Below the pieces are notes generated by a model. That model was not told where the DNA came from and made no database searches. It saw only the letters and a program-made list of their open reading frames with translations. A stretch of 64,000 nucleotides of DNA from Phycisphaeraceae bacterium (GTDB lineage Bacteria > Planctomycetota > Phycisphaerae > Phycisphaerales > SM1A02): assembly GCA_019636735.1 (NCBI GenBank), contig JAHBWY010000002.1:62001-126000 (forward strand), in the 5' to 3' direction. A program made the translations under genes and the position numbers. This document shows positions 1-64,000 of the stretch, one piece after another (the first letter of the stretch is position 1; every line of letters starts with the position of its first letter).

Positions 1-668
1 TTCTCACCGTATCGGAGTTCACTCTCCAGCACGAGGGGCATGAGAAGGACAGGGGGATACGCAGCACCGTTCTGCGCGCTCATCCATGCGGCGATGGCGC
101 CGTCATAGATCGCGGTGCGGGCGAATGCCGCTGCGGCGCAGGTTCGACGGAACGCCGCGCTGGTTCCGCCGCCATGCTCCCGCATTTCAGACAGCAGGCC
201 CTCGTACTGCGACGGGTCAGTGATGACAGTGACGAAGGCGTGGTTCTTCGCGGCGCTGCGCACCATCGAAGGTCCGCCGATGTCGATCTGCTCGATCACC
301 TCGTCGAAGGTGACACCGCTTCGGGCGATGGTCGCCTCGAAGGGATAGAGATTGACGATCACGAGGTCGATCGGGCGAATGCCCTGCGCATGAATCGCGG
401 CGACATGGGCCGGATCATCCCGCCGGTGAAGAATGCCGCCATGGACCGCGGGGTGCAGCGTCTTCACCCGGCCGTCCAGCATCTCCGGGAACCCGGTGAC
501 AGCGTCGATGGGCGTGACCGGCACGCCCGCTTCGGCGATTGCCCGCGCGGTGCCGCCGGTCGAGAGCACTTCCACGCCGTGCGCCTGCAACCCGCGCACG
601 AGTTCGATGAGGCCGCTCTTGTCATGCACCGAGACAAGGGCGCGGGAGATCGACGAGGCGCCACTCAT
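1..668 (-). CDS. purH: Bifunctional AICAR transformylase/IMP cyclohydrolase, N-terminal part (cut by window edge)
   Basis: Only the first 222 residues lie in the window; the gene continues past the left edge. PurH carries out the last two steps of IMP synthesis in the cytoplasm. The visible part is the N-terminal IMP cyclohydrolase (MGS-like) domain, with ALVSVHDKSGL near residue 10, LSTGGTARAI near 35, GRVKTLHPAVHGGIL near 65 and VNLYPF near 105. The last residues, ELRYGE, begin the linker to the transformylase domain. The start is ATG at 668, 22 bases after the stop of the beta-propeller lipoprotein gene, so it may be the distal gene of that minus-strand operon, an odd position for a purine gene. 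No frameshift is seen. Family identification is firm. Confidence 0.95.
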   Translation of the reverse strand, partial: MSGASSISRALVSVHDKSGLIELVRGLQAHGVEVLSTGGTARAIAEAGVPVTPIDAVTGFPEMLDGRVKTLHPAVHGGILHRRDDPAHVAAIHAQGIRPIDLVIVNLYPFEATIARSGVTFDEVIEQIDIGGPSMVRSAAKNHAFVTVITDPSQYEGLLSEMREHGGGTSAAFRRTCAAAAFARTAIYDGAIAAWMSAQNGAAYPPVLLMPLVLESELRYGE

Positions 669-690
669 GACCTGGCGCTCCTCTGCACTC

Positions 691-1995
691 TCACGAGCGC
701 GCCTGGGTCCGACGCACGATGGGGGTCAGCCGCTGGACACGACCATCCTCGCCGACCAGCACGAAGTCGCCATCGACCGGCTCGGTCATGTTGAGGTCAA
801 CGACACCGGGCAGATCGAACGAACGAATGATCGAGCCGGTGCGCTCTTCGAGCAGGGTCAGCCGACGCAGCGCGGGGTCCCAGGCGACGAGCCCGGCGCG
901 GCATGCGCCGACGATGTCGCCGCGCACCTCGGGGGAGCGCCATCGCACAGTGCCCTCGAAGCGATCCGGCGAAAGTGGGTCAAACGACACGAGTCCCTCT
1001 CCCGGAAGCTGAAGGTAGAGGCTGTCCAGGAGAAGCGTCGGACTCTCCGACATCCGCGCTTGAGTGAAGTAGCGCCAGAGAATGCGGCCATCGCTCAGTG
1101 AAAGGCAGCTCAGGTACTGATCGTGGCTCGGAACCCAGACGGCGCGCTCATTGGCCGCGGGTCGGGCGTCAATACGCGCGCCGAGACTCTGCTCCCAGAT
1201 CAGGCGACCAGTCGACGCCTGATACGCCGCGACGGCGCCACCGGTGCTCGCGGCGACGAGGACATTGCCGATGAGCCGAGGCGCCTGAATGAACTGCCCC
1301 GCCTGCTCGGAAACATGGCTGGCACTACCGATGATGTAATCGTGCCAGACCACCTGCCCAGCCTGCGTGCCGTAGATCAGGAAGGGCGGGCGCTCTGCCG
1401 CAGGCGTATTGGCCATGCGTCGGAAGCGCTGGACATCAACGAAGGTTCCATTGCTCGCATCGAAAATCATGCACTGCGTGTCGGTCAGCAGCGCCACACG
1501 GGATGGCGCCCCCGCAATGTCGATCGCCAGCACGGAGAGGATGCGATCGACCCGGCTCGTGCTCGCCGCCTGCCAGAGCGCATCACCACTCGATGGCCTG
1601 AGGCGGGTGAAGATCGCATTCGAGTCCCAGACGAAGACTTCTTCGGGGGTGCAGTCGGCACCGCGCAGCGTGGCGCCCGGGCTCATGCTGATGCGAGTCT
1701 GCCAAAGCGTTCGATATCCGAGGCCTTCGGCGACGCTTGGCCCGGCGAGGAGGTCACGATCGAGCTGACTTCGAAGCTGCTCCACGCGCTGCTGCGCGGC
1801 AGTCGTCGCATCCGCACCGGTCGCCGCGCTCGAGTTCGCCGACGATGAACCGTTCGGCGCCGAGCAGGCGGCGAGTGTCGTCAGGAGCGTCAGGGTTGCC
1901 AACGCCGGAAGCACCCGGCGTCGGGACAGCTTCGAGTCGCGGTGGGAGCACCATGCAATGTGCCGGTCGCGGCTCGATCGGGTCGTCAAAGTCAT
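691..1995 (-). CDS. PQQ-type beta-propeller lipoprotein (BamB-like fold)
   Basis: This is a 434-residue exported protein. Residues 20-45 hold SRRRVLPALATLTL followed by the lipobox LAAC, so it is probably a lipoprotein; the two or three arginines also allow Tat export. The rest contains repeated blade signatures of the form W..........R, such as GRLIWEQSLG and GRILWRYF, typical of PQQ-like or BamB-like propellers. The acidic-aromatic cofactor residues of true PQQ dehydrogenases are not evident, so an enzyme is not claimed. The start codon overlaps the stop of the upstream vWA gene by four bases (ATGA), showing translational coupling. It probably works at the envelope with the vWA and repeat proteins; the exact role is unknown. 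Confidence 0.8.
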   Translation of the reverse strand: MTLTTRSSRDRHIAWCSHRDSKLSRRRVLPALATLTLLTTLAACSAPNGSSSANSSAATGADATTAAQQRVEQLRSQLDRDLLAGPSVAEGLGYRTLWQTRISMSPGATLRGADCTPEEVFVWDSNAIFTRLRPSSGDALWQAASTSRVDRILSVLAIDIAGAPSRVALLTDTQCMIFDASNGTFVDVQRFRRMANTPAAERPPFLIYGTQAGQVVWHDYIIGSASHVSEQAGQFIQAPRLIGNVLVAASTGGAVAAYQASTGRLIWEQSLGARIDARPAANERAVWVPSHDQYLSCLSLSDGRILWRYFTQARMSESPTLLLDSLYLQLPGEGLVSFDPLSPDRFEGTVRWRSPEVRGDIVGACRAGLVAWDPALRRLTLLEERTGSIIRSFDLPGVVDLNMTEPVDGDFVLVGEDGRVQRLTPIVRRTQARS

Positions 1996-4900
1996 GGCGG
2001 GAATATACGCGACCGATCCCGCGCCCGTCGCAGCGCGTCGAGGCTCTCATTCCCCTCGCGGCCGCCCGAGGAAGGCACATCAGTCGTGGGCGAGGCGTCC
2101 GATGCACGCTCCCCCTTGGTGCTCCCGGCTCCCGCTGCGCCGCCGCCCCGAAGTGCGGCAAGGGCCGCCTTGATTTCGTCGGCCGACGGCGCGGCGGCGA
2201 CCTGTGGCAGGGGAGCATCCTCAACGGAGCGACGGCGAGGCTCGGGTGCCACGGCCGGTGCGGCGGCTCGATCGCGCGCAGGCGCTGGCGCGGAGACTTC
2301 ATCCCCGGTTCCGCCATCTGTAGTGTCCGATCGCGAACGGGCTGAGCCGCGCGACGGTCGGCTGGAGGCGAGCGCCGCAGCCTCGCGCCCCTGCGCTTGG
2401 GTGATCGTGATCGCCTCTGCGATCATCTGCTTGCGCAGCGCGAAGCGCCGAAGCGCCGCATCGGCGACGAAGAGAAGGCCCGCGAGCATCAGCAGCAGCG
2501 CCGACAGACTTCGCTCCCGCACACCGAGTTGCAGGCCATCTCGAACGAAGAGATTGGTCGAGGCGAGTTCACTCAACGGAATCTCGCGTCCGCCGGTGGC
2601 AACTTGCAGGGCGCGGAGTGGCGCTGCGTCGGCCTCATGGCGCTCGTACTCGATGCCCTCGGGCGCCACCGCTGCGGCGAGCATTGGTGGAAGTGGTCCA
2701 TCGACGCCGCGCGGGGAAAGCACGGCGAGCCACGGTCCGCTCTCGGTCGCTTCGGTTGTTCCAACAAAGCGACGCGGCGCCACGCGCCTGAGAGAGAATG
2801 GCACGCGATCGCCTTGGGGGGAACGGGCGATTCCATCCACGACTGCGCCGGAGATGGCATCAGCGGCGGCCGCTTCGAGTGTGACCACGAAGCGGCCATC
2901 CTCAATGCGCGCTTCGGCGGCCACTGGCGCGGAAGTGGGCGAGCGGGCCGCCCATCGCGCCATCCTCTCCCAGAAGGCGGCGGCACCGCTCCACTGCTGC
3001 CATGGCTCCGACCACGGTCCGCTGAACTCCGATGCGAAGACGGCCACGCGTCCGACACCGGCGGGCCATCGAGCCACGAGTGGCTCGCCGAGGTCGCTCT
3101 GCGCATCAAGCGTCGCATCGGCGGAGCGGAGCGGGCCGAGAATGACCGTCCCCCGGAGCGCCGGTGCGGAGGCGAGCAGAAGCGCGGCCTCGTCCAAGCC
3201 GACCGGCGTCACCTCGATCACGCCCTCGCGCAGAAGAGGTCGATTGAGCACCTGCACAGACTCGATGAGCACGCGGGGCAGCACGCGAGGATTGCGGACC
3301 GATCGGAAGAGGCCACCCGTCGCCTGTGCCACTCGATCAAGTGAGGCGTCATCAGTCTGATCGCCGATGGCGATGGTCGTGACGGCGACGCCCGATTTCG
3401 CGGCGCGCTCCGTCTGCTGCACGAGCAGCCGCCCGTCACTCCCGACGCCGTCGGTCAGGAGTACCACCATGCGACGATCGACATCGGTCACTGTGTCGAG
3501 CGCATCCAGTGCGGCGCGGAGGGCCGCACCGATCGCGGTACCGCCATCGGGGGTGATTCGCCGCACGCGGGCGACCGCTGACGCGGGGTCATCGAGCGGC
3601 GCGATCGGCACGATGGTCGAGGGCACACTGTCGAAGGCGATGACACCCACATATGCGCGGGGGCCGATGCTCTCGATGGCGAGCACCGTCGCTTCATTGG
3701 CCACTTCCTGCTGAGTTGCGCGAGCACCGGCCACCGGCGCGCGCATCGACCCGGAGCGATCGATCACGAAGACGACGGCCGTCCGCGGTCGCCGCTTCTC
3801 TCCCGGCGGTTCGATCTCGACTGGGAGCAGTTGGGCAATCTGGGAGCCCTTCCATCCGCCCGGCGCAAAGGAGTTCGGACCACCGGTGCAGATCAAGCCA
3901 CCTCCGATCCGCTGCACATGGTCGACGATCAACTGCTGCGCAGAAGGCGAGAGTTCGGCGGCGGAGACATTGTCAAGGAGCACAAGGTCGAACCCAGCGA
4001 GCCAGAGCGGATCTTCCGGCAGGGCATCGGCGGGAAGGCGACGGATGTCAAAGCCCGCAGCTTCGAGCCACGCATCGCCGGGGCTCGCGGCACCCTCGCG
4101 CCCGAGCGCGAGCACACTTCGCCCGGCAGGCACCGCCACCACGCGCCGGGCGCGGCTGTTCTCGACGATGCGATCGGCATCGGGATCATCGGGCTCGAAG
4201 ACGACATCGAGCTGGTGAACTGGACCATCACCAATGGGAAGCTGCACTCGGATGGTCGTCGTGCCCGGCGCGAGTTCGACGGAGAGACCATCGCCGCCAG
4301 CACCTGAGCCTTGAAGAGGAAGGGGGCGCCCGTCACGAAGGAAGCGCACGGTGCCCGTGGTCGGTGCCGTCGCGCGAAGCGTCACGAGCGTGGAGATGAC
4401 CGAGCGCGGAAGTGCCGTCGCGGGAAGGTCGAAGCTATCGATGGCCACATCGTCGAGCGGGGCAAGCGGCACCAGCACGGTGTCGACCGCGATTCGATCG
4501 GTGGCCAGCAGCTCGGCCACCGCTTCGCTTCGGCCGATCGTTTCGAGGCCGTCGCTGATGACCACCAGTCGGCCTCCCTCGCCCGCGGGGATCAATGCAC
4601 GGGCGAGCGCCACGGCTTCGCTAAGCGCCGTGCCGTCATGCAAGGCACCATCGACGGCATCGAGCGATCGCGGAAGGGCCGTGGGGATCATCGCGGCGCG
4701 GGCCCGTCCGTCGAAGAGAACGAGGCCGACGCGATCCTGCGGAGCCTTGGTCGACGCGGCGCGCATGAACGCCTGGCGCAGCTCGTCGGGAGGCGTCTCT
4801 GCAAAGCGGACCATTGACCCGCTCACATCAAGGACGCCGACAACGGCGATCGACTCCTGCGTGGCCAGAAGTTGAGGTCGCGCGAGCGACATCACCACCG

Positions 4901-5042
4901 CGGCCACCGCAAGCACGCGAAGAAGCACGGCGGCGCTGCGGCGCCCGGCAGCGAGTCGTCCCAGCGCGAACCAGGTGACCAGCAGGGGCGGCAGCAGCAG
5001 AAGCGCCCAGAACCACGCTGGCTCATCGAACCGGAGTGTCAC
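1992..5042 (-). CDS. Membrane protein with two vWA domains and a GATase-like domain
   Basis: This 1016-residue protein starts with two membrane segments (about 10-30 and 38-55), as in BatA-type proteins. A first vWA domain has the MIDAS motif DVSGS at about 72-76. A DJ-1/glutamine-amidotransferase-like segment near 300-400 includes LICTGGPNSF. A second vWA domain has DRSGS at about 428-432. A hydrophobic helix near 890 is followed by a charged, proline-rich cytoplasmic tail. This architecture is common in planctomycetes, usually near MoxR ATPases and DUF58 proteins, which are absent here. It overlaps both neighbours by four bases, so the three genes form one operon. The role is unknown; metal-dependent protein binding at the membrane is inferred from the vWA motifs. 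Confidence 0.85.
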   Translation of the reverse strand: MTLRFDEPAWFWALLLLPPLLVTWFALGRLAAGRRSAAVLLRVLAVAAVVMSLARPQLLATQESIAVVGVLDVSGSMVRFAETPPDELRQAFMRAASTKAPQDRVGLVLFDGRARAAMIPTALPRSLDAVDGALHDGTALSEAVALARALIPAGEGGRLVVISDGLETIGRSEAVAELLATDRIAVDTVLVPLAPLDDVAIDSFDLPATALPRSVISTLVTLRATAPTTGTVRFLRDGRPLPLQGSGAGGDGLSVELAPGTTTIRVQLPIGDGPVHQLDVVFEPDDPDADRIVENSRARRVVAVPAGRSVLALGREGAASPGDAWLEAAGFDIRRLPADALPEDPLWLAGFDLVLLDNVSAAELSPSAQQLIVDHVQRIGGGLICTGGPNSFAPGGWKGSQIAQLLPVEIEPPGEKRRPRTAVVFVIDRSGSMRAPVAGARATQQEVANEATVLAIESIGPRAYVGVIAFDSVPSTIVPIAPLDDPASAVARVRRITPDGGTAIGAALRAALDALDTVTDVDRRMVVLLTDGVGSDGRLLVQQTERAAKSGVAVTTIAIGDQTDDASLDRVAQATGGLFRSVRNPRVLPRVLIESVQVLNRPLLREGVIEVTPVGLDEAALLLASAPALRGTVILGPLRSADATLDAQSDLGEPLVARWPAGVGRVAVFASEFSGPWSEPWQQWSGAAAFWERMARWAARSPTSAPVAAEARIEDGRFVVTLEAAAADAISGAVVDGIARSPQGDRVPFSLRRVAPRRFVGTTEATESGPWLAVLSPRGVDGPLPPMLAAAVAPEGIEYERHEADAAPLRALQVATGGREIPLSELASTNLFVRDGLQLGVRERSLSALLLMLAGLLFVADAALRRFALRKQMIAEAITITQAQGREAAALASSRPSRGSARSRSDTTDGGTGDEVSAPAPARDRAAAPAVAPEPRRRSVEDAPLPQVAAAPSADEIKAALAALRGGGAAGAGSTKGERASDASPTTDVPSSGGREGNESLDALRRARDRSRIFPP

Positions 5043-7411
5043 GGCCCAGTTCCGGGAGAGCGATCAACAGGTGCGGAAGGCGCGCTGCGCACGCGTTCGA
5101 AGTAGCGTTCGAGCAGCGGGCGGAAGCGGGGGGCCACCGAGGGATCGATCGTGGGTGATCGAGTCCCTGTCGCTCCGCGACCGGTCGGCATGGGGACCTT
5201 CGTTCCATCAAGCGCCGGTGCGGCGGCATCCCGCGGCGCGAAGCCTTCGAGTTCGCCGGTGGGTGGGGCCCCTGCGCCCGTGGCGTCGACCTCGTAGATG
5301 GTGCGCGGAGTGTTCCGGCCACCGTCGGTCACTCCATCAACCGCAGCGCCGTCACCAGTTCCGGCGATGCGCGACTGACCGGGCCGTCCATCGGGACGAG
5401 CGGCGCGCGTGGCACCTTCCGCCGTTGAAGGATCGTCTGACTCGCTCGCGGTCATCGGCGAGCGATCACGGCGATCGGCGCCATTGTGCTCGGGCGACGG
5501 CGCGCCGCGGTCCTCGGCGCGGTCGCCAGCTCGAGACGCCTGATCTCCCAGCTCTCGCGAGAGTTCCTCGAGCCGCCTGCGAAGCTCCTCGCGCCGTTCG
5601 CCCTCGCTTCGCGGTTCCCGTGGGGATCGGCGCGACGAAGCATCGTCGTCGGAGGCGGCGCCACCGTCACATTCGCCGTCCGAGGGCTCGCGTTCCATCA
5701 TCTCCCGCGAATCGGGAGCCTTGGCGGGATCTCGCTCGCGGACCTCGCGCTGCTCGGTTTGGTTGGCGCGATCGGCGCGATCACCACTCTTCTGTTGCTC
5801 TCGTCCCTCTCGCGTCTCGGACCCTTCGCGACGAGCGCTCTCACGCGGACCGCTCGCGGGCGTCGCCTCCCGCTCGCCGGGCTGATCTCCCTTTGTCGTG
5901 GTCTCTCGCTCGCCGCGCGTATCTCGCGCCGACGCCTCTCGCTCGCCGGGCTGATCTCTCTTGGCCGTCGTCTCTCGTTCGTTGCGTGGATCTCGCGTCG
6001 ACGCCCCTCGCTCGCCGGGCGCACCTTGCTGGTCGCGGGTTCCACGGCTCCGCTGCGGCTCGCCGTTTGGTTCGTTGCCGGTCGAATCGCGGCGCTCGCC
6101 TTTGGACGCCGAATCGCGGGAATCGCGTGCCGATGCCGGGTCATGGCGCTCGGGCGTCTCGCCCTTCTCCCGACCGCTGGACGAGTCGTTCGCTTCCGAC
6201 GCCTCAGGCTTCTCAGGCGCCGGGGTCGTCCCGCCATCGCGCCGGTTGGTGGAGTCGCTTGTCGGGCTCTCCGCACCCTTCGAATCGCGAGCTCGATCCG
6301 CGTCCTGCAAGCGCGGCGGATCCGCCGGGCGATCCGCTGCCGTCGCGTCCTTCGGCGGAGTCGGCTTCTCCATCTCCTTGCCATCGACGCGAGCATTCGT
6401 CGCCTCAGGCTCGGCCGGCCGTCGGGAGTCGCTCGGTTTCGGTGCCTCGCCCGCGGTCGTCGGCGGGCCTGGGTTCGTCGTCGCTCCTGCATCCGTAGTC
6501 TCGGGCGCTCCCTCGGCGCGCCGCGCAAGCGCCTCCGGGTCCGCGGAAGGCAAGTCACCCGTCGCGAGTTCGTCTCGCGCATCGTCGCCGCGCAACGCGA
6601 CTGAGTCTGCGGCGAGTGCTTCCGCAGCTTCGCCCAGGCGCGAAGCGCCGTCGAGCAGCGCCTCCCGCTCACGACGATCGAGGTCAGCCGATGGGTCGCT
6701 CGCAGAGCGCTCGCGTCGACGCCGCGCGAGTTCTTCCATGCGACGCTCAAGTTCCTCAACAGCCTTCTCCGCCTCGGCAAGGTCGCCATCCTGCGCCAAC
6801 TGTTCGATGCGATCGGCGAGCTGGGGCAATTCATCGACTGGCGTAGTCTCGGTGAAGTCGCGTTCGCTTTGCTCGCGCTCCCGCGCGGCGATGCGCTCGC
6901 TCGACTCCCTCACAGCCAAACCGTCGCGCGCCGCTGGCCACGGCAGCGCGAGCGCTACAGCGAGGAGCACGATCGACCCGATGCTGGCTGCGATGGTGCT
7001 TCCCGCGGGCATGCCTCCAAGTCGCGAGAGATCGATGCGCCGCAAGCACTGACCCGTCTGCTCCCGGTGCAACGCCGCGAACGCCTCGTCCACGAGCGCC
7101 CCGCGATCCGCAGACCACGCGGTGGACAGCGTGTCCTTGAATCCATGCGTGTGATCAACGGCGACGGCGGCGTCAAGCAGCGTCATCCGCGACGCCCAGC
7201 CGCGAACGAGTGCCACGAGGGCGCCCACGGCCGGCCATGCGGCGAGCCACCATGTCGCGAATCCCATCCAACGCAGCAGGAGCGCGGCGCACGCGGCCGC
7301 AAGAGCTGCGGCGGTGATCCACCAGAGCACGCTCGGTCCGACGCGCACGGCCATCAGGCGCCCGCGCGCCGCGGAGAGCACCCCTGCGAGGTTGGATGAG
7401 TGGGCCGTCAC
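5039..7411 (-). CDS. Membrane protein with long charged repeat region
   Basis: This 790-residue protein has two hydrophobic helices at about 25-70, a short folded part, another helix near 150-170, and a very long hydrophilic region (about 185-760) rich in R, E, D, S and P. The segment encoded at 5866-6022 is a tandem repeat of 23 residues (GEREASARDTRGERETT and variants). It resembles the low-complexity partner proteins found beside vWA proteins in planctomycetes, but I cannot name a family with certainty. The start is GTG at 7411, preceded by TATAGT at the distance seen for leaderless genes in this window. It is the first gene of the minus-strand operon and overlaps the vWA gene by four bases. 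Confidence 0.7.
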   Translation of the reverse strand: MTAHSSNLAGVLSAARGRLMAVRVGPSVLWWITAAALAAACAALLLRWMGFATWWLAAWPAVGALVALVRGWASRMTLLDAAVAVDHTHGFKDTLSTAWSADRGALVDEAFAALHREQTGQCLRRIDLSRLGGMPAGSTIAASIGSIVLLAVALALPWPAARDGLAVRESSERIAAREREQSERDFTETTPVDELPQLADRIEQLAQDGDLAEAEKAVEELERRMEELARRRRERSASDPSADLDRREREALLDGASRLGEAAEALAADSVALRGDDARDELATGDLPSADPEALARRAEGAPETTDAGATTNPGPPTTAGEAPKPSDSRRPAEPEATNARVDGKEMEKPTPPKDATAADRPADPPRLQDADRARDSKGAESPTSDSTNRRDGGTTPAPEKPEASEANDSSSGREKGETPERHDPASARDSRDSASKGERRDSTGNEPNGEPQRSRGTRDQQGAPGERGASTRDPRNERETTAKRDQPGEREASARDTRGERETTTKGDQPGEREATPASGPRESARREGSETREGREQQKSGDRADRANQTEQREVRERDPAKAPDSREMMEREPSDGECDGGAASDDDASSRRSPREPRSEGERREELRRRLEELSRELGDQASRAGDRAEDRGAPSPEHNGADRRDRSPMTASESDDPSTAEGATRAARPDGRPGQSRIAGTGDGAAVDGVTDGGRNTPRTIYEVDATGAGAPPTGELEGFAPRDAAAPALDGTKVPMPTGRGATGTRSPTIDPSVAPRFRPLLERYFERVRSAPSAPVDRSPGTGP
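5866..6022. repeat. 69-bp in-frame tandem repeat, about 2.3 copies
   Basis: Units begin at 5866, 5935 and 6004 (partial); the two full units share most positions. The period is a multiple of three, so each unit encodes 23 residues of the charged region of the gene at 5039-7411. Such repeats often vary in copy number between strains. Confidence 0.75.
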
Positions 7412-7419
7412 CGTGACAC

Positions 7420-7425
7420 ACTATA
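7420..7425 (-). promoter_or_regulatory. -10 element TATAGT, leaderless type
   Basis: It lies 8 nt before the GTG start at 7411. There is no Shine-Dalgarno sequence between it and the start, so transcription would begin at or next to the start codon. Confidence 0.6.
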
Positions 7426-7457
7426 GAAGCGATAGGAGTCGGCTCCGACGACGCGCG

Positions 7458-7463
7458 TACACT
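7458..7463 (+). promoter_or_regulatory. -10 element TACACT, leaderless type
   Basis: It lies 6 nt before a GTG at 7470 in frame with the DUF1570 gene, and supports that start over the ATG at 7497. It is divergent from the element at 7420-7425. Confidence 0.5.
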
Positions 7464-7469
7464 CGAATC

Positions 7470-8933
7470 GTGCACTCGAGGCGCATCGCCAGCCCCATGC
7501 CGACTCCTGCACGAGGTCGCACCCAGTGTCACCACGCCGCGTCGTCGTGCAGGGCGTTCCCTCGCTGGTCCTGCGTTGTGCTCCTGCTCGGCATGGCGCT
7601 CCTGATGGCTGCTGCGCCGCAGGGTCCACCGCCGTCATGGTGGCAGCGGACCGATCCGGGCCCGGGCCGCTCGCTCCCGACCAGTCGCCACTACACGATT
7701 CGAAGCGATCTCGCGTTCGCGGAGACGAAGGCCTATGCCGATCTTCTTGACACGATGTACCGAGAGTACACGCGGCTCATGCAGGGGCTTCGCCGCCGGG
7801 GTCAGGAGCACCTGACGGTCTACATGTTCGCTTCGCCTCAGGACTACCGCGACACGCTGCGCACACGCTTCGGTGTGAACGCGGCGGGTTCGGGTGGCAT
7901 GTTCTTCGTGGGGCCGCGTGGGTCCGGGCTCGCCTTCTTCACCGGTGATCTGCCGCGAACCCGCATCGAACATGTCATTCGCCACGAGGGCTTTCACCAG
8001 GTCGCGCACTCGTACTTCGAGGGGAATCTCCCGCCGTGGGCCAATGAAGGTCTTGCCGAGTACTTCGGTGAAGCGGTGGTGGTCGACGGCACGGTCATCG
8101 AGGGACAGGTGACGCCGCGGACCGTTTCGCGGGTGAAGGCGCTGATCGACAACGAGCAGGTGATTCCCTTCGCCCAGTTGCTTGCGCGCGACTCCAGGAC
8201 ATGGAACTCGGCGGTGACCACCGGCGGCGCGTCGAATCAGTACCTTCAAGCGGCGTCGATGGTGCAGTTCCTGCTCTGGGGTGAAGGCGGTCGCCTGAGC
8301 AGCAACTTCTCCGCATACCTTCGGCATCTCAACGATGGGCGCGACTCGGTGAGCGCCTTTCGCATGGCCTTCGGGGGCACGGATGACCGCGTCCTTGCGG
8401 AGTTCGAACAACGCTGGCGCTCCTTTGCGGGCTCGCAGAGGCCGGGCAGCTTTCGTGCGGCAGCGCAGCGGCTTGAGTTCATGGCCGAGGGCGTGCTTGC
8501 GCTCCGCGAGAAGGGGGTGTACCCCCAGGATCTCGAATCGCTGCGGGCGGCGTTGCTCGAGGCTCGCTTCGAGCAACGCTTGGAGGGCGTGCATGGCGGC
8601 GACACGATCCTGCGCGCCGATGATGAAGGGGCCTTCGAGGTGCCGGTCGATCAGCTTCAGGATGCGCGACGGGCGCCGCTGTTCCTCGTGAACCCGGCGC
8701 CCGCGAATCCGCGAAGCGGCCAGAGGCCTCCGCCTCGAAATCGCCCCAATGAACGAGGCGGCGCTCCGGGAGCCGGCGGAGAGGAGCGTGGTTCGTCCTC
8801 TTCCGCCGGGGATTCCTCGAAGCCGCCGCCTCCTCCCGAGTTGTCCACTCGGAACCTGCGACCGCGTGATCTCAGGATGTCATGGACGGAGGGCGCCGAC
8901 GGGCGCTGGTCCGCTCAACTTCGCCTGAAGTGA
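7470..8933 (+). CDS. Secreted DUF1570-type zinc metalloprotease
   Basis: This is an exported protein of 487 residues. A hydrophobic signal segment (VVLLLGMALLMAAAPQG) follows a basic N-terminus. The catalytic signature HEGFH (an HExxH zinc site) lies near residue 170, and the downstream third ligand is in NEGLAEYFGE, as in the gluzincin-like DUF1570 family. The C-terminal part is proline- and glycine-rich and looks disordered. I chose GTG at 7470 because a TACACT hexamer lies 6 nt upstream; ATG at 7497 is the alternative. The 3' end overlaps the convergent coiled-coil gene by 54 bp. The substrate is unknown; a role in envelope protein turnover is an inference. Confidence 0.8.
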   Translation: MHSRRIASPMPTPARGRTQCHHAASSCRAFPRWSCVVLLLGMALLMAAAPQGPPPSWWQRTDPGPGRSLPTSRHYTIRSDLAFAETKAYADLLDTMYREYTRLMQGLRRRGQEHLTVYMFASPQDYRDTLRTRFGVNAAGSGGMFFVGPRGSGLAFFTGDLPRTRIEHVIRHEGFHQVAHSYFEGNLPPWANEGLAEYFGEAVVVDGTVIEGQVTPRTVSRVKALIDNEQVIPFAQLLARDSRTWNSAVTTGGASNQYLQAASMVQFLLWGEGGRLSSNFSAYLRHLNDGRDSVSAFRMAFGGTDDRVLAEFEQRWRSFAGSQRPGSFRAAAQRLEFMAEGVLALREKGVYPQDLESLRAALLEARFEQRLEGVHGGDTILRADDEGAFEVPVDQLQDARRAPLFLVNPAPANPRSGQRPPPRNRPNERGGAPGAGGEERGSSSSAGDSSKPPPPPELSTRNLRPRDLRMSWTEGADGRWSAQLRLK

Positions 8934-9764
8934 GGCGGCGGGCAGCACTGGTCGCTCGGTCGTCGCAGGCTCGCTGCGCAACGCTTCGCGCGCGGCGGAT
9001 TCATAGGGATCGCTGTCGTCGGCCCGCAGCAGCACCTCGAGCTTCGCCTCCTGCTCGATGCGGATCTGCTCAAGTCGCCCCTCGAGCTGACCGAGGTTGC
9101 CGACGCGCGTGCCGCGCTCGTACTCGGCGAGGACCTTCGCCTGCTCCTGCGCCATCTGGATCAGGCGCTGGTTCCGACCCACGGCGTCGATCTGACGGTC
9201 GAGCGTCGCCAGCTTGATCTGGAAGTCGGCATGCTCGCGCTCGAGTCGCGACAGCACGGCACCGAGCTTCGCTCGCTGATCACGCAGCATGGTGAGCTGG
9301 CGCTCGCCGCCGTGAAGGCGATCCTGGTGCGAGCCGCGGATCTGCTGGATGCGCTTCGCCTCGGCGCGCAGGCTCGACCCATCTGAGCTGCCAAGGCGAG
9401 TGCGGACGACCGCCGGCGATGAACCGGCGAGCGCCGCATCGACCTGGTCGAGATCGGCCGTGGTCATCGCGACGACTCGACGGCTGATCTCGCAGTCCTG
9501 CTCAAGTTGATGGATCTGTCGGTCCAGTTGCGCCATCTCACCTCGCAACTGGCCAATGCGTCCGGGATACTCGGCGCCAAGCTGCTCAAGCTGACGACGC
9601 AGCGCCACCGGGTCCTCGACGAAGCGATCAACAGTGTTCTGCCCCCAGCTGCGGATCTGCGCCATGGCCGCGCCGACACGCTGCGGACCCACGACAAGGG
9701 CAACGGCGCCCAAGCCGAGTCCGGCGATGAGCGACCAGCGAAGAAGAGAACGAGTCACGCACAT
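8880..9764 (-). CDS. Exported or membrane-anchored coiled-coil protein, unknown role
   Basis: This 294-residue protein has an N-terminal hydrophobic segment (LIAGLGLGAVALVVG, about 12-26) and then long heptad-like helices at about 55-230, with many Q, E, R and L residues, for example RRQLEQLGAEY and QIHQLEQDCEI. It is probably anchored in or exported across the inner membrane with an elongated coiled coil outside. It has a good ribosome site (AAAGGAG, revcomp of 9769-9775) a few bases before ATG 9764. The stop overlaps the end of the DUF1570 gene. I do not recognise a named family; resemblance to phage-shock-type coiled coils is only superficial. Confidence 0.65.
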   Translation of the reverse strand: MCVTRSLLRWSLIAGLGLGAVALVVGPQRVGAAMAQIRSWGQNTVDRFVEDPVALRRQLEQLGAEYPGRIGQLRGEMAQLDRQIHQLEQDCEISRRVVAMTTADLDQVDAALAGSSPAVVRTRLGSSDGSSLRAEAKRIQQIRGSHQDRLHGGERQLTMLRDQRAKLGAVLSRLEREHADFQIKLATLDRQIDAVGRNQRLIQMAQEQAKVLAEYERGTRVGNLGQLEGRLEQIRIEQEAKLEVLLRADDSDPYESAAREALRSEPATTERPVLPAASLQAKLSGPAPVGALRP

Positions 9765-9942
9765 GGAAGGCTCCTTTCGGGCCCGGTTGTCGTCGCGCCA
9801 CCGTGGGCGACGGACCGGGTGCTCCGTTGCCCGGTGATTGGGGGAGCCTTTCTGAGCCTTTCACCACGGTCCGCAATTTGTGCAGATGTGGAGTTTGCTC
9901 CTTCTGAATGCACTCTTCTGAAGCGTCCGCAGAACCGGGCCG

Positions 9943-9948
9943 TACACT
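9943..9948 (+). promoter_or_regulatory. Putative -10 element TACACT for the sigma factor gene
   Basis: It matches the TAnnnT pattern seen elsewhere in the window. The distance to the chosen ATG (9991) leaves a leader of about 35 nt; an in-frame TTG at 9949 lies right behind it. Confidence 0.35.
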
Positions 9949-9990
9949 TTGAAAGACCGACGGCGGGCCTCCCAAGCAGCGGGCGTGATC

Positions 9991-10788
9991 ATGCTCCACC
10001 CCATTACCACCACCTTCATTGATCGCCTTCGGAATCGCGAGGAGGCCGCCTGGTTTGAGCTCTGGGAGGTGTTCGGTCCCGTGATCCGCGCCCACTTCGC
10101 CAAGTGGGGTCGCGGCTCCATCGGCGCCGAGACGGCCCGCGACCTCACCCAGGAGACTCTGGCCCAACTCTCCGGGTCGATCGAGCGCTTCGATCCGACA
10201 CGAGGCGTGCGGTTCAGCACATGGCTTCTCTCCATCGCCCGTCATGTCTTTGGCGACGAGGTCGATCGCCGCATGGCCGGCAAGCGTGGCGCCGGCAAGC
10301 GTGCGGCGAGCCTCGATGGGATGACACCCAACGACACCGACGCGCTCCTGCCCGATGATGAGTATGAGCGACAGGTCTTCCGCGCGAAGGTCCTCGCATC
10401 CATCCGCGCGGTCGAAGCGCGATCGGACTTCATGATCTTTCAGGTCTTCCAGCTCCGCGTGCTCGAAGGCATGTCGGGACGGGATGTCGCGGAGCGCGTG
10501 GGAGTGAGCGAACCCACCGTGTCGCGCCACGCCGCGAAGGTGCGCGACGCGCTTCGAGCCGAGTTGGTGCGAACGATTTCCGCATACAGCTTCACCGAAG
10601 ATGAATCGCGTGAGGCCGAACGGGCGGGACTTGCCGCGGCGGATGCCGCGTTCGACACGGCCATCGCCGAGATCTACCGGGCGGCATCGCGTGAGGCGAG
10701 GAACCCCGGACCGTCGGCGCCGAAGAGTGGTGGCAGCGGTCAGTCTGCCGCCTGGTCAGGCATCACCTTTCCGCCGAGGTGCGCGTGA
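9991..10788 (+). CDS. ECF-type RNA polymerase sigma factor
   Basis: This is a sigma-70 family factor of 265 residues. Region 2 covers about 10-95 and includes DLTQETLAQL and RFSTWLLSIARHVFGDEVDR. Region 4 covers about 140-205 and contains the helix-turn-helix EGMSGRDVAERVGVSEPTVSRH. About 60 extra residues follow region 4, longer than most ECF factors. In-frame GTG (9985) and TTG (9949) codons are alternative starts; ATG 9991 gives MLHPITTTFI, a normal beginning. Its stop shares a base with the start of the kinase gene. Planctomycetes carry several ECF groups genetically linked to Ser/Thr kinases, so control by that kinase is likely. No anti-sigma factor is seen nearby. Confidence 0.88.
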   Translation: MLHPITTTFIDRLRNREEAAWFELWEVFGPVIRAHFAKWGRGSIGAETARDLTQETLAQLSGSIERFDPTRGVRFSTWLLSIARHVFGDEVDRRMAGKRGAGKRAASLDGMTPNDTDALLPDDEYERQVFRAKVLASIRAVEARSDFMIFQVFQLRVLEGMSGRDVAERVGVSEPTVSRHAAKVRDALRAELVRTISAYSFTEDESREAERAGLAAADAAFDTAIAEIYRAASREARNPGPSAPKSGGSGQSAAWSGITFPPRCA

Positions 10789-12977
10789 TGTCGCCGGTCT
10801 CCGCAGGAGGTGAAGTCTTCACCGCCATCGCGATGATCCTGCTCGGCCTCTTCGCGGTCGGCGTGGTCATCACGGTGCTCGTGCTCGGCATCGGCCTGAT
10901 CTTTCGATTGATCGCGCGGCTCTTCGCGTGCGTCTTCGGGGTCATCGGCGATGTCGTCGGCGCCGCGGTGAACCTGCTGGTCGCTCCGATCAACCTGGCG
11001 CGAGCGGTCGTGCTTCTGGTCTTCGCCCGGTTCCCCAAGGCGGACTTGGCGGCACGGAGCTTTCACAACAATCTCGTCTCATGTGGCCTGCGCCTCTGGA
11101 GCGCCGCTGTGCAGCGCCCCCTGCGCGTGCTTGGCATCGAAGTCCCGCCTGATCGCCGCCGTCAACCAGCGTTCGCGCCGGCGATGGCAGCACCAGGTGG
11201 CGCGTTCCCTGGTGCGCCGCAGCAGGTGATGGCCGATCGACCGGCGCCGCCGCCTCCGCCTCCACCGCCCGTGCCGAACGGCGCCGGGGATGCGTCGCGT
11301 TCACCGTGGCCCGACCCCTTGTCGCTCGTGACGGGCTTCGCGGGATACACGATCGACGGCCGTCTCCCCACGGGCGGATCGGGCGCGAAGCTCTACATCG
11401 CCACACCCGAGCGCGCGAAGCGAGCCTCGCTCAAGGGCATGCCTGAGCGAGTGGTCATCAAGAGCTTTGCGATCGGGGAAGGATCGACGCTCCCGCAGAT
11501 CGTGCGCGAGAGCCGTTCACTCGATGCGGCGCGATCTCTCGGACTTGTTCTTGACCACGCCTTCGAGCCGCATCGCTTCTGGTACGCGATGCCGCACTAC
11601 GAGGGACCTTCACTCGGTCACTTTGCGACGGTCAAGCACCGAGGTGTCGCGGCTGAAGCGGCGCTCCCGGCGGAGGCGCAGCGCGAACTCGTCTCGCTCA
11701 TGGCCGATGTCGTCGAGTCGCTGTCGCGCTTCCACCGCGCCGGTCTCTGGCACAAGGACATCAAGCCCGACAACATCATCGTCAGCCGGGGTCGCGCCCA
11801 GGTCATCGATGTGGGGCTCGTGACGCCGCTCGCGAGCAGTTTCACGCTCACCACGCACGGCACGGAGTACTTCCGCGATCCCGAGATGGTTCGACAGGCG
11901 CTGCGCGGCACCAAGGTCAACGAGGTTGATGGCGCTCGCTTCGACATCTACTCGGCTGGCGCCGTGCTCTACTCGGTGCTCGAGAACACCTTCCCCGCCC
12001 ATGGCGGCCTGAGCGCGTTCACGAAGCCCTCGCCCGAAGCGCTGCGGTGGATCGTGCGCCGCGCCATGGCTGACTACTCCAAGCGATATCCCTCGGCCGA
12101 GGCGATGCTCGCCGATCTCAAGTATCTGCTGGCCGCCGGAGATCTCTCCGCCGTGCGACCCGCGGCCCTTCCCTCGATGCGCGGTGAGTCGGCGCGGAGT
12201 GAGGGCTCTGAGAGGTTTGCGGGCTTCGCTGCGGGTGCGGCCGCAGGCGCCGCCGTCCAGCCCGACTTCGCGGAAGCCGCCCGCATGACCGCGCGCGAAG
12301 CGATGGCTGCGGCCCGCGCGGCATCGCACGAGGCCATGGCCGCGGCACGCGCCGCGTCGCAGGAGGCGGTGGCGTCGCTTCGGTCGGCGCAGTGGCGCCG
12401 ATCGTGGACTGTCTGCCGCACCAAGCGCAGCGGCCGTGCGAGCGAGAGTGCGGCGAGAGCCAAACACAGTGGCTGGTCGCCATGGGCGACGGCGGCGGTC
12501 ACCGTGGCGGCGATCGTCATCTTCGGTACCAAGATCGGGCGAACCAAGGGCGATGGAGCGCCCGTGAAGAACGGCGTGACCTTCATTCAAGGCGTCGAAG
12601 GCAGCGAGCGCTCCTCCGGGCGGCGCGTGACCGTTCGACCGAACGCACGAAGTGCGCGGGCACCGGAAGCGGTCGCTGACTCCATGACTGCGGCGCTGCC
12701 CCGGGGTGATGGCAAGCTGCTCGTCGATCGGGCGGCCATCCTCGCCGGTCCGCTGCCCGAGGCGCTCGAAGCTCAGGCGATCGCAGGCATCGGATCCAAG
12801 GGTTGGTCGCCCGTGATTGGAGATGTCGAGGCCCTCGCGGCCATCGAGCGCCTTCGCGGAAGTTCACCCGAAGTCATTCGCGCCGAACTCGAGCGGCGCG
12901 GCTATGCGGGGCTGGTCCGACTCGAGAACCGCGGCAACGGCGTGCTCGTCACGCCGGTTGCTCTCCCGGCGAAGTGA
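10788..12977 (+). CDS. Membrane-bound Ser/Thr protein kinase
   Basis: This protein has 729 residues. Hydrophobic N-terminal helices (about 10-80) precede a proline-rich linker (150-165) and a kinase domain at about 185-460: Gly-rich loop GGSGAKLYIA, lysine in VVIKSF (about 225), catalytic loop HKDIKPDN (322-329), metal loop DVG (341-343, instead of DFG), and RDPE in place of APE. The catalytic residues are present, so activity is expected. An Ala-rich helical repeat (EAMAAARAAS, about 500-530) leads to a second membrane helix (AATVAAIVIFGTKIG region), then an exported or periplasmic C-terminal domain. The ATG overlaps the sigma-factor stop by one base (TGATG), so the two are co-translated. 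It probably signals across the membrane to the sigma factor. Confidence 0.88.
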   Translation: MSPVSAGGEVFTAIAMILLGLFAVGVVITVLVLGIGLIFRLIARLFACVFGVIGDVVGAAVNLLVAPINLARAVVLLVFARFPKADLAARSFHNNLVSCGLRLWSAAVQRPLRVLGIEVPPDRRRQPAFAPAMAAPGGAFPGAPQQVMADRPAPPPPPPPPVPNGAGDASRSPWPDPLSLVTGFAGYTIDGRLPTGGSGAKLYIATPERAKRASLKGMPERVVIKSFAIGEGSTLPQIVRESRSLDAARSLGLVLDHAFEPHRFWYAMPHYEGPSLGHFATVKHRGVAAEAALPAEAQRELVSLMADVVESLSRFHRAGLWHKDIKPDNIIVSRGRAQVIDVGLVTPLASSFTLTTHGTEYFRDPEMVRQALRGTKVNEVDGARFDIYSAGAVLYSVLENTFPAHGGLSAFTKPSPEALRWIVRRAMADYSKRYPSAEAMLADLKYLLAAGDLSAVRPAALPSMRGESARSEGSERFAGFAAGAAAGAAVQPDFAEAARMTAREAMAAARAASHEAMAAARAASQEAVASLRSAQWRRSWTVCRTKRSGRASESAARAKHSGWSPWATAAVTVAAIVIFGTKIGRTKGDGAPVKNGVTFIQGVEGSERSSGRRVTVRPNARSARAPEAVADSMTAALPRGDGKLLVDRAAILAGPLPEALEAQAIAGIGSKGWSPVIGDVEALAAIERLRGSSPEVIRAELERRGYAGLVRLENRGNGVLVTPVALPAK

Positions 12978-13012
12978 GCGAGCGGGGCGGGCCGACCCCC
13001 CCACGCCCACGG

Positions 13013-13915
13013 CTACGCCCGATCGCGCTTCGGACCGAAGTTCCACTGTTCACCCGGCGTGTATCCGAGGAGCGCGTAGAGCTCCTTGCGGGTCTGCATC
13101 GAGGGAAGCAGCGATCGAACCGTGCCTTCGTGTCGAAGCGTCGCCAGCCCGCGGGTGACCTCACCCATGGCCACACGCATCATGCTGAGGGGGTAGATCA
13201 CCATGCGATAGCCGAGCTCGCCAAAGCGCTCGGCGCTGATGTCGGGCGTCTTGCCGAACTCGGTCATGTTCGCGAGCAACAGGCCCGGACACGCCTTCGC
13301 GAAGCGCGCGAACTCCTCTTCGCTCTCAAGTCCTTCGGGGAAGATCGCATCGGCGCCGGCCCGTCGATACGCGCTGGCGCGCCGGACGGCGGCGTCGAAT
13401 CCCTCGACATGGCGCGCGTCAGTTCGCGCGATGATGACGAACGATGGATCGGGCCGATGGTGCGCCATGGCGCGGACCTTCTCGACCATGTCCTCCTCCG
13501 CAATCAGCTCCTTGCCGTCGAGATGGCCGCAGCGCTTCGGGAAGACCTGGTCTTCGACATGAAGAGCCGCCGCGCCGGCTCTCGCGTACTCAACCACCGT
13601 GCGCACGCATGACTCGACCTCGCCGTATCCGGTGTCGGCGTCGACAACCACGGGCAGCGCCGACGCATCCGCGACTTCGCGAATAGTCCGGCACATCTCC
13701 GTCAGTGTGATGAGGCCGATGTCCGGGTAGCCCGCGACATTCGCCGTCGCACCGCCCGAGATGTAGCAGGCGTCGAAGCCCGCCGCGGCGACGGCCTTCG
13801 CGACGAGCGCATTGAATGCCCCGGGAATCATGACCACGCCGCGCTCGCAGGCCGCGCGGAGTCGCGCCCCTGGTGATGACGACTGCGGACCTGATGAAGG
13901 CGAAGGGGAGGTCAT
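13013..13915 (-). CDS. prpB: Methylisocitrate lyase
   Basis: This is a 300-residue enzyme of the isocitrate lyase/PEP mutase superfamily. It cleaves 2-methylisocitrate to pyruvate and succinate in the methylcitrate cycle. Key signatures are VDADTGYG near 91-98 and the catalytic loop KRCGHLDGK at about 127-135, which is diagnostic for methylisocitrate lyase rather than oxaloacetate decarboxylase. Length matches PrpB. It lies 49 bases downstream of the CpeT-like gene on the same strand and may be co-transcribed with it, divergent from the citrate/methylcitrate synthase at 14781. No clear Shine-Dalgarno site is seen. The synthase next door supports a propionyl-CoA role. Confidence 0.93.
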   Translation of the reverse strand: MTSPSPSSGPQSSSPGARLRAACERGVVMIPGAFNALVAKAVAAAGFDACYISGGATANVAGYPDIGLITLTEMCRTIREVADASALPVVVDADTGYGEVESCVRTVVEYARAGAAALHVEDQVFPKRCGHLDGKELIAEEDMVEKVRAMAHHRPDPSFVIIARTDARHVEGFDAAVRRASAYRRAGADAIFPEGLESEEEFARFAKACPGLLLANMTEFGKTPDISAERFGELGYRMVIYPLSMMRVAMGEVTRGLATLRHEGTVRSLLPSMQTRKELYALLGYTPGEQWNFGPKRDRA

Positions 13916-13964
13916 GAAGTCGCATCCTCGGCAAGGTTCAACATCGAACGGTCACAGTGAGCGG

Positions 13965-14696
13965 TCATGGCGCCGCTCCCGCCGCAGGCAGCGGCGCATC
14001 AGGACGCGTCGAGATGCGAACGAATCGATAGGGTCCCGCGGTTGAACCCCACACTTGCGCGCCATTGGCATCGAAGCCGCGATCCCATGAAGTGATGCCG
14101 CGCTCATCGAGCGTGACTTCGCTGGTGGTGTACGCAGCGCCCTCTCTCGTGCTCACACAGTTCGTGCCCTGCGTGCCACCCGAGAACTTGCTTGCGCCCT
14201 CCTGTCGCAGGAAGACGACGCAGCCACCGAGCGGCTCGAGCAGATCGGGGAGCAACTGCCCTAGGGGAGCCGCCTCTCTCCAGGCACCTGCGTATTGCAG
14301 TGGATCGCCCGGCAGTGACAGGACCATGCTCTCCACCGTGCCATCGGCATCCTGTGAGACGCGATAGACACGCTGTCGATAAGGGCGCTCGGGCATCGAC
14401 GCGAGCGCCTGCTCGACATAGAGCCACTTCGCATCGGTGCGATCGGTCCAGATCGGCGCCATGCGCAGCGTCACCTCGCGGAACGAGGGGTCCTGCTGCG
14501 CCTGCTCACGACTGGTGAAGGTGCCTTGCATGAGCGACGCTGCCTTTGTCGCTGCCTCGCCGTGTGGTGTTGGGGTGGGCGTGCTGCTGCAGGCACCGAG
14601 CGTGCCCGCCAGCAGCGCGAGCGGCGCCGCCGCTCGGATGTGACGGACCATGCCGAGTGGCCCATTCCGCCGCGTGAAGAAGAGGTCGTGGCGCAT
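13965..14696 (-). CDS. CpcT/CpeT-family (DUF1001) lipoprotein
   Basis: This 243-residue protein has a lipoprotein signal ending in LGACSS, then the CpcT/CpeT fold: LMQGTFTSREQA, IWTDRTDAKWLYVEQA, ERPYRQRVYRV, GGCVVFLRQEGASKFSGGT, a C in TNCVS, and the closing DRGFDANGAQVWGS...GPYRFVR. In cyanobacteria this family attaches phycobilins to phycobiliproteins; outside them it occurs as an exported protein of unknown role. Nothing in the window codes for phycobiliproteins. A TACCAT hexamer lies about 10 nt before the ATG. It is divergent from the synthase gene and 49 bases upstream of prpB. Family assignment is good; function is open. Confidence 0.8.
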   Translation of the reverse strand: MRHDLFFTRRNGPLGMVRHIRAAAPLALLAGTLGACSSTPTPTPHGEAATKAASLMQGTFTSREQAQQDPSFREVTLRMAPIWTDRTDAKWLYVEQALASMPERPYRQRVYRVSQDADGTVESMVLSLPGDPLQYAGAWREAAPLGQLLPDLLEPLGGCVVFLRQEGASKFSGGTQGTNCVSTREGAAYTTSEVTLDERGITSWDRGFDANGAQVWGSTAGPYRFVRISTRPDAPLPAAGAAP

Positions 14697-14780
14697 CTCG
14701 GCAGGGATGGTAACGCCCGCGCGTTTCTCCTAGCATGTCTGCCCCGAACCACACTTGAACCCCCACTTGCGAGGTGCCTC

Positions 14781-15953
14781 ATGAACGCCGCTCCAACGAC
14801 TCCCTCCGCGAAGCCGGTCGACACCCGTGGCCTTGCCGGCCAGACGGCCGGTGAAACCACCATCTGCGCCGTCAACCAGACGCAGCTCATCTACCGGGGG
14901 TATGAAATCGCCGACCTCGCCGAGAACGCGACCTTCGAGGAGGTGGCCTACCTTCTCTTGGTGGGCGAGAAGCCCACGGCCGCGCAGCTCAGCGCGTTCA
15001 AGAACGAGCTCGCTGAAATGCGCCCCGTCGACAAGGGAATCCTTGAGATCGTCGGTCGCATCGCGGAGAAGCAGCCCGGGCAGGCCGATGTGCACCCGAT
15101 GAGCATTCTGCGGACGGGCATCTCGCTCCTCTCCCATGTCGACCCGGAGTGTGAAGACAACTCTCCCGAGGCGGAGTTGCGCAAGTCGAAGCGGCTGCTC
15201 GCCAAGATTCCGACGATCATCGGCTACGGCCAGATGCGACGAGACGGCAAGACGCCCGTCTCGCCGGACCCGAATCTCGACCACGCCGCGAACCTGCTCT
15301 GGTGCATGACCGGCGTGAAGCCGGATGCGCTCGCCGCGCGGATCATGGATGTCTCGCTGATCCTCTACGCCGAGCACGACTTCAATGCGAGCACCTTCGC
15401 CTGTCGCGTCATCGCGAGCACCGAGACGGACATGCATTCGGCCGTGTGCGGCGGAGTGGGCGCGCTCAAGGGACCGCTGCACGGCGGTGCGAACGAGATG
15501 GCGATGGAGATGCTCAAGGACATCGATCGCGACTGCGCCGGCGGTCGCATGACCGTGAACGCGTGGATGCAGCGGGCCTTCGAGGAGAAGCGCAAGCTCA
15601 TGGGCTTCGGCCATCGCGTCTACAAGAACGGCGATCACCGCGCCGGCATCCTGCGAGCATGGGGTCTGAAGCTGGCGGAGAAGCTCGGTCCTGATGCGAA
15701 GAAGTGGTTTGACCTGGGCGACGAAGTCCAGGCGATCATGCTCCGCGACAAGAAGATTCATCCGAATGTCGACTTCCCCTGCGGCATGACCTACTTCATC
15801 ATGGGCATTCCCGTGCCGCAGTACACGCCGATCTTCGTGGCGAGCCGCATCACGGGTTGGTGCGCCCACATCATGGAGCAGCACGCAAACAACCGGATCA
15901 TTCGGCCGCTGGCTGAGTACAAGGGACCCACACTTCGAAAGTGGAAGGCCTGA
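14781..15953 (+). CDS. prpC: Citrate synthase family, probable 2-methylcitrate synthase
   Basis: This enzyme of 390 residues condenses an acyl-CoA with oxaloacetate. The start at ATG 14781 gives an N-terminus matching short (about 370-390 aa) citrate/methylcitrate synthases. Catalytic residues are seen in GPLHGGANE (His), MGFGHRVYKNGDHRA (His and substrate Arg) and DFPCGMTYFIMGIP (Asp). The short type II length, the nearby prpB and the 3-hydroxyacyl-CoA dehydrogenase gene four bases downstream favour 2-methylcitrate synthase, but sequence alone cannot exclude citrate synthase, and many such enzymes do both. It is divergent from the CpeT-like gene across an 84-bp spacer that must hold both promoters. 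Confidence 0.88.
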   Translation: MNAAPTTPSAKPVDTRGLAGQTAGETTICAVNQTQLIYRGYEIADLAENATFEEVAYLLLVGEKPTAAQLSAFKNELAEMRPVDKGILEIVGRIAEKQPGQADVHPMSILRTGISLLSHVDPECEDNSPEAELRKSKRLLAKIPTIIGYGQMRRDGKTPVSPDPNLDHAANLLWCMTGVKPDALAARIMDVSLILYAEHDFNASTFACRVIASTETDMHSAVCGGVGALKGPLHGGANEMAMEMLKDIDRDCAGGRMTVNAWMQRAFEEKRKLMGFGHRVYKNGDHRAGILRAWGLKLAEKLGPDAKKWFDLGDEVQAIMLRDKKIHPNVDFPCGMTYFIMGIPVPQYTPIFVASRITGWCAHIMEQHANNRIIRPLAEYKGPTLRKWKA

Positions 15954-15957
15954 TCCC

Positions 15958-16863
15958 ATGAGCACCGCGACCATGACCGCCCCTTCGAGTTCAGCCATGA
16001 CCAGTGTCAAGACGATCGTCATCATCGGAGCCGGGACCATGGGGTCGGGCATTGCGCTGACCGCCGCGCAGCACGGGCTCTCCGCGATCCAGGTCGATGT
16101 CAACGAGAAGCAGCTCGAGACTGCTCGGGGCTACCACCGCAAGACGCTTTCGCGCGCGGTCGAGAAGGGCAAGCTTCAGCAGGCGGACGCCGACGCGGCG
16201 CTCGGTCGCATCCGCTATGCGAGTGCGATCGCCGATGCGAAGGACGCCGATTGGGCGGTCGAGGCGGTCAGTGAGAACGCCGAGCTCAAGAAGCGCATCT
16301 TTCGCGAGATGTCCGCGACCTTCAAGCAGGAGGTCGTTCTGGCCACGAACACTTCAAGCATCTCGATCACCGACATCGCGACGGCCGTGGGTGACGCGGC
16401 GCCGCGGGTGATCGGCATGCACTTCTTCAACCCGGTGCCGGTGATGGCGCTGGTCGAGGTCATTCGCGGCATCGCGACGAGCGATGAGACGACCTCGCGC
16501 ACCATCGAGCTCGCCAAGGCGATGGGCAAGACGCCCGTCACGGCGAATGACCGCGCCGGGTTCGTCAGCAATCGCGTGCTGATGCCGCTCATCAACGAGG
16601 CGTTCCATGCGTGGATGGGTGGCGTGGCGAAGCCCGAGGACATCGATCAGATCATGAAGCTCGGTTGCAACTTCCCGATGGGACCGCTGCGCCTCGCTGA
16701 CTTCATCGGCCTCGATGTCTGCCACGACATCATGATGGTGCTCCACCGCGAGCTGGGTGATCCGAAGTTCTTCCCATGCCCGCTGCTGAGGCAACTGGTG
16801 CAGGCCGGACGCCTGGGCGACAAGAGTGGCCGGGGTGTCTTTGAGTACCCATCCCGAGGGTGA
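15958..16863 (+). CDS. 3-hydroxyacyl-CoA (3-hydroxybutyryl-CoA) dehydrogenase
   Basis: This is a 301-residue NAD-dependent dehydrogenase. The Rossmann motif GAGTMGSGIA lies near residue 22, the acidic residue for NAD near 45, and the catalytic region TNTSSISIT with MHFFNPVPVM (His near 155) in the middle. The substrate-binding C-terminal domain contains DRAGFVSNRVLMPLINEA and ends with GDKSGRGVFEYP, the standard ending of the family. Length is normal for stand-alone 3-hydroxybutyryl-CoA dehydrogenases. It starts four bases after the synthase stop, so both are in one operon, suggesting short-chain acyl-CoA use (butyrate, propionate or beta-oxidation intermediates). ATG 15973 is a possible later start. 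Confidence 0.92.
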   Translation: MSTATMTAPSSSAMTSVKTIVIIGAGTMGSGIALTAAQHGLSAIQVDVNEKQLETARGYHRKTLSRAVEKGKLQQADADAALGRIRYASAIADAKDADWAVEAVSENAELKKRIFREMSATFKQEVVLATNTSSISITDIATAVGDAAPRVIGMHFFNPVPVMALVEVIRGIATSDETTSRTIELAKAMGKTPVTANDRAGFVSNRVLMPLINEAFHAWMGGVAKPEDIDQIMKLGCNFPMGPLRLADFIGLDVCHDIMMVLHRELGDPKFFPCPLLRQLVQAGRLGDKSGRGVFEYPSRG

Positions 16864-16981
16864 GGCGAGCGCCGGGGCGGTGCGGCGTCTGGGTGATCGG
16901 TGGATTCCGCATCGACGCGCCTGATCCGATAGGGGGTGGGGCGCCTCGATGCACGCGACCGTTCGTGTCGCGCGCATCTCG

Positions 16982-16987
16982 TAGGAT
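16982..16987 (+). promoter_or_regulatory. -10 element TAGGAT, leaderless type
   Basis: It lies exactly 6 nt before ATG 16994, with GCCCGC between. The same GCCCGC spacer follows the element at 47006. There is no Shine-Dalgarno site. Confidence 0.6.
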
Positions 16988-16993
16988 GCCCGC

Positions 16994-17671
16994 ATGTTTC
17001 GCGGCGGTCTCCCCGACGATCTCGATCATCTGCTGATTGGGGTGGATCGCCTCGAGAGTGCCATGGAGTGGTTCGAGTCGCGGCTTGGTGTGCGCCCGAA
17101 GGCGGGGGGGCGACATGAGCGCTGGGGCACCCACAATGCGCTGCTCGGCGCCGGCGGAGGCCGTTACCTCGAGATCCTCGCGCTCGATCCTGACGCACCT
17201 GCGGACGCGCGGGCCCTCGGAGCGGAGACCTTCGGGCTGAGCGCGGGCATGTCGACGCATGTCGTGGGGTGGTGCGCGGCCGCACGCGATCTCGGTGCAC
17301 GGGTGGAAGCGGCGGCACGGGGTGGCGTGGACCTTGGCGCGCCGCTTGATGGAGGTCGAGAGCGACCTGACGGATCGAGAGTCAGATGGCGCATCACGCC
17401 GCCGCTGCTTCTGGGAGGGGGGTTGATTCCCTTCCTGATCGAGTGGGGCGAGAGTGTGCACCCTTCGACTGATGCGCCCGAAGGCATTCGGCTGGTGCGT
17501 CTCGAGGGCGAGCATCCCGACCCCGAGCGCATCTGGCGCATGCTCGCCGCGATCGGGAGTCGCCTTTCGGTGAGTCGGGGCCCACGCGCGAGATTGATTG
17601 CCACCATCGAGGGACCTGCGGGTTCGGTCACGCTCGCCGAAGCGCCGAGCGTGCCGGTCCGGAGTCGTTGA
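16994..17671 (+). CDS. Glyoxalase-like (VOC) domain protein
   Basis: This cytoplasmic protein has 225 residues. It opens with DDLDHLLIGVDRLESAMEWFESRLGVRP, the usual first VOC beta-alpha-beta unit with a metal-type His, and continues with GTHNALLGAGGGRYLEI, where a second ligand (Glu) would sit. This matches the Glyoxalase_3 group of VOC proteins of unknown substrate. The solA-like oxidase starts three bases downstream, so the two are translated together and may act on related amines or amino acid derivatives. The start is supported by a TAGGAT element 6 nt upstream. Confidence 0.8.
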   Translation: MFRGGLPDDLDHLLIGVDRLESAMEWFESRLGVRPKAGGRHERWGTHNALLGAGGGRYLEILALDPDAPADARALGAETFGLSAGMSTHVVGWCAAARDLGARVEAAARGGVDLGAPLDGGRERPDGSRVRWRITPPLLLGGGLIPFLIEWGESVHPSTDAPEGIRLVRLEGEHPDPERIWRMLAAIGSRLSVSRGPRARLIATIEGPAGSVTLAEAPSVPVRSR

Positions 17672-17674
17672 GCG

Positions 17675-18868
17675 ATGCGCCGGACATGCGATGTCATCGT
17701 CATCGGTCTCGGTGCGATGGGATCGGCGGCGTGTGCATCGCTCGCGGCGTCGGGGTTGCGCGTGCTCGGGCTTGAGCAATTCACGCGGGGGCATGATCGC
17801 GGCAGTTCGCATGGGGGCTCACGCGTGGTGCGCTGGACCTATTTCGAGGATCCGGCCTATATGCCGCTCTTGATGCGGGCTCGCGAAGGGTGGGCGGAAG
17901 TCGAGGCGACTTCGGGCCAGAGACTTCTCGACCTTTGCGGCGTGGTCTATGTCGGTGATCCGAAGGGGGAAGTGCTTGAAGGTGTCCGTCGAAGCGGGCG
18001 CGACTATGGGATTGCCGTCGAGGAGCTCGATCGAGACGCGTGCCGAGAGCGCCTTCCGTGGTTTGCGGTCCCTGAGGGCGCGGCGGCGATCCTCGAACCG
18101 GGGGGCGGCTTCGTTCGCCCGGAGGCGGCCATCCTCGCGCAGCTTCGCCTGGCTGAAGGGCACGGCGCGGTGATCCAGGAAGGGGAGAAGGTCGAGTCGA
18201 TCGAAGAGCATGGCGCGAGTGTCCGCGTCGAGACGGTCGCCGAGGAGTACGACGCGGCGGCGGTGGTCGTTACGGCGGGCGCGTGGACTGGTCGCCTCGC
18301 CCGAGCCTGCGGCGCGGACCTTCGTCCCACCCGGCAGGTGATGGCGTGGATCGATGGCAGCAAGGCGGCGAGCGAATCATCCATGCCGCCCGCGCGGGCC
18401 GACATGCCGGTGTGGTTCTTCGAAGACGGTCCGAGGGGACCCTTCTATGGCATTCCTGATCGAGGCGCGTCGAGCGAACGGGCGAGCGGGCCCTTTCCGC
18501 CGGGAGCGAAGGTGGCCCGGCATCTGCCCGGAGAAGCGATCGACCCCGATGCTCCGAGGCGGGCGCCCACTGACGAGGAGGTGGCGGACCTCGCCGATGC
18601 GATGCGTCGACTTGTTCCGGGTGCGTCCGGTCCCGTGAGTGGCAGCGCACTGTGCATGTACACCATGACCGCCGACGCGAACTTCATCATCGATCGCGTG
18701 CCGGGCACGCGCGCGATCTTCCTCGCCGCCGGCTTCTCGGGGCACGGATTCAAGTTCGCGCCCGTGGTGGGGGAGATCCTCACCGGTCTCGTCGCGCGGG
18801 GCGGCACGGGGTACGACATTGGCTTCCTCCGGGCCGACCGCTTTCGCGCACGGGGCTCGCGGGGCTGA
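17675..18868 (+). CDS. Sarcosine oxidase/N-methyltryptophan oxidase-like flavoenzyme
   Basis: This 397-residue protein is a DAO-family FAD oxidase. Residues 7-40 hold the FAD-binding motif VIGLGAMGSAA and then RGSSHGGSRVVRWTYFEDPAYMPL, characteristic of monomeric sarcosine oxidase and SolA. Near residue 328 the segment SALCMYTMTADANFIIDRVP contains the cysteine that carries covalent FAD in this subfamily. The C-terminus has AAGFSGHGFKFAPVVGE, the expected ending. It would demethylate an N-methyl amino acid, giving formaldehyde and peroxide; the exact substrate cannot be read. It is coupled to the VOC gene. Its last codons run into the 16-bp-period repeat. Confidence 0.88.
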   Translation: MRRTCDVIVIGLGAMGSAACASLAASGLRVLGLEQFTRGHDRGSSHGGSRVVRWTYFEDPAYMPLLMRAREGWAEVEATSGQRLLDLCGVVYVGDPKGEVLEGVRRSGRDYGIAVEELDRDACRERLPWFAVPEGAAAILEPGGGFVRPEAAILAQLRLAEGHGAVIQEGEKVESIEEHGASVRVETVAEEYDAAAVVVTAGAWTGRLARACGADLRPTRQVMAWIDGSKAASESSMPPARADMPVWFFEDGPRGPFYGIPDRGASSERASGPFPPGAKVARHLPGEAIDPDAPRRAPTDEEVADLADAMRRLVPGASGPVSGSALCMYTMTADANFIIDRVPGTRAIFLAAGFSGHGFKFAPVVGEILTGLVARGGTGYDIGFLRADRFRARGSRG

Positions 18869-18989
18869 ACTCGGGCGGCGGTTGCATCGCCGGGTGCTGA
18901 ACTCGCGCGGGGTTGAACTTGCTCGGGGTGCATCTTGTCCGGCGCTGAATGCGCGTGGTGCTCAACGCGCCCGGTGCTGAACTCACGCG
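18862..18989 (+). repeat. Degenerate tandem repeat, eight units of exactly 16 bp
   Basis: Units start at 18862, 18878, 18894, 18910, 18926, 18942, 18958 and 18974. The best copies read GTGCTGAACTCGCGCG, with variants GTGCTCAACGCGCCCG and GCGCTGAATGCGCGTG. The array begins in the last codons of the oxidase gene and runs into the intergenic region. The period is not a multiple of three, so it is not coding. There are no spacers, so it is not a CRISPR. Confidence 0.75.
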
Positions 18990-19070
18990 GGAGTATGGTC
19001 GGCGCGCGAGATCGCGGACCCGTTGACACTTCCGTGTCCACAGAGCCCGCGATTCGCAAGGAGGATGCTG

Positions 19071-19130
19071 ATGTCAACGCGCGGAGCAGTGGCGCAGGCG
19101 CGTCAGTGGTTCAAGAGGGAGATTGAATGA
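19071..19130 (+). CDS. Possible 19-residue micropeptide
   Basis: A perfect Shine-Dalgarno sequence, AAGGAGG (19058-19064), sits six bases before ATG 19071, which opens a 19-codon frame: MSTRGAVAQARQWFKREIE, then TGA. The Shine-Dalgarno is among the best in the window. The frame overlaps the 3' end of the minus-strand gene at 19111 by 20 bases. It could be a real small peptide (basic, amphipathic) or the stub of a decayed gene. Evidence is only the ribosome site and the frame. Confidence 0.3.
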   Translation: MSTRGAVAQARQWFKREIE

Positions 19131-19560
19131 TGGCTCTCCGAAGCCCGAAGAGAAGTCTGGCGACGGCGGAGATCGGCTCCCGGAGTTTGGCCTGCTGTCC
19201 GGGTGTCATGGTCGACAAGTCCGCGTGAAGGATGAGGAGACCGGCGACGGATTGCGCGTAGTCGTGCGCACTGAGCGTGGCCTCGGGGAGACGCTCTCGG
19301 ACGGTCGAGACCGCCGAGGCAACCGTGCCTGCCAGAGCGATGGCGCTGTGTCGAAGCATGGTGCCCGAGGCTCCATCCTCCGGGACCGAGGCAAGCACCT
19401 CGCGTGCGAAGTCGCCTGCGGCCGCATAGGCCTGGCTTCGCTCAAACCAGAAATCTGGCGCGTGATCCGCACCAGCGTTCGCAGCGGGCGCCGCGTGGTG
19501 CTCCGCAGGTGCCGGGCACCGTGCGTTCGCCGTTCGAGATGTGCTTGACGCGTGTCGCAT
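19111..19560 (-). CDS. Small helical protein, four-helix-bundle type, unknown role
   Basis: This is a 149-residue soluble protein. After a disordered Ala-rich N-terminus (about 1-35), residues 38-60 (WFERSQAYAAAGDFAREVL), 70-90, 98-115 (AHDYAQSVAGLLILHAD) and 125-145 form four likely helices. The layout resembles the four-helix-bundle (23S rRNA intervening-sequence-like) family, but the similarity is only in outline. It lies opposite the start of the AmpG-like gene: their 5' regions overlap only if that gene's more upstream start (19552) is used. A plus-strand frame over the same DNA lacks coding features. Moderate confidence that this strand is the real one. Confidence 0.5.
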   Translation of the reverse strand: MRHASSTSRTANARCPAPAEHHAAPAANAGADHAPDFWFERSQAYAAAGDFAREVLASVPEDGASGTMLRHSAIALAGTVASAVSTVRERLPEATLSAHDYAQSVAGLLILHADLSTMTPGQQAKLREPISAVARLLFGLRRAIIQSPS

Positions 19561-19656
19561 GAGACCTGTTCTCCCGGAAGTGGGCTCGATGCGGGGAAAC
19601 TACAGCCGCCAGAGTGCAGGTCGGCGAACAGCGGAACTTTTTCCTACCTTCATTGC

Positions 19657-21060
19657 GTGCGGAGTGACCCGCCGAGTGCAGAAGCGCAAGCTCCGACAGT
19701 CCGGGATCTCTTTTTCACTCGTCGCAGCGCGTCACTGCTGGTTCTCGGATTCGCCGGTGGAGTGCCCTACACCATCGCGACCGTCTCGATGCAGGGTGCC
19801 TTCACCTCTGCTGGCGCGTCGGAAGCGGCCATCGGCGCACTATCCCTCCTGCTTCTGCCCTACACGCTGAAGGTGCTCTGGGCCCCGTTGGTCGATGCGC
19901 TCCTTCCGCAGAGGCTCGCAGAGCTCGGGCGACGACGAGCGTGGATTCTCGCCTCGCAAGCGGGCATTGCCGCCTCTCTTGTCGGCGTGTCGCTGGTGAC
20001 CTTCGCCTCGGGCGAAGAGCGGCCGCTCCTCGCGCTCTTCTTCGGGCTGGCGCTCTGCATGACCATCTGTTCCGCCACGCAGGATGTGGCGGCTGACGCC
20101 TATCGCATTGACATCTCGCCCCCGGCCACGCGTGCGGCGGCCGCAAGCGTCTTCGTGATGGGCTACCGCCTCGCCCTGGCGCTTCTCGGCGCCGGCTCGC
20201 TCATTGTCGGCGGATGGGCCACGATGAAGTGGGGCGCAGCCTTCGGGTGGGGGATCACCTTCGCGGGATTGGCTCTGATCATGCCACTTCTCGCGCTCGG
20301 GACGCTCTTCGCCCCCAAACCTGAGGGCGATCAACCCGAGCCCTCGTCACTTTCATCGCGGCTCGCCCGAAGCGTGGTCGAACCGTTCCGGGATCTCGCC
20401 GAGCGCTTCGGGAGTCGCCTGGTGGCGCTGCTCGCATTCATCTTCATCTTCAAGTTGCCGGACAACCTGGCGATTCCGATGACGCTGCCATTTCTTCAAC
20501 GGCATCTGGGCTATGAACTGGCCGACATCGGATGGGTGCGACAAGCGATCGGCCTCGGCGTCACGATCGGCGGAGCGCTCATTGGCGCCATGCTTGTGCC
20601 TCGACTCGGGTTGCGAAGGAGCTTGTTCGTCTTCGGCATCGTGCAGGCGACAAGCACCGCGTCGTTCGCGTGGCTCGCGATGCACGCCGCCGCGGTCGCT
20701 CCTGACGCGCCCGGCATTCCTGCGCTCATCATTGCGGTCGTCATCGAGTACCTCGGTATCGGCTTGGTGACGGCGGGCTTCGTGGCCTTCCTGATGTCGC
20801 TCTGCACGCCGCGCTACTCCGCGACGCAGTACGCACTCCTGACGGCTGTCATGACACTCGGTGTTGCGCTCGCCGGGGCGCAGAGCGGCAACATCTTCCA
20901 GTGGTTGCTGGCCGCATCCGATGGTGATGCGACGGCGGCCTGGTTCCGCTTCTTCCTGCTCTGTGTGGCTTCGGGCGCGATTGGTCTTGCCCTGATTCCG
21001 TGGGTCACCGAGCGGCGCTTCAGAGCGCCGAGAGCGGTGCCGCCGCGCGCCGCCCCCTGA
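19657..21060 (+). CDS. AmpG/PAT-family MFS transporter
   Basis: This inner-membrane transporter has 467 residues and about twelve hydrophobic helices. The segment [17 protein letters not shown] followed by [14 protein letters not shown] is the hallmark of the AmpG (muropeptide permease)/PAT branch of the MFS, between helices 2 and 4. AmpG imports anhydro-muropeptides for cell-wall recycling; related members move acetyl-CoA or other solutes. The start GTG 19657 places [14 protein letters not shown] right before the first helix; an ATG at 19552 in the same frame would add 35 residues lacking transporter features. Aconitase follows 44 bases later. No other recycling gene is in view, so the substrate is uncertain. 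Confidence 0.8.
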
Positions 21061-21084
21061 AGGCGGAGTTCGCGGCAGCGCTGA

Positions 21085-21090
21085 TACGAT
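21085..21090 (+). promoter_or_regulatory. Possible -10 element TACGAT upstream of aconitase
   Basis: It is 14 nt before ATG 21105, giving a leader of only about 7 nt, with no Shine-Dalgarno site. Confidence 0.35.
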
Positions 21091-21104
21091 GCTCGGTTCA
21101 CGCC

Positions 21105-23894
<2,790 letters not shown>

Positions 23895-23917
23895 CCAGTG
23901 GGAAGGTCGGGCGCGGC

Positions 23918-23930
23918 AGTTGACTTCAAG
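23918..23930 (+). promoter_or_regulatory. Candidate TetR half-operator over the -35 of heme oxygenase
   Basis: AGTTGACTTCAAG matches, with one change, the half of the palindrome at 25437-25455 next to the TetR gene. It contains TTGACT (23920-23925), a likely -35, placed 17 bp before GAGAAT (23943-23948). Confidence 0.45.
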
Positions 23931-23939
23931 GGGGCAAGT

Positions 23940-23958
23940 GTTGAGAATAAGTCTCAAC
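23940..23958. promoter_or_regulatory. Perfect palindrome GTTGAGAATAAGTCTCAAC, Fur-like operator
   Basis: There are two 7-base arms with a 5-base centre. The core TGAGAAT-A-AGTCTCA agrees at 11 of 14 arm positions with the 7-1-7 Fur box (TGATAAT-A-ATTATCA). It covers the -10 and ends one base before the heme oxygenase ATG, so a bound protein would block transcription. Confidence 0.5.
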
Positions 23959-23959
23959 A

Positions 23960-24712
23960 ATGAGCCACGCATCCACCCCTGGCGCTCCGGCGCCGCATCG
24001 AGTCAATGGACCTGAATCGCACGGTGCCGCCCACGCTGCCTCCACCGCACCGGCCACGCTCTCGGCGCGGCTTCGAGAGGCGACGGCCGAGCAGCACACC
24101 CGCGCGGAGAAGCACGGCGTCCAGCAGGCTCTCGTGCGCGGCAAGGCTGAGCCGAGGCTCTATGCGGCATGGCTTTGCGCCATGCGAGGCCTGCATGAAC
24201 CCTTCGAGGCACGGCTTGACGCGGCGCGACGCCTTCCCGGTTTTGCCGCAGTGATCGAGGATCATCACTTCCGCGTCTCCAACATCGATGAGGACCTCGA
24301 CGCGCTTGCCGTCATCATGCGGCAGTCCGGTGCGGAGGCGAATGCCACGGGGCGATCGGGCCTTCCCGGTCCGCGCTCGCAAGCGGCGTGGGCGGCCATC
24401 GACGCCATGATCGAGATCGACCCGGCGCTCGTGATCGGACCGTTCTATGTCCTCGAAGGCAGCACCAATGGCGGTCGCTTCATTGCGCAGGCGATTCGTC
24501 GAGCACTGCCGCTGCCTCCCAATGCCGGCACGCGCTATCTCGATCCCCACGGCGATCTCATTCGCGAGCGCTGGGCGCGCACGAAGGCGGCCATCGACGC
24601 GCTGCCGCTGACGCCGTCACAGCACGATGGCATCGTGGCTGCGGCGCAGAAGACCTTCGACATGGTGACCACGCTGATGGACGAGCTCGACGGAGCTCCC
24701 GCGGCCGGCTGA
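23960..24712 (+). CDS. Biliverdin-producing heme oxygenase
   Basis: This is a cytoplasmic protein of 250 residues. After a disordered 35-residue N-terminus it has LSARLREATAEQHTRAEKHG (the His is the expected heme ligand) and later GPFYVLEGSTNGGRFIA, matching the distal-helix GxxxGG motif of heme oxygenases. The reaction releases iron, CO and biliverdin from heme, usually to obtain iron. No ribosome site precedes ATG 23960; transcription from the TTGACT/GAGAAT promoter would start close to the ATG, so the mRNA is probably leaderless. Operators for a Fur-like protein and for the nearby TetR overlap this promoter. It converges with the TetR gene. Confidence 0.85.
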   Translation: MSHASTPGAPAPHRVNGPESHGAAHAASTAPATLSARLREATAEQHTRAEKHGVQQALVRGKAEPRLYAAWLCAMRGLHEPFEARLDAARRLPGFAAVIEDHHFRVSNIDEDLDALAVIMRQSGAEANATGRSGLPGPRSQAAWAAIDAMIEIDPALVIGPFYVLEGSTNGGRFIAQAIRRALPLPPNAGTRYLDPHGDLIRERWARTKAAIDALPLTPSQHDGIVAAAQKTFDMVTTLMDELDGAPAAG

Positions 24713-24740
24713 TCGCAGGGGTGGCGTCTCTTTTCACCCA

Positions 24741-24767
24741 GCGTGGAAACGCGTCAAGTGCCGGCGG
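24741..24767 (+). repeat. Intergenic element, copy 1
   Basis: GCGTGGAAACGCG followed by TCAAGTGCCGGCGG. A near-identical element is at 27049-27076. Both lie between convergent genes. Confidence 0.5.
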
Positions 24768-24788
24768 AACGCCCACGCGCGCCGGCAC
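24758..24788. terminator. Hairpin between convergent genes
   Basis: Arms GTGCCGGCG (24758-24766) and CGCCGGCAC (24780-24788) pair perfectly over a 13-base loop. There is no T-run, so it may act as a stem-loop barrier or REP-like palindrome rather than a classic terminator. Confidence 0.45.
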
Positions 24789-24827
24789 AGTCGCTGTATC
24801 AATGCTGGGTCTTGTGCCAGACAGACG

Positions 24828-25424
24828 CTAGCCAGCGGACTTCGCCAGTGCTCGATCGAGAATCGCCTCGGTCATGCTTCGTGCGGATTCGGCCGCATCC
24901 AGTTCGCCACCCACATGCCGTGCGGCAATCGCGCCACCGAAGATCAGCATGATCTGCCGGGTCAGCTTCGCGGGGTCCGCCAATCCGAGATCGGTGATGC
25001 ACTTGTGCACGATCTCCGCAATGTGATCGCCGTGGGCGGCTGCGGCGCGGTGAATCGGGTCATTCTGGAGAGGGAACTCGGTCGCCGCGTTCATGAAGAG
25101 ACAGCCTCGGAAGCCGGGGTCTCGCAGCATTCGGTCGAGAACTTCAAAGAGCGCGAGCAACCGCTTCCTGGGATCGCGCCCCCCAAGCTCGTCCATGCAC
25201 TTCACCATCTCAGCGAGGTCATCGCCGTCGCGCTTGTGGAGCACGGCCACGATCAGGTCGTCCTTGCTCTCGAAGTGCTTGTAGAACGCGGTCTTGGTGA
25301 TCCCGACACGATGAAGGATCTGGTCGAGACCCACCGCCTGAAACCCCCGCTGATAGAAGAGGTCGACGGCTTCGTCGATCAGTCGCTCGCGTGTGGTCAA
25401 GGCGGCCATGGGCTCCTGAGGCAT
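24828..25424 (-). CDS. TetR-family transcriptional regulator
   Basis: This repressor has 198 residues. The N-terminal DNA-binding domain shows TTRERLIDEAVDLFYQRGF, then VGLDQILHRVGITKTAFYKHF, the TetR helix-turn-helix. The C-terminal ligand domain (about 65-190) contains GFRGCLFMNAATEF, common in the YcdC/AcrR-like subgroup. ATG 25424 is used because the more distant ATG (25475) would put the operator palindrome inside the gene; ATG 25409, preceded by AGGAG, is an alternative. It is divergent from mddA and convergent with heme oxygenase, and copies of its likely operator flank both. The ligand is unknown. Confidence 0.88.
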   Translation of the reverse strand: MPQEPMAALTTRERLIDEAVDLFYQRGFQAVGLDQILHRVGITKTAFYKHFESKDDLIVAVLHKRDGDDLAEMVKCMDELGGRDPRKRLLALFEVLDRMLRDPGFRGCLFMNAATEFPLQNDPIHRAAAAHGDHIAEIVHKCITDLGLADPAKLTRQIMLIFGGAIAARHVGGELDAAESARSMTEAILDRALAKSAG

Positions 25425-25436
25425 CGGACCGGGATT

Positions 25437-25455
25437 GGTTGACTTGAAGTCAACC
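25437..25455. promoter_or_regulatory. TetR operator palindrome GGTTGACTTGAAGTCAACC
   Basis: This is a perfect 9-base inverted repeat around a single base, 13 bp upstream of the TetR start and in the divergent region to mddA. A related half-site lies at 25477-25487 and another at 23918-23930. Confidence 0.65.
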
Positions 25456-25577
25456 CAGAATCGCGTGAAGTGCACCTCAAGTCAACTCGAGTGGCTCGGA
25501 CACCATGGCATGATCGGGTTCGAACGCGTCGCATGATGTGACGCACCGCATCAACCTCTCACTCGGGAGCCCGACTC

Positions 25578-26477
25578 ATGTCCGCCACTTCACTTCATAC
25601 GCACTCGCAGTCAACCCCGATGAACTCGGCTGAGGAGCGCCTCGCAACGCGGCGATCTTCAGATCCTCGGTCCACACGCTTCGGCGACGATCCTCGGACC
25701 GGCGGCTGCCCGTTCTCGGCGTTCGCGCGGCGTGCCGCCGACTCGCGATCGCGCATCGGCACGCTTGCTTACGGCGTGGCCGCCTATCTTCTCTTCTTCG
25801 TCACCTTCCTCTACGCGATCGGCTTCGTGGGAAACTGGGGTGTGGCGAAGTCGATCGACGCCGGTACTCCCGGAGCGATCGGGCCGTCGCTGTTGATCAA
25901 CGCGCTCCTGCTCACGATCTTCGTGGTGCAGCACACGATCATGGCGCGCCCCGCGTTCAAGCGCTGGTGGACCACGGTCATTCCCGCAGCGATCGAGCGC
26001 AGCACCTTCGTGATTGCCGCGAGCCTGTCGCTGCTGGCGGTCTTTCTCTTCTGGCAGCCCCTTCCGCAGACGGTCTGGTCGGTGGAGCACCCGCTGGCGG
26101 CAGGCACGCTGGTGGCGCTCTCCCTGGCAGGGTGGGGCCTTGTGCTCGTCAGTTCGTTCGTGATCAATCACTTTGACCTCTTCGGGCTTCGCCAGGTCTG
26201 GCTGCGCTTTATGGGGCGGTCACCATCGCCCGTGGGATTCCGGCTGCGGGGGCCCTATCGCCTCGTTCGTCATCCACTGATGGTCGGCTTTCTCGTGGCC
26301 TTCTGGGCGACGCCTCACATGAGCGTCGGTCATCTCTTCTTCGCGATCATGACGAGCGGGTACATCTTCATGGGCATCTGGTTTGAAGAGCGTGACCTCG
26401 TTGCGGAGCACGGCGAGGATTACCTCGACTATCGGCGTCGAGTGCGGGCGCTTCTTCCGATTCCGCGTCGTGCGTGA
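25578..26477 (+). CDS. mddA: Methanethiol S-methyltransferase (MddA type)
   Basis: This integral membrane enzyme has 299 residues and about five or six helices after a disordered 55-residue N-terminus. Diagnostic stretches are AIGFVGNWGVAKSID, VVQHTIMARPAFKRWWT, FVINHFDLFGLRQVW and the ICMT-like SAM-binding end RGPYRLVRHPLMVGF with WFEERDLVAEHGEDYLDYR. MddA methylates methanethiol to dimethyl sulfide with SAM. A GGGAG ribosome site precedes ATG 25578. The N-terminus is longer than in known MddA proteins. It is divergent from the TetR gene across two operator-like sites, so it is probably inducible. The name rests on motif similarity; other small thiols are possible substrates. Confidence 0.82.
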   Translation: MSATSLHTHSQSTPMNSAEERLATRRSSDPRSTRFGDDPRTGGCPFSAFARRAADSRSRIGTLAYGVAAYLLFFVTFLYAIGFVGNWGVAKSIDAGTPGAIGPSLLINALLLTIFVVQHTIMARPAFKRWWTTVIPAAIERSTFVIAASLSLLAVFLFWQPLPQTVWSVEHPLAAGTLVALSLAGWGLVLVSSFVINHFDLFGLRQVWLRFMGRSPSPVGFRLRGPYRLVRHPLMVGFLVAFWATPHMSVGHLFFAIMTSGYIFMGIWFEERDLVAEHGEDYLDYRRRVRALLPIPRRA

Positions 26478-26654
26478 GCGCGCGCGGCGCGTGGGGCGGC
26501 ACGGCAGGCTTCGTCGCGAGTGGTTCGAGTCGATCTCGTACACTCGCGTCGAATCTCGCCGATCGCAAGAGGCGCGAAGTCACACTTCAAGCGGGCGCGT
26601 GTCGGACATGGGCTCCGACGCATCGCCGCTGAGCTTCCCCCGAAGGAGACAGGC

Positions 26655-27008
26655 ATGGCTTATGTCGATGGATTCGTCCTCCCCGTCCAGAAGAAGCACC
26701 TCGCGGCGTACAAGAAGCTCGCCCGTATCTTCGGAGCGATCTGCCGGGAGAACGGTGTCCAGGAGTACTTCGAGTGCGTCGCCGAGGATCTCTCCTCGCC
26801 CGTCGGAGTGCCCTTCGACAAGCTGCTCAAGTTGAAGAAGGGCGAGACCGCCATCTTCTCGTGGGTCATCTTCAAGTCGAAGGCGCACCGGAACAAGGTG
26901 CATGCCGCGCTGATGCGCGATCCGCGCATGACGAAGGGACCGAAGGTCATGCCCTTTGACATGAAGCGGATGAGCTGGGGCGGGTTTGCGCCGATCATCA
27001 AGATGTGA
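26655..27008 (+). CDS. DUF1428 family protein
   Basis: This small soluble protein of 117 residues begins MAYVDGFVLPVQKKHLAAYKKLA, the typical opening of DUF1428 proteins (dimeric alpha-beta barrel fold). It also has FSWVIFKSKAHRNKVHAALMRDPRM and closes with KRMSWGGFAPII, both conserved in that family. An AAGGAGA ribosome site (26643-26649) fixes the ATG at 26655 and excludes the upstream in-frame extension. It stands alone, convergent with the HD-GYP gene. No biochemical function is established for the family. Confidence 0.9.
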   Translation: MAYVDGFVLPVQKKHLAAYKKLARIFGAICRENGVQEYFECVAEDLSSPVGVPFDKLLKLKKGETAIFSWVIFKSKAHRNKVHAALMRDPRMTKGPKVMPFDMKRMSWGGFAPIIKM

Positions 27009-27048
27009 GCGTCCGGCGATCTCGTTGGCGGAGCGTGGTCGCCCGGCG

Positions 27049-27076
27049 GCGTGGAAACGCGCTCAAGTTCCAGCGG
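27049..27076 (+). repeat. Intergenic element, copy 2
   Basis: GCGTGGAAACGCG then CTCAAGTTCCAGCGG; it differs from copy 1 (24741-24767) by one inserted base and two substitutions. It covers the stop codon of the HD-GYP gene. Confidence 0.5.
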
Positions 27077-28307
27077 CCGGCTCGCCTTCGGGCGCCGGGG
27101 CGTGCTGCGCCCGCACCTCGTTGAAGAGTTCTTCGACGCGGTCGAACGCGGCCACCACCTCGGGGTCGAATTGCGTGCCTGAGCCTTCGCGGATGAGGGC
27201 CGCGGCCTTTTCATGCGGCATCGCGGGCTTGTAGACCCGGGCACTGGTCAGGGCGTCGTAGACATCGGCGACCGACACGATCCGTGCGGCAAGGGGAATT
27301 CGGCTGCCCGCAAGGCCGTTCGGGTAGCCCTTGCCATCCCATCGCTCATGGTGACATGCGGCGATGTCGGCACTCATCTCGAGCAGTTTGTCGCCGCCGT
27401 GTTTGCGGAGAATCGAGTCGAGCGCGCGATAGCCGAGGTCGGGGTGTCGCTCGATGATGTGTCGCTCCTCGGGATCGAGACGGCCGGGCTTGAGCAGCAC
27501 CGCGTCGGGGATCCCGACCTTGCCGATGTCATGCATTGAACTCGCCAGGCGAAGGCGCTCGATCCAGGCGGCATCGATCTCCGGGAACCTCGACTGCAGC
27601 GGCCCGCAGAGGAGCTCGCAATAGGCGCTGATGCGATCGAGATGAGCGCCCGTGTCGCTGTCCCTGTACTCCGCGATCTTGGCAAGACCGAAGATGAGCG
27701 TGTTCCTCGCGATCATTTCCACGCGACGCCGCTCCGCCTGCTCCCGAAGTGTCGATTGCACCCATCGGCGCACCTCGCCCGCGGCCAGCGCACAGACGAT
27801 GCCGAACAGGGCGATGCTGAAGGCATAGGAGAAGTGAAAGAGCCCGATCTCCGATTGAACGGCGGCTCCACCTTCGGCGAGGGTCGCGCTGGTGGCCCAC
27901 GCGAAGGCAGTCAACACGGCATGTCCAACCGCTCCGATGGATCCAGCCAGCACGCAGAGCAGGGGGCGCAGCCTCAGAATGGCCAGTGCGCACACCATGC
28001 CGTAGAGGAGAATCGTCGGCGCACTCAAGCCTTCGACCAGCCCAAGAGGCGTGGTCAACTGCATGATGAGAATGATGGCGGTCGGCGCCAGCGCCTCGAC
28101 CACCATCGATCCGTACCAGACGCGAGTTCGTACGAGCCGACCTTCCCGATCGGCCCGACCGGCCGCTGCGAGTGTTCCCAGTTCGACCGCGATGACGACG
28201 CCCACCACGATCAGGATGGAGATGAGGGCGGTGCCCTCGACCACGCCCGAGCCCAGCAGGTCCCTGAGAATCACCATCGCGGCGAGCGCCAACAGCACGC
28301 CGATCAT
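27063..28307 (-). CDS. Membrane HD-GYP phosphodiesterase
   Basis: This protein has 414 residues. About six hydrophobic helices fill residues 1-180, forming an undefined membrane sensor region. A linking helix leads to an HD-GYP domain at about 205-390: the metal site SSMHDIGKVGIPD and the signature HHERWDGKGYPNGLAG. HD-GYP enzymes degrade cyclic di-GMP, so it should link an envelope signal to motility or surface behaviour. ATG 28307 is the first start in frame; the frame is open for another 280 bases upstream but holds no ATG, GTG, TTG or CTG, so the protein begins directly in a helix. A TATCCT hexamer at 28424-28429 may be its -10. Confidence 0.87.
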   Translation of the reverse strand: MIGVLLALAAMVILRDLLGSGVVEGTALISILIVVGVVIAVELGTLAAAGRADREGRLVRTRVWYGSMVVEALAPTAIILIMQLTTPLGLVEGLSAPTILLYGMVCALAILRLRPLLCVLAGSIGAVGHAVLTAFAWATSATLAEGGAAVQSEIGLFHFSYAFSIALFGIVCALAAGEVRRWVQSTLREQAERRRVEMIARNTLIFGLAKIAEYRDSDTGAHLDRISAYCELLCGPLQSRFPEIDAAWIERLRLASSMHDIGKVGIPDAVLLKPGRLDPEERHIIERHPDLGYRALDSILRKHGGDKLLEMSADIAACHHERWDGKGYPNGLAGSRIPLAARIVSVADVYDALTSARVYKPAMPHEKAAALIREGSGTQFDPEVVAAFDRVEELFNEVRAQHAPAPEGEPAAGT

Positions 28308-28542
28308 GACAATCGCGCGATGCTCCTCACTCCGCTGGATGACCCGGCGGAACTCGGCGGTCTCGTCTTGGTGGTCGAAGAGGTTCGTACGGGAACTCCA
28401 CGCCGCAGCCGTGCGGTGGGGTGAGGATACAGCGGGCGCCCTGCGAGCCGCGGCGCGTCGAGCGGACCTCGGTCGAAGGAAAGACGGGCTCCCGGTAGCG
28501 TCGATCTCCGCAGAGCCGTTAGGTTCCTGATCGCCGCAGATC

Positions 28543-29649
28543 GTGAGCGATCGGGGCGTGATGCGGCATCGGCGGGATGGAGTTCAACCAATGTGGTCCG
28601 GGCTGGCCTTGCAACTTCAGGAGATCGAGCAGCTTCTCTTCGGGGAGGCGCGGGGCACCGATCAACCACGCGAAGGCCCGCTCGCGCTGGAGCGCGAGGG
28701 AGCGTCGTCGCAAGGGCTGCTCTCCGCCGACGCCGATGCCATTGGAGATTGGTGTCTCCAGTGTGGTCGCACGATCGGGCGAAGTCTTCGGGAACAGGGC
28801 GAGGCTCGGAGGCCAATCCACCAACACGGCGTGCTCACACAGGGATGCAACAACCGCACGAAGGTGCCTCTATGCGACGAATGTGCGATCGGCTTCGACG
28901 GCTCCGCCCGTTCCGACGCAGAGTTGCCCACTGGGGCTCCCGGAAGCCAAGATCCCTTTCCGCTCGTTCGCCTTGGCGCGTACGGCGGGCAACTCCGGCA
29001 AGCGATCCTGCAAACGAAGCATGGTCACAGGCCGGAACTCGCGTCGCGCATCGGCGCGGCGCTCGGGTGCCAGTGGATCCGAACCATCGACACCCTTCGA
29101 GCTGCTGGCGCATGCCCGCAGGGCTTCGCTGGTCCGCTGGTCCAGCCGATTCCGATGCCGCTCTTGCGCAGATGGGAACGAGGCGTGGATCACGCTCGCC
29201 TGCTGGCAAAGGCGTTTGCCCAATCGACTCAATTGAAGGCAGTCTCGCTGCTTCGCCAGGAGTGGCGGCCGCCTCAGGTGCGCGGTCAGCGGGCGACACG
29301 CCTCGAGTCGGCAATCGCCAGAGGCGCCACTCCCGCGTGGGCGTGGTTGATACAGCGCCGCTGGGGAGTCCCGCTCGGCTCACCTCGGCCCGGTCAAGCG
29401 GTCATCCTCGTGGACGATGTGCGGACGACCGGTGCAACACTTCGGAGTGCGGCTGGAGTGCTGGCGCGCATGGGGTTCGGGCCAATCGGGGCTGCGGTGG
29501 TTGCGGTTTCACGCGATGAGCATCAGAGATCGGCTCCAGAGGACGCTTCGGGCGCCTCTGGAAATCCGGGTCGATCGAAGAAGAACTCCACCCGGGCCGT
29601 ACTTGGATCGGATGACAACTCGGGTGCCGGGCCGCAATTCCCTGACTGA
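28543..29649 (+). CDS. ComF-family phosphoribosyltransferase-like protein
   Basis: This protein of 368 residues, longer than most ComF proteins, has a zinc-ribbon-like pair (WCLQCGRTIG near 70 and PLCDECAIGF near 110). Its core contains VQPIPMPLLRRWERGVDHARLLAKAFA and the PRPP-binding loop AVILVDDVRTTGATLRSAAGVL, both typical of ComF. In transformable bacteria ComF takes part in handling imported DNA; elsewhere its role is unclear. The N-terminal 55 and C-terminal 40 residues are extra and look disordered. The start is GTG 28543 (ATG 28561 is an alternative); a TAGGTT hexamer lies at 28520-28525. No other competence genes are in view. Confidence 0.82.
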   Translation: MSDRGVMRHRRDGVQPMWSGLALQLQEIEQLLFGEARGTDQPREGPLALEREGASSQGLLSADADAIGDWCLQCGRTIGRSLREQGEARRPIHQHGVLTQGCNNRTKVPLCDECAIGFDGSARSDAELPTGAPGSQDPFPLVRLGAYGGQLRQAILQTKHGHRPELASRIGAALGCQWIRTIDTLRAAGACPQGFAGPLVQPIPMPLLRRWERGVDHARLLAKAFAQSTQLKAVSLLRQEWRPPQVRGQRATRLESAIARGATPAWAWLIQRRWGVPLGSPRPGQAVILVDDVRTTGATLRSAAGVLARMGFGPIGAAVVAVSRDEHQRSAPEDASGASGNPGRSKKNSTRAVLGSDDNSGAGPQFPD

Positions 29650-29962
29650 ACCGTGGGCCACCATCACGGTTCACGCCGGCAGTCACCGTCGCGAAACCAC
29701 GGGGGCCGGTCCAGACCGCAAGGGCGGGTACCGTTCGCGTGGGTGGGTACCGTTCCCGGGGGTGAGGTGACGCGGCTCCAAGACGCTACTGGAGCTGGTG
29801 TTGTGGCCGATGATCGGCTCCGTCCATCTCGCTCCCGGCAGACCGCCGACGCTTGGCTTCGCCCGCCGAGTTGCTCGGCGTCGACAGGGCGAGGAGTCGT
29901 GTCCCTCGGCCAGCCGGTTCTCCGCCTCGCCACGGCTTTGCCGGAATTCGGGTTCACACCCC
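29650..29962. other. Spacer upstream of the rRNA promoter, no gene seen
   Basis: This is 313 bp without a convincing frame in either strand. It contains one direct duplication of 19 bp (29726-29744 and 29745-29763, each starting GGGTACCGTTC). No tRNA or attachment site was recognised. Confidence 0.5.
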
Positions 29963-29990
29963 TTGACAGCCTGCGTAAAGTCGCTATCCT
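29963..29990 (+). promoter_or_regulatory. 16S rRNA promoter
   Basis: A perfect -35 TTGACA (29963-29968), a 16-bp spacer and the -10 TATCCT (29985-29990). It is the strongest sigma-70-like promoter in the window and points at the rRNA gene; transcription should start near 29997. Confidence 0.8.
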
Positions 29991-30076
29991 CTCTCCTCCG
30001 CCTCTGGCCTTCAGCGGCGGGTTGTACTGCCGCCTTCGCTCGTCGGACACTCTCCGGCGCCCGAAGTCCGCAGGAT

Positions 30077-30087
30077 CTCTTTGACAA
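30077..30087 (+). promoter_or_regulatory. rRNA antitermination boxA
   Basis: CTCTTTGACAA, nearly identical to the boxA of bacterial rRNA leaders (core TCTTTAACAA, one difference). It lies in the leader, where Nus factors would bind the transcript. Confidence 0.7.
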
Positions 30088-30160
30088 GTGAACAGTTGGG
30101 AACGCCGCGAGGATGTGGCGGTCCGTCAGTGTGCTCACGGCACATTGGCGGCCGAAGCAC

Positions 30161-30321
30161 GACGACTGTCACAGCAGTCGTCACCAACATCCTCCGTGAG
30201 ACCAGATAGAAATGGTCAATTCTGCGAGACCGTCTCGGCTCCGCTTGTCGGAGTCGGTCACGGATGTTGGAAACACCGGTGGAACTAGCCGTCCACCGGC
30301 ATCGCGATCGCAGTCGCGATG
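30161..30321 (+). other. 16S leader stem-loops
   Basis: Two clear hairpins: GACGACTG/CAGTCGTC (30161-30182) and CATCGCGA/TCGCGATG (30300-30321). They probably help processing of the 16S 5' end. I could not find the long-range stem with the trailer by eye. Confidence 0.5.
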
Positions 30322-30411
30322 AGACCGGCCTGAGTCGACGCATCGCGTCGCATTCAGGTCGCCAGGAATCATCGAAGCATTCACGGACTTCGGTCCGTGT
30401 CGCAACGAACT

Positions 30412-32058
<1,647 letters not shown>

Positions 32059-32089
32059 CCGCCGCACCGCTGTTTCAGTGGTGCGGCGG
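32059..32089 (+). terminator. Intrinsic terminator of the 16S unit
   Basis: A 14-pair stem (CCGCCGCACCGCTG against CAGTGGTGCGGCGG, one G-T pair) with a TTT loop, followed by TTGTGCTTTTG. It is the clearest Rho-independent terminator in the window. Confidence 0.9.
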
Positions 32090-32221
32090 TTGTGCTTTTG
32101 CGTCCGGCGAATGCCAGGGGTTACGCTGATGAAGCACGGGTCCGCTCGGGACGGGTTCCTTCCAAGAGGAACTCCAGTCGGATCGCTCCTCCTCGCAACT
32201 CGAAGGCAAGAGTACACGACA

Positions 32222-33301
32222 ATGCATCGACCGACTCGCTTGATCGTGACGGGGTTGGCCGGAGCAGGGCTGTGGACTGCTGGTTGCCAGGTCCTCGGTC
32301 CCACTTCCGTCTCTGCGGGACGGAGTGCCTACAACGAAGTGATCGCACGCACGAACGCAGAGCAACTTCTGCTCACCCTCGTTCGCATGCGCTACGGGGA
32401 TCCGATTGGGCTTCTTTCGGTGACCAGCGTGACGGCATCACTGAAGTTCAGCGCAACGGCAGGCGCCCAGTTCGGCGTGGGCCCACAGTCGAACTACTCG
32501 GGCAATCTTGTGCCACTGAGCGCCGGAGTCAGCTACGAGGACAATCCCACCATCAGCTATGTCCCCGTGACCGGACAGGCATTTCTCAAGGACTGGCTCA
32601 GCCCCATGTCGCTCGAACTGCTCGTCCTGCTCCTCGACGGAGGCGTGGACGATGCCACTCTTGTTCCGTGGCTCGTGGCAGGGATGAATGACTTGCAATC
32701 ACCTGGCCGCGGTGGTCGCGACGGCTTTCTCGACGCAGCCAGACTTCTTGTTCAGCTTCATCGCGCCGGGGTGATCTTCTGGGGACGGCAACAAGGCTCG
32801 AGCGACTCGTTCGAACTCTCGATCCGGGAGGGCGACGAAGCCCACCGCGTCCAGATCGACGAGCTTTTGCGACTGCTCGACATCCGGCGTCCGCAACCAT
32901 CCGCGAGCGGAGTCCTTCGCGTTCCCCTGGTGACTGGCCTGCGACAAGCGGGCGATCCAGCACTCGCCATTCGCACGAACTCAATGGCCCAACTCCTCGT
33001 CGCCTCGGCCTCGGCGATTGAAGTCCCACCAGAGCATGTCGAGGCAGGAGTCGTGGCTCCAACCACGATTCACGCCAGCGCTGAGTCCACCTTCGGGCAA
33101 GTCAACATCAAGTCGGGGCGAGACGCCCCACGGCAGGCCGTCATTGCGGTGCAGCATCGCGGATGGTGGTTCTGGATTGACGACACCGACCTCGAAAGCA
33201 AGCGTCACTTCCAGCGACTGGAGATGCTCTTCCTCATGCGCCTGGCGGAGGGCGAGAGGGGCTCGCAGACCGCTCCCGTGCTCACGATTCCAGTGAGCTG
33301 A
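32222..33301 (+). CDS. Lipoprotein of unknown function
   Basis: This 359-residue protein starts at ATG 32222, where a signal (RLIVTGLAGAGLWTAGC) gives a lipobox ending in C at about residue 22. The more upstream in-frame start would lie in the rRNA terminator, so it is rejected. The mature part begins SAYNEVIARTNAEQLLLTLVRMRYGDPIGLLSVTSVTAS, a stretch found in conserved exported proteins of unknown function; later segments look alpha-beta. No catalytic motif is evident. It stands between the rRNA terminator and a convergent outer-membrane protein gene. No ribosome site is obvious before the ATG. Confidence 0.7.
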   Translation: MHRPTRLIVTGLAGAGLWTAGCQVLGPTSVSAGRSAYNEVIARTNAEQLLLTLVRMRYGDPIGLLSVTSVTASLKFSATAGAQFGVGPQSNYSGNLVPLSAGVSYEDNPTISYVPVTGQAFLKDWLSPMSLELLVLLLDGGVDDATLVPWLVAGMNDLQSPGRGGRDGFLDAARLLVQLHRAGVIFWGRQQGSSDSFELSIREGDEAHRVQIDELLRLLDIRRPQPSASGVLRVPLVTGLRQAGDPALAIRTNSMAQLLVASASAIEVPPEHVEAGVVAPTTIHASAESTFGQVNIKSGRDAPRQAVIAVQHRGWWFWIDDTDLESKRHFQRLEMLFLMRLAEGERGSQTAPVLTIPVS

Positions 33302-33329
33302 TCAGCGCGAAGTGTCGCCCGCTGCCGAA

Positions 33330-34832
33330 TCAGAACGAGAAGCCCACTCCGAGGACTGGTCCTTGCAGCACGCCGTCGAAGCGGAAGCCTTGGGTGCCGT
33401 TCTCCTCGTACTGGATGCCGAGCGCTCGATAGCCCGCCACGACATTCAGCCATGGAAGCGGCACCCACTGGATGCCACCCTGCACGCACCAGGAGTTGTT
33501 CCGGCTCTGGAAGCCGCCCGCGTCGCCGCGGCACCAGAAGCGGAGTTCATTGTTCACGGCGAGCCCGATGCGCCCTCCGATGATGCCGTCGACCCACTCG
33601 TAGCGTGAGTTGGTGCTCACGATCGCGGGCAGGATCCCAAACTTGTCCGGCGTGAATGCCAGGGTCTGGTCGTACTGGAGGTTGTAGTACCTCGCACCCC
33701 CGATGAGATCGAACTGGAGCACAGGAAACACTCGGGATGCCATCGACGACATCGGCTGATCAAGCCCCGCAAAGATGTGCTGCTCGCCAATGGGGCGGCC
33801 CAACTCCCAGTCGAGCAGACGATAGCCACCGCCGAACTCGGCAATCTGCAGAGTCATGCTCGCCTCGACATAGTTCAACTCAGGGCCCGGCTTCAGAGCG
33901 GCGAGCCCCGCGATGATGGCCGCCTGAATCTGCTGGTCCTTCTCGGCGAAGTTCAGCTTGGCCGCGTCGTAGGCGTTGCCGACGAGCGCGCGAAGATCCG
34001 CCTCTGTCCGCGTCTCGGCACTCTGAAGCGCCTCGTTGATGCGACGAAGAGTCTCCTGGACCCGCGGATCCAGTCGATTTAGAGCGAGCTGCGCCAGAAT
34101 CTTGCGTTGCTCCGGGGAGAGAGACTCGAGAGCCTGCTTGATGTTCGTGTCGAACTGCGCCAGCGCTTCGTTGACCCTGTCAATCCGGGCCTGCGCGTCC
34201 TTGATCCGGCTATCGACCTGCTGCACGAGCAGGTCTTTCGTCTTCGCGAGGTCACCCTCGGTCTGAACGAGCGCACGCGTGAACTGCGACGCAAACGGCC
34301 CGTTGCCAAAGCTGGGATCCCGCGCCGAGATCTGCGAGAGGAGCTGGGGAACATCGGCACTGGTCAGCAGCGGCTCGTAGACATCCACCGTCTGGCTCAG
34401 CCGCATGTAGTTGTAGTCGCTGAAGAAGAACGCCCGCCGGTACCCGATCTCGAGGTGCAGCATCAGGGCGAAGTCGAGATCCTTGATGATGTCCCGGAAC
34501 GGAATGTCGAACGAAGTGCTCACGCCCTTCTGTGCGATGGTTGCATCAACGCTGGCGGCCCAGAGGTAGGGCGTAATGTCGATCCACCAATCGCGTGAGT
34601 TCTCGGAGAGCCGATCATCGGTTGAAGCGCCAGGGAGGGCAGCCGAGCCCGAGTCACTCATCGACGGCGCTTCGATCACCGCAGGTGAACTTGAAGAAAT
34701 CGGCGGTGCCGACTGCTGATCGGTGCCATCGCTATGTGCAGCAACGGGAGTGGCTGCGGCCAGGACCGCAGCACAGAGCCGGGCAGGGGCGGAGCTTGAG
34801 ACAGAGCCACGATTGAGGCGCAAGGACTTCAC
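33330..34832 (-). CDS. Outer-membrane beta-barrel protein with coiled-coil insertion
   Basis: This exported protein has 500 residues. After the signal (ending near AAHSD) and a Ser-rich linker, WWIDITPYLWAASVDATIAQKG begins strands of a barrel, with FRDIIKDLDFALMLHLEIGYRRA typical of a family of small outer-membrane barrels. Residues about 165-315 form a long helical insertion with heptad pattern (QQVDSRIKDAQARIDRVNEAL, NRLDPRVQETLRRINEAL). The barrel resumes with YRLLDWELGRPIG and ends GPVLGVGFSF, a C-terminal aromatic as in outer-membrane proteins. The start is GTG 34832 with GGAG 7 nt before it. The helices probably project into the periplasm or outward. Function is not known. Confidence 0.7.
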   Translation of the reverse strand: MKSLRLNRGSVSSSAPARLCAAVLAAATPVAAHSDGTDQQSAPPISSSSPAVIEAPSMSDSGSAALPGASTDDRLSENSRDWWIDITPYLWAASVDATIAQKGVSTSFDIPFRDIIKDLDFALMLHLEIGYRRAFFFSDYNYMRLSQTVDVYEPLLTSADVPQLLSQISARDPSFGNGPFASQFTRALVQTEGDLAKTKDLLVQQVDSRIKDAQARIDRVNEALAQFDTNIKQALESLSPEQRKILAQLALNRLDPRVQETLRRINEALQSAETRTEADLRALVGNAYDAAKLNFAEKDQQIQAAIIAGLAALKPGPELNYVEASMTLQIAEFGGGYRLLDWELGRPIGEQHIFAGLDQPMSSMASRVFPVLQFDLIGGARYYNLQYDQTLAFTPDKFGILPAIVSTNSRYEWVDGIIGGRIGLAVNNELRFWCRGDAGGFQSRNNSWCVQGGIQWVPLPWLNVVAGYRALGIQYEENGTQGFRFDGVLQGPVLGVGFSF

Positions 34833-34851
34833 AGGATGTCTCCATGGAGCA

Positions 34852-34865
34852 GCGCCAGTTGGCGC
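34852..34865. promoter_or_regulatory. Inverted repeat GCGCCAGTTGGCGC
   Basis: Perfect 6-base arms around GT, 20 bp upstream of the GTG at 34832. It may be an operator for the barrel gene; no partner is identified. Confidence 0.35.
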
Positions 34866-35028
34866 CTAGATTCTGCGAACGGTTCTCAGCGGTCCGCGAG
34901 CCGGTGTCACTGAGCAGTTGTGTTCATGAGAATATCCAAATGGATGCCGCACGGGTGTATGATCTCCGGCTGAGCAGCAGATGTTCCCCGCTCGACCGCG
35001 CCCTTCGAGTCTTCCAGGAGTTCCACTG

Positions 35029-37515
35029 ATGATCCGCGCCGTGTTCCAGGGTTTGGGGGCGATCGATCGCCTTCGCGGTGTCGCGCACCGTGGGGTGGCG
35101 CTCCTCGTTGCGATGAGCGTCACGCTCTTCACCGCGCTCTTGTCTGGCGCTGCTGCCGCGGCTCCTGCTGCCCAACAGTCCGATGGCGGCGGTTCTGGCG
35201 TCTTCGCGGTCGACCCGGGGTGGCCTCGCACTTTCACGAAGGATGGCACAACCCTTGTCATTCACCAGCCGCAGGTTGACGCGTGGCAGAACCACGACCG
35301 GATCAAGTTCCGCTGCGTGGTGGAAGTGACCCTTGCCGGAACCGATCAGCCACAGCTTGGAGTCGTCGCCGTGCAGGCGAACACGCATGTGCGCGAGCTC
35401 CTCCAGCAGGTGGTCCTCCGCGACATCCAGGTGGTGGCCGTTCGCTTTCCAGATCTTCCGCCCGAGCAGGCGGCGGCGCTGAAGGCCGTGGTCATGGACA
35501 TGCTCCCCAATCAGAACTCGCTGACCATCGCGCTCCAGCGCGTGACGGCGAGCCTGCACGATCAGGCGATGCCGCAGGGGGTGCCGCTCAATCTCAATCC
35601 GCCGCCGATCTTCTTTAGCGCGACTCCCGCGGTGCTCGTCAACTCCATTGGGCCGCTGCAGTTCAAGCCGCTCGGATCGGCTCCGATCATGTGGGCCGTC
35701 AACACCAACTGGGTGTTGTTGCTCGATGTGAACTCGTCGCTCTACTACCTGCTCGTCGGCAAGTCATGGCTTCAGGCGCCGGATCCGGTGAATGGTCCGT
35801 GGACCGCGGCGGGCACGCTCCCCGCGAGCTTCTCGCAGATTCCCACCAACGATCAATGGCAGGATGTCGTTGCGGCGGTCCCCGGTCAGCCCATGTCCAC
35901 GGTACCGACGGTGTTCACGAGCACGGAGCCGGCGGAGTTGATCCTGACCAATGGACCGCCGTCCTGCTCGCCCATCACCGGCACGAGTCTGATGTATGTG
36001 ACGAACCCGGAGCAGCCTGTCTTCCTTCAGGTGAGCACGCAGACCTACTACTACCTCGTCGCCGGCCGCTGGTTCAGCGCTCCGTCGCTGAGCGGTCCGT
36101 GGTCGGCAGCGTCGGCGAACCTGCCGGCCGACTTTGCGCGCATTCCCGAGAGCAGTCCGATGGCATTCGTGCTGCCTTCGGTGCCCGGAACCGCCGAAGC
36201 GAAGGATGCAATCCTGATTGCACAGGTTCCAAAGAAGGCGACGATCAACATCGAAGGCACCACCGTCAATGTGCAGTACGACGGAGCGCCGAAGTTTGCG
36301 CCCATCCAGGGCACCTCGATGCAGTACGCGGTGAACACGGCGTACCAGGTGGTCAATGCGAACAATCAGTTCTACTGCTGCCACAACGGCGTCTGGTTCG
36401 TGGCGCCGGCGGCGACCGGACCGTGGACGGTCTGCACCGCGGTGCCGTCGGTGATCTATACGATTCCGCCGACCAGCCCCGTCTACAACACCACCTATGT
36501 CAAGGTGTACAGCGCGACGCCGTCAACGGTGACCGTGGGCTACACCGAGGGATACAACGGCGCCTATGTCGCCGCCACCGGCGCGCTCATGTTCGGCGCA
36601 GGAATGCTCGTGGGGGCGGCCATCGCCGACGACGGCTGCTGCTGGCACGGCTGCTATCCCTGCTACTACTCGTATGGCTGTGCGCCGTACTGGCATGGCG
36701 GTTACTGCGGCTACTACAGCGCGGGCGGATATGCCTACGGACCCAACGGTGGCGCCGGCTGGCACGCAGGGTACAACCCGTCAACGGGCAACTACTACCG
36801 TGGCGGCGCCGTCGCGACTCCATACGGAGCGCGCTGGGGCGGCCAGGCCTACAGCCCGTGGACCAACACCTACGGCGCGCACACGGGCGGAACCAACGGC
36901 TACCAGTCGTGGGGCCACAGCTATGTGCAGCAAGGCAGCAACTGGGCGGAGGCCGGCCATGAGTCGACGGCTCGCGGCGGCGTGGGGTACGCGGAGAACT
37001 CATCCGGCGGTTGGGCCGAGGGTGTGCACAGCAATCGCACCGACTCGTCGTTTGCGCAGACGAGCAGCGGCAACATGTACGCCGGCCACGACGGCAATGT
37101 CTACAAGAACACCGGCGACGGCTGGGAGAGCTACAACAACGGAAGCTGGAATCAGGTGCAGAAGCCTTCGTCGGGCTGGCCGAGCCAGTCGAGTCAGGCA
37201 ACACAGGCCAGCCAGCAGTGGCAGCAGAAGTCGCAGCAGGCGCAGAGCGAGTGGAAGAACAATTTCAACAGCAGCAATCTCCAGAGCCACTGGGACAGCG
37301 CGAGTTCCTCGGGTGGGGGACTTTCCGGATGGCAGAGCCACGATCAGCAGAACTCACTGAACCGTGACTCATGGTCGCGCAACTTCGGCAACGGAGGAAG
37401 CAGCGGCTGGGGCGGTGATCGTTCGAGCGGCGGCTGGGGTGGCGGCGACCACTCGTTCGGAGGTGGCGGCTTCGGTCAGCGATTCGGTGGCGGCTTCGGA
37501 CGGTTCCGGAGATAG
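35029..37515 (+). CDS. Large exported repeat protein with Tyr/Cys/Gly-rich tail
   Basis: This protein has 828 residues with a signal peptide (LLVAMSVTLFTALLSGAAAAA). The ATG at 35029 has AGGAG eight bases upstream. Residues 200-520 hold three related units with the pattern YYLLVGKSWLQAPDPVNGPW, YYYLVAGRWFSAPSLSGPW and FYCCHNGVWFVAPAATGPW, each followed by ...P..F..IP, as in proteins labelled carbohydrate-binding family V/XII. A hydrophobic helix (GALMFGAGMLVGAAIA, about 535-550) precedes a Cys/Tyr-rich stretch and a Ser/Gly/Trp/Gln tail ending in GGGFGRFRR. It is probably a surface or membrane-anchored protein. It may be co-transcribed with the sulfatase 71 bases downstream. The function is inferred only. 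Confidence 0.65.
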   Translation: MIRAVFQGLGAIDRLRGVAHRGVALLVAMSVTLFTALLSGAAAAAPAAQQSDGGGSGVFAVDPGWPRTFTKDGTTLVIHQPQVDAWQNHDRIKFRCVVEVTLAGTDQPQLGVVAVQANTHVRELLQQVVLRDIQVVAVRFPDLPPEQAAALKAVVMDMLPNQNSLTIALQRVTASLHDQAMPQGVPLNLNPPPIFFSATPAVLVNSIGPLQFKPLGSAPIMWAVNTNWVLLLDVNSSLYYLLVGKSWLQAPDPVNGPWTAAGTLPASFSQIPTNDQWQDVVAAVPGQPMSTVPTVFTSTEPAELILTNGPPSCSPITGTSLMYVTNPEQPVFLQVSTQTYYYLVAGRWFSAPSLSGPWSAASANLPADFARIPESSPMAFVLPSVPGTAEAKDAILIAQVPKKATINIEGTTVNVQYDGAPKFAPIQGTSMQYAVNTAYQVVNANNQFYCCHNGVWFVAPAATGPWTVCTAVPSVIYTIPPTSPVYNTTYVKVYSATPSTVTVGYTEGYNGAYVAATGALMFGAGMLVGAAIADDGCCWHGCYPCYYSYGCAPYWHGGYCGYYSAGGYAYGPNGGAGWHAGYNPSTGNYYRGGAVATPYGARWGGQAYSPWTNTYGAHTGGTNGYQSWGHSYVQQGSNWAEAGHESTARGGVGYAENSSGGWAEGVHSNRTDSSFAQTSSGNMYAGHDGNVYKNTGDGWESYNNGSWNQVQKPSSGWPSQSSQATQASQQWQQKSQQAQSEWKNNFNSSNLQSHWDSASSSGGGLSGWQSHDQQNSLNRDSWSRNFGNGGSSGWGGDRSSGGWGGGDHSFGGGGFGQRFGGGFGRFRR

Positions 37516-37586
37516 ATCTTCATCAATCACGATGGGCGACCCCTGAGACACGCCGCCCACTTGACGACGCACTCGTGTCTCGAGAG

Positions 37587-40181
37587 ATGAGCAAGCTCAG
37601 TATGGTCCGTTTCCTCCTTGGAGGTCTGGTTGGTTCGATCGCATTGACCATGGCCGGCGCGGCGGCATCGCCTCAGGGTGTGGAGACCACCGGCACTCCG
37701 GGATCCCCCGGTGCCACGACCACGATCGACGGGAAGCAGCTTCCACCGCCCGCGCCGCCGTTCGGTGGCGTGATCAAGGATGATGCGCTTCAGTCGACGC
37801 CATGGTGGCCGCCGCGCGTGGTGCCTCCCGAGGGTGCGCCGAACATCCTGTTGATTCTGACCGATGACTCGGGCTTCGGCGTGCCGAGCACCTTTGGCGG
37901 CGTGATCCCGACGCCGACCATGGACCGCATCGCCGCCAACGGACTGCGCTACAACCGCATCATGTCCACCTCGCTGTGCTCGCCGACGCGTGCCGCGCTC
38001 ATCACGGGGCGCAACCATCACTCGGTCGGCTTCGGAGTGATCTCCGAGCAGGCCACCGGGTTCCCCGGCTACGACAGCATCATCGGCGTGGACAATGCGA
38101 CCATCGGCCGCATTCTGCGCGACAATGGGTACGCGACCTCTTGGTTCGGCAAGAACCACAACACGCCGACCTATCAGGCCAGTCAGGTCGGGCCGTTCAC
38201 GCAGTGGCCGACCGGCATGGGCTTCGACTACTTCTATGGGTTCGTCGGCGGCGACGCGAATCAGTGGGGGCCGAACCTCTTCCGAAACACGACGCAGATC
38301 TATCCATGGATCGGCAAGGAGGGCACTCTGAAGATGGATCGCTCAGATCCAAAGGCGGAGATCTGGCCGGTCACCGGCAAGGAGCCTTCCTGGAACCTGA
38401 TCACCGCGATGGCCGACGATGCGATCGACTGGATGTACCGCATCCACCAGACCGATCCGCGCCAGCCGATCTTCATCCACTATTGCCCTGGCGCCACACA
38501 CGCGCCGCATCATCCGACGAAGGAGTGGGTGGACCGGATCAGCGCGATGCACCTGTTTGATGATGGCTACGAGAAGCTCCGAGAGCGCATCTTCGAGAAC
38601 CAGAAGAAGCTCGGCGTCATTCCGCCCGACCAGGAGCTGACGCCGTGGCCGAGCGAGATGCTCCAGCCGTGGGACACGCTCTCACCCGAGCAGAAGAAGC
38701 TCTACATTCGGCAGGTTGAGGTGTTCGCCGCCTATGTCGCCTACAGCGACTACGAGATTGGTCGTGTCATCCAGGCGTTCGAAGACCTGGGCAAGCTGGA
38801 CAACACACTGATCATCTACCAGAACGGCGACAACGGCACGAGCGCCGAGGGCGGTCCTGAAGGCACATTCAGCGAGGTCGCGTTCTTCAATGGCGTCCGA
38901 CCGCCGGTGGATGTGCAGATGAAGTACTACGACGCGTGGGGCACGGAGTTCACCTACAACCACATGTCCGCGGGGTGGTCGTGGGCATTCGACACCCCCT
39001 TCGATTGGTTCAAGCAGAACGCCAATCGGCTGGGCGGCATCAATCAGAGCATGGTGATCCAGTGGCCGGCGCGCATCAAGGACAAGGGCGGCCTGCGCGA
39101 GCAGTTCATGCATGTGATCGACCATGTGCCGACGATTCTCGAAGTGACGGGCATCGCCGCCCCGGAATTTGTTGATGGCATCAAGCAAAAGCCCATCGAG
39201 GGAACGAGCTATGCCTACACCTTCGACGCCGCCAACGCCAAGGCGCCGTCCCGCCACACGACGCAGTACTTCGAAATGATGGGTCAGTACGCCCTGTATC
39301 ACGACGGCTGGCTGCTCAGCACCAAGCCGGGCCGCGCGCCGTGGGATGCCTTCAGCCCAGCCAACCCGGACCCGCTCAACAACCAGGTCTTTCAGCTCTA
39401 TGACCTGTCCAAGAGCTGGAACCAATCGGACGACATCGCCGCACAACACCCTGACAAGGTCGCAGCGATGCGAAGGATGTTCGTCGAGGAGGCCAGGAAG
39501 CATCAGGTCTTCCCGCTCGACGCGTCGGTCGCCGCCCGGGTTGCGGCCCCGCGACCGAGCCTCACGGCCGGTCGGACCGAGCTGGTCTACACGCGGCCGA
39601 TGACCGGGACCCCTCAGGGCGATGCGCCGTTCCTGCTCAACACCTCGTACACCATCACCGCGGATATCACCGTGCCGGAAGGTGGCGCCGAGGGCATGAT
39701 CGCGACCTCCGGCGGGCGGTTCGCGGGCTGGGGCTTCTATCTGCTCAAGGGCAAGCCGGTGTTCTGCTGGAACCTGCTCAACCTCGAGTGGATCAAGTGG
39801 GAAGCTCCGGAAGCACTCGCGCCGGGGCGGCATACGCTTGTCTTTGACTTCGACTACAACGGACTTGGTCTCGGCACGCTGGCGTTCAACAACTTCTCCG
39901 GCGTGGGCCGGCCGGGCACGGGCACGCTGAGCGTGGATGGCAAGGTCGTCGCCACGAAGAAGATGGAGCGCACGCTCCCGATGATCCTGCAGTGGGACGA
40001 GAGCTTCGACATTGGCTCCGATACCATCACAGGGATCAACGACGCCGACTATCTGCCGCCGTTCCCGTTGACCGCCAGGCTCAACAAACTGACCATCGGG
40101 ATCGACCGGCCGCAGTTGTCGCCGGAGGCCATCAAGGAACTCGAGGATGGCATGAAGAAGCTGGAGATGGGTCGCGAATGA
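37587..40181 (+). CDS. Exported type I sulfatase (arylsulfatase family)
   Basis: This protein has 864 residues with a signal peptide (FLLGGLVGSIALTMAGAAA). The alkaline-phosphatase-fold sulfatase domain begins NILLILTDDSGFG (metal-binding Asp pair) and has the formylglycine site LCSPTRAALITGRN, the standard C-x-P-x-R signature. Further conserved parts are IGRILRDNGYATSWFGKNHN and NTLIIYQNGDNGTSAEGG. A C-terminal beta-sandwich (about 690-850) is common in the long arylsulfatases. It hydrolyses sulfate esters in the periplasm or outside; the substrate (for example sulfated polysaccharide) cannot be told. The FGE gene follows 37 bases later. An in-frame GTG at 37575 is an alternative start. Confidence 0.93.
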   Translation: MSKLSMVRFLLGGLVGSIALTMAGAAASPQGVETTGTPGSPGATTTIDGKQLPPPAPPFGGVIKDDALQSTPWWPPRVVPPEGAPNILLILTDDSGFGVPSTFGGVIPTPTMDRIAANGLRYNRIMSTSLCSPTRAALITGRNHHSVGFGVISEQATGFPGYDSIIGVDNATIGRILRDNGYATSWFGKNHNTPTYQASQVGPFTQWPTGMGFDYFYGFVGGDANQWGPNLFRNTTQIYPWIGKEGTLKMDRSDPKAEIWPVTGKEPSWNLITAMADDAIDWMYRIHQTDPRQPIFIHYCPGATHAPHHPTKEWVDRISAMHLFDDGYEKLRERIFENQKKLGVIPPDQELTPWPSEMLQPWDTLSPEQKKLYIRQVEVFAAYVAYSDYEIGRVIQAFEDLGKLDNTLIIYQNGDNGTSAEGGPEGTFSEVAFFNGVRPPVDVQMKYYDAWGTEFTYNHMSAGWSWAFDTPFDWFKQNANRLGGINQSMVIQWPARIKDKGGLREQFMHVIDHVPTILEVTGIAAPEFVDGIKQKPIEGTSYAYTFDAANAKAPSRHTTQYFEMMGQYALYHDGWLLSTKPGRAPWDAFSPANPDPLNNQVFQLYDLSKSWNQSDDIAAQHPDKVAAMRRMFVEEARKHQVFPLDASVAARVAAPRPSLTAGRTELVYTRPMTGTPQGDAPFLLNTSYTITADITVPEGGAEGMIATSGGRFAGWGFYLLKGKPVFCWNLLNLEWIKWEAPEALAPGRHTLVFDFDYNGLGLGTLAFNNFSGVGRPGTGTLSVDGKVVATKKMERTLPMILQWDESFDIGSDTITGINDADYLPPFPLTARLNKLTIGIDRPQLSPEAIKELEDGMKKLEMGRE

Positions 40182-40218
40182 CGCCCCCTGGCGCGCGAGT
40201 CACGAATGTGAGGGGCGC

Positions 40219-41370
40219 TTGAGCGCACTCGCTGTTGCATGGGCCGCGCTTGCGCTCGCCGCCGGCGCGCTGAGCGCGACCGTGGATCCGCAGCCACAGG
40301 TGCCGCCGCCTGCGTCCGCGCCACCTGACGCTCCGTCGCCCACCACCGCACCCGCCGGAGCGCCGAAGGGCATGGTGTGGATTCCCGGCAGGGAGTTCAC
40401 AATGGGCTCCGATGATCCGAAGGCGTATCCGCAGGAGCGCCCGGCGCATCGAGTGCGCGTCGACGGCTTCTGGATGGATGTCACCGAGGTCACCAATCGG
40501 CAGTTCAAGGAGTTCGTCGATGCAACGGGCTATGTGACGATGGCCGAGACGGTGCCCGACTGGGAGCAGTTGAAGCAGCAGCTCCCGCCGGGCACTCCCA
40601 AGCCGCCGGCGGAGATGCTCGTCGCAGGCTCAGTGGTCTTCCGCCCGCCCGCCGCGGTGCGCAATCTCGACGATGTCTCCCAGTGGTGGGCGTGGGTGCC
40701 GGGCGCCAACTGGCGGCATCCCGAGGGGCCGGGGAGCGATCTCGAAGGTCGCTGGGATCATCCCGTCGTTCATGTCGCGTGGCCCGATGCGGAGGCCTAC
40801 GCCAGGTGGGCCGGCAAGCGCTTACCCACGGAGGCCGAGTGGGAGTTCGCCGCTCGAGGCGGGCTCGAAGGGAAGGAGTTTGCGTGGGGCGACGAGGCCG
40901 TGCCCGGTGGCACGCACATGGCGAACATCTGGCAGGGGCGCTTCCCGACGCAGAACTCCAAGGCCGACGGCTTTGACGGTACGGCACCGGTGCGCAGCTT
41001 CCCGCCGAACGGCTATGGCCTCTACGAGATGACCGGCAATGTCTGGGAGTGGTGCGCGGATTGGTACGACTTCGCCGCGCATGGCGCCTCCGCAGCTCAG
41101 GGTGTCTGCCACGATCCGCGGGGACCGCAACAGCCCAGTGATCCGACTCGGCCCTTCACCAAGCAGCGCGTCATCAAGGGCGGCTCGTTCCTTTGCGCTG
41201 ACAACTACTGCCGCAACTACCGACCGAGTGCGCGTCGCGGCGAGGATTGGGACACGGGCACCTCCCACATCGGCTTCCGCTGTGTGCGCTCGGGCCCGGC
41301 CGTGGCCCCGCCGGAAGAGGCTCCGCCCGTTCAGACGCCACCCGACGCACCCTCTCCGGCTCGGGATTGA
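40219..41370 (+). CDS. Formylglycine-generating enzyme (SUMF1/FGE)
   Basis: This is a 383-residue exported protein with a short signal and a proline-rich linker. The FGE-sulfatase domain starts GMVWIPGREFTMGSDDP and includes PVVHVAWPDAEAYARWAGKRLPTEAEWEFAARG and GNVWEWCADWYD. The two catalytic cysteines are present in GGSFLCADNYCRNYRPSARRG, spaced as in true FGE, so it should be active rather than one of the many cysteine-less FGE-fold proteins. It converts the sulfatase Cys to formylglycine. The start is TTG 40219 with GAGGGG a few bases upstream; no ATG fits the frame before residue 51. Gene order strongly implies that the sulfatase next to it is its substrate. Confidence 0.9.
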   Translation: MSALAVAWAALALAAGALSATVDPQPQVPPPASAPPDAPSPTTAPAGAPKGMVWIPGREFTMGSDDPKAYPQERPAHRVRVDGFWMDVTEVTNRQFKEFVDATGYVTMAETVPDWEQLKQQLPPGTPKPPAEMLVAGSVVFRPPAAVRNLDDVSQWWAWVPGANWRHPEGPGSDLEGRWDHPVVHVAWPDAEAYARWAGKRLPTEAEWEFAARGGLEGKEFAWGDEAVPGGTHMANIWQGRFPTQNSKADGFDGTAPVRSFPPNGYGLYEMTGNVWEWCADWYDFAAHGASAAQGVCHDPRGPQQPSDPTRPFTKQRVIKGGSFLCADNYCRNYRPSARRGEDWDTGTSHIGFRCVRSGPAVAPPEEAPPVQTPPDAPSPARD

Positions 41371-41443
41371 ACGCGGCGAGCGCGCTCAACATGTCGGCCT
41401 GTCGAGGCGCCGCTCGCCGTACCGTCTGCGGCACCTTGAGACC

Positions 41444-41462
41444 GGCCGATCTTCAATCGGCC
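41444..41462. promoter_or_regulatory. Inverted repeat GGCCGAT-CTTCA-ATCGGCC
   Basis: Seven-base arms directly upstream of the TAGACT element of the channel gene. It may terminate the FGE transcript or act as an operator. Confidence 0.4.
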
Positions 41463-41465
41463 ACT

Positions 41466-41471
41466 TAGACT
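41466..41471 (+). promoter_or_regulatory. -10 element TAGACT, leaderless type
   Basis: It lies 8 nt before ATG 41480, with no Shine-Dalgarno site. Confidence 0.5.
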
Positions 41472-41479
41472 CCTGCCAC

Positions 41480-42223
41480 ATGGCACCACGCGACAGTGCC
41501 GGATTCGGCACGCTCGGCAAACATGCGGCCCGAGCTACGAGGCCACTCCACTGGCTGCGCAATCGATCGCTTCCGGTGCTTGTCGCAGTGGTCGGCCTGC
41601 TGGCGACTTATCCCATCTTCGACACGCCGGGACAGCCGACGCCCATCTCGGCCATGGTGCTCTTCGGTGCAGTTCCACTCTTCGGCGTCTTTATGCTCTC
41701 GCCGAGACGGTGGGTGATCATTCCCATCATTCTGGCGCTTGCAGCGCATCTCTCGGTGACGGCCTTCTACGGTGCGCACCTCGAGCTCGCGCTGGCTAAC
41801 TGGCCCGGCGTCCTCGTCCTGATCTTCTACATCGCGGCCACGGTGGTCATCGCCAAGGAAGTGTTCTTCGGGCAATCACTGATTGATGATCGCGTGTACG
41901 GCGGTGTGGCCGTGTACCTGTTGATCGGGGTGATCTTCGCCATTCTGCACCACCGCCTTGGAGTGGAGAATCCCGCGGCGTATCGCGTCGCCGATGGAAC
42001 GGCCCGGGCGCCCGACATGAACTGGGCGGACTATCTCTACTTCAGCTTCGTCTGCCTGACCACAGTGGGCTTTGGCGACATCACGCCCGCTGGAGTGTGG
42101 GCAAGAAATCTCGCCGTGGTGGAAGCGGCCGTCGGCATGCTCTATCCCGCCGTGCTTCTTGCCCGACTCGTCAATCGCGACAGTTCGCCACGACGCGCGG
42201 CCTCCGATGGCGGATCACACTAA
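41480..42223 (+). CDS. Potassium-channel-like membrane protein
   Basis: This protein has 247 residues and about five or six membrane helices. The pore loop and selectivity filter read YLYFSFVCLTTVGFGDITPAG, with TVGFGD as in K+ channels, followed by the inner helix (VVEAAVGMLYPAVLLARLV). No voltage-sensor arginine ladder and no cytoplasmic RCK/TrkA-N domain is present, so gating is unclear. It belongs to the two-pore-helix ion channel family common in bacteria. The start is ATG 41480, supported by TAGACT at the leaderless distance. It is not obviously linked to its neighbours. Confidence 0.88.
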   Translation: MAPRDSAGFGTLGKHAARATRPLHWLRNRSLPVLVAVVGLLATYPIFDTPGQPTPISAMVLFGAVPLFGVFMLSPRRWVIIPIILALAAHLSVTAFYGAHLELALANWPGVLVLIFYIAATVVIAKEVFFGQSLIDDRVYGGVAVYLLIGVIFAILHHRLGVENPAAYRVADGTARAPDMNWADYLYFSFVCLTTVGFGDITPAGVWARNLAVVEAAVGMLYPAVLLARLVNRDSSPRRAASDGGSH

Positions 42224-42371
42224 GAGCCCGAAACAGAAGCAGCGCCGCGCTCACCTCGTCACGGCATGGCCGCCGTGCGTCGATGCGTGATCGGGCGATG
42301 CTCCAAAGCCGAACATCGCACCCGCCTCGCGAGGCGAAATGCACGAGCGCACTCGGCCCTGTGGCTGCGAG

Positions 42372-43046
42372 TCAGTCGTTGAACCCGGCGACATACCCGG
42401 CGTTGGCGTACGCCGTGTTCACGGCCATCGGCGTCGCACCGAAGGCACCAGATCCGCCGAAGTATCCACCAGGGCCTCCGAAGTAGTTGCCGTAAGCGCC
42501 GTATCCGGAGAAGCCCGTGTAGGTGTGCGACCCGACAAAGGGTTGATTGACCTCACCAGCCGCCGATCCGAGAGGGCCGGGATCGCCGGGGCCGTACCCG
42601 GGCATGTACTGACTCGCGGTGTTGGCGCTCGGCAGATTCGCCGGATTGACGAAGGTGGTCGGTGCATAGCCCGCCATGGGAGCCTGACCTTGGACACCGT
42701 GATAGTGCGTGTGAAAGTGAATTCCTCCGCTTGCCGCGGCAGCCTGCAACGCGGTGGGATCGATCGCGCCGCCCGGATTGTTGAAGCCCGTCCCAGTCGG
42801 AGCCTGCCCAGCGCCTGCCTGCGGTGGCGGGCCCTTGAATGACGAATCCGAGCCGGAATCGGTCACCTTCGGAGGCCCTGCAAAGGATGACTCCGTGCCC
42901 GGCTTGTCATCATCGCCTCCCGATCGCTGCTGAGCGCCGCTGAGCAAAGTGATGCCGCAGACCAGCGCAGCGCCAGCAAGAAACGGCACAACGGGAGAAG
43001 CGAGTCGTCGCAAGGCGCACGCGGTGTCGGGCTTCAGAGTGGACAT
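42372..43046 (-). CDS. Small exported Gly/Pro/Asn-rich protein, unknown role
   Basis: This protein has 224 residues. A hydrophobic segment at about 20-40 (PVVPFLAGAALVCGITLLSG) is a signal or anchor. The mature part is low-complexity: GDDDKPGTESSFAGPP repeats, an HFHTHYHGVQGQ stretch, and a C-terminal Gly/Tyr segment (GFSGYGAYGNYFGGPGGYFGG). It lacks recognisable domains and may be a structural or surface protein. The start ATG 43046 is preferred over 43136 because the signal then lies normally near the N-terminus. It is divergent from transketolase. The low complexity means even the coding call rests on frame length and the signal. Confidence 0.55.
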   Translation of the reverse strand: MSTLKPDTACALRRLASPVVPFLAGAALVCGITLLSGAQQRSGGDDDKPGTESSFAGPPKVTDSGSDSSFKGPPPQAGAGQAPTGTGFNNPGGAIDPTALQAAAASGGIHFHTHYHGVQGQAPMAGYAPTTFVNPANLPSANTASQYMPGYGPGDPGPLGSAAGEVNQPFVGSHTYTGFSGYGAYGNYFGGPGGYFGGSGAFGATPMAVNTAYANAGYVAGFND

Positions 43047-43203
43047 TGTGGGTTCCTTGATCGGGTCGTGATCTGGATTCCGGATCGGTCCGGGGCTCGC
43101 TCGCAGAGCCGAGTTCGAGCGCCGACAGGTGTTCATCGGACGGCTTGCGTCGTGGCCGTGAACACGCCTGACGGCGAGACGATTCTATCTCCGCCGCGCA
43201 GGG

Positions 43204-43209
43204 TAGCAT
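43204..43209 (+). promoter_or_regulatory. -10 element TAGCAT upstream of transketolase
   Basis: It lies 9 nt before GTG 43219. The same TAGCAT precedes genes at 48547 and 63978. Confidence 0.5.
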
Positions 43210-43218
43210 GGGTTCTCC

Positions 43219-45345
43219 GTGGCTACTCCAACACCAAGCTCGGCGCCCACCCGTTCCCAGTCGCCGGTTGCAGGCACGCCCTCGGATGTGCCGGCCATCG
43301 ATGCGCTCGCCATCAACACCATCCGGACGCTCTCGATGGACGCGGTGCAGGCCGCGGACTCCGGGCACCCGGGCACGCCCATGGCGCTGGCACCTGTTGC
43401 CTATGCGCTTTGGCAAAGGGTGCTTCGTTTCGATCCGCTGGCGCCGCGCTGGCCCGACCGCGATCGCTTCGTGCTCTCGAACGGGCACGCCTCGATGCTC
43501 CTCTACTCGGTGCTCCACCTCGCCGGCGTACGCCAGCTTCCGCCCGCCAGCGACAGCCTCGCAGTCTCGATGGATGACATCCGCGCGTTCCGGCAATTGG
43601 GCAGCAAGTGTCCCGGTCATCCTGAGCATGGCCACACGGCGGGCGTCGAGACGACGACGGGGCCGCTCGGCCAGGGGATCGCGAACAGCGTCGGCATGGC
43701 GCTCGCCGCTCGCTGGCTCGCCAGTCGCTACAACCGACCCGGCTTCGAGCTCTTCACCTTTCGAACATGGGCGATCTGCGGCGACGGGTGCCTCATGGAA
43801 GGCATCTCGAGCGAAGCGGCGTCGCTCGCCGGTCATCTGAAGCTCTCGAACCTCTGCTGGATCTACGACAACAATCACATCACCATCGAAGGACGAACCG
43901 ACCTTGCGTACTCCGATGATGTCGCCACGCGATTCCTTGGATATGGATGGAACACCCTCCGCGTTGGCGATGCGAACGATCTCGATCGGCTTGAGCGCGC
44001 GTTCGACGAGGCGAAGCGCACGACCGACCGACCCACGCTCATCATCGTGGACAGTCACATCGGCTGGGGGGCGCCCACGCGACAGGACACGAGTGCGGCG
44101 CACGGTGAGCCACTCGGCGAGGAGGAGATCCGCGGCGCGAAGCGCTTCTACGGCTGGCCGGAGGATGCCCACTTCCTCGTGCCCGAAGGAGTGCGCGAGC
44201 GTTTCGCCGATGGAGTCGGGCGACGCGGAGCCGAGGCGAGGAAGGTGTGGGAGTCACTTCGCGCCGCCTACGCGAAGCAGTTCCCGAAAGAGGCTGCCGA
44301 ACTCGATGCGATCGAGTCGGGTGCGCTTCCTGCGGGTTGGGAGTCGGCGCTGCCGACCTTCCCGGCCGATGCCAAAGGCGTGGCGTCGCGCGTCTCCAGC
44401 GGCAAGGTGCTGAACGCCATCGCGGAGCGCGTGCCGTGGCTGCTGGGTGGAGCGGCGGACCTCGCGCCGAGCACGAAGACGCGTCTTGAGTTCAATGGCG
44501 CGGGGAACTTCCTGCCAGATTCGATCGGTCGCAACATGCACTTCGGTGTGCGAGAGCATGCGATGGGTGCCATCGCGAATGGCCTGGCCCTCTGCGGACT
44601 TCGCCCCTTTGCGAGCGGGTTTCTCATCTTCACCGATTACATGCGCGGCTCGATGCGCCTGAGTGCCTTGATGGAGCTGCCCGTCCTTTACATCTTCACC
44701 CACGATTCGATCGGTCTTGGTGAAGATGGCCCGACGCATCAGCCCATCGAGCAACTCGCGAGCCTTCGCGCGATGCCGGGAGTCCAGCTTCTGCGACCTG
44801 CCGATGCGAACGAGGTCGTCGCCTGCTGGCACATCGCGATGGAGACGCGGCACGAGCCTTCGATCTTCGCGCTGTCGCGGCAGAACCTGCCGACCTTCGA
44901 CCGAACGAAGATGGCGTCGGCCGATGGCTGTGCCCGGGGGGCGTATGTGCTGCTCGACCCGCCCGAGGGCGCCCCGGAGGTGATTCTGATCGGCACCGGC
45001 AGCGAAGTCTCGCTGTGCGTGGCGGCCGCGGAATTGCTCGGTCGCTCGGGGGTCCGAAGCCGTGTGGTGAGCATGCCATGCTGGCAACTCTTCGAACGAC
45101 AGGAGCGATCCTATCGCGATTCGGTGCTGCCACCGGCGATCCGCGCTCGCGTCGCGGTCGAGCAGGCGAGCGTCTTCGGCTGGGAACGCTATGTCGGTCT
45201 CGAAGGCGAAGTGGTCGGCATGACGACCTTCGGCGCTTCGGCGCCGATCAAGCAGTTGCAGAAGAAGTTCGGCTTCGAGCCAGAGCATGTGGCGGAAGTC
45301 GCTCAGCGCGTCCTCAAGGCGACCCGATCGGGAGCAGCGCGATGA
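43219..45345 (+). CDS. tkt: Transketolase
   Basis: This is a 708-residue thiamine-diphosphate enzyme of the pentose phosphate pathway and Calvin-type interconversions. Conserved segments are [51 protein letters not shown], the ThDP motif [19 protein letters not shown]...[21 protein letters not shown] (catalytic Glu), [20 protein letters not shown] and the C-terminal domain [10 protein letters not shown]. It is complete. The start is GTG 43219 after TAGCAT. Its stop overlaps the rpiB start by four bases (ATGA), so both pentose enzymes are co-expressed. Confidence 0.96.
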
Positions 45346-45902
45346 GCGGGGCGGGCTCGACCAGCGCGGCGTCCGGTGCGAGTGGAGGGAGTGGTGCGGC
45401 GACGCCCCTGAGGCTGGTGATCGGCAGCGATCATGCCGGCTTCGACCTGAAGGAGCTGCTGGTTCCCTTCATCCGATCACTCGGTCATCATCTGGTCGAT
45501 GTGGGGACGCACTCGCGCGACTCGGTCGACTACCCCGACTTTGCGGAGAAGGTGGCCGTCGAGATTCTTGCGGGGCGCGCGGATCGGGGCATTCTGCTTT
45601 GCGGCTCCGGAGTCGGGGCCAGTGTCGCTGCGAACAAGATCCCGGGCATCCGCGCGGGAAACTGCGAGGACTACTACTCCGCCCACCAGGGAGTCGAGCA
45701 TGATGACATGAATGTGCTCGTTCTTGGCGGGCGCATCGTGGGAAGCGCCCTGGCGCAGGACATGGTCCGCGCGTATCTCGGCGCCGTGTTCACCGCGGAA
45801 GAGCGCCATGTGCGGCGCCTCCGCAAGGTTGATCTTCTCGAACGATCGTCGGCGCGGTTCGAGCAGCTTCGAGCCGGGGTCGCCCGAAGTTCGTCGGTGT
45901 AA
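45342..45902 (+). CDS. rpiB: Ribose-5-phosphate isomerase B
   Basis: This protein has 186 residues; about 30 Gly/Ser-rich residues precede the domain. [51 protein letters not shown] and [11 protein letters not shown] identify the RpiB/LacAB sugar isomerase family, with the catalytic Cys in CGSGVG. It interconverts ribose- and ribulose-5-phosphate, feeding transketolase encoded just upstream with a four-base overlap. The C-terminus is slightly longer than in E. coli RpiB. The more upstream start of the frame would run through the transketolase gene and is rejected. Confidence 0.94.
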
Positions 45903-45946
45903 TCATTCAAGCATGCGCCGCATGGCGCAAGAACAGGAGTTCACTC

Positions 45947-46840
45947 ATGTCGGTTCATTCTCTCGTGCCCGTTCGTCGTTTCTCGAACTCCAAGAGGGTT
46001 CTCGCTGTTGCGGCGCTGCTTCTCGGTGGCGCGGCGATCGCGGCGCAATCCTCCGTCGGAGAGCAGGATTGGTCGACCTTGCCTCCTCCATTCGACACAG
46101 TCGAAGCGGCGATCCGTGCGGCGCCGGTGTCGATGGCGGATGCAATGACCAAGGCCGCCGCCCTGGGCACGATCGTGCAGGCTCGCACGCTCGTCGAGGA
46201 TGGCGAGGTGATTCATGAGTTCGTCTGCATGAACGATGGTCTGCCGCGCCGAGCCACCGTCCATGGGTCGACCGGCGAGCTGACCGTGGCCCAACTGGCA
46301 ATTGCGGATGCCGTGGCCGCCGCTTTGCGCGACACGCCCGGCGTGGTGCGCACCGTCGAGGGCGACCTGCTTGCCGAGCCTCCCGCCTTCCGTGTGCAGA
46401 TCCTCAAGGATGCGATGTTGCACGAGCTGCTGGTCAACGCCGTGACAGGCCAGATCATCGAGCGGAGCACGCGCAGCCGACTGCCGGGAGTGGAGACCAA
46501 CGGCACCATCGTGACCACGCCGAGCGGACTTCAGTACATCGATATCGTCGAGGGCACGGGCCCCACGCCGCGCTCGCCCTCGTCGCGCGTCACCGTGCAC
46601 TACAGCGGATACCTCGTGAACGGACGCAAGTTCGATAGTTCGGTCGATCGCGGGCAGCCCGCGGACTTCGCGCTCAACCAGGTGATTGCCGGGTGGGGCG
46701 AAGGAGTCGGCAGCATGAAGGTCGGCGGCAAGCGCAAGCTGATCGTGCCTTGGAACCTCGCATACGGCGAGCGCGGCGGAGGACCGATTCCGCCGAAGGC
46801 GACGCTCATCTTCGATGTTGAACTTCTGAAGGCGGATTGA
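45947..46840 (+). CDS. Exported FKBP-type peptidyl-prolyl isomerase
   Basis: This protein has 297 residues. An N-terminal signal ([17 protein letters not shown]) indicates export to the periplasm. A middle region (about 60-180) resembles PepSY-type repeats ([14 protein letters not shown]). The FKBP domain fills about 190-297: [58 protein letters not shown] and the end [14 protein letters not shown]. All main active-site aromatics are in place. It helps fold exported proteins. AGGAG precedes ATG 45947. The PepSY-FKBP combination is unusual; the lone gene sits between rpiB and a small lipoprotein. Confidence 0.9.
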
Positions 46841-47005
46841 TCGAGGTCGACCGTGGCACCGCTCGAGTCAAAGTCGATTCGGGCGGCGCCGCGGTGGCCC
46901 GAGTCGCGTGCACACGCGGTCGAGCGCGAGATCGATGGGGAACCCCGCGTTGCGGCGCCAAGGGCCTTTGCCAGGACACGCGAGCGCACCTTGTGGCTAC
47001 GGCGC

Positions 47006-47011
47006 TACAAT
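47006..47011 (+). promoter_or_regulatory. -10 element TACAAT, leaderless type
   Basis: It lies 6 nt (GCCCGC) before ATG 47018. Spacer and distance are identical to the element at 16982. Confidence 0.6.
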
Positions 47012-47017
47012 GCCCGC

Positions 47018-47320
47018 ATGAAGACACACCGTTCCATCGGATGGCGATCGCTCCCGGCGTCGCTCCTTGTGGCGGTTGCGGGCGCGCTGCTTGGGGCTGC
47101 GGGGTGTGAGGAGACTCACCCCACGGCGCAGCAACCGCCCAACGGGGCGCACCCGAACGCGGCGCCGGTCGCGAGCGGATCGACCGAGAAGAACCCGATC
47201 AGCGGCAATCGCAAGAGCACGCTCGGCAAGGCGTACGATGTCGCTGAGAACCTCGTGGATGAGAAGATTCCCGAGTACAACCGGCGAATCGAGGAACAAC
47301 TCAATCCAGGGAAGAAGTGA
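47018..47320 (+). CDS. Small lipoprotein
   Basis: This protein has 100 residues. Its signal (SLLVAVAGALLGAAGC) has lipobox Cys at about 30, followed by a disordered Pro/Asn-rich stretch and a helical end (YDVAENLVDEKIPEYNRRIEEQ). A TACAAT element 6 nt upstream supports the ATG. It converges with the aminopeptidase gene. No family is recognised. Confidence 0.65.
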   Translation: MKTHRSIGWRSLPASLLVAVAGALLGAAGCEETHPTAQQPPNGAHPNAAPVASGSTEKNPISGNRKSTLGKAYDVAENLVDEKIPEYNRRIEEQLNPGKK

Positions 47321-47419
47321 CTCCCGCGAGGGCGGTGAGCGGTGATGCCGCGTCGGTGATTCGCGGAATGTGACTTCGCCGCGCTGGTGAGTTGCCGGTG
47401 AAGTCGCGCTCGGTCCGTG

Positions 47420-48547
47420 TCAGGGTGAGGTCAGCGCGTCGGGGTTGAGTCCGCGCAGGTCGTCGGCAACGAAGAGGCCGTCGCGTCGAATGACTGTGTC
47501 ATCGAAGGCGATGGTGCCTCCGCCATAGCTCGGTCGCTGAATGGAGACGAGATCCCAGTGAATCTCGCTCTTGTTGCCGTTGCTGGCCTCGTCGTAGCAG
47601 TTGCCGGGAGTGAAGTGGAAGCTGCCGGCGATCTTCTCATCGAAGAGGATGTCCTTCATCGGCTCCATGATGTAGGGGTTGAAACCAATCGCGAACTCGC
47701 CCACGAAGCGGGCGCCGGCGTCGGTGTCAAAGATCGCTTCCAGTGTCTTCTGATTCTGGTCGGCACGGCATGAGACGATGCGGCCGCCCTTGAACTCGAG
47801 CCGGATGTTCGAGAAGGAGTTGCCGTTGTAGATGGTCGGCGCGTTGAAGTGGATCACGCCTTCGACGCTCTCGCGGACCGGCGCGGTGAAGCACTCACCG
47901 TCGGGAATGTTGGCGTGGCCGCAGCAGGGCACCACGCCGATGCCCTTGATGCTGAATCGGAGATCCGTCTCGCCCGGCCCCTTGATGTGCACGCGATCAG
48001 TCGCACGCATGCGCGCCGCGAGCTTGTCCGCGGCGAGGGCCATGCGCGCGTAGTCGAGATTGCAGACATTGAAGTAGAAGTCCTCGAAGGCCTCGGTGCT
48101 CAGGCCCGCCAGTTGCGCCATCGACGGAGTGGGCCAGCGCAGGACGCACCATCGCGTGCATGGAACCCGCTGTTCGAAATGCACCGGCTTCTGATAGAGC
48201 TTGCCGACGCGCTGCATCTGGGCAGGATCGAGGCCCGCCATCTCGCTCACATTCTCCGAACCGCGAATGCCGATGTAGCACTGCATGCGCTTCATGCGCT
48301 CGCGGTCGTAATCGCCCCAGACGCGAAGGTTGTCCTCGGCGGCGTCCTTGTTCAGGGCCCGCATGATGCGCGTGCGTCGCAGAGCGACATGCGCATGTCC
48401 ACCTGCGCGGCGAGCCTCCTCGACCAATGCGATCGCGACCTCATCTGGGCAGTCAAAGGTCTCAATGAGCAGATGATCGCCCTTTGCCAGGCGAACGGAG
48501 TGTGCGATGAGGTTCTTGGTCAGAGTGCGGACGCGTGGGTCGATCAT
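47420..48547 (-). CDS. M29-type aminopeptidase
   Basis: This cytoplasmic metallopeptidase of 375 residues belongs to the thermophilic M29 family (AmpS/AmpT). Family features are the opening VRTLTKNLIAHSVRLAKGDHLLIETFD, the middle IGIRGSENVSEMAG, VHIKGPGETDLRFSIKGIG, the metal-binding DGECFTAPVRESVEG and the C-terminal EFAIGFNPYIMEP with FHFTPGNCYDEASNGNKSEIHWDLV, which carry the Glu, His and Asp ligands. It removes N-terminal residues from peptides. The start is ATG 48547, with TAGCAT 6 nt upstream. It is separated by 158 bp from the HAD gene on the same strand, so it is probably an independent unit. Confidence 0.9.
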   Translation of the reverse strand: MIDPRVRTLTKNLIAHSVRLAKGDHLLIETFDCPDEVAIALVEEARRAGGHAHVALRRTRIMRALNKDAAEDNLRVWGDYDRERMKRMQCYIGIRGSENVSEMAGLDPAQMQRVGKLYQKPVHFEQRVPCTRWCVLRWPTPSMAQLAGLSTEAFEDFYFNVCNLDYARMALAADKLAARMRATDRVHIKGPGETDLRFSIKGIGVVPCCGHANIPDGECFTAPVRESVEGVIHFNAPTIYNGNSFSNIRLEFKGGRIVSCRADQNQKTLEAIFDTDAGARFVGEFAIGFNPYIMEPMKDILFDEKIAGSFHFTPGNCYDEASNGNKSEIHWDLVSIQRPSYGGGTIAFDDTVIRRDGLFVADDLRGLNPDALTSP

Positions 48548-48553
48548 GGCCCG

Positions 48554-48559
48554 ATGCTA
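48554..48559 (-). promoter_or_regulatory. -10 element TAGCAT, leaderless type
   Basis: It lies 6 nt before ATG 48547, with CGGGCC between. There is no ribosome site. Confidence 0.6.
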
Positions 48560-48705
48560 CCGGCGCGGAGGACCTTGGTGGCGGGAGCACGATCGCCACG
48601 GCGAGGCCGAGTGCAGGGCCTCATGATCAACAGGGAGCTTCTCGGTGCCCTGCGGCGCTTCGCATCAACCCCGTGACGATCGGTCGTTCAGCGAGGCGCG
48701 TCGAC

Positions 48706-49578
48706 CTACGCGGTCGCTGGGCTGCGCCCGAGCAGGGCGTCGAGAGACTCGGGCGTTACGGCGAAGAAGTCATCGATGAGAAGATCGGCGTCGGCGAGCT
48801 CCGCGCGCGTCCGCCCGCGGGAGACGATGGCCACGCACCTCATGCCCGCGCGCCGCGCTGCCTCAACCCCGGGTGGCGCGTCCTCGAAGACGATGCACGC
48901 GCTCGGCGGAACCTGAAGTCGTTCGGCGGCCTTCAGGAAGACCTCGGGGTGAGGCTTGCCGTGGGTGACATCGGCTCCGGAGACGCAGCGATCAAAGGCG
49001 GACCCGCGGGAAAGGGCTGCGAGGAAGGCCTCGACATTGGCGGGCGGCGCAGAACTTCCCGCTCCAAGCTTCCAGCCCACCGCGCGGAGGGCCGTGAGAA
49101 GCTCAGGTGCCCCGCGCATGATTCGGGGTCTGGTCACGAAGCGGTCGCGAAAGAGCTCCTCCTTGCGCTCCGCGATGGCATGCAGCGCCGCGCCCGAAGG
49201 CGGGGGAAGACCGGCCTCCTTCCATAGCGCGGGAATGATCTCTTCGTTCCTTCGACCGAAGCTCCACGCGAATTGCGCCGGTGTGAGCGCGACACCGTGT
49301 TCGGCGCAGACCTGTCCCCAGGAGTCGAAGTGTTCTTCGAAGGTGTCAAAGAGCGTGCCGTCGAGATCGAAGATCGCAGCACGAAGGGTGCCATCGGAGC
49401 CCGATGCCGCCGAGGCGCTCGACTGGTGCAGCGTGCGGCCGTCACCTGAAGCACTCGGCGATCGCGGCGAGGCTTCCGAGTCGTGGGCGCGTGGAGTTGT
49501 GGCGCTTCGCGTCGCGGAGCCGTGGTCGGCGGCCGTCGCTGCGGGTGTACCGCAGTTCGCTCGACGCTCGCTGCTCAT
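48706..49578 (-). CDS. HAD-superfamily phosphatase or phosphoglucomutase-like
   Basis: This protein has 290 residues. The first 65 are Ser/Ala-rich and disordered, then the HAD core begins: AAIFDLDGTLFDTFEEHFDSW (motif I DxD), GAGSSAPPANVEAFL (motif II), GKPHPEVFLKAAERL (motif III Lys) and CIVFEDAPPGVEAARRAGM (motif IV). This is the beta-phosphoglucomutase/phosphoglycolate phosphatase branch; the substrate cannot be read. The start overlaps the stop of the threonine aldolase gene by four bases (ATGA). A later start just before the DLDG motif is possible because the N-terminal part is unlike known HADs. Confidence 0.85.
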   Translation of the reverse strand: MSSERRANCGTPAATAADHGSATRSATTPRAHDSEASPRSPSASGDGRTLHQSSASAASGSDGTLRAAIFDLDGTLFDTFEEHFDSWGQVCAEHGVALTPAQFAWSFGRRNEEIIPALWKEAGLPPPSGAALHAIAERKEELFRDRFVTRPRIMRGAPELLTALRAVGWKLGAGSSAPPANVEAFLAALSRGSAFDRCVSGADVTHGKPHPEVFLKAAERLQVPPSACIVFEDAPPGVEAARRAGMRCVAIVSRGRTRAELADADLLIDDFFAVTPESLDALLGRSPATA

Positions 49579-50648
49579 TGGTGCCCCGCCCGTGCTGCGG
49601 CCTGCGGCACGGCGCGCAGCGCCTCGCGGATGATCTCGATGGCGCGATCGATATCCGACTCGCTGACATCGAGATGCGTGACGGCTCGCAGTCGTTGCGG
49701 TCCCATGGGAATGAGCCGAACGCCGCGCTCCGCAAGCCGAAAGGCCGCGTCGCGAGCTGTGCCGATTCGAGGGTCCACCCGGAAGAAGACCATGTTCGTG
49801 GGAATGGCCTTGGGTTCGATCTCCAGTGCGAGACCGTCGACCTCTCGGAGCCCTTCGGCGAGGCGACGGGCGTTCGCGTGATCACTCGCCAATCGATCGA
49901 TGTGGTGATCGAGCGCCCAGATGGCGGCGGCGGCGAGCAGGCCCGACTGGCGCATGCCTCCCCCGAACATCTTGCGAAATCTCCGCGCCCGCTCGATCCA
50001 GTCGCGCGGTCCCGCGAGTGCACTTCCCACCGGGCACCCGAGTCCTTTCGAGAAGCAGAGACTCACGCTCCGGGCTTCCGATGCGAAGTCGCGCATCGAG
50101 TAGCCCGCAGCCACGGCAGCGTTCGCGAGTCGCGCGCCATCAACATGGAGATGAAGCGACGCCTCGCGAGCCTCGCGGGCCACCGCCTTGAACTCCTCGA
50201 GTGACCACACCGTGCCGCCACCCCGATTGTGGGTGTTCTCCGCGACCACCATGCGGCTCTTCGGCGAGTGGATGTCACCGCCGCGAATGGCCGCTCGCAG
50301 CGAGTCGGCATCAAAACGCCCGCCTGGTCCATCAAGGCCAAGAATCATGCACCCGGAGAGCGCAGCCGGAGCCGCCGTCTCATAGTGAATGATGTGGCTC
50401 TCCCGATGCGCGATGATCTCATCGCCCGGCTCACACGCGCAACGGATAGCCAATTGGTTCGCCATCGTTCCACTGGGGGTGAAGAGCGCGGCCTCGTGAC
50501 CGAGGAGCGCGGCGACCTTCGATTCGAGCGCCGCCACGGTGGGTTCATCGCCGAGCACATCATCACCAAGCTCGGCGTGGCGCATCGCCCCCCACATGGC
50601 TGGCGTGGGGCGTGTCACCGTGTCCGAGCGGAGGTCAATCGAGTGCAC
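49575..50648 (-). CDS. ltaE: Low-specificity L-threonine aldolase
   Basis: This is a 357-residue PLP enzyme that splits threonine or allo-threonine into glycine and acetaldehyde. It starts IDLRSDTVTRPTPAMWGAM, has GDDVLGDEPTV, LFTPSGTMANQLAI, the Asp in LHLHVDGARLANAAVA and the PLP lysine in SLCFSKGLGCPVGSALAG. Residues and length match LtaE. The start is GTG 50648, with TACGCT 6 nt upstream. The HAD gene overlaps its end, so the two are translated together, perhaps for glycine or serine metabolism. Confidence 0.93.
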   Translation of the reverse strand: MHSIDLRSDTVTRPTPAMWGAMRHAELGDDVLGDEPTVAALESKVAALLGHEAALFTPSGTMANQLAIRCACEPGDEIIAHRESHIIHYETAAPAALSGCMILGLDGPGGRFDADSLRAAIRGGDIHSPKSRMVVAENTHNRGGGTVWSLEEFKAVAREAREASLHLHVDGARLANAAVAAGYSMRDFASEARSVSLCFSKGLGCPVGSALAGPRDWIERARRFRKMFGGGMRQSGLLAAAAIWALDHHIDRLASDHANARRLAEGLREVDGLALEIEPKAIPTNMVFFRVDPRIGTARDAAFRLAERGVRLIPMGPQRLRAVTHLDVSESDIDRAIEIIREALRAVPQAAARAGHQ

Positions 50649-50654
50649 GGAGGC

Positions 50655-50660
50655 AGCGTA
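50655..50660 (-). promoter_or_regulatory. -10 element TACGCT, leaderless type
   Basis: It lies 6 nt before the GTG start of ltaE at 50648, which supports that non-ATG start. Confidence 0.55.
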
Positions 50661-50791
50661 CGCCGCTCTGGAGCCGGGTGATCGGTGCGGATCGACCGCA
50701 CGCCCTGGGTAGGGGGTGGCCTCTGGACCATGGCCACTTCCGAGCGCCGCTCGATCCAGTTCAGCGGTCCTTTCGGCCGATAGTTCAAGGC

Positions 50792-53290
50792 ATGAGAGTG
50801 GTGCCCCCGACTTGGTTGACGGCGATGGCCTCGGGCGCGGTGGTCGCGCTCGGCCACGGCTTCGTCGGCCAGATCGAGGGCGCGGCGACTCTCACCCCCG
50901 AGCCGATGGGCGCTCGCGCCGTGAGCGCCGACCAGGCGCATGCGCCCCTCGCACCGCATCGCGTCGCGACCTTCACCTTTGAACCCGATCCTGCGCTGCC
51001 GCGAGAACTTCCCGCGGGGCTCTATCGCCTGCTCTCGCGCGACTCCGCTCGTGAAGGTCTCCCGCCATTCGGTGGCGTGGGGAGCACGGAAGTCATCGGT
51101 GCTCAGGGCGGATGGGCGCTTCGCTTCGCACTGGCTGGTGGTGCGATGGCCGTGGCGACGGAGCCGGCGATCATCCCGGTCCTCGCCGATGAAGTCATTG
51201 AAGCATCAGTGTTGGTGCAGACCCAGGGCGTCGAACGCTCCTGCGTGCGGTTGGTCATTCGCGCACTCGATGCCTCTCTCGAGCCTATCCCGGACGCGCA
51301 ATGGGAGGCTTCGGGGCGTGCAATCCAGGGTTGGCAGCGCCTCCTGATTCGCAGCGGCCCGGCGCCGGCCGGGTCGCGCTCGATGGAGGTCGCGATGGAG
51401 GTCACGCCCTGCCTGCCCGACGATCCGACGGGCGATGTCGCCGGAAGCGTCATCTTCGACAACCTCGAGATCTGGCGCGTCCCGCGCGTGACCATCGGAC
51501 TCGATCGCGCCGGCGCGCGCCCGGGACCCTCACCGCGCGCTGTGACCGTGCAGGTGAACGACCCACTCGGCGCCGCCATGACGCGTGGGGTTCTCCGCGA
51601 CGCCGATGGCCGCGTCCGCGTCGAGTGGAGTGCCACGGGCGAAGCACATTACGAAGTGGAAGTGCCGCCCCTCGGCCTCGGCGCGTTCGAAGTCGAAGTG
51701 GAGGCTCTCTCCGGGACGCGCTCACTCGACCGAGTCCGCATGCCCTTCGCCATCATCGAGCCCGACGAGCGTTCGGAGTCGAGGCGAGTACCGATCGGAG
51801 GGAGCGAGCAGCGCGCGTTGGTGCGCATGGGGCTCTGGCTCGATCGCGAGCGCCTGCTGGATCGCGCGGACGCTGTACATGCGTGCAGTGTGATTGGGCC
51901 CGACTTCGTGGTCATCGATGTCGGTGATGGTCGCCTCGCGCCATCAATCGGGCTTTCGCTTGCGGAGACCAGACTCCTCGTCGATGACCTGATGCTTGCG
52001 GGAGTCGAGCCGATTCTCCGCATCAGTCGCGTGCCTGCATCGCTCGCGCCGCTGTGGCACCTGGAGCAGGATGATCCCGCAGGTGTCTTTCTCCGAGAGG
52101 ACGATGCGTGGCGCGAGGTCTATGGTGCGTGGTTCGAGCGCTTCGGGCATCTCGTCTCGCGTTGGATGGTCGCTGGCAGCGACGCGGGGCGATCGACGAT
52201 CGTGACGACGCTCGATGGATTGGTTCCCGGCTTTGAAGAGATCAGCTCGACACTGCGCGTGGTGGACACCACCGGTGATGGGGCGCGCACCACCGCCGAC
52301 TTGACGGCCCTCGAGCTCATCCGCCACTGGCAGGAGGGCGCGTCGATGATCGCCGTGCGTGGCGCGCTCGATCCCGAGCCCGCTGCAGCGGCGCTGGCGC
52401 TCCGTGGTCTGACGAGCGCCGCACGGGGTGTGCGCTCGGTGGCCACGCTCGATGCGGGAAGTGATCTTGAGTGCCTGCTCCTCTCATCCGACGAAGCGGC
52501 CCGGGTCCTTGCCTGGCGACGCGACGGCGGCGCCGCGCGAGCGCTCTCACTGCCCTTCGACGGGGGCGTTCTCGCGGCGCGGGATGCGCTTGGCGTGCCC
52601 ATGCCGCTTGAGCGTCGCCAGGGGGCCGTCGAGGCAGTCATCGGCTCGACGCCAGTGATCATCGACGGCGTGGATCCACTCCTCGGTGCGTTCCTTTCGA
52701 AGCTGCGCTTTGAGCCCGCAGCACTCGAGGGGTCGACCGCGGAGCAGCGTCTTGCCGTGCGTCTCGTGAATCCATGGGATGTGACGATGGAGGGCACGCT
52801 TCGCTTCGTCGCGCCGGTCGACTGGTCGTTCATTCCGCGCATGCGACGCTTCTCGCTGCCGCCGGGAGCATCGGGTGAGGTCATCGTGAGTGTGACCCTC
52901 CCGCGCACGCAGCCATCCGGCGCGACGCGCGTTGGTATCGAGCTCGAGTTCACGGCCGATCGCGGTCATGCGCTGCGCGTTGATCCGCCGGTCGCGATCG
53001 AGGTTCGCGACTTCACCTGCGAGGCCCTCCTGCGTCCCATCACCCTTGCCGATGGTCGCCCCGGCGCCGTCGTCGACCTGGTCCTCGTCAATCGCTCCGA
53101 TCGCCCTCTCGAACTGGAGTCGATCCTCTCGACCACCTCGGGCACGGCGCGGCGCGATGGTCCGATCCGACTCGAGCCCGGTGCGCGGGCGAAGCGCAGC
53201 GTGCGCCTCGATGAGCCGATCTCCGGCGCCATCCTGCTCTCGGTCAATCAGACCAACGGCCCGCTGCGTCTTGTGCGCGTGCTGCGATAG
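50792..53290 (+). CDS. Large exported protein with beta-sandwich C-terminus
   Basis: This protein has 832 residues. The ATG 50792 leads into a hydrophobic signal (LTAMASGAVVALGHGFVG). Residues 40-230 look like a carbohydrate-binding-type beta-sandwich (GWALRFALAGG, VIFDNLEIWRVP). The middle (about 340-600) contains DDLMLAGVEPILRISRVPASL and resembles the barrel-like part of glycoside-hydrolase-related proteins, but without a recognised catalytic pair. About 640-830 are NEW3-like modules: RLAVRLVNPWDVTMEGTLRF and SLPPGASGEVIVSVTLP. It is probably a surface or periplasmic polysaccharide-related protein. It stops immediately before the convergent gene at 53291. Family and function are not certain. 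Confidence 0.65.
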   Translation: MRVVPPTWLTAMASGAVVALGHGFVGQIEGAATLTPEPMGARAVSADQAHAPLAPHRVATFTFEPDPALPRELPAGLYRLLSRDSAREGLPPFGGVGSTEVIGAQGGWALRFALAGGAMAVATEPAIIPVLADEVIEASVLVQTQGVERSCVRLVIRALDASLEPIPDAQWEASGRAIQGWQRLLIRSGPAPAGSRSMEVAMEVTPCLPDDPTGDVAGSVIFDNLEIWRVPRVTIGLDRAGARPGPSPRAVTVQVNDPLGAAMTRGVLRDADGRVRVEWSATGEAHYEVEVPPLGLGAFEVEVEALSGTRSLDRVRMPFAIIEPDERSESRRVPIGGSEQRALVRMGLWLDRERLLDRADAVHACSVIGPDFVVIDVGDGRLAPSIGLSLAETRLLVDDLMLAGVEPILRISRVPASLAPLWHLEQDDPAGVFLREDDAWREVYGAWFERFGHLVSRWMVAGSDAGRSTIVTTLDGLVPGFEEISSTLRVVDTTGDGARTTADLTALELIRHWQEGASMIAVRGALDPEPAAAALALRGLTSAARGVRSVATLDAGSDLECLLLSSDEAARVLAWRRDGGAARALSLPFDGGVLAARDALGVPMPLERRQGAVEAVIGSTPVIIDGVDPLLGAFLSKLRFEPAALEGSTAEQRLAVRLVNPWDVTMEGTLRFVAPVDWSFIPRMRRFSLPPGASGEVIVSVTLPRTQPSGATRVGIELEFTADRGHALRVDPPVAIEVRDFTCEALLRPITLADGRPGAVVDLVLVNRSDRPLELESILSTTSGTARRDGPIRLEPGARAKRSVRLDEPISGAILLSVNQTNGPLRLVRVLR

Positions 53291-53935
53291 CTACCACGGC
53301 TGACCCGAGGGCGCTCGCCCGGCGATGGCCACCGCCGCCAGCCGTCGAATGCGCCACTGACCGTCGGCACCCGGCACGACTTCGATGAGCCATGTACTCG
53401 GCACCGGCCCGAAACTCGAGGCAGTGGTCGTGATGCAACCGAACTCGGCGACGGCGCCGCCGGTCACGGGGCCGGCGCGCAGCCGCGTGACGCTGTTGGA
53501 CTCGATCCGATGTTGACGACCCAGAGACTCGATGCCCTGATCGATGATCCGCCACTCGAGTCCGATTGAGGTGAGCGAACCGAAGTGAATGGACGCGTCT
53601 TCCTCGAAGAGCGCCCGCATGGCGTTGAGATTGGCGGTCTCCGCGGCCTCGATCAACTCGTTCGCCACGCGACGGGCATGCTCCGCCGGCGTCGTGACCA
53701 GGGTGGCGGTGATGAAGATGACCACGCCGGCCGCGACGCACCCCGCCGCGCCGAGCAGGAGCCGTCGATCCTCTCGATCGATGGCGAATCGAAGCAAAGC
53801 TACGGCGGCAACTGCCAGAATGATGACCGCAGGCCACGGATTCTCAAGCAGGTAGCGCGTGAAGAAGCCTGGATCGGGAGCGGAGGTCACCCCCAAACCG
53901 TAGCAGGCGGCGGCGGCCTTCGGCGTCCCCTTCAT
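53291..53935 (-). CDS. Membrane protein with NTF2-like domain
   Basis: This protein has 214 residues. Two hydrophobic helices (about 33-50 and 60-82) are followed by a soluble domain that begins ARRVANELIEAAETANLNAMRALFEEDASIHFG, the pattern of SnoaL/NTF2-like domains, and ends WLIEVVPGADGQWRIRRL. The ligand is unknown. Its stop codon is directly next to the stop of the convergent exported protein, leaving no spacer for terminators. A GTG at 53890 in frame is an alternative start that removes a non-membrane N-terminus. It is divergent from the fusion gene at 53963 with only 27 bp between. Confidence 0.65.
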   Translation of the reverse strand: MKGTPKAAAACYGLGVTSAPDPGFFTRYLLENPWPAVIILAVAAVALLRFAIDREDRRLLLGAAGCVAAGVVIFITATLVTTPAEHARRVANELIEAAETANLNAMRALFEEDASIHFGSLTSIGLEWRIIDQGIESLGRQHRIESNSVTRLRAGPVTGGAVAEFGCITTTASSFGPVPSTWLIEVVPGADGQWRIRRLAAVAIAGRAPSGQPW

Positions 53936-53948
53936 GGAAGCGGGGGAG

Positions 53949-53954
53949 TATCGT
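53949..53954 (+). promoter_or_regulatory. -10 element TATCGT, leaderless type
   Basis: It lies 8 nt before ATG 53963, inside the 27-bp spacer to the divergent gene. Confidence 0.4.
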
Positions 53955-53962
53955 CACCGCTG

Positions 53963-56452
53963 ATGGAGTCCGCCGACACCACCCTTCAGGAAGCGCGCCG
54001 GGCCATGGCCGCGCTTCTGGGTCGGAGCGCCGGTTCACTCCCGCGCGTTCCCGGAGTCCTGCTGGGCGCCGGCCCCTCGCTCTCGTGCGTGCTGCCCGCG
54101 CTTGAAGCTCCGATCAAGGCGAGGCATGCGCTCGCCCTCGCGGCGCCATCGGTGGCCGACGCACTCCATCGCCGGCGCCTCCCCATCCTGACGCTCGCGC
54201 GACTGGCCGAAGCTCCGTGGTCGGTTCGGGGCGCTCTGACGCTTGAAGCGCTCGGTTGCAATCCGATCATCCTTGCCGGCTTCGATCTCGCCTTCACCGA
54301 CGGGCTCTTCTGCGCCGCGGAGCACGAACTTCATCGCGAGTGGGCTTGTGAATTGGGTCCCTTCCGGACCATCGAGAACCTCCACACGGCGGCCGTGCTC
54401 TCCGCGGGAGTCGTTGAGGATACGGCTCGCACTCCCGATGGCACACGGAGCACTCGACGGCTGCGCGCCGAACGCAGCGCCCTCGATCGCCTCATCGAGT
54501 CCCTTCGCGGATCGGGACGCGAGGTGATCGAGATCGACCCGCACGCGGCCCGGCATGCGGCGACGATCAAGAAGATCGTGACGACGCGTCTCGTGGAGCG
54601 ACAGCCGATCGAGTTGCCGCAGATCGCAGCAATGCAAGTCTCCGGTGATGCACTTTCGGTGGAGTCGAGATTTGGAACCGGTGCGAGTCTTGCAGATCTG
54701 CAGCATGAGTACGCCGGAGCGCAGGTATCGCGAAGGGAGCCATTGTCTTCCACCGCAACCAGCGGCCCCCTCACCGTCGAGGTGCGCGCCATGCCTCGTT
54801 TGGCCGCCGTGATTGCCTGTGACCCGGAGCGTGGTGGAACGGGTGTTCCCCGCCACCTCGACTCGGAGTTCGCAGGACGCACGGTGCTCTCAGCGACACT
54901 GGAGCGCCTCGGTCGCGTAGAAGGGGTGGAGCGGATCATCCTGCTGGTACCGACGGATTTCGACCCCCGCCCGCTCTTTGATCCTCGGCGCATCTCGCTC
55001 CCGGTCGAGGTCGAAGCCTGTGGTCGGTCGCCCTACCCCGAGGAGATCAGCGTCATCCGGACGGCGCGTCTCTGGGCCGACTCCGCGTGGCGCGGTGGAG
55101 TCAACGGTGCATGTGTCTGGGACGAAGTGGTCGCACCCGCCGCAACCTGTGCGGCGCTCGAGCGGCGCGGCCTCGATGCGGCGCTCATCTGTGGACCAGA
55201 TTGGCCCGTCATCATGATCGACGGTCTTGGTGGCGCCGACGAGGTGGTCGCGCGCTATCGCTCGGCGATGGGCGAGCTCGACATGACCTATGCGCCGGCG
55301 CCGCCAGGGCTTGGTGCGTGTGTCGTCGGGCGGCCTCTGCTTGAGGCGCTCGCGTTGCGACGGGGCCCGCGGCTCCTCGGCGAGCGCATCGATCGCGAGC
55401 CGATCACGCGCGAGGACCCGTCGGCGGTGCTGCCCGTCGATCGCATTCGGCGCAGCATGGTGCGCGCGGTGCTCGACTCGATGCGCGCCAAGCTCCGGAT
55501 GCGAAGGGGCATCGAACCCATCGTGGTCGACGGAGCTTCAGGCGAGACGATCGATCACATCGGCGGGTGGTCCGTCGTCGAGGCGCTCGAGCACCAGTTC
55601 TTCAACCTGCCTCCCGCCTTCGTTCCGCAGCATCTCATCATCGAGCTCAACACGGGCCGCCGCGCCTCCGGGTCATTCAGTCCCCACCGGGTCGGGAGCA
55701 TCCAGCGCCCGCCGATGACCGAGCGCCTGCTTGAAGCGATCCTCGATGAGGTCGCGGCGCCGCGCGATGTGGTCATCACCTTCGGTCATGTCGGCGATCC
55801 CCTCTGGCACCCCGAGTTGCCGAAGTTCATCCGCATGGCCCACTGGGCCGGGGCTCGGGCGGTGCATGTGCGAACGGAACTGCTTGCCGATCAGCCGCGC
55901 ATCGAGGCGATGCTCGCGGCGGGGCCGGATGTCATCAGCATCGATCTGCACGCCTGCACATCACCGGCGTACCGCGCGCTCATGGGTGCACATCCGCTGG
56001 AGCGGGTGCTGGCCAACATCGAGTCGATGCTGGCTCGCCTGGGGTCTGCCGACCCCGCCCTTCGCCTTCCTCTGATCGTGCCGCGACTTCAGAGGCGCGG
56101 CGCGAATGTCGGCGACATCGAACGCTTCGTCATGACATGGCGTCAACGCCTGGGAACGGCCATCGTCGAGGGTATTCCCCGTTTCGCGGAGAGCCCCGAG
56201 CGCGAAGTGGACCCGCTCATTCCGGCGGAGGTCCCGCTCGAGTCGATCCGCCGCGAGGGAGCGCGGCGCATGGTTGTTCTCTCCGATGGCCGGGTGCCGC
56301 TGAGTGAACTCGACCTCGTCGCGGAGCAGACGATCGCGTCGATTCAGCGCGGCGGCGTCTTCGAGGTGTGGCGGGATGTGATGAGCCGACGACGGCAGCG
56401 AGGTCGGGATCCGACGAAGATTCCCAATGACTTGCGCTGCTGGCAGCCCTAG
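53963..56452 (+). CDS. Three-domain fusion: DUF115-like, SpsF-like nucleotidyltransferase, cysteine-less radical-SAM/SPASM-like
   Basis: This protein has 829 residues. Residues about 28-150 match the core of DUF115/MptE-like (flagellin-glycosylation Maf) domains: GVLLGAGPSL and EALGCNPIILAGFDLAFTDG. Residues 278-470 match SpsF-type cytidylyltransferases: AAVIACDPERGGTG, AGRTVLSATLERL, ERIILLVPT. Residues 550-700 follow a radical-SAM barrel: PQHLIIELNTG, ITFGHVGDPLWHPELPKFIRMA, VISIDLHACTSPAYRALMG. The CxxxCxxC cluster motif is gone: the three positions are about R566, G570 and S573. Residues 768-810 keep a SPASM outline (MVVLSDGRVPLSELD, FEVWRDVM) without its cysteines. It is probably a non-redox descendant acting in surface-sugar assembly. 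The upstream extension of the frame is rejected; TATCGT supports ATG 53963. Confidence 0.7.
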   Translation: MESADTTLQEARRAMAALLGRSAGSLPRVPGVLLGAGPSLSCVLPALEAPIKARHALALAAPSVADALHRRRLPILTLARLAEAPWSVRGALTLEALGCNPIILAGFDLAFTDGLFCAAEHELHREWACELGPFRTIENLHTAAVLSAGVVEDTARTPDGTRSTRRLRAERSALDRLIESLRGSGREVIEIDPHAARHAATIKKIVTTRLVERQPIELPQIAAMQVSGDALSVESRFGTGASLADLQHEYAGAQVSRREPLSSTATSGPLTVEVRAMPRLAAVIACDPERGGTGVPRHLDSEFAGRTVLSATLERLGRVEGVERIILLVPTDFDPRPLFDPRRISLPVEVEACGRSPYPEEISVIRTARLWADSAWRGGVNGACVWDEVVAPAATCAALERRGLDAALICGPDWPVIMIDGLGGADEVVARYRSAMGELDMTYAPAPPGLGACVVGRPLLEALALRRGPRLLGERIDREPITREDPSAVLPVDRIRRSMVRAVLDSMRAKLRMRRGIEPIVVDGASGETIDHIGGWSVVEALEHQFFNLPPAFVPQHLIIELNTGRRASGSFSPHRVGSIQRPPMTERLLEAILDEVAAPRDVVITFGHVGDPLWHPELPKFIRMAHWAGARAVHVRTELLADQPRIEAMLAAGPDVISIDLHACTSPAYRALMGAHPLERVLANIESMLARLGSADPALRLPLIVPRLQRRGANVGDIERFVMTWRQRLGTAIVEGIPRFAESPEREVDPLIPAEVPLESIRREGARRMVVLSDGRVPLSELDLVAEQTIASIQRGGVFEVWRDVMSRRRQRGRDPTKIPNDLRCWQP

Positions 56453-56478
56453 CGGATCTCGGCCGGGCCGAACGGGCC

Positions 56479-56484
56479 TACGAT
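56479..56484 (+). promoter_or_regulatory. -10 element TACGAT, leaderless type
   Basis: It lies 7 nt before ATG 56492; no ribosome site. Confidence 0.55.
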
Positions 56485-56491
56485 CTTCGCA

Positions 56492-57217
56492 ATGGCGGAT
56501 GTGATCACCGTCGACTTCGACCGACCCATGCCGCTCTTTGTCCTGCCGGCAGTGGTGCTGCTGCCTCACTCGCGGCAGAGACTCCATGTTTTCGAGCCGC
56601 GCTATCGGCAGATGGTGGAACACTGCCTCGAGCGCGGACATGGCCACCTGATGCGCGCCGGACAGATTGCGCTCGCTGTGGTGCAGCCCTCGGCGATTGC
56701 AGAAGGGGCGTGGAAGGAGCCGGCGCCGCTGCGCGACGCGGTCTGCGTCGGTCACATGGTGGAACACAACCAACTCGCGGATGGGCGACACAACATCACG
56801 CTGCACGGGATCTGCCGCGCTCGGATCCTGACTGTTGATGAACCCGGCGATGAGCGCCTCTATCGCCAGGCGGTGTTGAGGCCGCTCGAACCACCGGGCC
56901 GCGCGTTCCCGCCGATGCACACCGCCCGTCGCGCGATCCGCGAGGTCATGGCGGGGCCGAGATTGCGGCGCATGAACTCGATTCGAGCGCTGCTCAACTG
57001 GATCTCGCGCGACGATCTGCCGACGCACGCCATGGTTGAAATCGTGGGCGATGCGATTGTGCGGAGCGAGTGTGATCGCTACCGGCTGCTTGAGGAGCCC
57101 GACCCCTGGGCTCGGGCGAGAATCCTGAGGGATCACCTGCTCGGTCTTGATCGACTGGTTGGAGCAGCGGACCGGCAGCGTGCGGGCGAGTGGCCCAAGG
57201 GTCTGAGCTGGAACTGA
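56492..57217 (+). CDS. Lon N-terminal (LON substrate-binding) domain protein
   Basis: This protein has 241 residues and consists only of the substrate-binding domain of Lon: MPLFVLPAVVLLPHSRQRLHVFEPRYRQMVEHCL, then a beta segment with GHMVEHNQLADGRHNITLHGICRARI, and a helical C-terminal part. No ATPase or protease domain follows, so it is one of the stand-alone LON-domain proteins found in many bacteria. Its role, probably binding of unfolded proteins or acting as an adaptor, is not established. The start is supported by TACGAT 7 nt upstream. It converges with the cyclophilin gene. Confidence 0.88.
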   Translation: MADVITVDFDRPMPLFVLPAVVLLPHSRQRLHVFEPRYRQMVEHCLERGHGHLMRAGQIALAVVQPSAIAEGAWKEPAPLRDAVCVGHMVEHNQLADGRHNITLHGICRARILTVDEPGDERLYRQAVLRPLEPPGRAFPPMHTARRAIREVMAGPRLRRMNSIRALLNWISRDDLPTHAMVEIVGDAIVRSECDRYRLLEEPDPWARARILRDHLLGLDRLVGAADRQRAGEWPKGLSWN

Positions 57218-57295
57218 GCGCGGTCGTTCAATAATCGCCGGGCCGCTCGGGTCACTGACTTCGATCAGCGAGGCCGGGTCTTCGGATAGTGGCGC

Positions 57296-58153
57296 TCACG
57301 CCGCCGGGTCCTTCGCCGTCGGCTCAGGCGATTTCGGAGTCGTATCGCGCGGAGTCTCGTCCGAAGCGGGGGTGTCGTCCTGAACCGGCTCCTCGCTCGA
57401 CTCCTTCCGAACAGGCGGTGCGCCGGGCGTCCACCCAGCCTTGGCGAGCGCTTGATTCCACTCGGCAATTCGTCGCTCGTATCGCTCATAGAGCGGCGTC
57501 GGGTCCCCGATGATCTCGATCTTCAGGATGCGATCGCTCTCCTCGAGCGCATCGACGACGCGCTGTCCGTCGGTGACGGTCCCGAAGAGCGGGACATCGA
57601 GATTCCACGATGGCTGCTCCTTGACGGTGATGGCGAACTGGGTCGGCATCGCGTTCGCCTTCTCCGCGCGCCCCATACCGACTCGACCCGCTCGGTCGTA
57701 CTTGTACTTGCCGGAGAACTCGCGTCGAATCCGATAGCCGGGGTCAAAGCCCTCCCACGGCGAGCCCATCAAGCGGAAGACGCGCGCTCTCGAGTTGATC
57801 GGCGCACCATCGAAGAAGTGGTTCGACGCCAGGTGACAGAAGTTCGTCACGGTGACCGGCGCCGCGTCGGGGTGGAGTTCGAAGGTGATCGGGCCCTTCG
57901 TGGTCGTCACCGTCGCGGAAAGTTTCGGAAGTTCGTGGGTGTCCGCCTGCGGTGCCGGCGCGCTGTCCGCAGGGCGCTCCGGCGCAGTCGGCGTCGCGGC
58001 CTGACGCGGCGCGGCGCCGAGCAGGAATGGCGAAGCCAGCAGCGGCGTGACAACGAGCGGCGTGAGGTTGCGCGGGTTGAATGGCCGAAGCGCCCTCAGC
58101 GAACGGGCGAGCCACGAGGAACGACGGGACACTGGGGCATGGAGACGAGTCAC
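57296..58153 (-). CDS. Exported cyclophilin-type peptidyl-prolyl isomerase
   Basis: This protein has 285 residues with a long basic N-terminus and a hydrophobic signal (LTPLVVTPLLASPFLLGAA). The cyclophilin domain is at about 80-230: VTTTKGPITFELHPDAAPVTVTNFCHLA, RVFRLMGSPWEGFDPGYRI (in place of FHRVIPGFMIQGG) and MPTQFAITVKEQPSWNLDVPLFGTV. The loop normally starting FHR reads ARVFR, so the usual active-site Arg may be shifted. A charged, repeat-like tail follows (about 250-285). It folds exported proteins. The start is GTG 58153, with GAGGAGG 9 bases upstream. It converges with the LON-domain gene. Confidence 0.85.
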   Translation of the reverse strand: MTRLHAPVSRRSSWLARSLRALRPFNPRNLTPLVVTPLLASPFLLGAAPRQAATPTAPERPADSAPAPQADTHELPKLSATVTTTKGPITFELHPDAAPVTVTNFCHLASNHFFDGAPINSRARVFRLMGSPWEGFDPGYRIRREFSGKYKYDRAGRVGMGRAEKANAMPTQFAITVKEQPSWNLDVPLFGTVTDGQRVVDALEESDRILKIEIIGDPTPLYERYERRIAEWNQALAKAGWTPGAPPVRKESSEEPVQDDTPASDETPRDTTPKSPEPTAKDPAA

Positions 58154-58295
58154 TGCATCAACCTCCTCGGGGACCGGGCCCTTCAGCGAGCCACGGCTGG
58201 GTGACGGCGCCGAACAGCCGATTCGAAGAAGATATCCTCGACCATCTGTTGTTCAGAACGGTTGATTCGCGCTCGTTGCCTTCCCGAGACACTCC

Positions 58296-59000
58296 ATGCG
58301 GCTGGCGATCTTTGATCTTGACGGCACGCTGGCCCAGACGAGCGCCGTGGACGATGCGTGCTGGATTCGAGCGGTCGAGGAGGCTTGGGGCATCAGGGAC
58401 ATCTGTACGGACTGGGGGGCGTATCGCCACTCGACCGACGAAGCCATTGCCACCGAGATCATGGAGCGGCATGCCGGTCGCCCGGCGACGCGACAGGACC
58501 TCAACCGGCTTCGGGATCGCTTTGCGGCATTGATCGAGATTGAGGCGAGCGAGCGACCGGAGCGTTTCACCCCGACACCGGGAGCTGCGGCGCTTCTTCG
58601 CCTCCTGCCGTCGCATGGGTGGACTCCCGCCCTTGCCACCGGTGGCTGGCAACGGACGGCGCTCATCAAACTCCGAACGGCGAGGATCGACGCGGAGGAC
58701 CTGCCCGCCGCGTTTGCCGACGACGCGCAGCCCCGCGAGGAGATCATCGATCTCGCCGCCCGTCGGGCCATGGCCGGCGTGGCCGCGGGAATCGCCACCC
58801 CGACGATCGTCTACATCGGTGACGGGGTCTGGGATGTGACAGCCGCGCACCGTCGCGGGTATGGTTTCATCGGCGTGGCGCGGGAACCCCGAGCCACGCA
58901 GCTCCGTGCAGCAGGCGCTGACACGGTGCTGCCTGACCTTGCCGACGCCGAGCGCGTGCTCGCGTCGCTCAATCAGCGCTCCGCGCGCACTTCTTCTTGA
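58296..59000 (+). CDS. HAD-superfamily hydrolase
   Basis: This is a 234-residue cytoplasmic phosphatase-like protein. MRLAIFDLDGTLAQTSAVDDACW carries motif I (DxD), ALATGGWQRTALIKL motif II, and TIVYIGDGVWDVTAAHRRGYGFIGV motif IV. The cap domain is helical (about 17-90), as in phosphoglycolate phosphatases. The substrate is not deducible. The LemA gene begins five bases after the stop, so it is co-transcribed. A GAGAC-like ribosome site is weak. Confidence 0.87.
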   Translation: MRLAIFDLDGTLAQTSAVDDACWIRAVEEAWGIRDICTDWGAYRHSTDEAIATEIMERHAGRPATRQDLNRLRDRFAALIEIEASERPERFTPTPGAAALLRLLPSHGWTPALATGGWQRTALIKLRTARIDAEDLPAAFADDAQPREEIIDLAARRAMAGVAAGIATPTIVYIGDGVWDVTAAHRRGYGFIGVAREPRATQLRAAGADTVLPDLADAERVLASLNQRSARTSS

Positions 59001-59005
59001 GGACC

Positions 59006-59623
59006 ATGGCCATGGACATGACAGGCGGCTCGACTCTGATTGCTCAGGCGGTCCTTGGCGGCATCCTCGGCGCCGTTCTCTGTGTCGGTGGATTGGTCAT
59101 CGTTGGACTGGTGCTCTGGGTGATCTCCATCTACAACCAGTTGGCTCGTCTGCGCATCGCAGGGCAGGGTGCCTTCGCCGACATCGATGTGCAGCTCCGT
59201 CGACGACATGACCTCATTCCCAATCTTGTCGAGACGGTGAAGGGTTACGCCACGCACGAACGAGAGACGCTCGATGCCGTCATCTCCGCACGGGCAAAGG
59301 CGACGAGCGCCACGGTCATTTCCGACAAGATCGCCGCCGAGGGGCAGCTCACGCAGGCGCTCGGTCGACTGATGGCGGTCGCCGAGGCGTACCCCGATCT
59401 CAAGGCGAATCAGAACTTCCTTCAGCTTCAGGGTGAGCTCGGCAGCACGGAGAACATGATCGCGCGGTCGCGCAGCGGCTACAACTCCGCCGCCGGTCGA
59501 TACAACGACGCGATCGTCGTCTTCCCGAACAATGTGCTGGCGGGCGTCTTCAAGTTCGAGGCGATGCCCTTCTACGAGGAGAAGGACCCGGCCGCGAAGG
59601 AAGCCCCCAAGGTGAAGTTCTGA
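59006..59623 (+). CDS. LemA family protein
   Basis: This protein has 205 residues. A hydrophobic helix (AVLCVGGLVIVGLVLWVISIYNQL, about 20-45) anchors the N-terminus. The conserved LemA segment follows: AFADIDVQLRRRHDLIPNLVETVKGYATHERETLDAVISARAKA, then LQLQGELGSTENMIARSRSGYNSA and the ending FPNNVLAGVFKFEAMPFYE. LemA proteins are membrane-bound helical bundles of unknown function. It starts at ATG 59006 (ATG 59012 and 59018 also fit) right after the HAD gene; RuvB follows 63 bases later. Confidence 0.92.
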   Translation: MAMDMTGGSTLIAQAVLGGILGAVLCVGGLVIVGLVLWVISIYNQLARLRIAGQGAFADIDVQLRRRHDLIPNLVETVKGYATHERETLDAVISARAKATSATVISDKIAAEGQLTQALGRLMAVAEAYPDLKANQNFLQLQGELGSTENMIARSRSGYNSAAGRYNDAIVVFPNNVLAGVFKFEAMPFYEEKDPAAKEAPKVKF

Positions 59624-59686
59624 GTCCGCACCCGTCGAGGCGCCATCGGTTGGCGTGATTTCGGGGTCCAAGGCAGGGAGATCGGC

Positions 59687-60730
59687 GTGGCGAAGGAACG
59701 CATCGTCGCTCGGGAAGCACAGGAAGAGGATGCCGTGGTCGAGGCGGCGGCGCCGGCGATTCGCCCGACGCGCATCGATGACTATGTGGGTCAGCGCGAT
59801 CTCGTCGAGCGAGTCTCGATCGCCCTTCAGGCGGTGCGTGAGCGAGGGGATCCGATGGAGCATGTGCTCCTCCACGGTCCACCGGGGCTGGGCAAGACGA
59901 CGCTGGCCCATGTCATCGCCAACGAAATGGGAAGCCGCGCCGTGGTTACGAGCGGCCCGGCTCTGACGCGACCGGGTGACCTCGTCGGCACGCTCACGCG
60001 ACTCGAGCCCCGCGATGTGCTCTTCATCGACGAGATTCATCGACTTCCGGCGGCGGTGGAGGAGTACATCTATCCCGCCATGGAGGACTACCGCGTCGAC
60101 TTCACCGTCGACAGCGGCATGCACGCGAAGATCATCACGCTCTCGCTGAAGCCGTTCACGCTGATCGGCGCGACGACGCGCGCCGGGCTTCTGACCCACG
60201 CGCTGCGTAGCCGCTTCGGCATCGTCCATCACCTGCGCTTCTATGAGCACGAAGAGCTGGTGCGGATCCTGCGCCGCGCGGTCGAGATTCTCGGCATGGG
60301 CCAGGTGGACCTCGACGCGTTGTCGGCCATTGCCGATCGAAGCCGCGGCACGCCGCGCGTGGCGATTCGGCTTCTTCGACGCGTGCGCGACTTCGCGCAG
60401 GTGCGCTGCGGTGGACGCGTCTCCGACGCGGCGGTGTCCGGTGCGCTCGAACTGGAAGCGGTCGATGCGCTGGGACTTGATGAACTCGACCGGCGCTACC
60501 TTCGCACGATAGCGGAGATCTACGCGGGTGGCCCCGTGGGACTCGAAGCGGTCGCGGCGACCCTCGCCGATGATGCGGGCACGCTCGAGGATCTCGTCGA
60601 GCCCTATCTCCTCCAGATCGGCTTCGTGGCCCGCACGCGGCAGGGGCGACAGCTCACGCCGAGAGCGTGGCGGCACCTCGAGCTCGAACCCCCCGCGACG
60701 CCATCGGGCGTGTTGCCGTTTCCTGAGTGA
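59687..60730 (+). CDS. ruvB: Holliday junction branch-migration helicase RuvB
   Basis: This is a 347-residue AAA+ ATPase that drives branch migration with RuvA. IRPTRIDDYVGQRDLVERVSIAL opens the domain; the Walker A box is HGPPGLGKTTLAH and Walker B is DVLFIDEIHRLPAAVEE. Sensor motifs LIGATTRAGLLTHALRSRFG and the arginine-bearing small domain and winged helix (GLDELDRRYLRTI, GGPVGLEAVAATLADDAGTLEDLVEPYLLQIGF) are present. It starts at GTG 59687 with a GGGAG ribosome site. RuvA and RuvC are not in the window. The gene converges with lptD. Confidence 0.97.
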   Translation: MAKERIVAREAQEEDAVVEAAAPAIRPTRIDDYVGQRDLVERVSIALQAVRERGDPMEHVLLHGPPGLGKTTLAHVIANEMGSRAVVTSGPALTRPGDLVGTLTRLEPRDVLFIDEIHRLPAAVEEYIYPAMEDYRVDFTVDSGMHAKIITLSLKPFTLIGATTRAGLLTHALRSRFGIVHHLRFYEHEELVRILRRAVEILGMGQVDLDALSAIADRSRGTPRVAIRLLRRVRDFAQVRCGGRVSDAAVSGALELEAVDALGLDELDRRYLRTIAEIYAGGPVGLEAVAATLADDAGTLEDLVEPYLLQIGFVARTRQGRQLTPRAWRHLELEPPATPSGVLPFPE

Positions 60731-60770
60731 ATCTGCTGCGGGTCTCTGGCGCGACGCGCGTCGGAGTGCC

Positions 60771-60834
60771 ATGGTGTCAACGCGTCACAGTGTCATGCCG
60801 TCCTGGTGACATTGTGTCACGGCGTCATGAGACC
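60771..60834 (+). repeat. Degenerate tandem repeat, four units of exactly 16 bp
   Basis: Units start at 60771, 60787, 60803 and 60819; copies include ATGGTGTCAACGCGTC and ACAGTGTCATGCCGTC. It overlaps the stop codon of lptD. It has the same period as the array at 18862-18989, though the unit sequence differs. Confidence 0.6.
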
Positions 60835-63800
60835 AGCCCACGGCGAGGGGAACTGCGGTGTCGCTTGCGAGAAACTCCACGCGCCGCGCTGGCTGGGGCC
60901 GGCAATCCTGAGCCGCGCGTTCAGGGAGTACTCATCGACGATGGCGTCGTAACTCACCCCGATGCCGAAGTCGAAGTCGGGAAAGACCCGGACAAGCTGG
61001 GCCGAGAGCGATCGGAAGCCGCCCTCCCGGAGATCGAACTGCGGCCCGAGAGAGAGATCATAGAGGCGGCCGATCTTGTAGTTGAGCCCGACATTGAGAA
61101 GCTCATCCGAGGGGTAGGTGTCCGTCGGATCGAAGTTGTTCACATAGCGGTACTCGACGAAGGTGGAGACCTCGGGCGAGTGGTACATCGCCACACCGAG
61201 CGAGCCGCGCCCGAGCCACTTCGACGCGCTGCCGCCCGACGGGCGCTCATCGAATGGCAGTGCCACCATGCTGCCAATCACCGAGAAGGTGCTGCTGAGC
61301 TGCCATGTCGCATTGCCATAGAGGTGGCTTCCCCACTGCGAGTACTCCGGCCGGAAGCGATAGAAGGTCGGCAGGGGGCTCTGCGCGTACTTGAGCGTGT
61401 TCGGCAGCGTGCGCTGGAAGGTGTTGTTGTGATCGCTGAAGACTGCGCCGACATCGAGGTAGATCCAGTCGATGCTCCGCCAGTTTCCAGGACCGCCGCG
61501 ATAGGTCTGCCAGCGCTGCGTGAGGCCGACCTGCGCCACGCTCGCGCCGGAGATCGCCTCGACGCCCTGATCGTAGATCGGGTAGTCGGTGGGGTTGGAA
61601 GTGTCGTAGGCGCTCCAGAGCATCGCATTCGGCTTCAGCACCCATCGAAGGCGGTTGATGTCAAGAGCACGATTCTGCACGCCGTCATAGACGCGCACGA
61701 ACTCCGTGCTCATGCGCACGCCGCCGCCGAAGAGGCCGCGATAATCGTCGGCCTCGGGTGAGTAGGAGTTGAAGTCTTCGAGGAAGTAGCCGACACCGGT
61801 GACCTGACCGAAGGGGACGATCTTGATCTTCTCCCACTCGAAGGGAACGGAGAGTTCCTGCCGCGTGTAGATCCGCGCCCTCAGGTCCTGGTTGTAGCCG
61901 GCGCTCGAGTAGGCATTCGCGATCGGGAGGTTGTCCTGTGTGAAGGGCGCGGGCGCCAGATAGTCCGCCGGGAAGAAGGCGAGATTCGGTGCCGCGATCG
62001 ACTCCGGCGTGCCCTTCGTGAGGCGCAACTGCATGGTGTTCGCGCTGTACTCCTGGCTCCACGACAGCCAGCCGAAGAGTTCGTCAGCGAAGCGCGCGTA
62101 ATCGACCTGCGGCAGCTTGTCGACGGAGTAGGGGCGGCTCGCCAACTGATAGGAGTTCACCACCGAGTTGTCGAGGTCGTACTTGCCGAGGATCGAGAAG
62201 ACCGAGTTGCCCGACTGCCATCTGAGGAAGCCGCTCGTCTCGTACTCGCGATGTTCCGCGAAGGCGCGCTGATCGAAGGTCGAGAGGAACGCGGGGTCGC
62301 TCACGAAGTTCGCCTGCACCTGCGCCAGGAGCTCCGAACCGATGAGCGTGGTGTAGTCCGCCGAGGCGATGCCGCGGAAGGTGTCTTCGGAGATGTAATT
62401 GCGACCGGCGGAGCTCTGCTCCTCATTCTGGAAGTCGTAGAAGCCGTAGAGCTTCAGGTTGCCATCCTGCGGACCCTCGCTGTAACTGAAGCGTGTGCCG
62501 AGGCCGACACCGTTGTTGGAATAGACATCGTTGAGCAGCTCGCCATCCACACCCTTCGGTGTCTCAATGCCCAGCAGACTGAAGAGGTTCCAGCGGGTTC
62601 CGACCTCCACACCTCGTGTCTGGTTGTAGCCCGAGGAGATGCTCTTGAGCGGGAACTCACTCGGCGTCCCGCTGAACCCGGGGGTCCAGAGGACCGGTGT
62701 GCCGGCCACGCGGAAGGTGGCGTTGGACCCCTCGAGATATGCACTGCCCTCACGCTTGGTCACTCGCACCTGCTCGGCGCCGATGGCAAGGTGGGGCGTG
62801 AAGAACTCGCTCGTTGAGACCTGCGCCCTTTGAGCCACGAACTGGTCCGCGGCGACCTGCCGGAGCTCCGCCGCTCGCGCGGTGACCGGAAGTCCGCGGC
62901 GAATGGCCGTGCGAAGCACCGCGTCGACCATGAGCGCCTGGTTCGTCGCGATGTCGTAGTAGATACGCCGACCACGGATCGTGTAGTTGAAGTCGGTGGC
63001 GAGCACATCGCCTTCGAGATAGATGCCCTCGACCCGTTCTGCACCGAGTGGTCCCGTGCGATTGATCAGCGCGGCAAGTGTGCCCGGCTTCAGGAAGATG
63101 ACAGCCCGGTCGGCGGAGAGTTGCAGCGTGCCTTCGGGATTGGCCGGGTTCGAGTTGAGCCAGTCAATGCGCACGGTCCCCTCGATGGCGATCGAGTCGC
63201 TCGCTTCATCGACGGTGATGGTCCGCCCGAAGAAGGTCATGGTTCCCGTCGGCGCAAGAATCGGTGGCCCATCGGCGGGCACTCGAACGGTGGTGGCCGT
63301 TGGAGCTGGCGGCGGTGGGGGAAGTTCGACGCGGCCTCCGACCTCGATCGTCGGTGTCGGTGGCACGGGTGGGCGATCGACGCGAGGTTGCGTGCGCAGC
63401 AGCGGGCGACCGTCGGCGATCTGCGCGAGGTGTCGTCGCAGGCGCGCCTCGGCGGCCCCTCGAGCTTCGCTGCCGCCCGGATCAGCTTCCTCCCACAGCG
63501 TGGCCGTGATGTCGATCTCGCCGATGGTGCTGGCCGTGATGAGAAGATCACTGCCGCTCACGCCAAGGCCGGCGCGGCGTGTCGGTTCATCGACGCTGGG
63601 AAACCAAATGGCGATCTGATTCACCAGGCCGACGGCCGTCGGCAGGCGGTTGATCCAGATGAAGGCCCGCTGCGAGGCGAATTCATAGGAAGCAACCTGG
63701 ATGCGAACATCGCCGCGCAGCTCGAGTCGCTGGGTGTCATCCACGCGCCAGAGCCACGCTTGCACCCCGGTCGCTCGGAAATTGGACGCCACCGGCAGAA

Positions 63801-63978
63801 TCGGAAGGACGAAGCCTCCCAATCGATCGCCCGTGATCGGGATGTCCTGAAGCTCCTGCGCGGTCGCTCCGTTGACGGCGGTGAAGATCGTCGTGAGGGC
63901 GGGCAAGCACGCGGCGACGAGGCGACTCCAGGCGCGCCCGGGTCGGAGGGTGTCGCGTTCGCCGGCGCGGACCTGCAT
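60817..63978 (-). CDS. lptD: LPS-assembly protein LptD-like outer-membrane protein
   Basis: This protein has 1053 residues with a signal (LVAACLPALTTIFTAVNGATA). An N-terminal OstA/LptA-like jellyroll region (about 230-480) shows TMTFFGRTITVDEASDSIAIEGTVRIDWL, EGIYLEGDVLATDF and EQVRVTKREGSAYLEGSN. A beta-barrel of about 500 residues follows, with many alternating aromatic strands. The domain order fits LptD, although the N-terminal 220 residues are an extra, proline-rich segment and the paired cysteines of E. coli LptD are not seen. It would insert lipopolysaccharide-type molecules into the outer membrane. The start ATG 63978 has TAGCAT 8 nt upstream. Confidence 0.75.
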   Translation of the reverse strand: MQVRAGERDTLRPGRAWSRLVAACLPALTTIFTAVNGATAQELQDIPITGDRLGGFVLPILPVASNFRATGVQAWLWRVDDTQRLELRGDVRIQVASYEFASQRAFIWINRLPTAVGLVNQIAIWFPSVDEPTRRAGLGVSGSDLLITASTIGEIDITATLWEEADPGGSEARGAAEARLRRHLAQIADGRPLLRTQPRVDRPPVPPTPTIEVGGRVELPPPPPAPTATTVRVPADGPPILAPTGTMTFFGRTITVDEASDSIAIEGTVRIDWLNSNPANPEGTLQLSADRAVIFLKPGTLAALINRTGPLGAERVEGIYLEGDVLATDFNYTIRGRRIYYDIATNQALMVDAVLRTAIRRGLPVTARAAELRQVAADQFVAQRAQVSTSEFFTPHLAIGAEQVRVTKREGSAYLEGSNATFRVAGTPVLWTPGFSGTPSEFPLKSISSGYNQTRGVEVGTRWNLFSLLGIETPKGVDGELLNDVYSNNGVGLGTRFSYSEGPQDGNLKLYGFYDFQNEEQSSAGRNYISEDTFRGIASADYTTLIGSELLAQVQANFVSDPAFLSTFDQRAFAEHREYETSGFLRWQSGNSVFSILGKYDLDNSVVNSYQLASRPYSVDKLPQVDYARFADELFGWLSWSQEYSANTMQLRLTKGTPESIAAPNLAFFPADYLAPAPFTQDNLPIANAYSSAGYNQDLRARIYTRQELSVPFEWEKIKIVPFGQVTGVGYFLEDFNSYSPEADDYRGLFGGGVRMSTEFVRVYDGVQNRALDINRLRWVLKPNAMLWSAYDTSNPTDYPIYDQGVEAISGASVAQVGLTQRWQTYRGGPGNWRSIDWIYLDVGAVFSDHNNTFQRTLPNTLKYAQSPLPTFYRFRPEYSQWGSHLYGNATWQLSSTFSVIGSMVALPFDERPSGGSASKWLGRGSLGVAMYHSPEVSTFVEYRYVNNFDPTDTYPSDELLNVGLNYKIGRLYDLSLGPQFDLREGGFRSLSAQLVRVFPDFDFGIGVSYDAIVDEYSLNARLRIAGPSQRGAWSFSQATPQFPSPWAGLMTP

Positions 63979-63986
63979 CGGGCGGC

Positions 63987-63992
63987 ATGCTA
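63987..63992 (-). promoter_or_regulatory. -10 element TAGCAT, leaderless type
   Basis: It lies 8 nt before the ATG of lptD; no ribosome site. Confidence 0.55.
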
Positions 63993-64000
63993 CCGACCTC

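Follow-up and report, generated by a model that had tools for sequence, protein, structure and literature searches.

The window, a 64,000-nucleotide stretch of a Phycisphaeraceae bacterium genome, carries at positions 53963-56452 of the forward strand a gene that runs without a stop for 829 amino acids, each of the three parts of the protein showing a coding-like GC pattern over codon positions. Its open frame, orthologues and dN/dS ratio support reading the whole gene as encoding a composite protein, comprising a remnant of a Maf/MptE-like (DUF115) transferase (54050-54607), a pseudo-nucleotidyltransferase domain of the SpsF/CMP-sugar type (54791-55597) and a radical SAM/SPASM-like barrel devoid of cluster cysteines (55610-56449), all on the forward strand; we refer to the latter two domains together as the module. 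Upstream lies a divergently oriented gene for a 214-residue protein of no known family (53291-53935, reverse strand), and downstream a gene with a LON substrate-binding domain (56492-57217, forward strand), which by synteny serve as markers of the upstream and 3' sides of a gene cassette described below. A gene similar to the former occupies the same place in one relative (G031; L041:7591-8211). Further upstream, the frame at 50612-53290 (forward strand; up to 892 residues) had no match in Pfam or NCBIfam, and homologues of it (~26% identity) are found just 5' of the Maf cassette in three relatives (G026, G016 and G031), making it a conserved neighbour.

Closer inspection of the C-terminal part bore out the sequence features that a first-pass annotation had placed there, with GHVGDPLWHPELP at residue 608, VISIDLH at 657, SDGRV at 774 and FEVW at 800. 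By motif comparison, GHVGDPLWHPELP (55784-55822, forward strand) is the counterpart of the SAM-binding GGEP loop, and reads GGxG[ED]P across the family. In an alignment that includes 15 canonical radical SAM/SPASM paralogues, the positions equivalent to the CxxxCxxC cluster motif are taken by R566, G570 and S573 (55658-55681, forward strand), and beyond residue 540 there are only two cysteines, Cys665 (in DLHACTS) and Cys826 (in LRCWQP), exactly as that annotation had claimed. Alignment and tree also place a SPASM-like tail at 56282-56449 (forward strand), lacking the four SPASM cysteines seen in unfused relatives. Radical SAM homology of the protein was significant, with matches to TIGR04321 (E=6e-13), W_rSAM_matur (E=8.5e-5) and PF04055 (E=1.7e-6), the last scoring 28.7 for the whole protein and 30.5 for the C-terminal part alone relative to a Pfam gathering score of 29.5.

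With the window protein alone as query, no sequence match was obtained in the PDB. An AlphaFold2 model of residues 253-829, built with 19 homologues in the input, reached a pLDDT of 77 and a pTM of 0.81, with low confidence in the final ~15 residues, and its two domains were compared with the PDB using VIA-align (Foldseek was also run). Residues ~277-545 resemble the SpsF-type cytidylyltransferase 6OEW (Z 21.3, rmsd 2.8 over 225 residues), and also KdsB, IspD and NeuA, while residues ~550-829 resemble radical SAM structures (Z 18-21), among them the enzymes DesII, SuiB, BtrN, BlsE and MoaA (Z 19-21). The predicted structure thereby confirms both an SpsF/CMP-sugar nucleotidyltransferase fold and the partial TIM barrel of radical SAM enzymes, and not a non-barrel fold in its place; the radical SAM/SPASM-type fold and its fusion to an SpsF-like domain, both proposed from the letters of the gene, therefore hold in the model.

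To place the loss of cluster cysteines in an evolutionary context, relatives were sampled from 61 related genomes, from 294 planctomycete genomes (searched with TIGR04321) and from GTDB contigs (searched with a family alignment), the last of which returned loci from Planctomycetota alone. The window gene was matched in 47 of the 61 relatives. A single alignment of 79 domains was assembled, comprising 64 nucleotidyltransferase plus radical-SAM-like modules and 15 canonical radical SAM/SPASM paralogues of ~315-565 residues. CxxxCxxC was found in none of the 64 modules, one of which (L025) carries a deletion at the triad site, and all three cysteines were present in 15 of 15 paralogues. The cysteine loss thus extends throughout the clade, as the first-pass annotation had proposed to check. 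Matches that do retain the motif were considered as possible orthologues and rejected, as they correspond to the 315-565-residue sister paralogues outside the module clade. On a tree of 77 of the 79 alignment rows, inferred with the cysteine columns left out, there is a single change in the cluster motif (SH-aLRT 99). CxxxCxxC is ancestral to the radical SAM superfamily, and the change is therefore polarised as a loss rather than a gain.

The SPASM cysteines change once more on the same tree (SH-aLRT 97), defining a clade of 26 that includes the window protein. Nearly all members inside this clade are fused to Maf, G016 instead having overlapping separate ORFs, and outside it most members are unfused and three or four SPASM cysteines are retained. 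The window protein has none of the four auxiliary-cluster cysteines, compared to four of four in most unfused relatives, and PF13186 matched relatives but not the window protein. From these sequence comparisons, loss of CxxxCxxC is read as an ancient, single event that long preceded the triple fusion and that unfused relatives have in common, and loss of the SPASM cysteines as accompanying the Maf fusion at about the same point of the tree. The cysteine-free triple form that had seemed novel does lack CxxxCxxC, but the loss predates the fusion and extends to unfused relatives, and the family closest to the protein is a named one, spiro-SPASM (TIGR04321). Pseudogene formation or damage in a single genome was also considered and rejected on the clade-wide loss of the motif together with the dN/dS values given below. 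Among the SAM-binding residues, the GGxG[ED]P loop is still conserved in the module family, which may therefore continue to bind a ligand such as SAM; the unfused module, with its four conserved SPASM cysteines, may hold a cluster and have some activity.

The SpsF-like domain, likewise assigned from its fold by the AlphaFold2 model, VIA-align and motif comparison, keeps the family motifs WRGG (residue 376) and APPGL (446). The nucleotide-binding signature ARxGSxxxPxK, shown by NeuA and KdsB of the same group, is absent from the window protein and from the whole aligned family; the corresponding site reads like xxDLxxxxLGLPSRL in the family and ACDPERGGTGVPRHL in the window protein. The glycan nucleotidyltransferase activity assumed in the first-pass annotation is not upheld by this comparison, as a domain missing the catalytic signature probably does not work as a conventional glycan nucleotidyltransferase. 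It is also probably not the CMP-sugar synthetase of the cassette, given that a canonical PseF/NeuA-type cytidylyltransferase adjoins it in relatives.

Genomic context among relatives revealed a recurrent gene order, in which the homologue of the 892-residue frame and the small divergent gene are followed by Maf and the module (fused or adjacent), neuA, neuB, neuC, an HDOD gene and the LON gene. Maf is immediately 5' of the module in 20 of 20 complete loci from GTDB contigs (L082-L101), with neu genes next in most, and is fused or adjacent to the module in every intact relative; conversely, the module was matched in 40 of the 41 relatives having a cassette-type Maf. Across Planctomycetota, the arrangement maf, pseudo-radical-SAM module, neuA, neuB, neuC was observed at L033-L051 and L082-L101. 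The identity of Maf in relatives is supported by PF01973 scores of 116-130 bits in most orthologues, by PF20157 and FlagModPseD, and by a sequence match to 5MU5. Among the 61 relatives, 45 have both the window gene and flagellin genes, 2 the gene only, 3 flagellin only and 11 neither (Fisher p=6e-8, a statistic that ignores phylogeny). In Aeromonas, Maf1 binds flagellin directly and works on it in the cytoplasm (PMC4065374). The cassette apparently serves glycosylation of flagellin with nonulosonates, which are sialic-acid-like sugars, a more specific setting than the generic surface-sugar assembly first proposed. Three flagellated relatives (G008, G022 and G035) have neither the module nor a cassette-type Maf, and may have unglycosylated flagellin or another system.

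In the window's genome, much of this cassette is missing. PF01973 matches the window protein with 24.1 bits in two pieces, below the gathering score of 34.6, and alignment with orthologues shows that GAGPSL and GFDLAFTDGLF are kept while the N-terminal Maf domain and the core bearing PDFVxALDxH and GxTVAHL are gone. Homology to DUF115/Maf, as first annotated, is thus present, but by this comparison the DUF115/MptE part is a truncated remnant. Synteny with G031 (L041) and G016 (L036) places the site of neuA-neuB-neuC and HDOD at 56453-56491 (forward strand), which is empty here: the LON gene follows directly 3' of the window gene, as it also does in a member of the same genus (G001). No NeuB was found genome-wide, and no MptE/Maf domain was detected elsewhere in the genome, which does encode FlhA and flagellin. 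The reading frame is open in both genus members, and comparison of the module with that of G001 gave a dN/dS of 0.30 at a dS of about 1.1, with both domains equally constrained. As this value falls within the range of the neighbouring genes (0.14-0.39), the module in this genus is kept under purifying selection and is not drifting freely, a single genome pair being thin evidence. In the next lineage on the tree (G025, L035), Maf is degraded and both NeuB and flagellin are absent, with the module still in frame in a protein of 1071 residues. The module persists in genera g1 and g25, where Maf and neuABC have been lost, which implies either that Maf is not its sole partner or that the module is slowly decaying.

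Comparison with known families identified the spiro-SPASM family TIGR04321 (NCBIfam) as the best match to the window protein, over the radical SAM and SPASM part, and in fuller relatives this model also aligns over the N-terminal nucleotidyltransferase-like part. As the curated cut-off of 250 bits is not reached (48.2 bits for the window protein and 158 for the best planctomycete member), the window protein was not filed under TIGR04321, from which it also differs in having a Maf remnant and no SPASM cysteines. When the three cysteines were placed in a planctomycete sequence, its score against TIGR04321 rose by 8.6 bits, whereas the gain with a true radical SAM model is ~20, a difference pointing to a family seed that is mixed at CxxxCxxC. 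A named precedent for a SPASM-type pseudo-SAM exists in TIGR04347 (pseudo-SAM/SPASM; curated cut-off 525 bits), which relatives match weakly (15-32 bits) and the window protein does not match up to E=10; to our knowledge, this family has no nucleotidyltransferase or Maf part. The SpsF-type and CMP-sugar cytidylyltransferases (6OEW, KdsB, NeuA) share their fold with the window protein but not, family-wide, the ARxGSxxxPxK signature, and BtrN, DesII, SuiB and MoaA share its barrel (Z 19-21) but not its lack of CxxxCxxC and SPASM cysteines. Orthologues have, fused or adjacent, the full Maf-type domain of Maf/PseD flagellin glycosyltransferases (PF01973, PF20157, NF050051; Aeromonas caviae Maf1, PMC4065374; structure 5MU5), of which the window protein holds a fragment only. 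In the literature library searched, no paper mentions ‘spiro-SPASM’ or ‘pseudo-rSAM’, and no publication was found that connects Maf to a radical SAM/SPASM protein; radical SAM is not mentioned in a paper on Leptospira nonulosonates.

Taken together, we favour, with a probability of roughly 55%, a reading in which the window protein is what is left of a Maf, GT-A/SpsF-like and radical SAM/SPASM-like fusion whose module is a double-pseudoenzyme accessory for Maf. The two C-terminal domains make up one module that Planctomycetota encode immediately after Maf or fused to it, usually with neuA, neuB and neuC next; it lost CxxxCxxC once and early, and its nucleotidyltransferase signature is also gone, with the SPASM cluster lost as well in the fused clade. 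Given the lost motifs and the linkage to Maf, we infer that the module would serve Maf as a binding scaffold, either towards flagellin or towards the CMP-nonulosonate supply, carrying out no radical or redox chemistry. In the window's genus the Maf core and neuABC are gone, and the module, still under purifying selection, would keep part of its binding role or have a more recent one. The view set out in the first-pass annotation, a repurposed non-redox radical SAM fold working with an active glycan nucleotidyltransferase and Maf in surface-sugar assembly, was right in its fold assignments and in the fusion, but is rendered very improbable by the lost nucleotidyltransferase signature, the truncated Maf and surroundings that correspond to flagellin nonulosonate cassettes.

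Strong conservation of the GGxG[ED]P loop, WRGG and APPGL, the good preservation of both folds and the four SPASM cysteines kept by unfused relatives might instead indicate an active enzyme of another kind, in which the barrel or the nucleotidyltransferase-like domain binds SAM, CTP or nonulosonate and catalyses a non-radical step of nonulosonate transfer. We consider this unlikely, as both catalytic signatures are absent from the family and the cassette already includes a canonical NeuA/PseF-type cytidylyltransferase. A little less probable again is that the gene is a decaying relic, a functionless ORF that has been drifting since neuABC and the Maf core disappeared. The truncated Maf, the absence of NeuB and of neuABC from their syntenic place, and a sister lineage (G025) in which Maf is degraded and NeuB and flagellin are lacking would all be expected of such a relic, but the frame is open in both genus members, and a dN/dS of ~0.30, like that of the neighbours and equal over both domains, argues against free drift.

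An extension of the accessory reading, which we advance tentatively and with less confidence than the reading itself, is that Maf-type nonulosonate transferases have an obligate partner across the phylum, a non-catalytic double pseudoenzyme, and that in the window's lineage this partner outlived both transferase and sugar pathway and so took on a Maf-independent function. If true, this would provide a role for the uncharacterised spiro-SPASM family. The clade preserves a stepwise record in which the catalytic cluster was lost, then the auxiliary cluster with fusion, and then, in one lineage, the transferase. An enzymatic role is almost always assumed for a radical SAM fold, whereas this entire clade has long kept the fold without its cluster, at a constant position next to a flagellin glycosyltransferase and later fused to it. 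It offers a testable case of a pseudoenzyme of the radical SAM type whose partner is defined, and proposes a function for spiro-SPASM. Also identified in genus g37 (G037, G042, G046 and G050) were fusion ORFs of 1124-1205 residues with a match over the nucleotidyltransferase-like part and none over the radical-SAM-like part, which in these proteins may have diverged strongly or disappeared.
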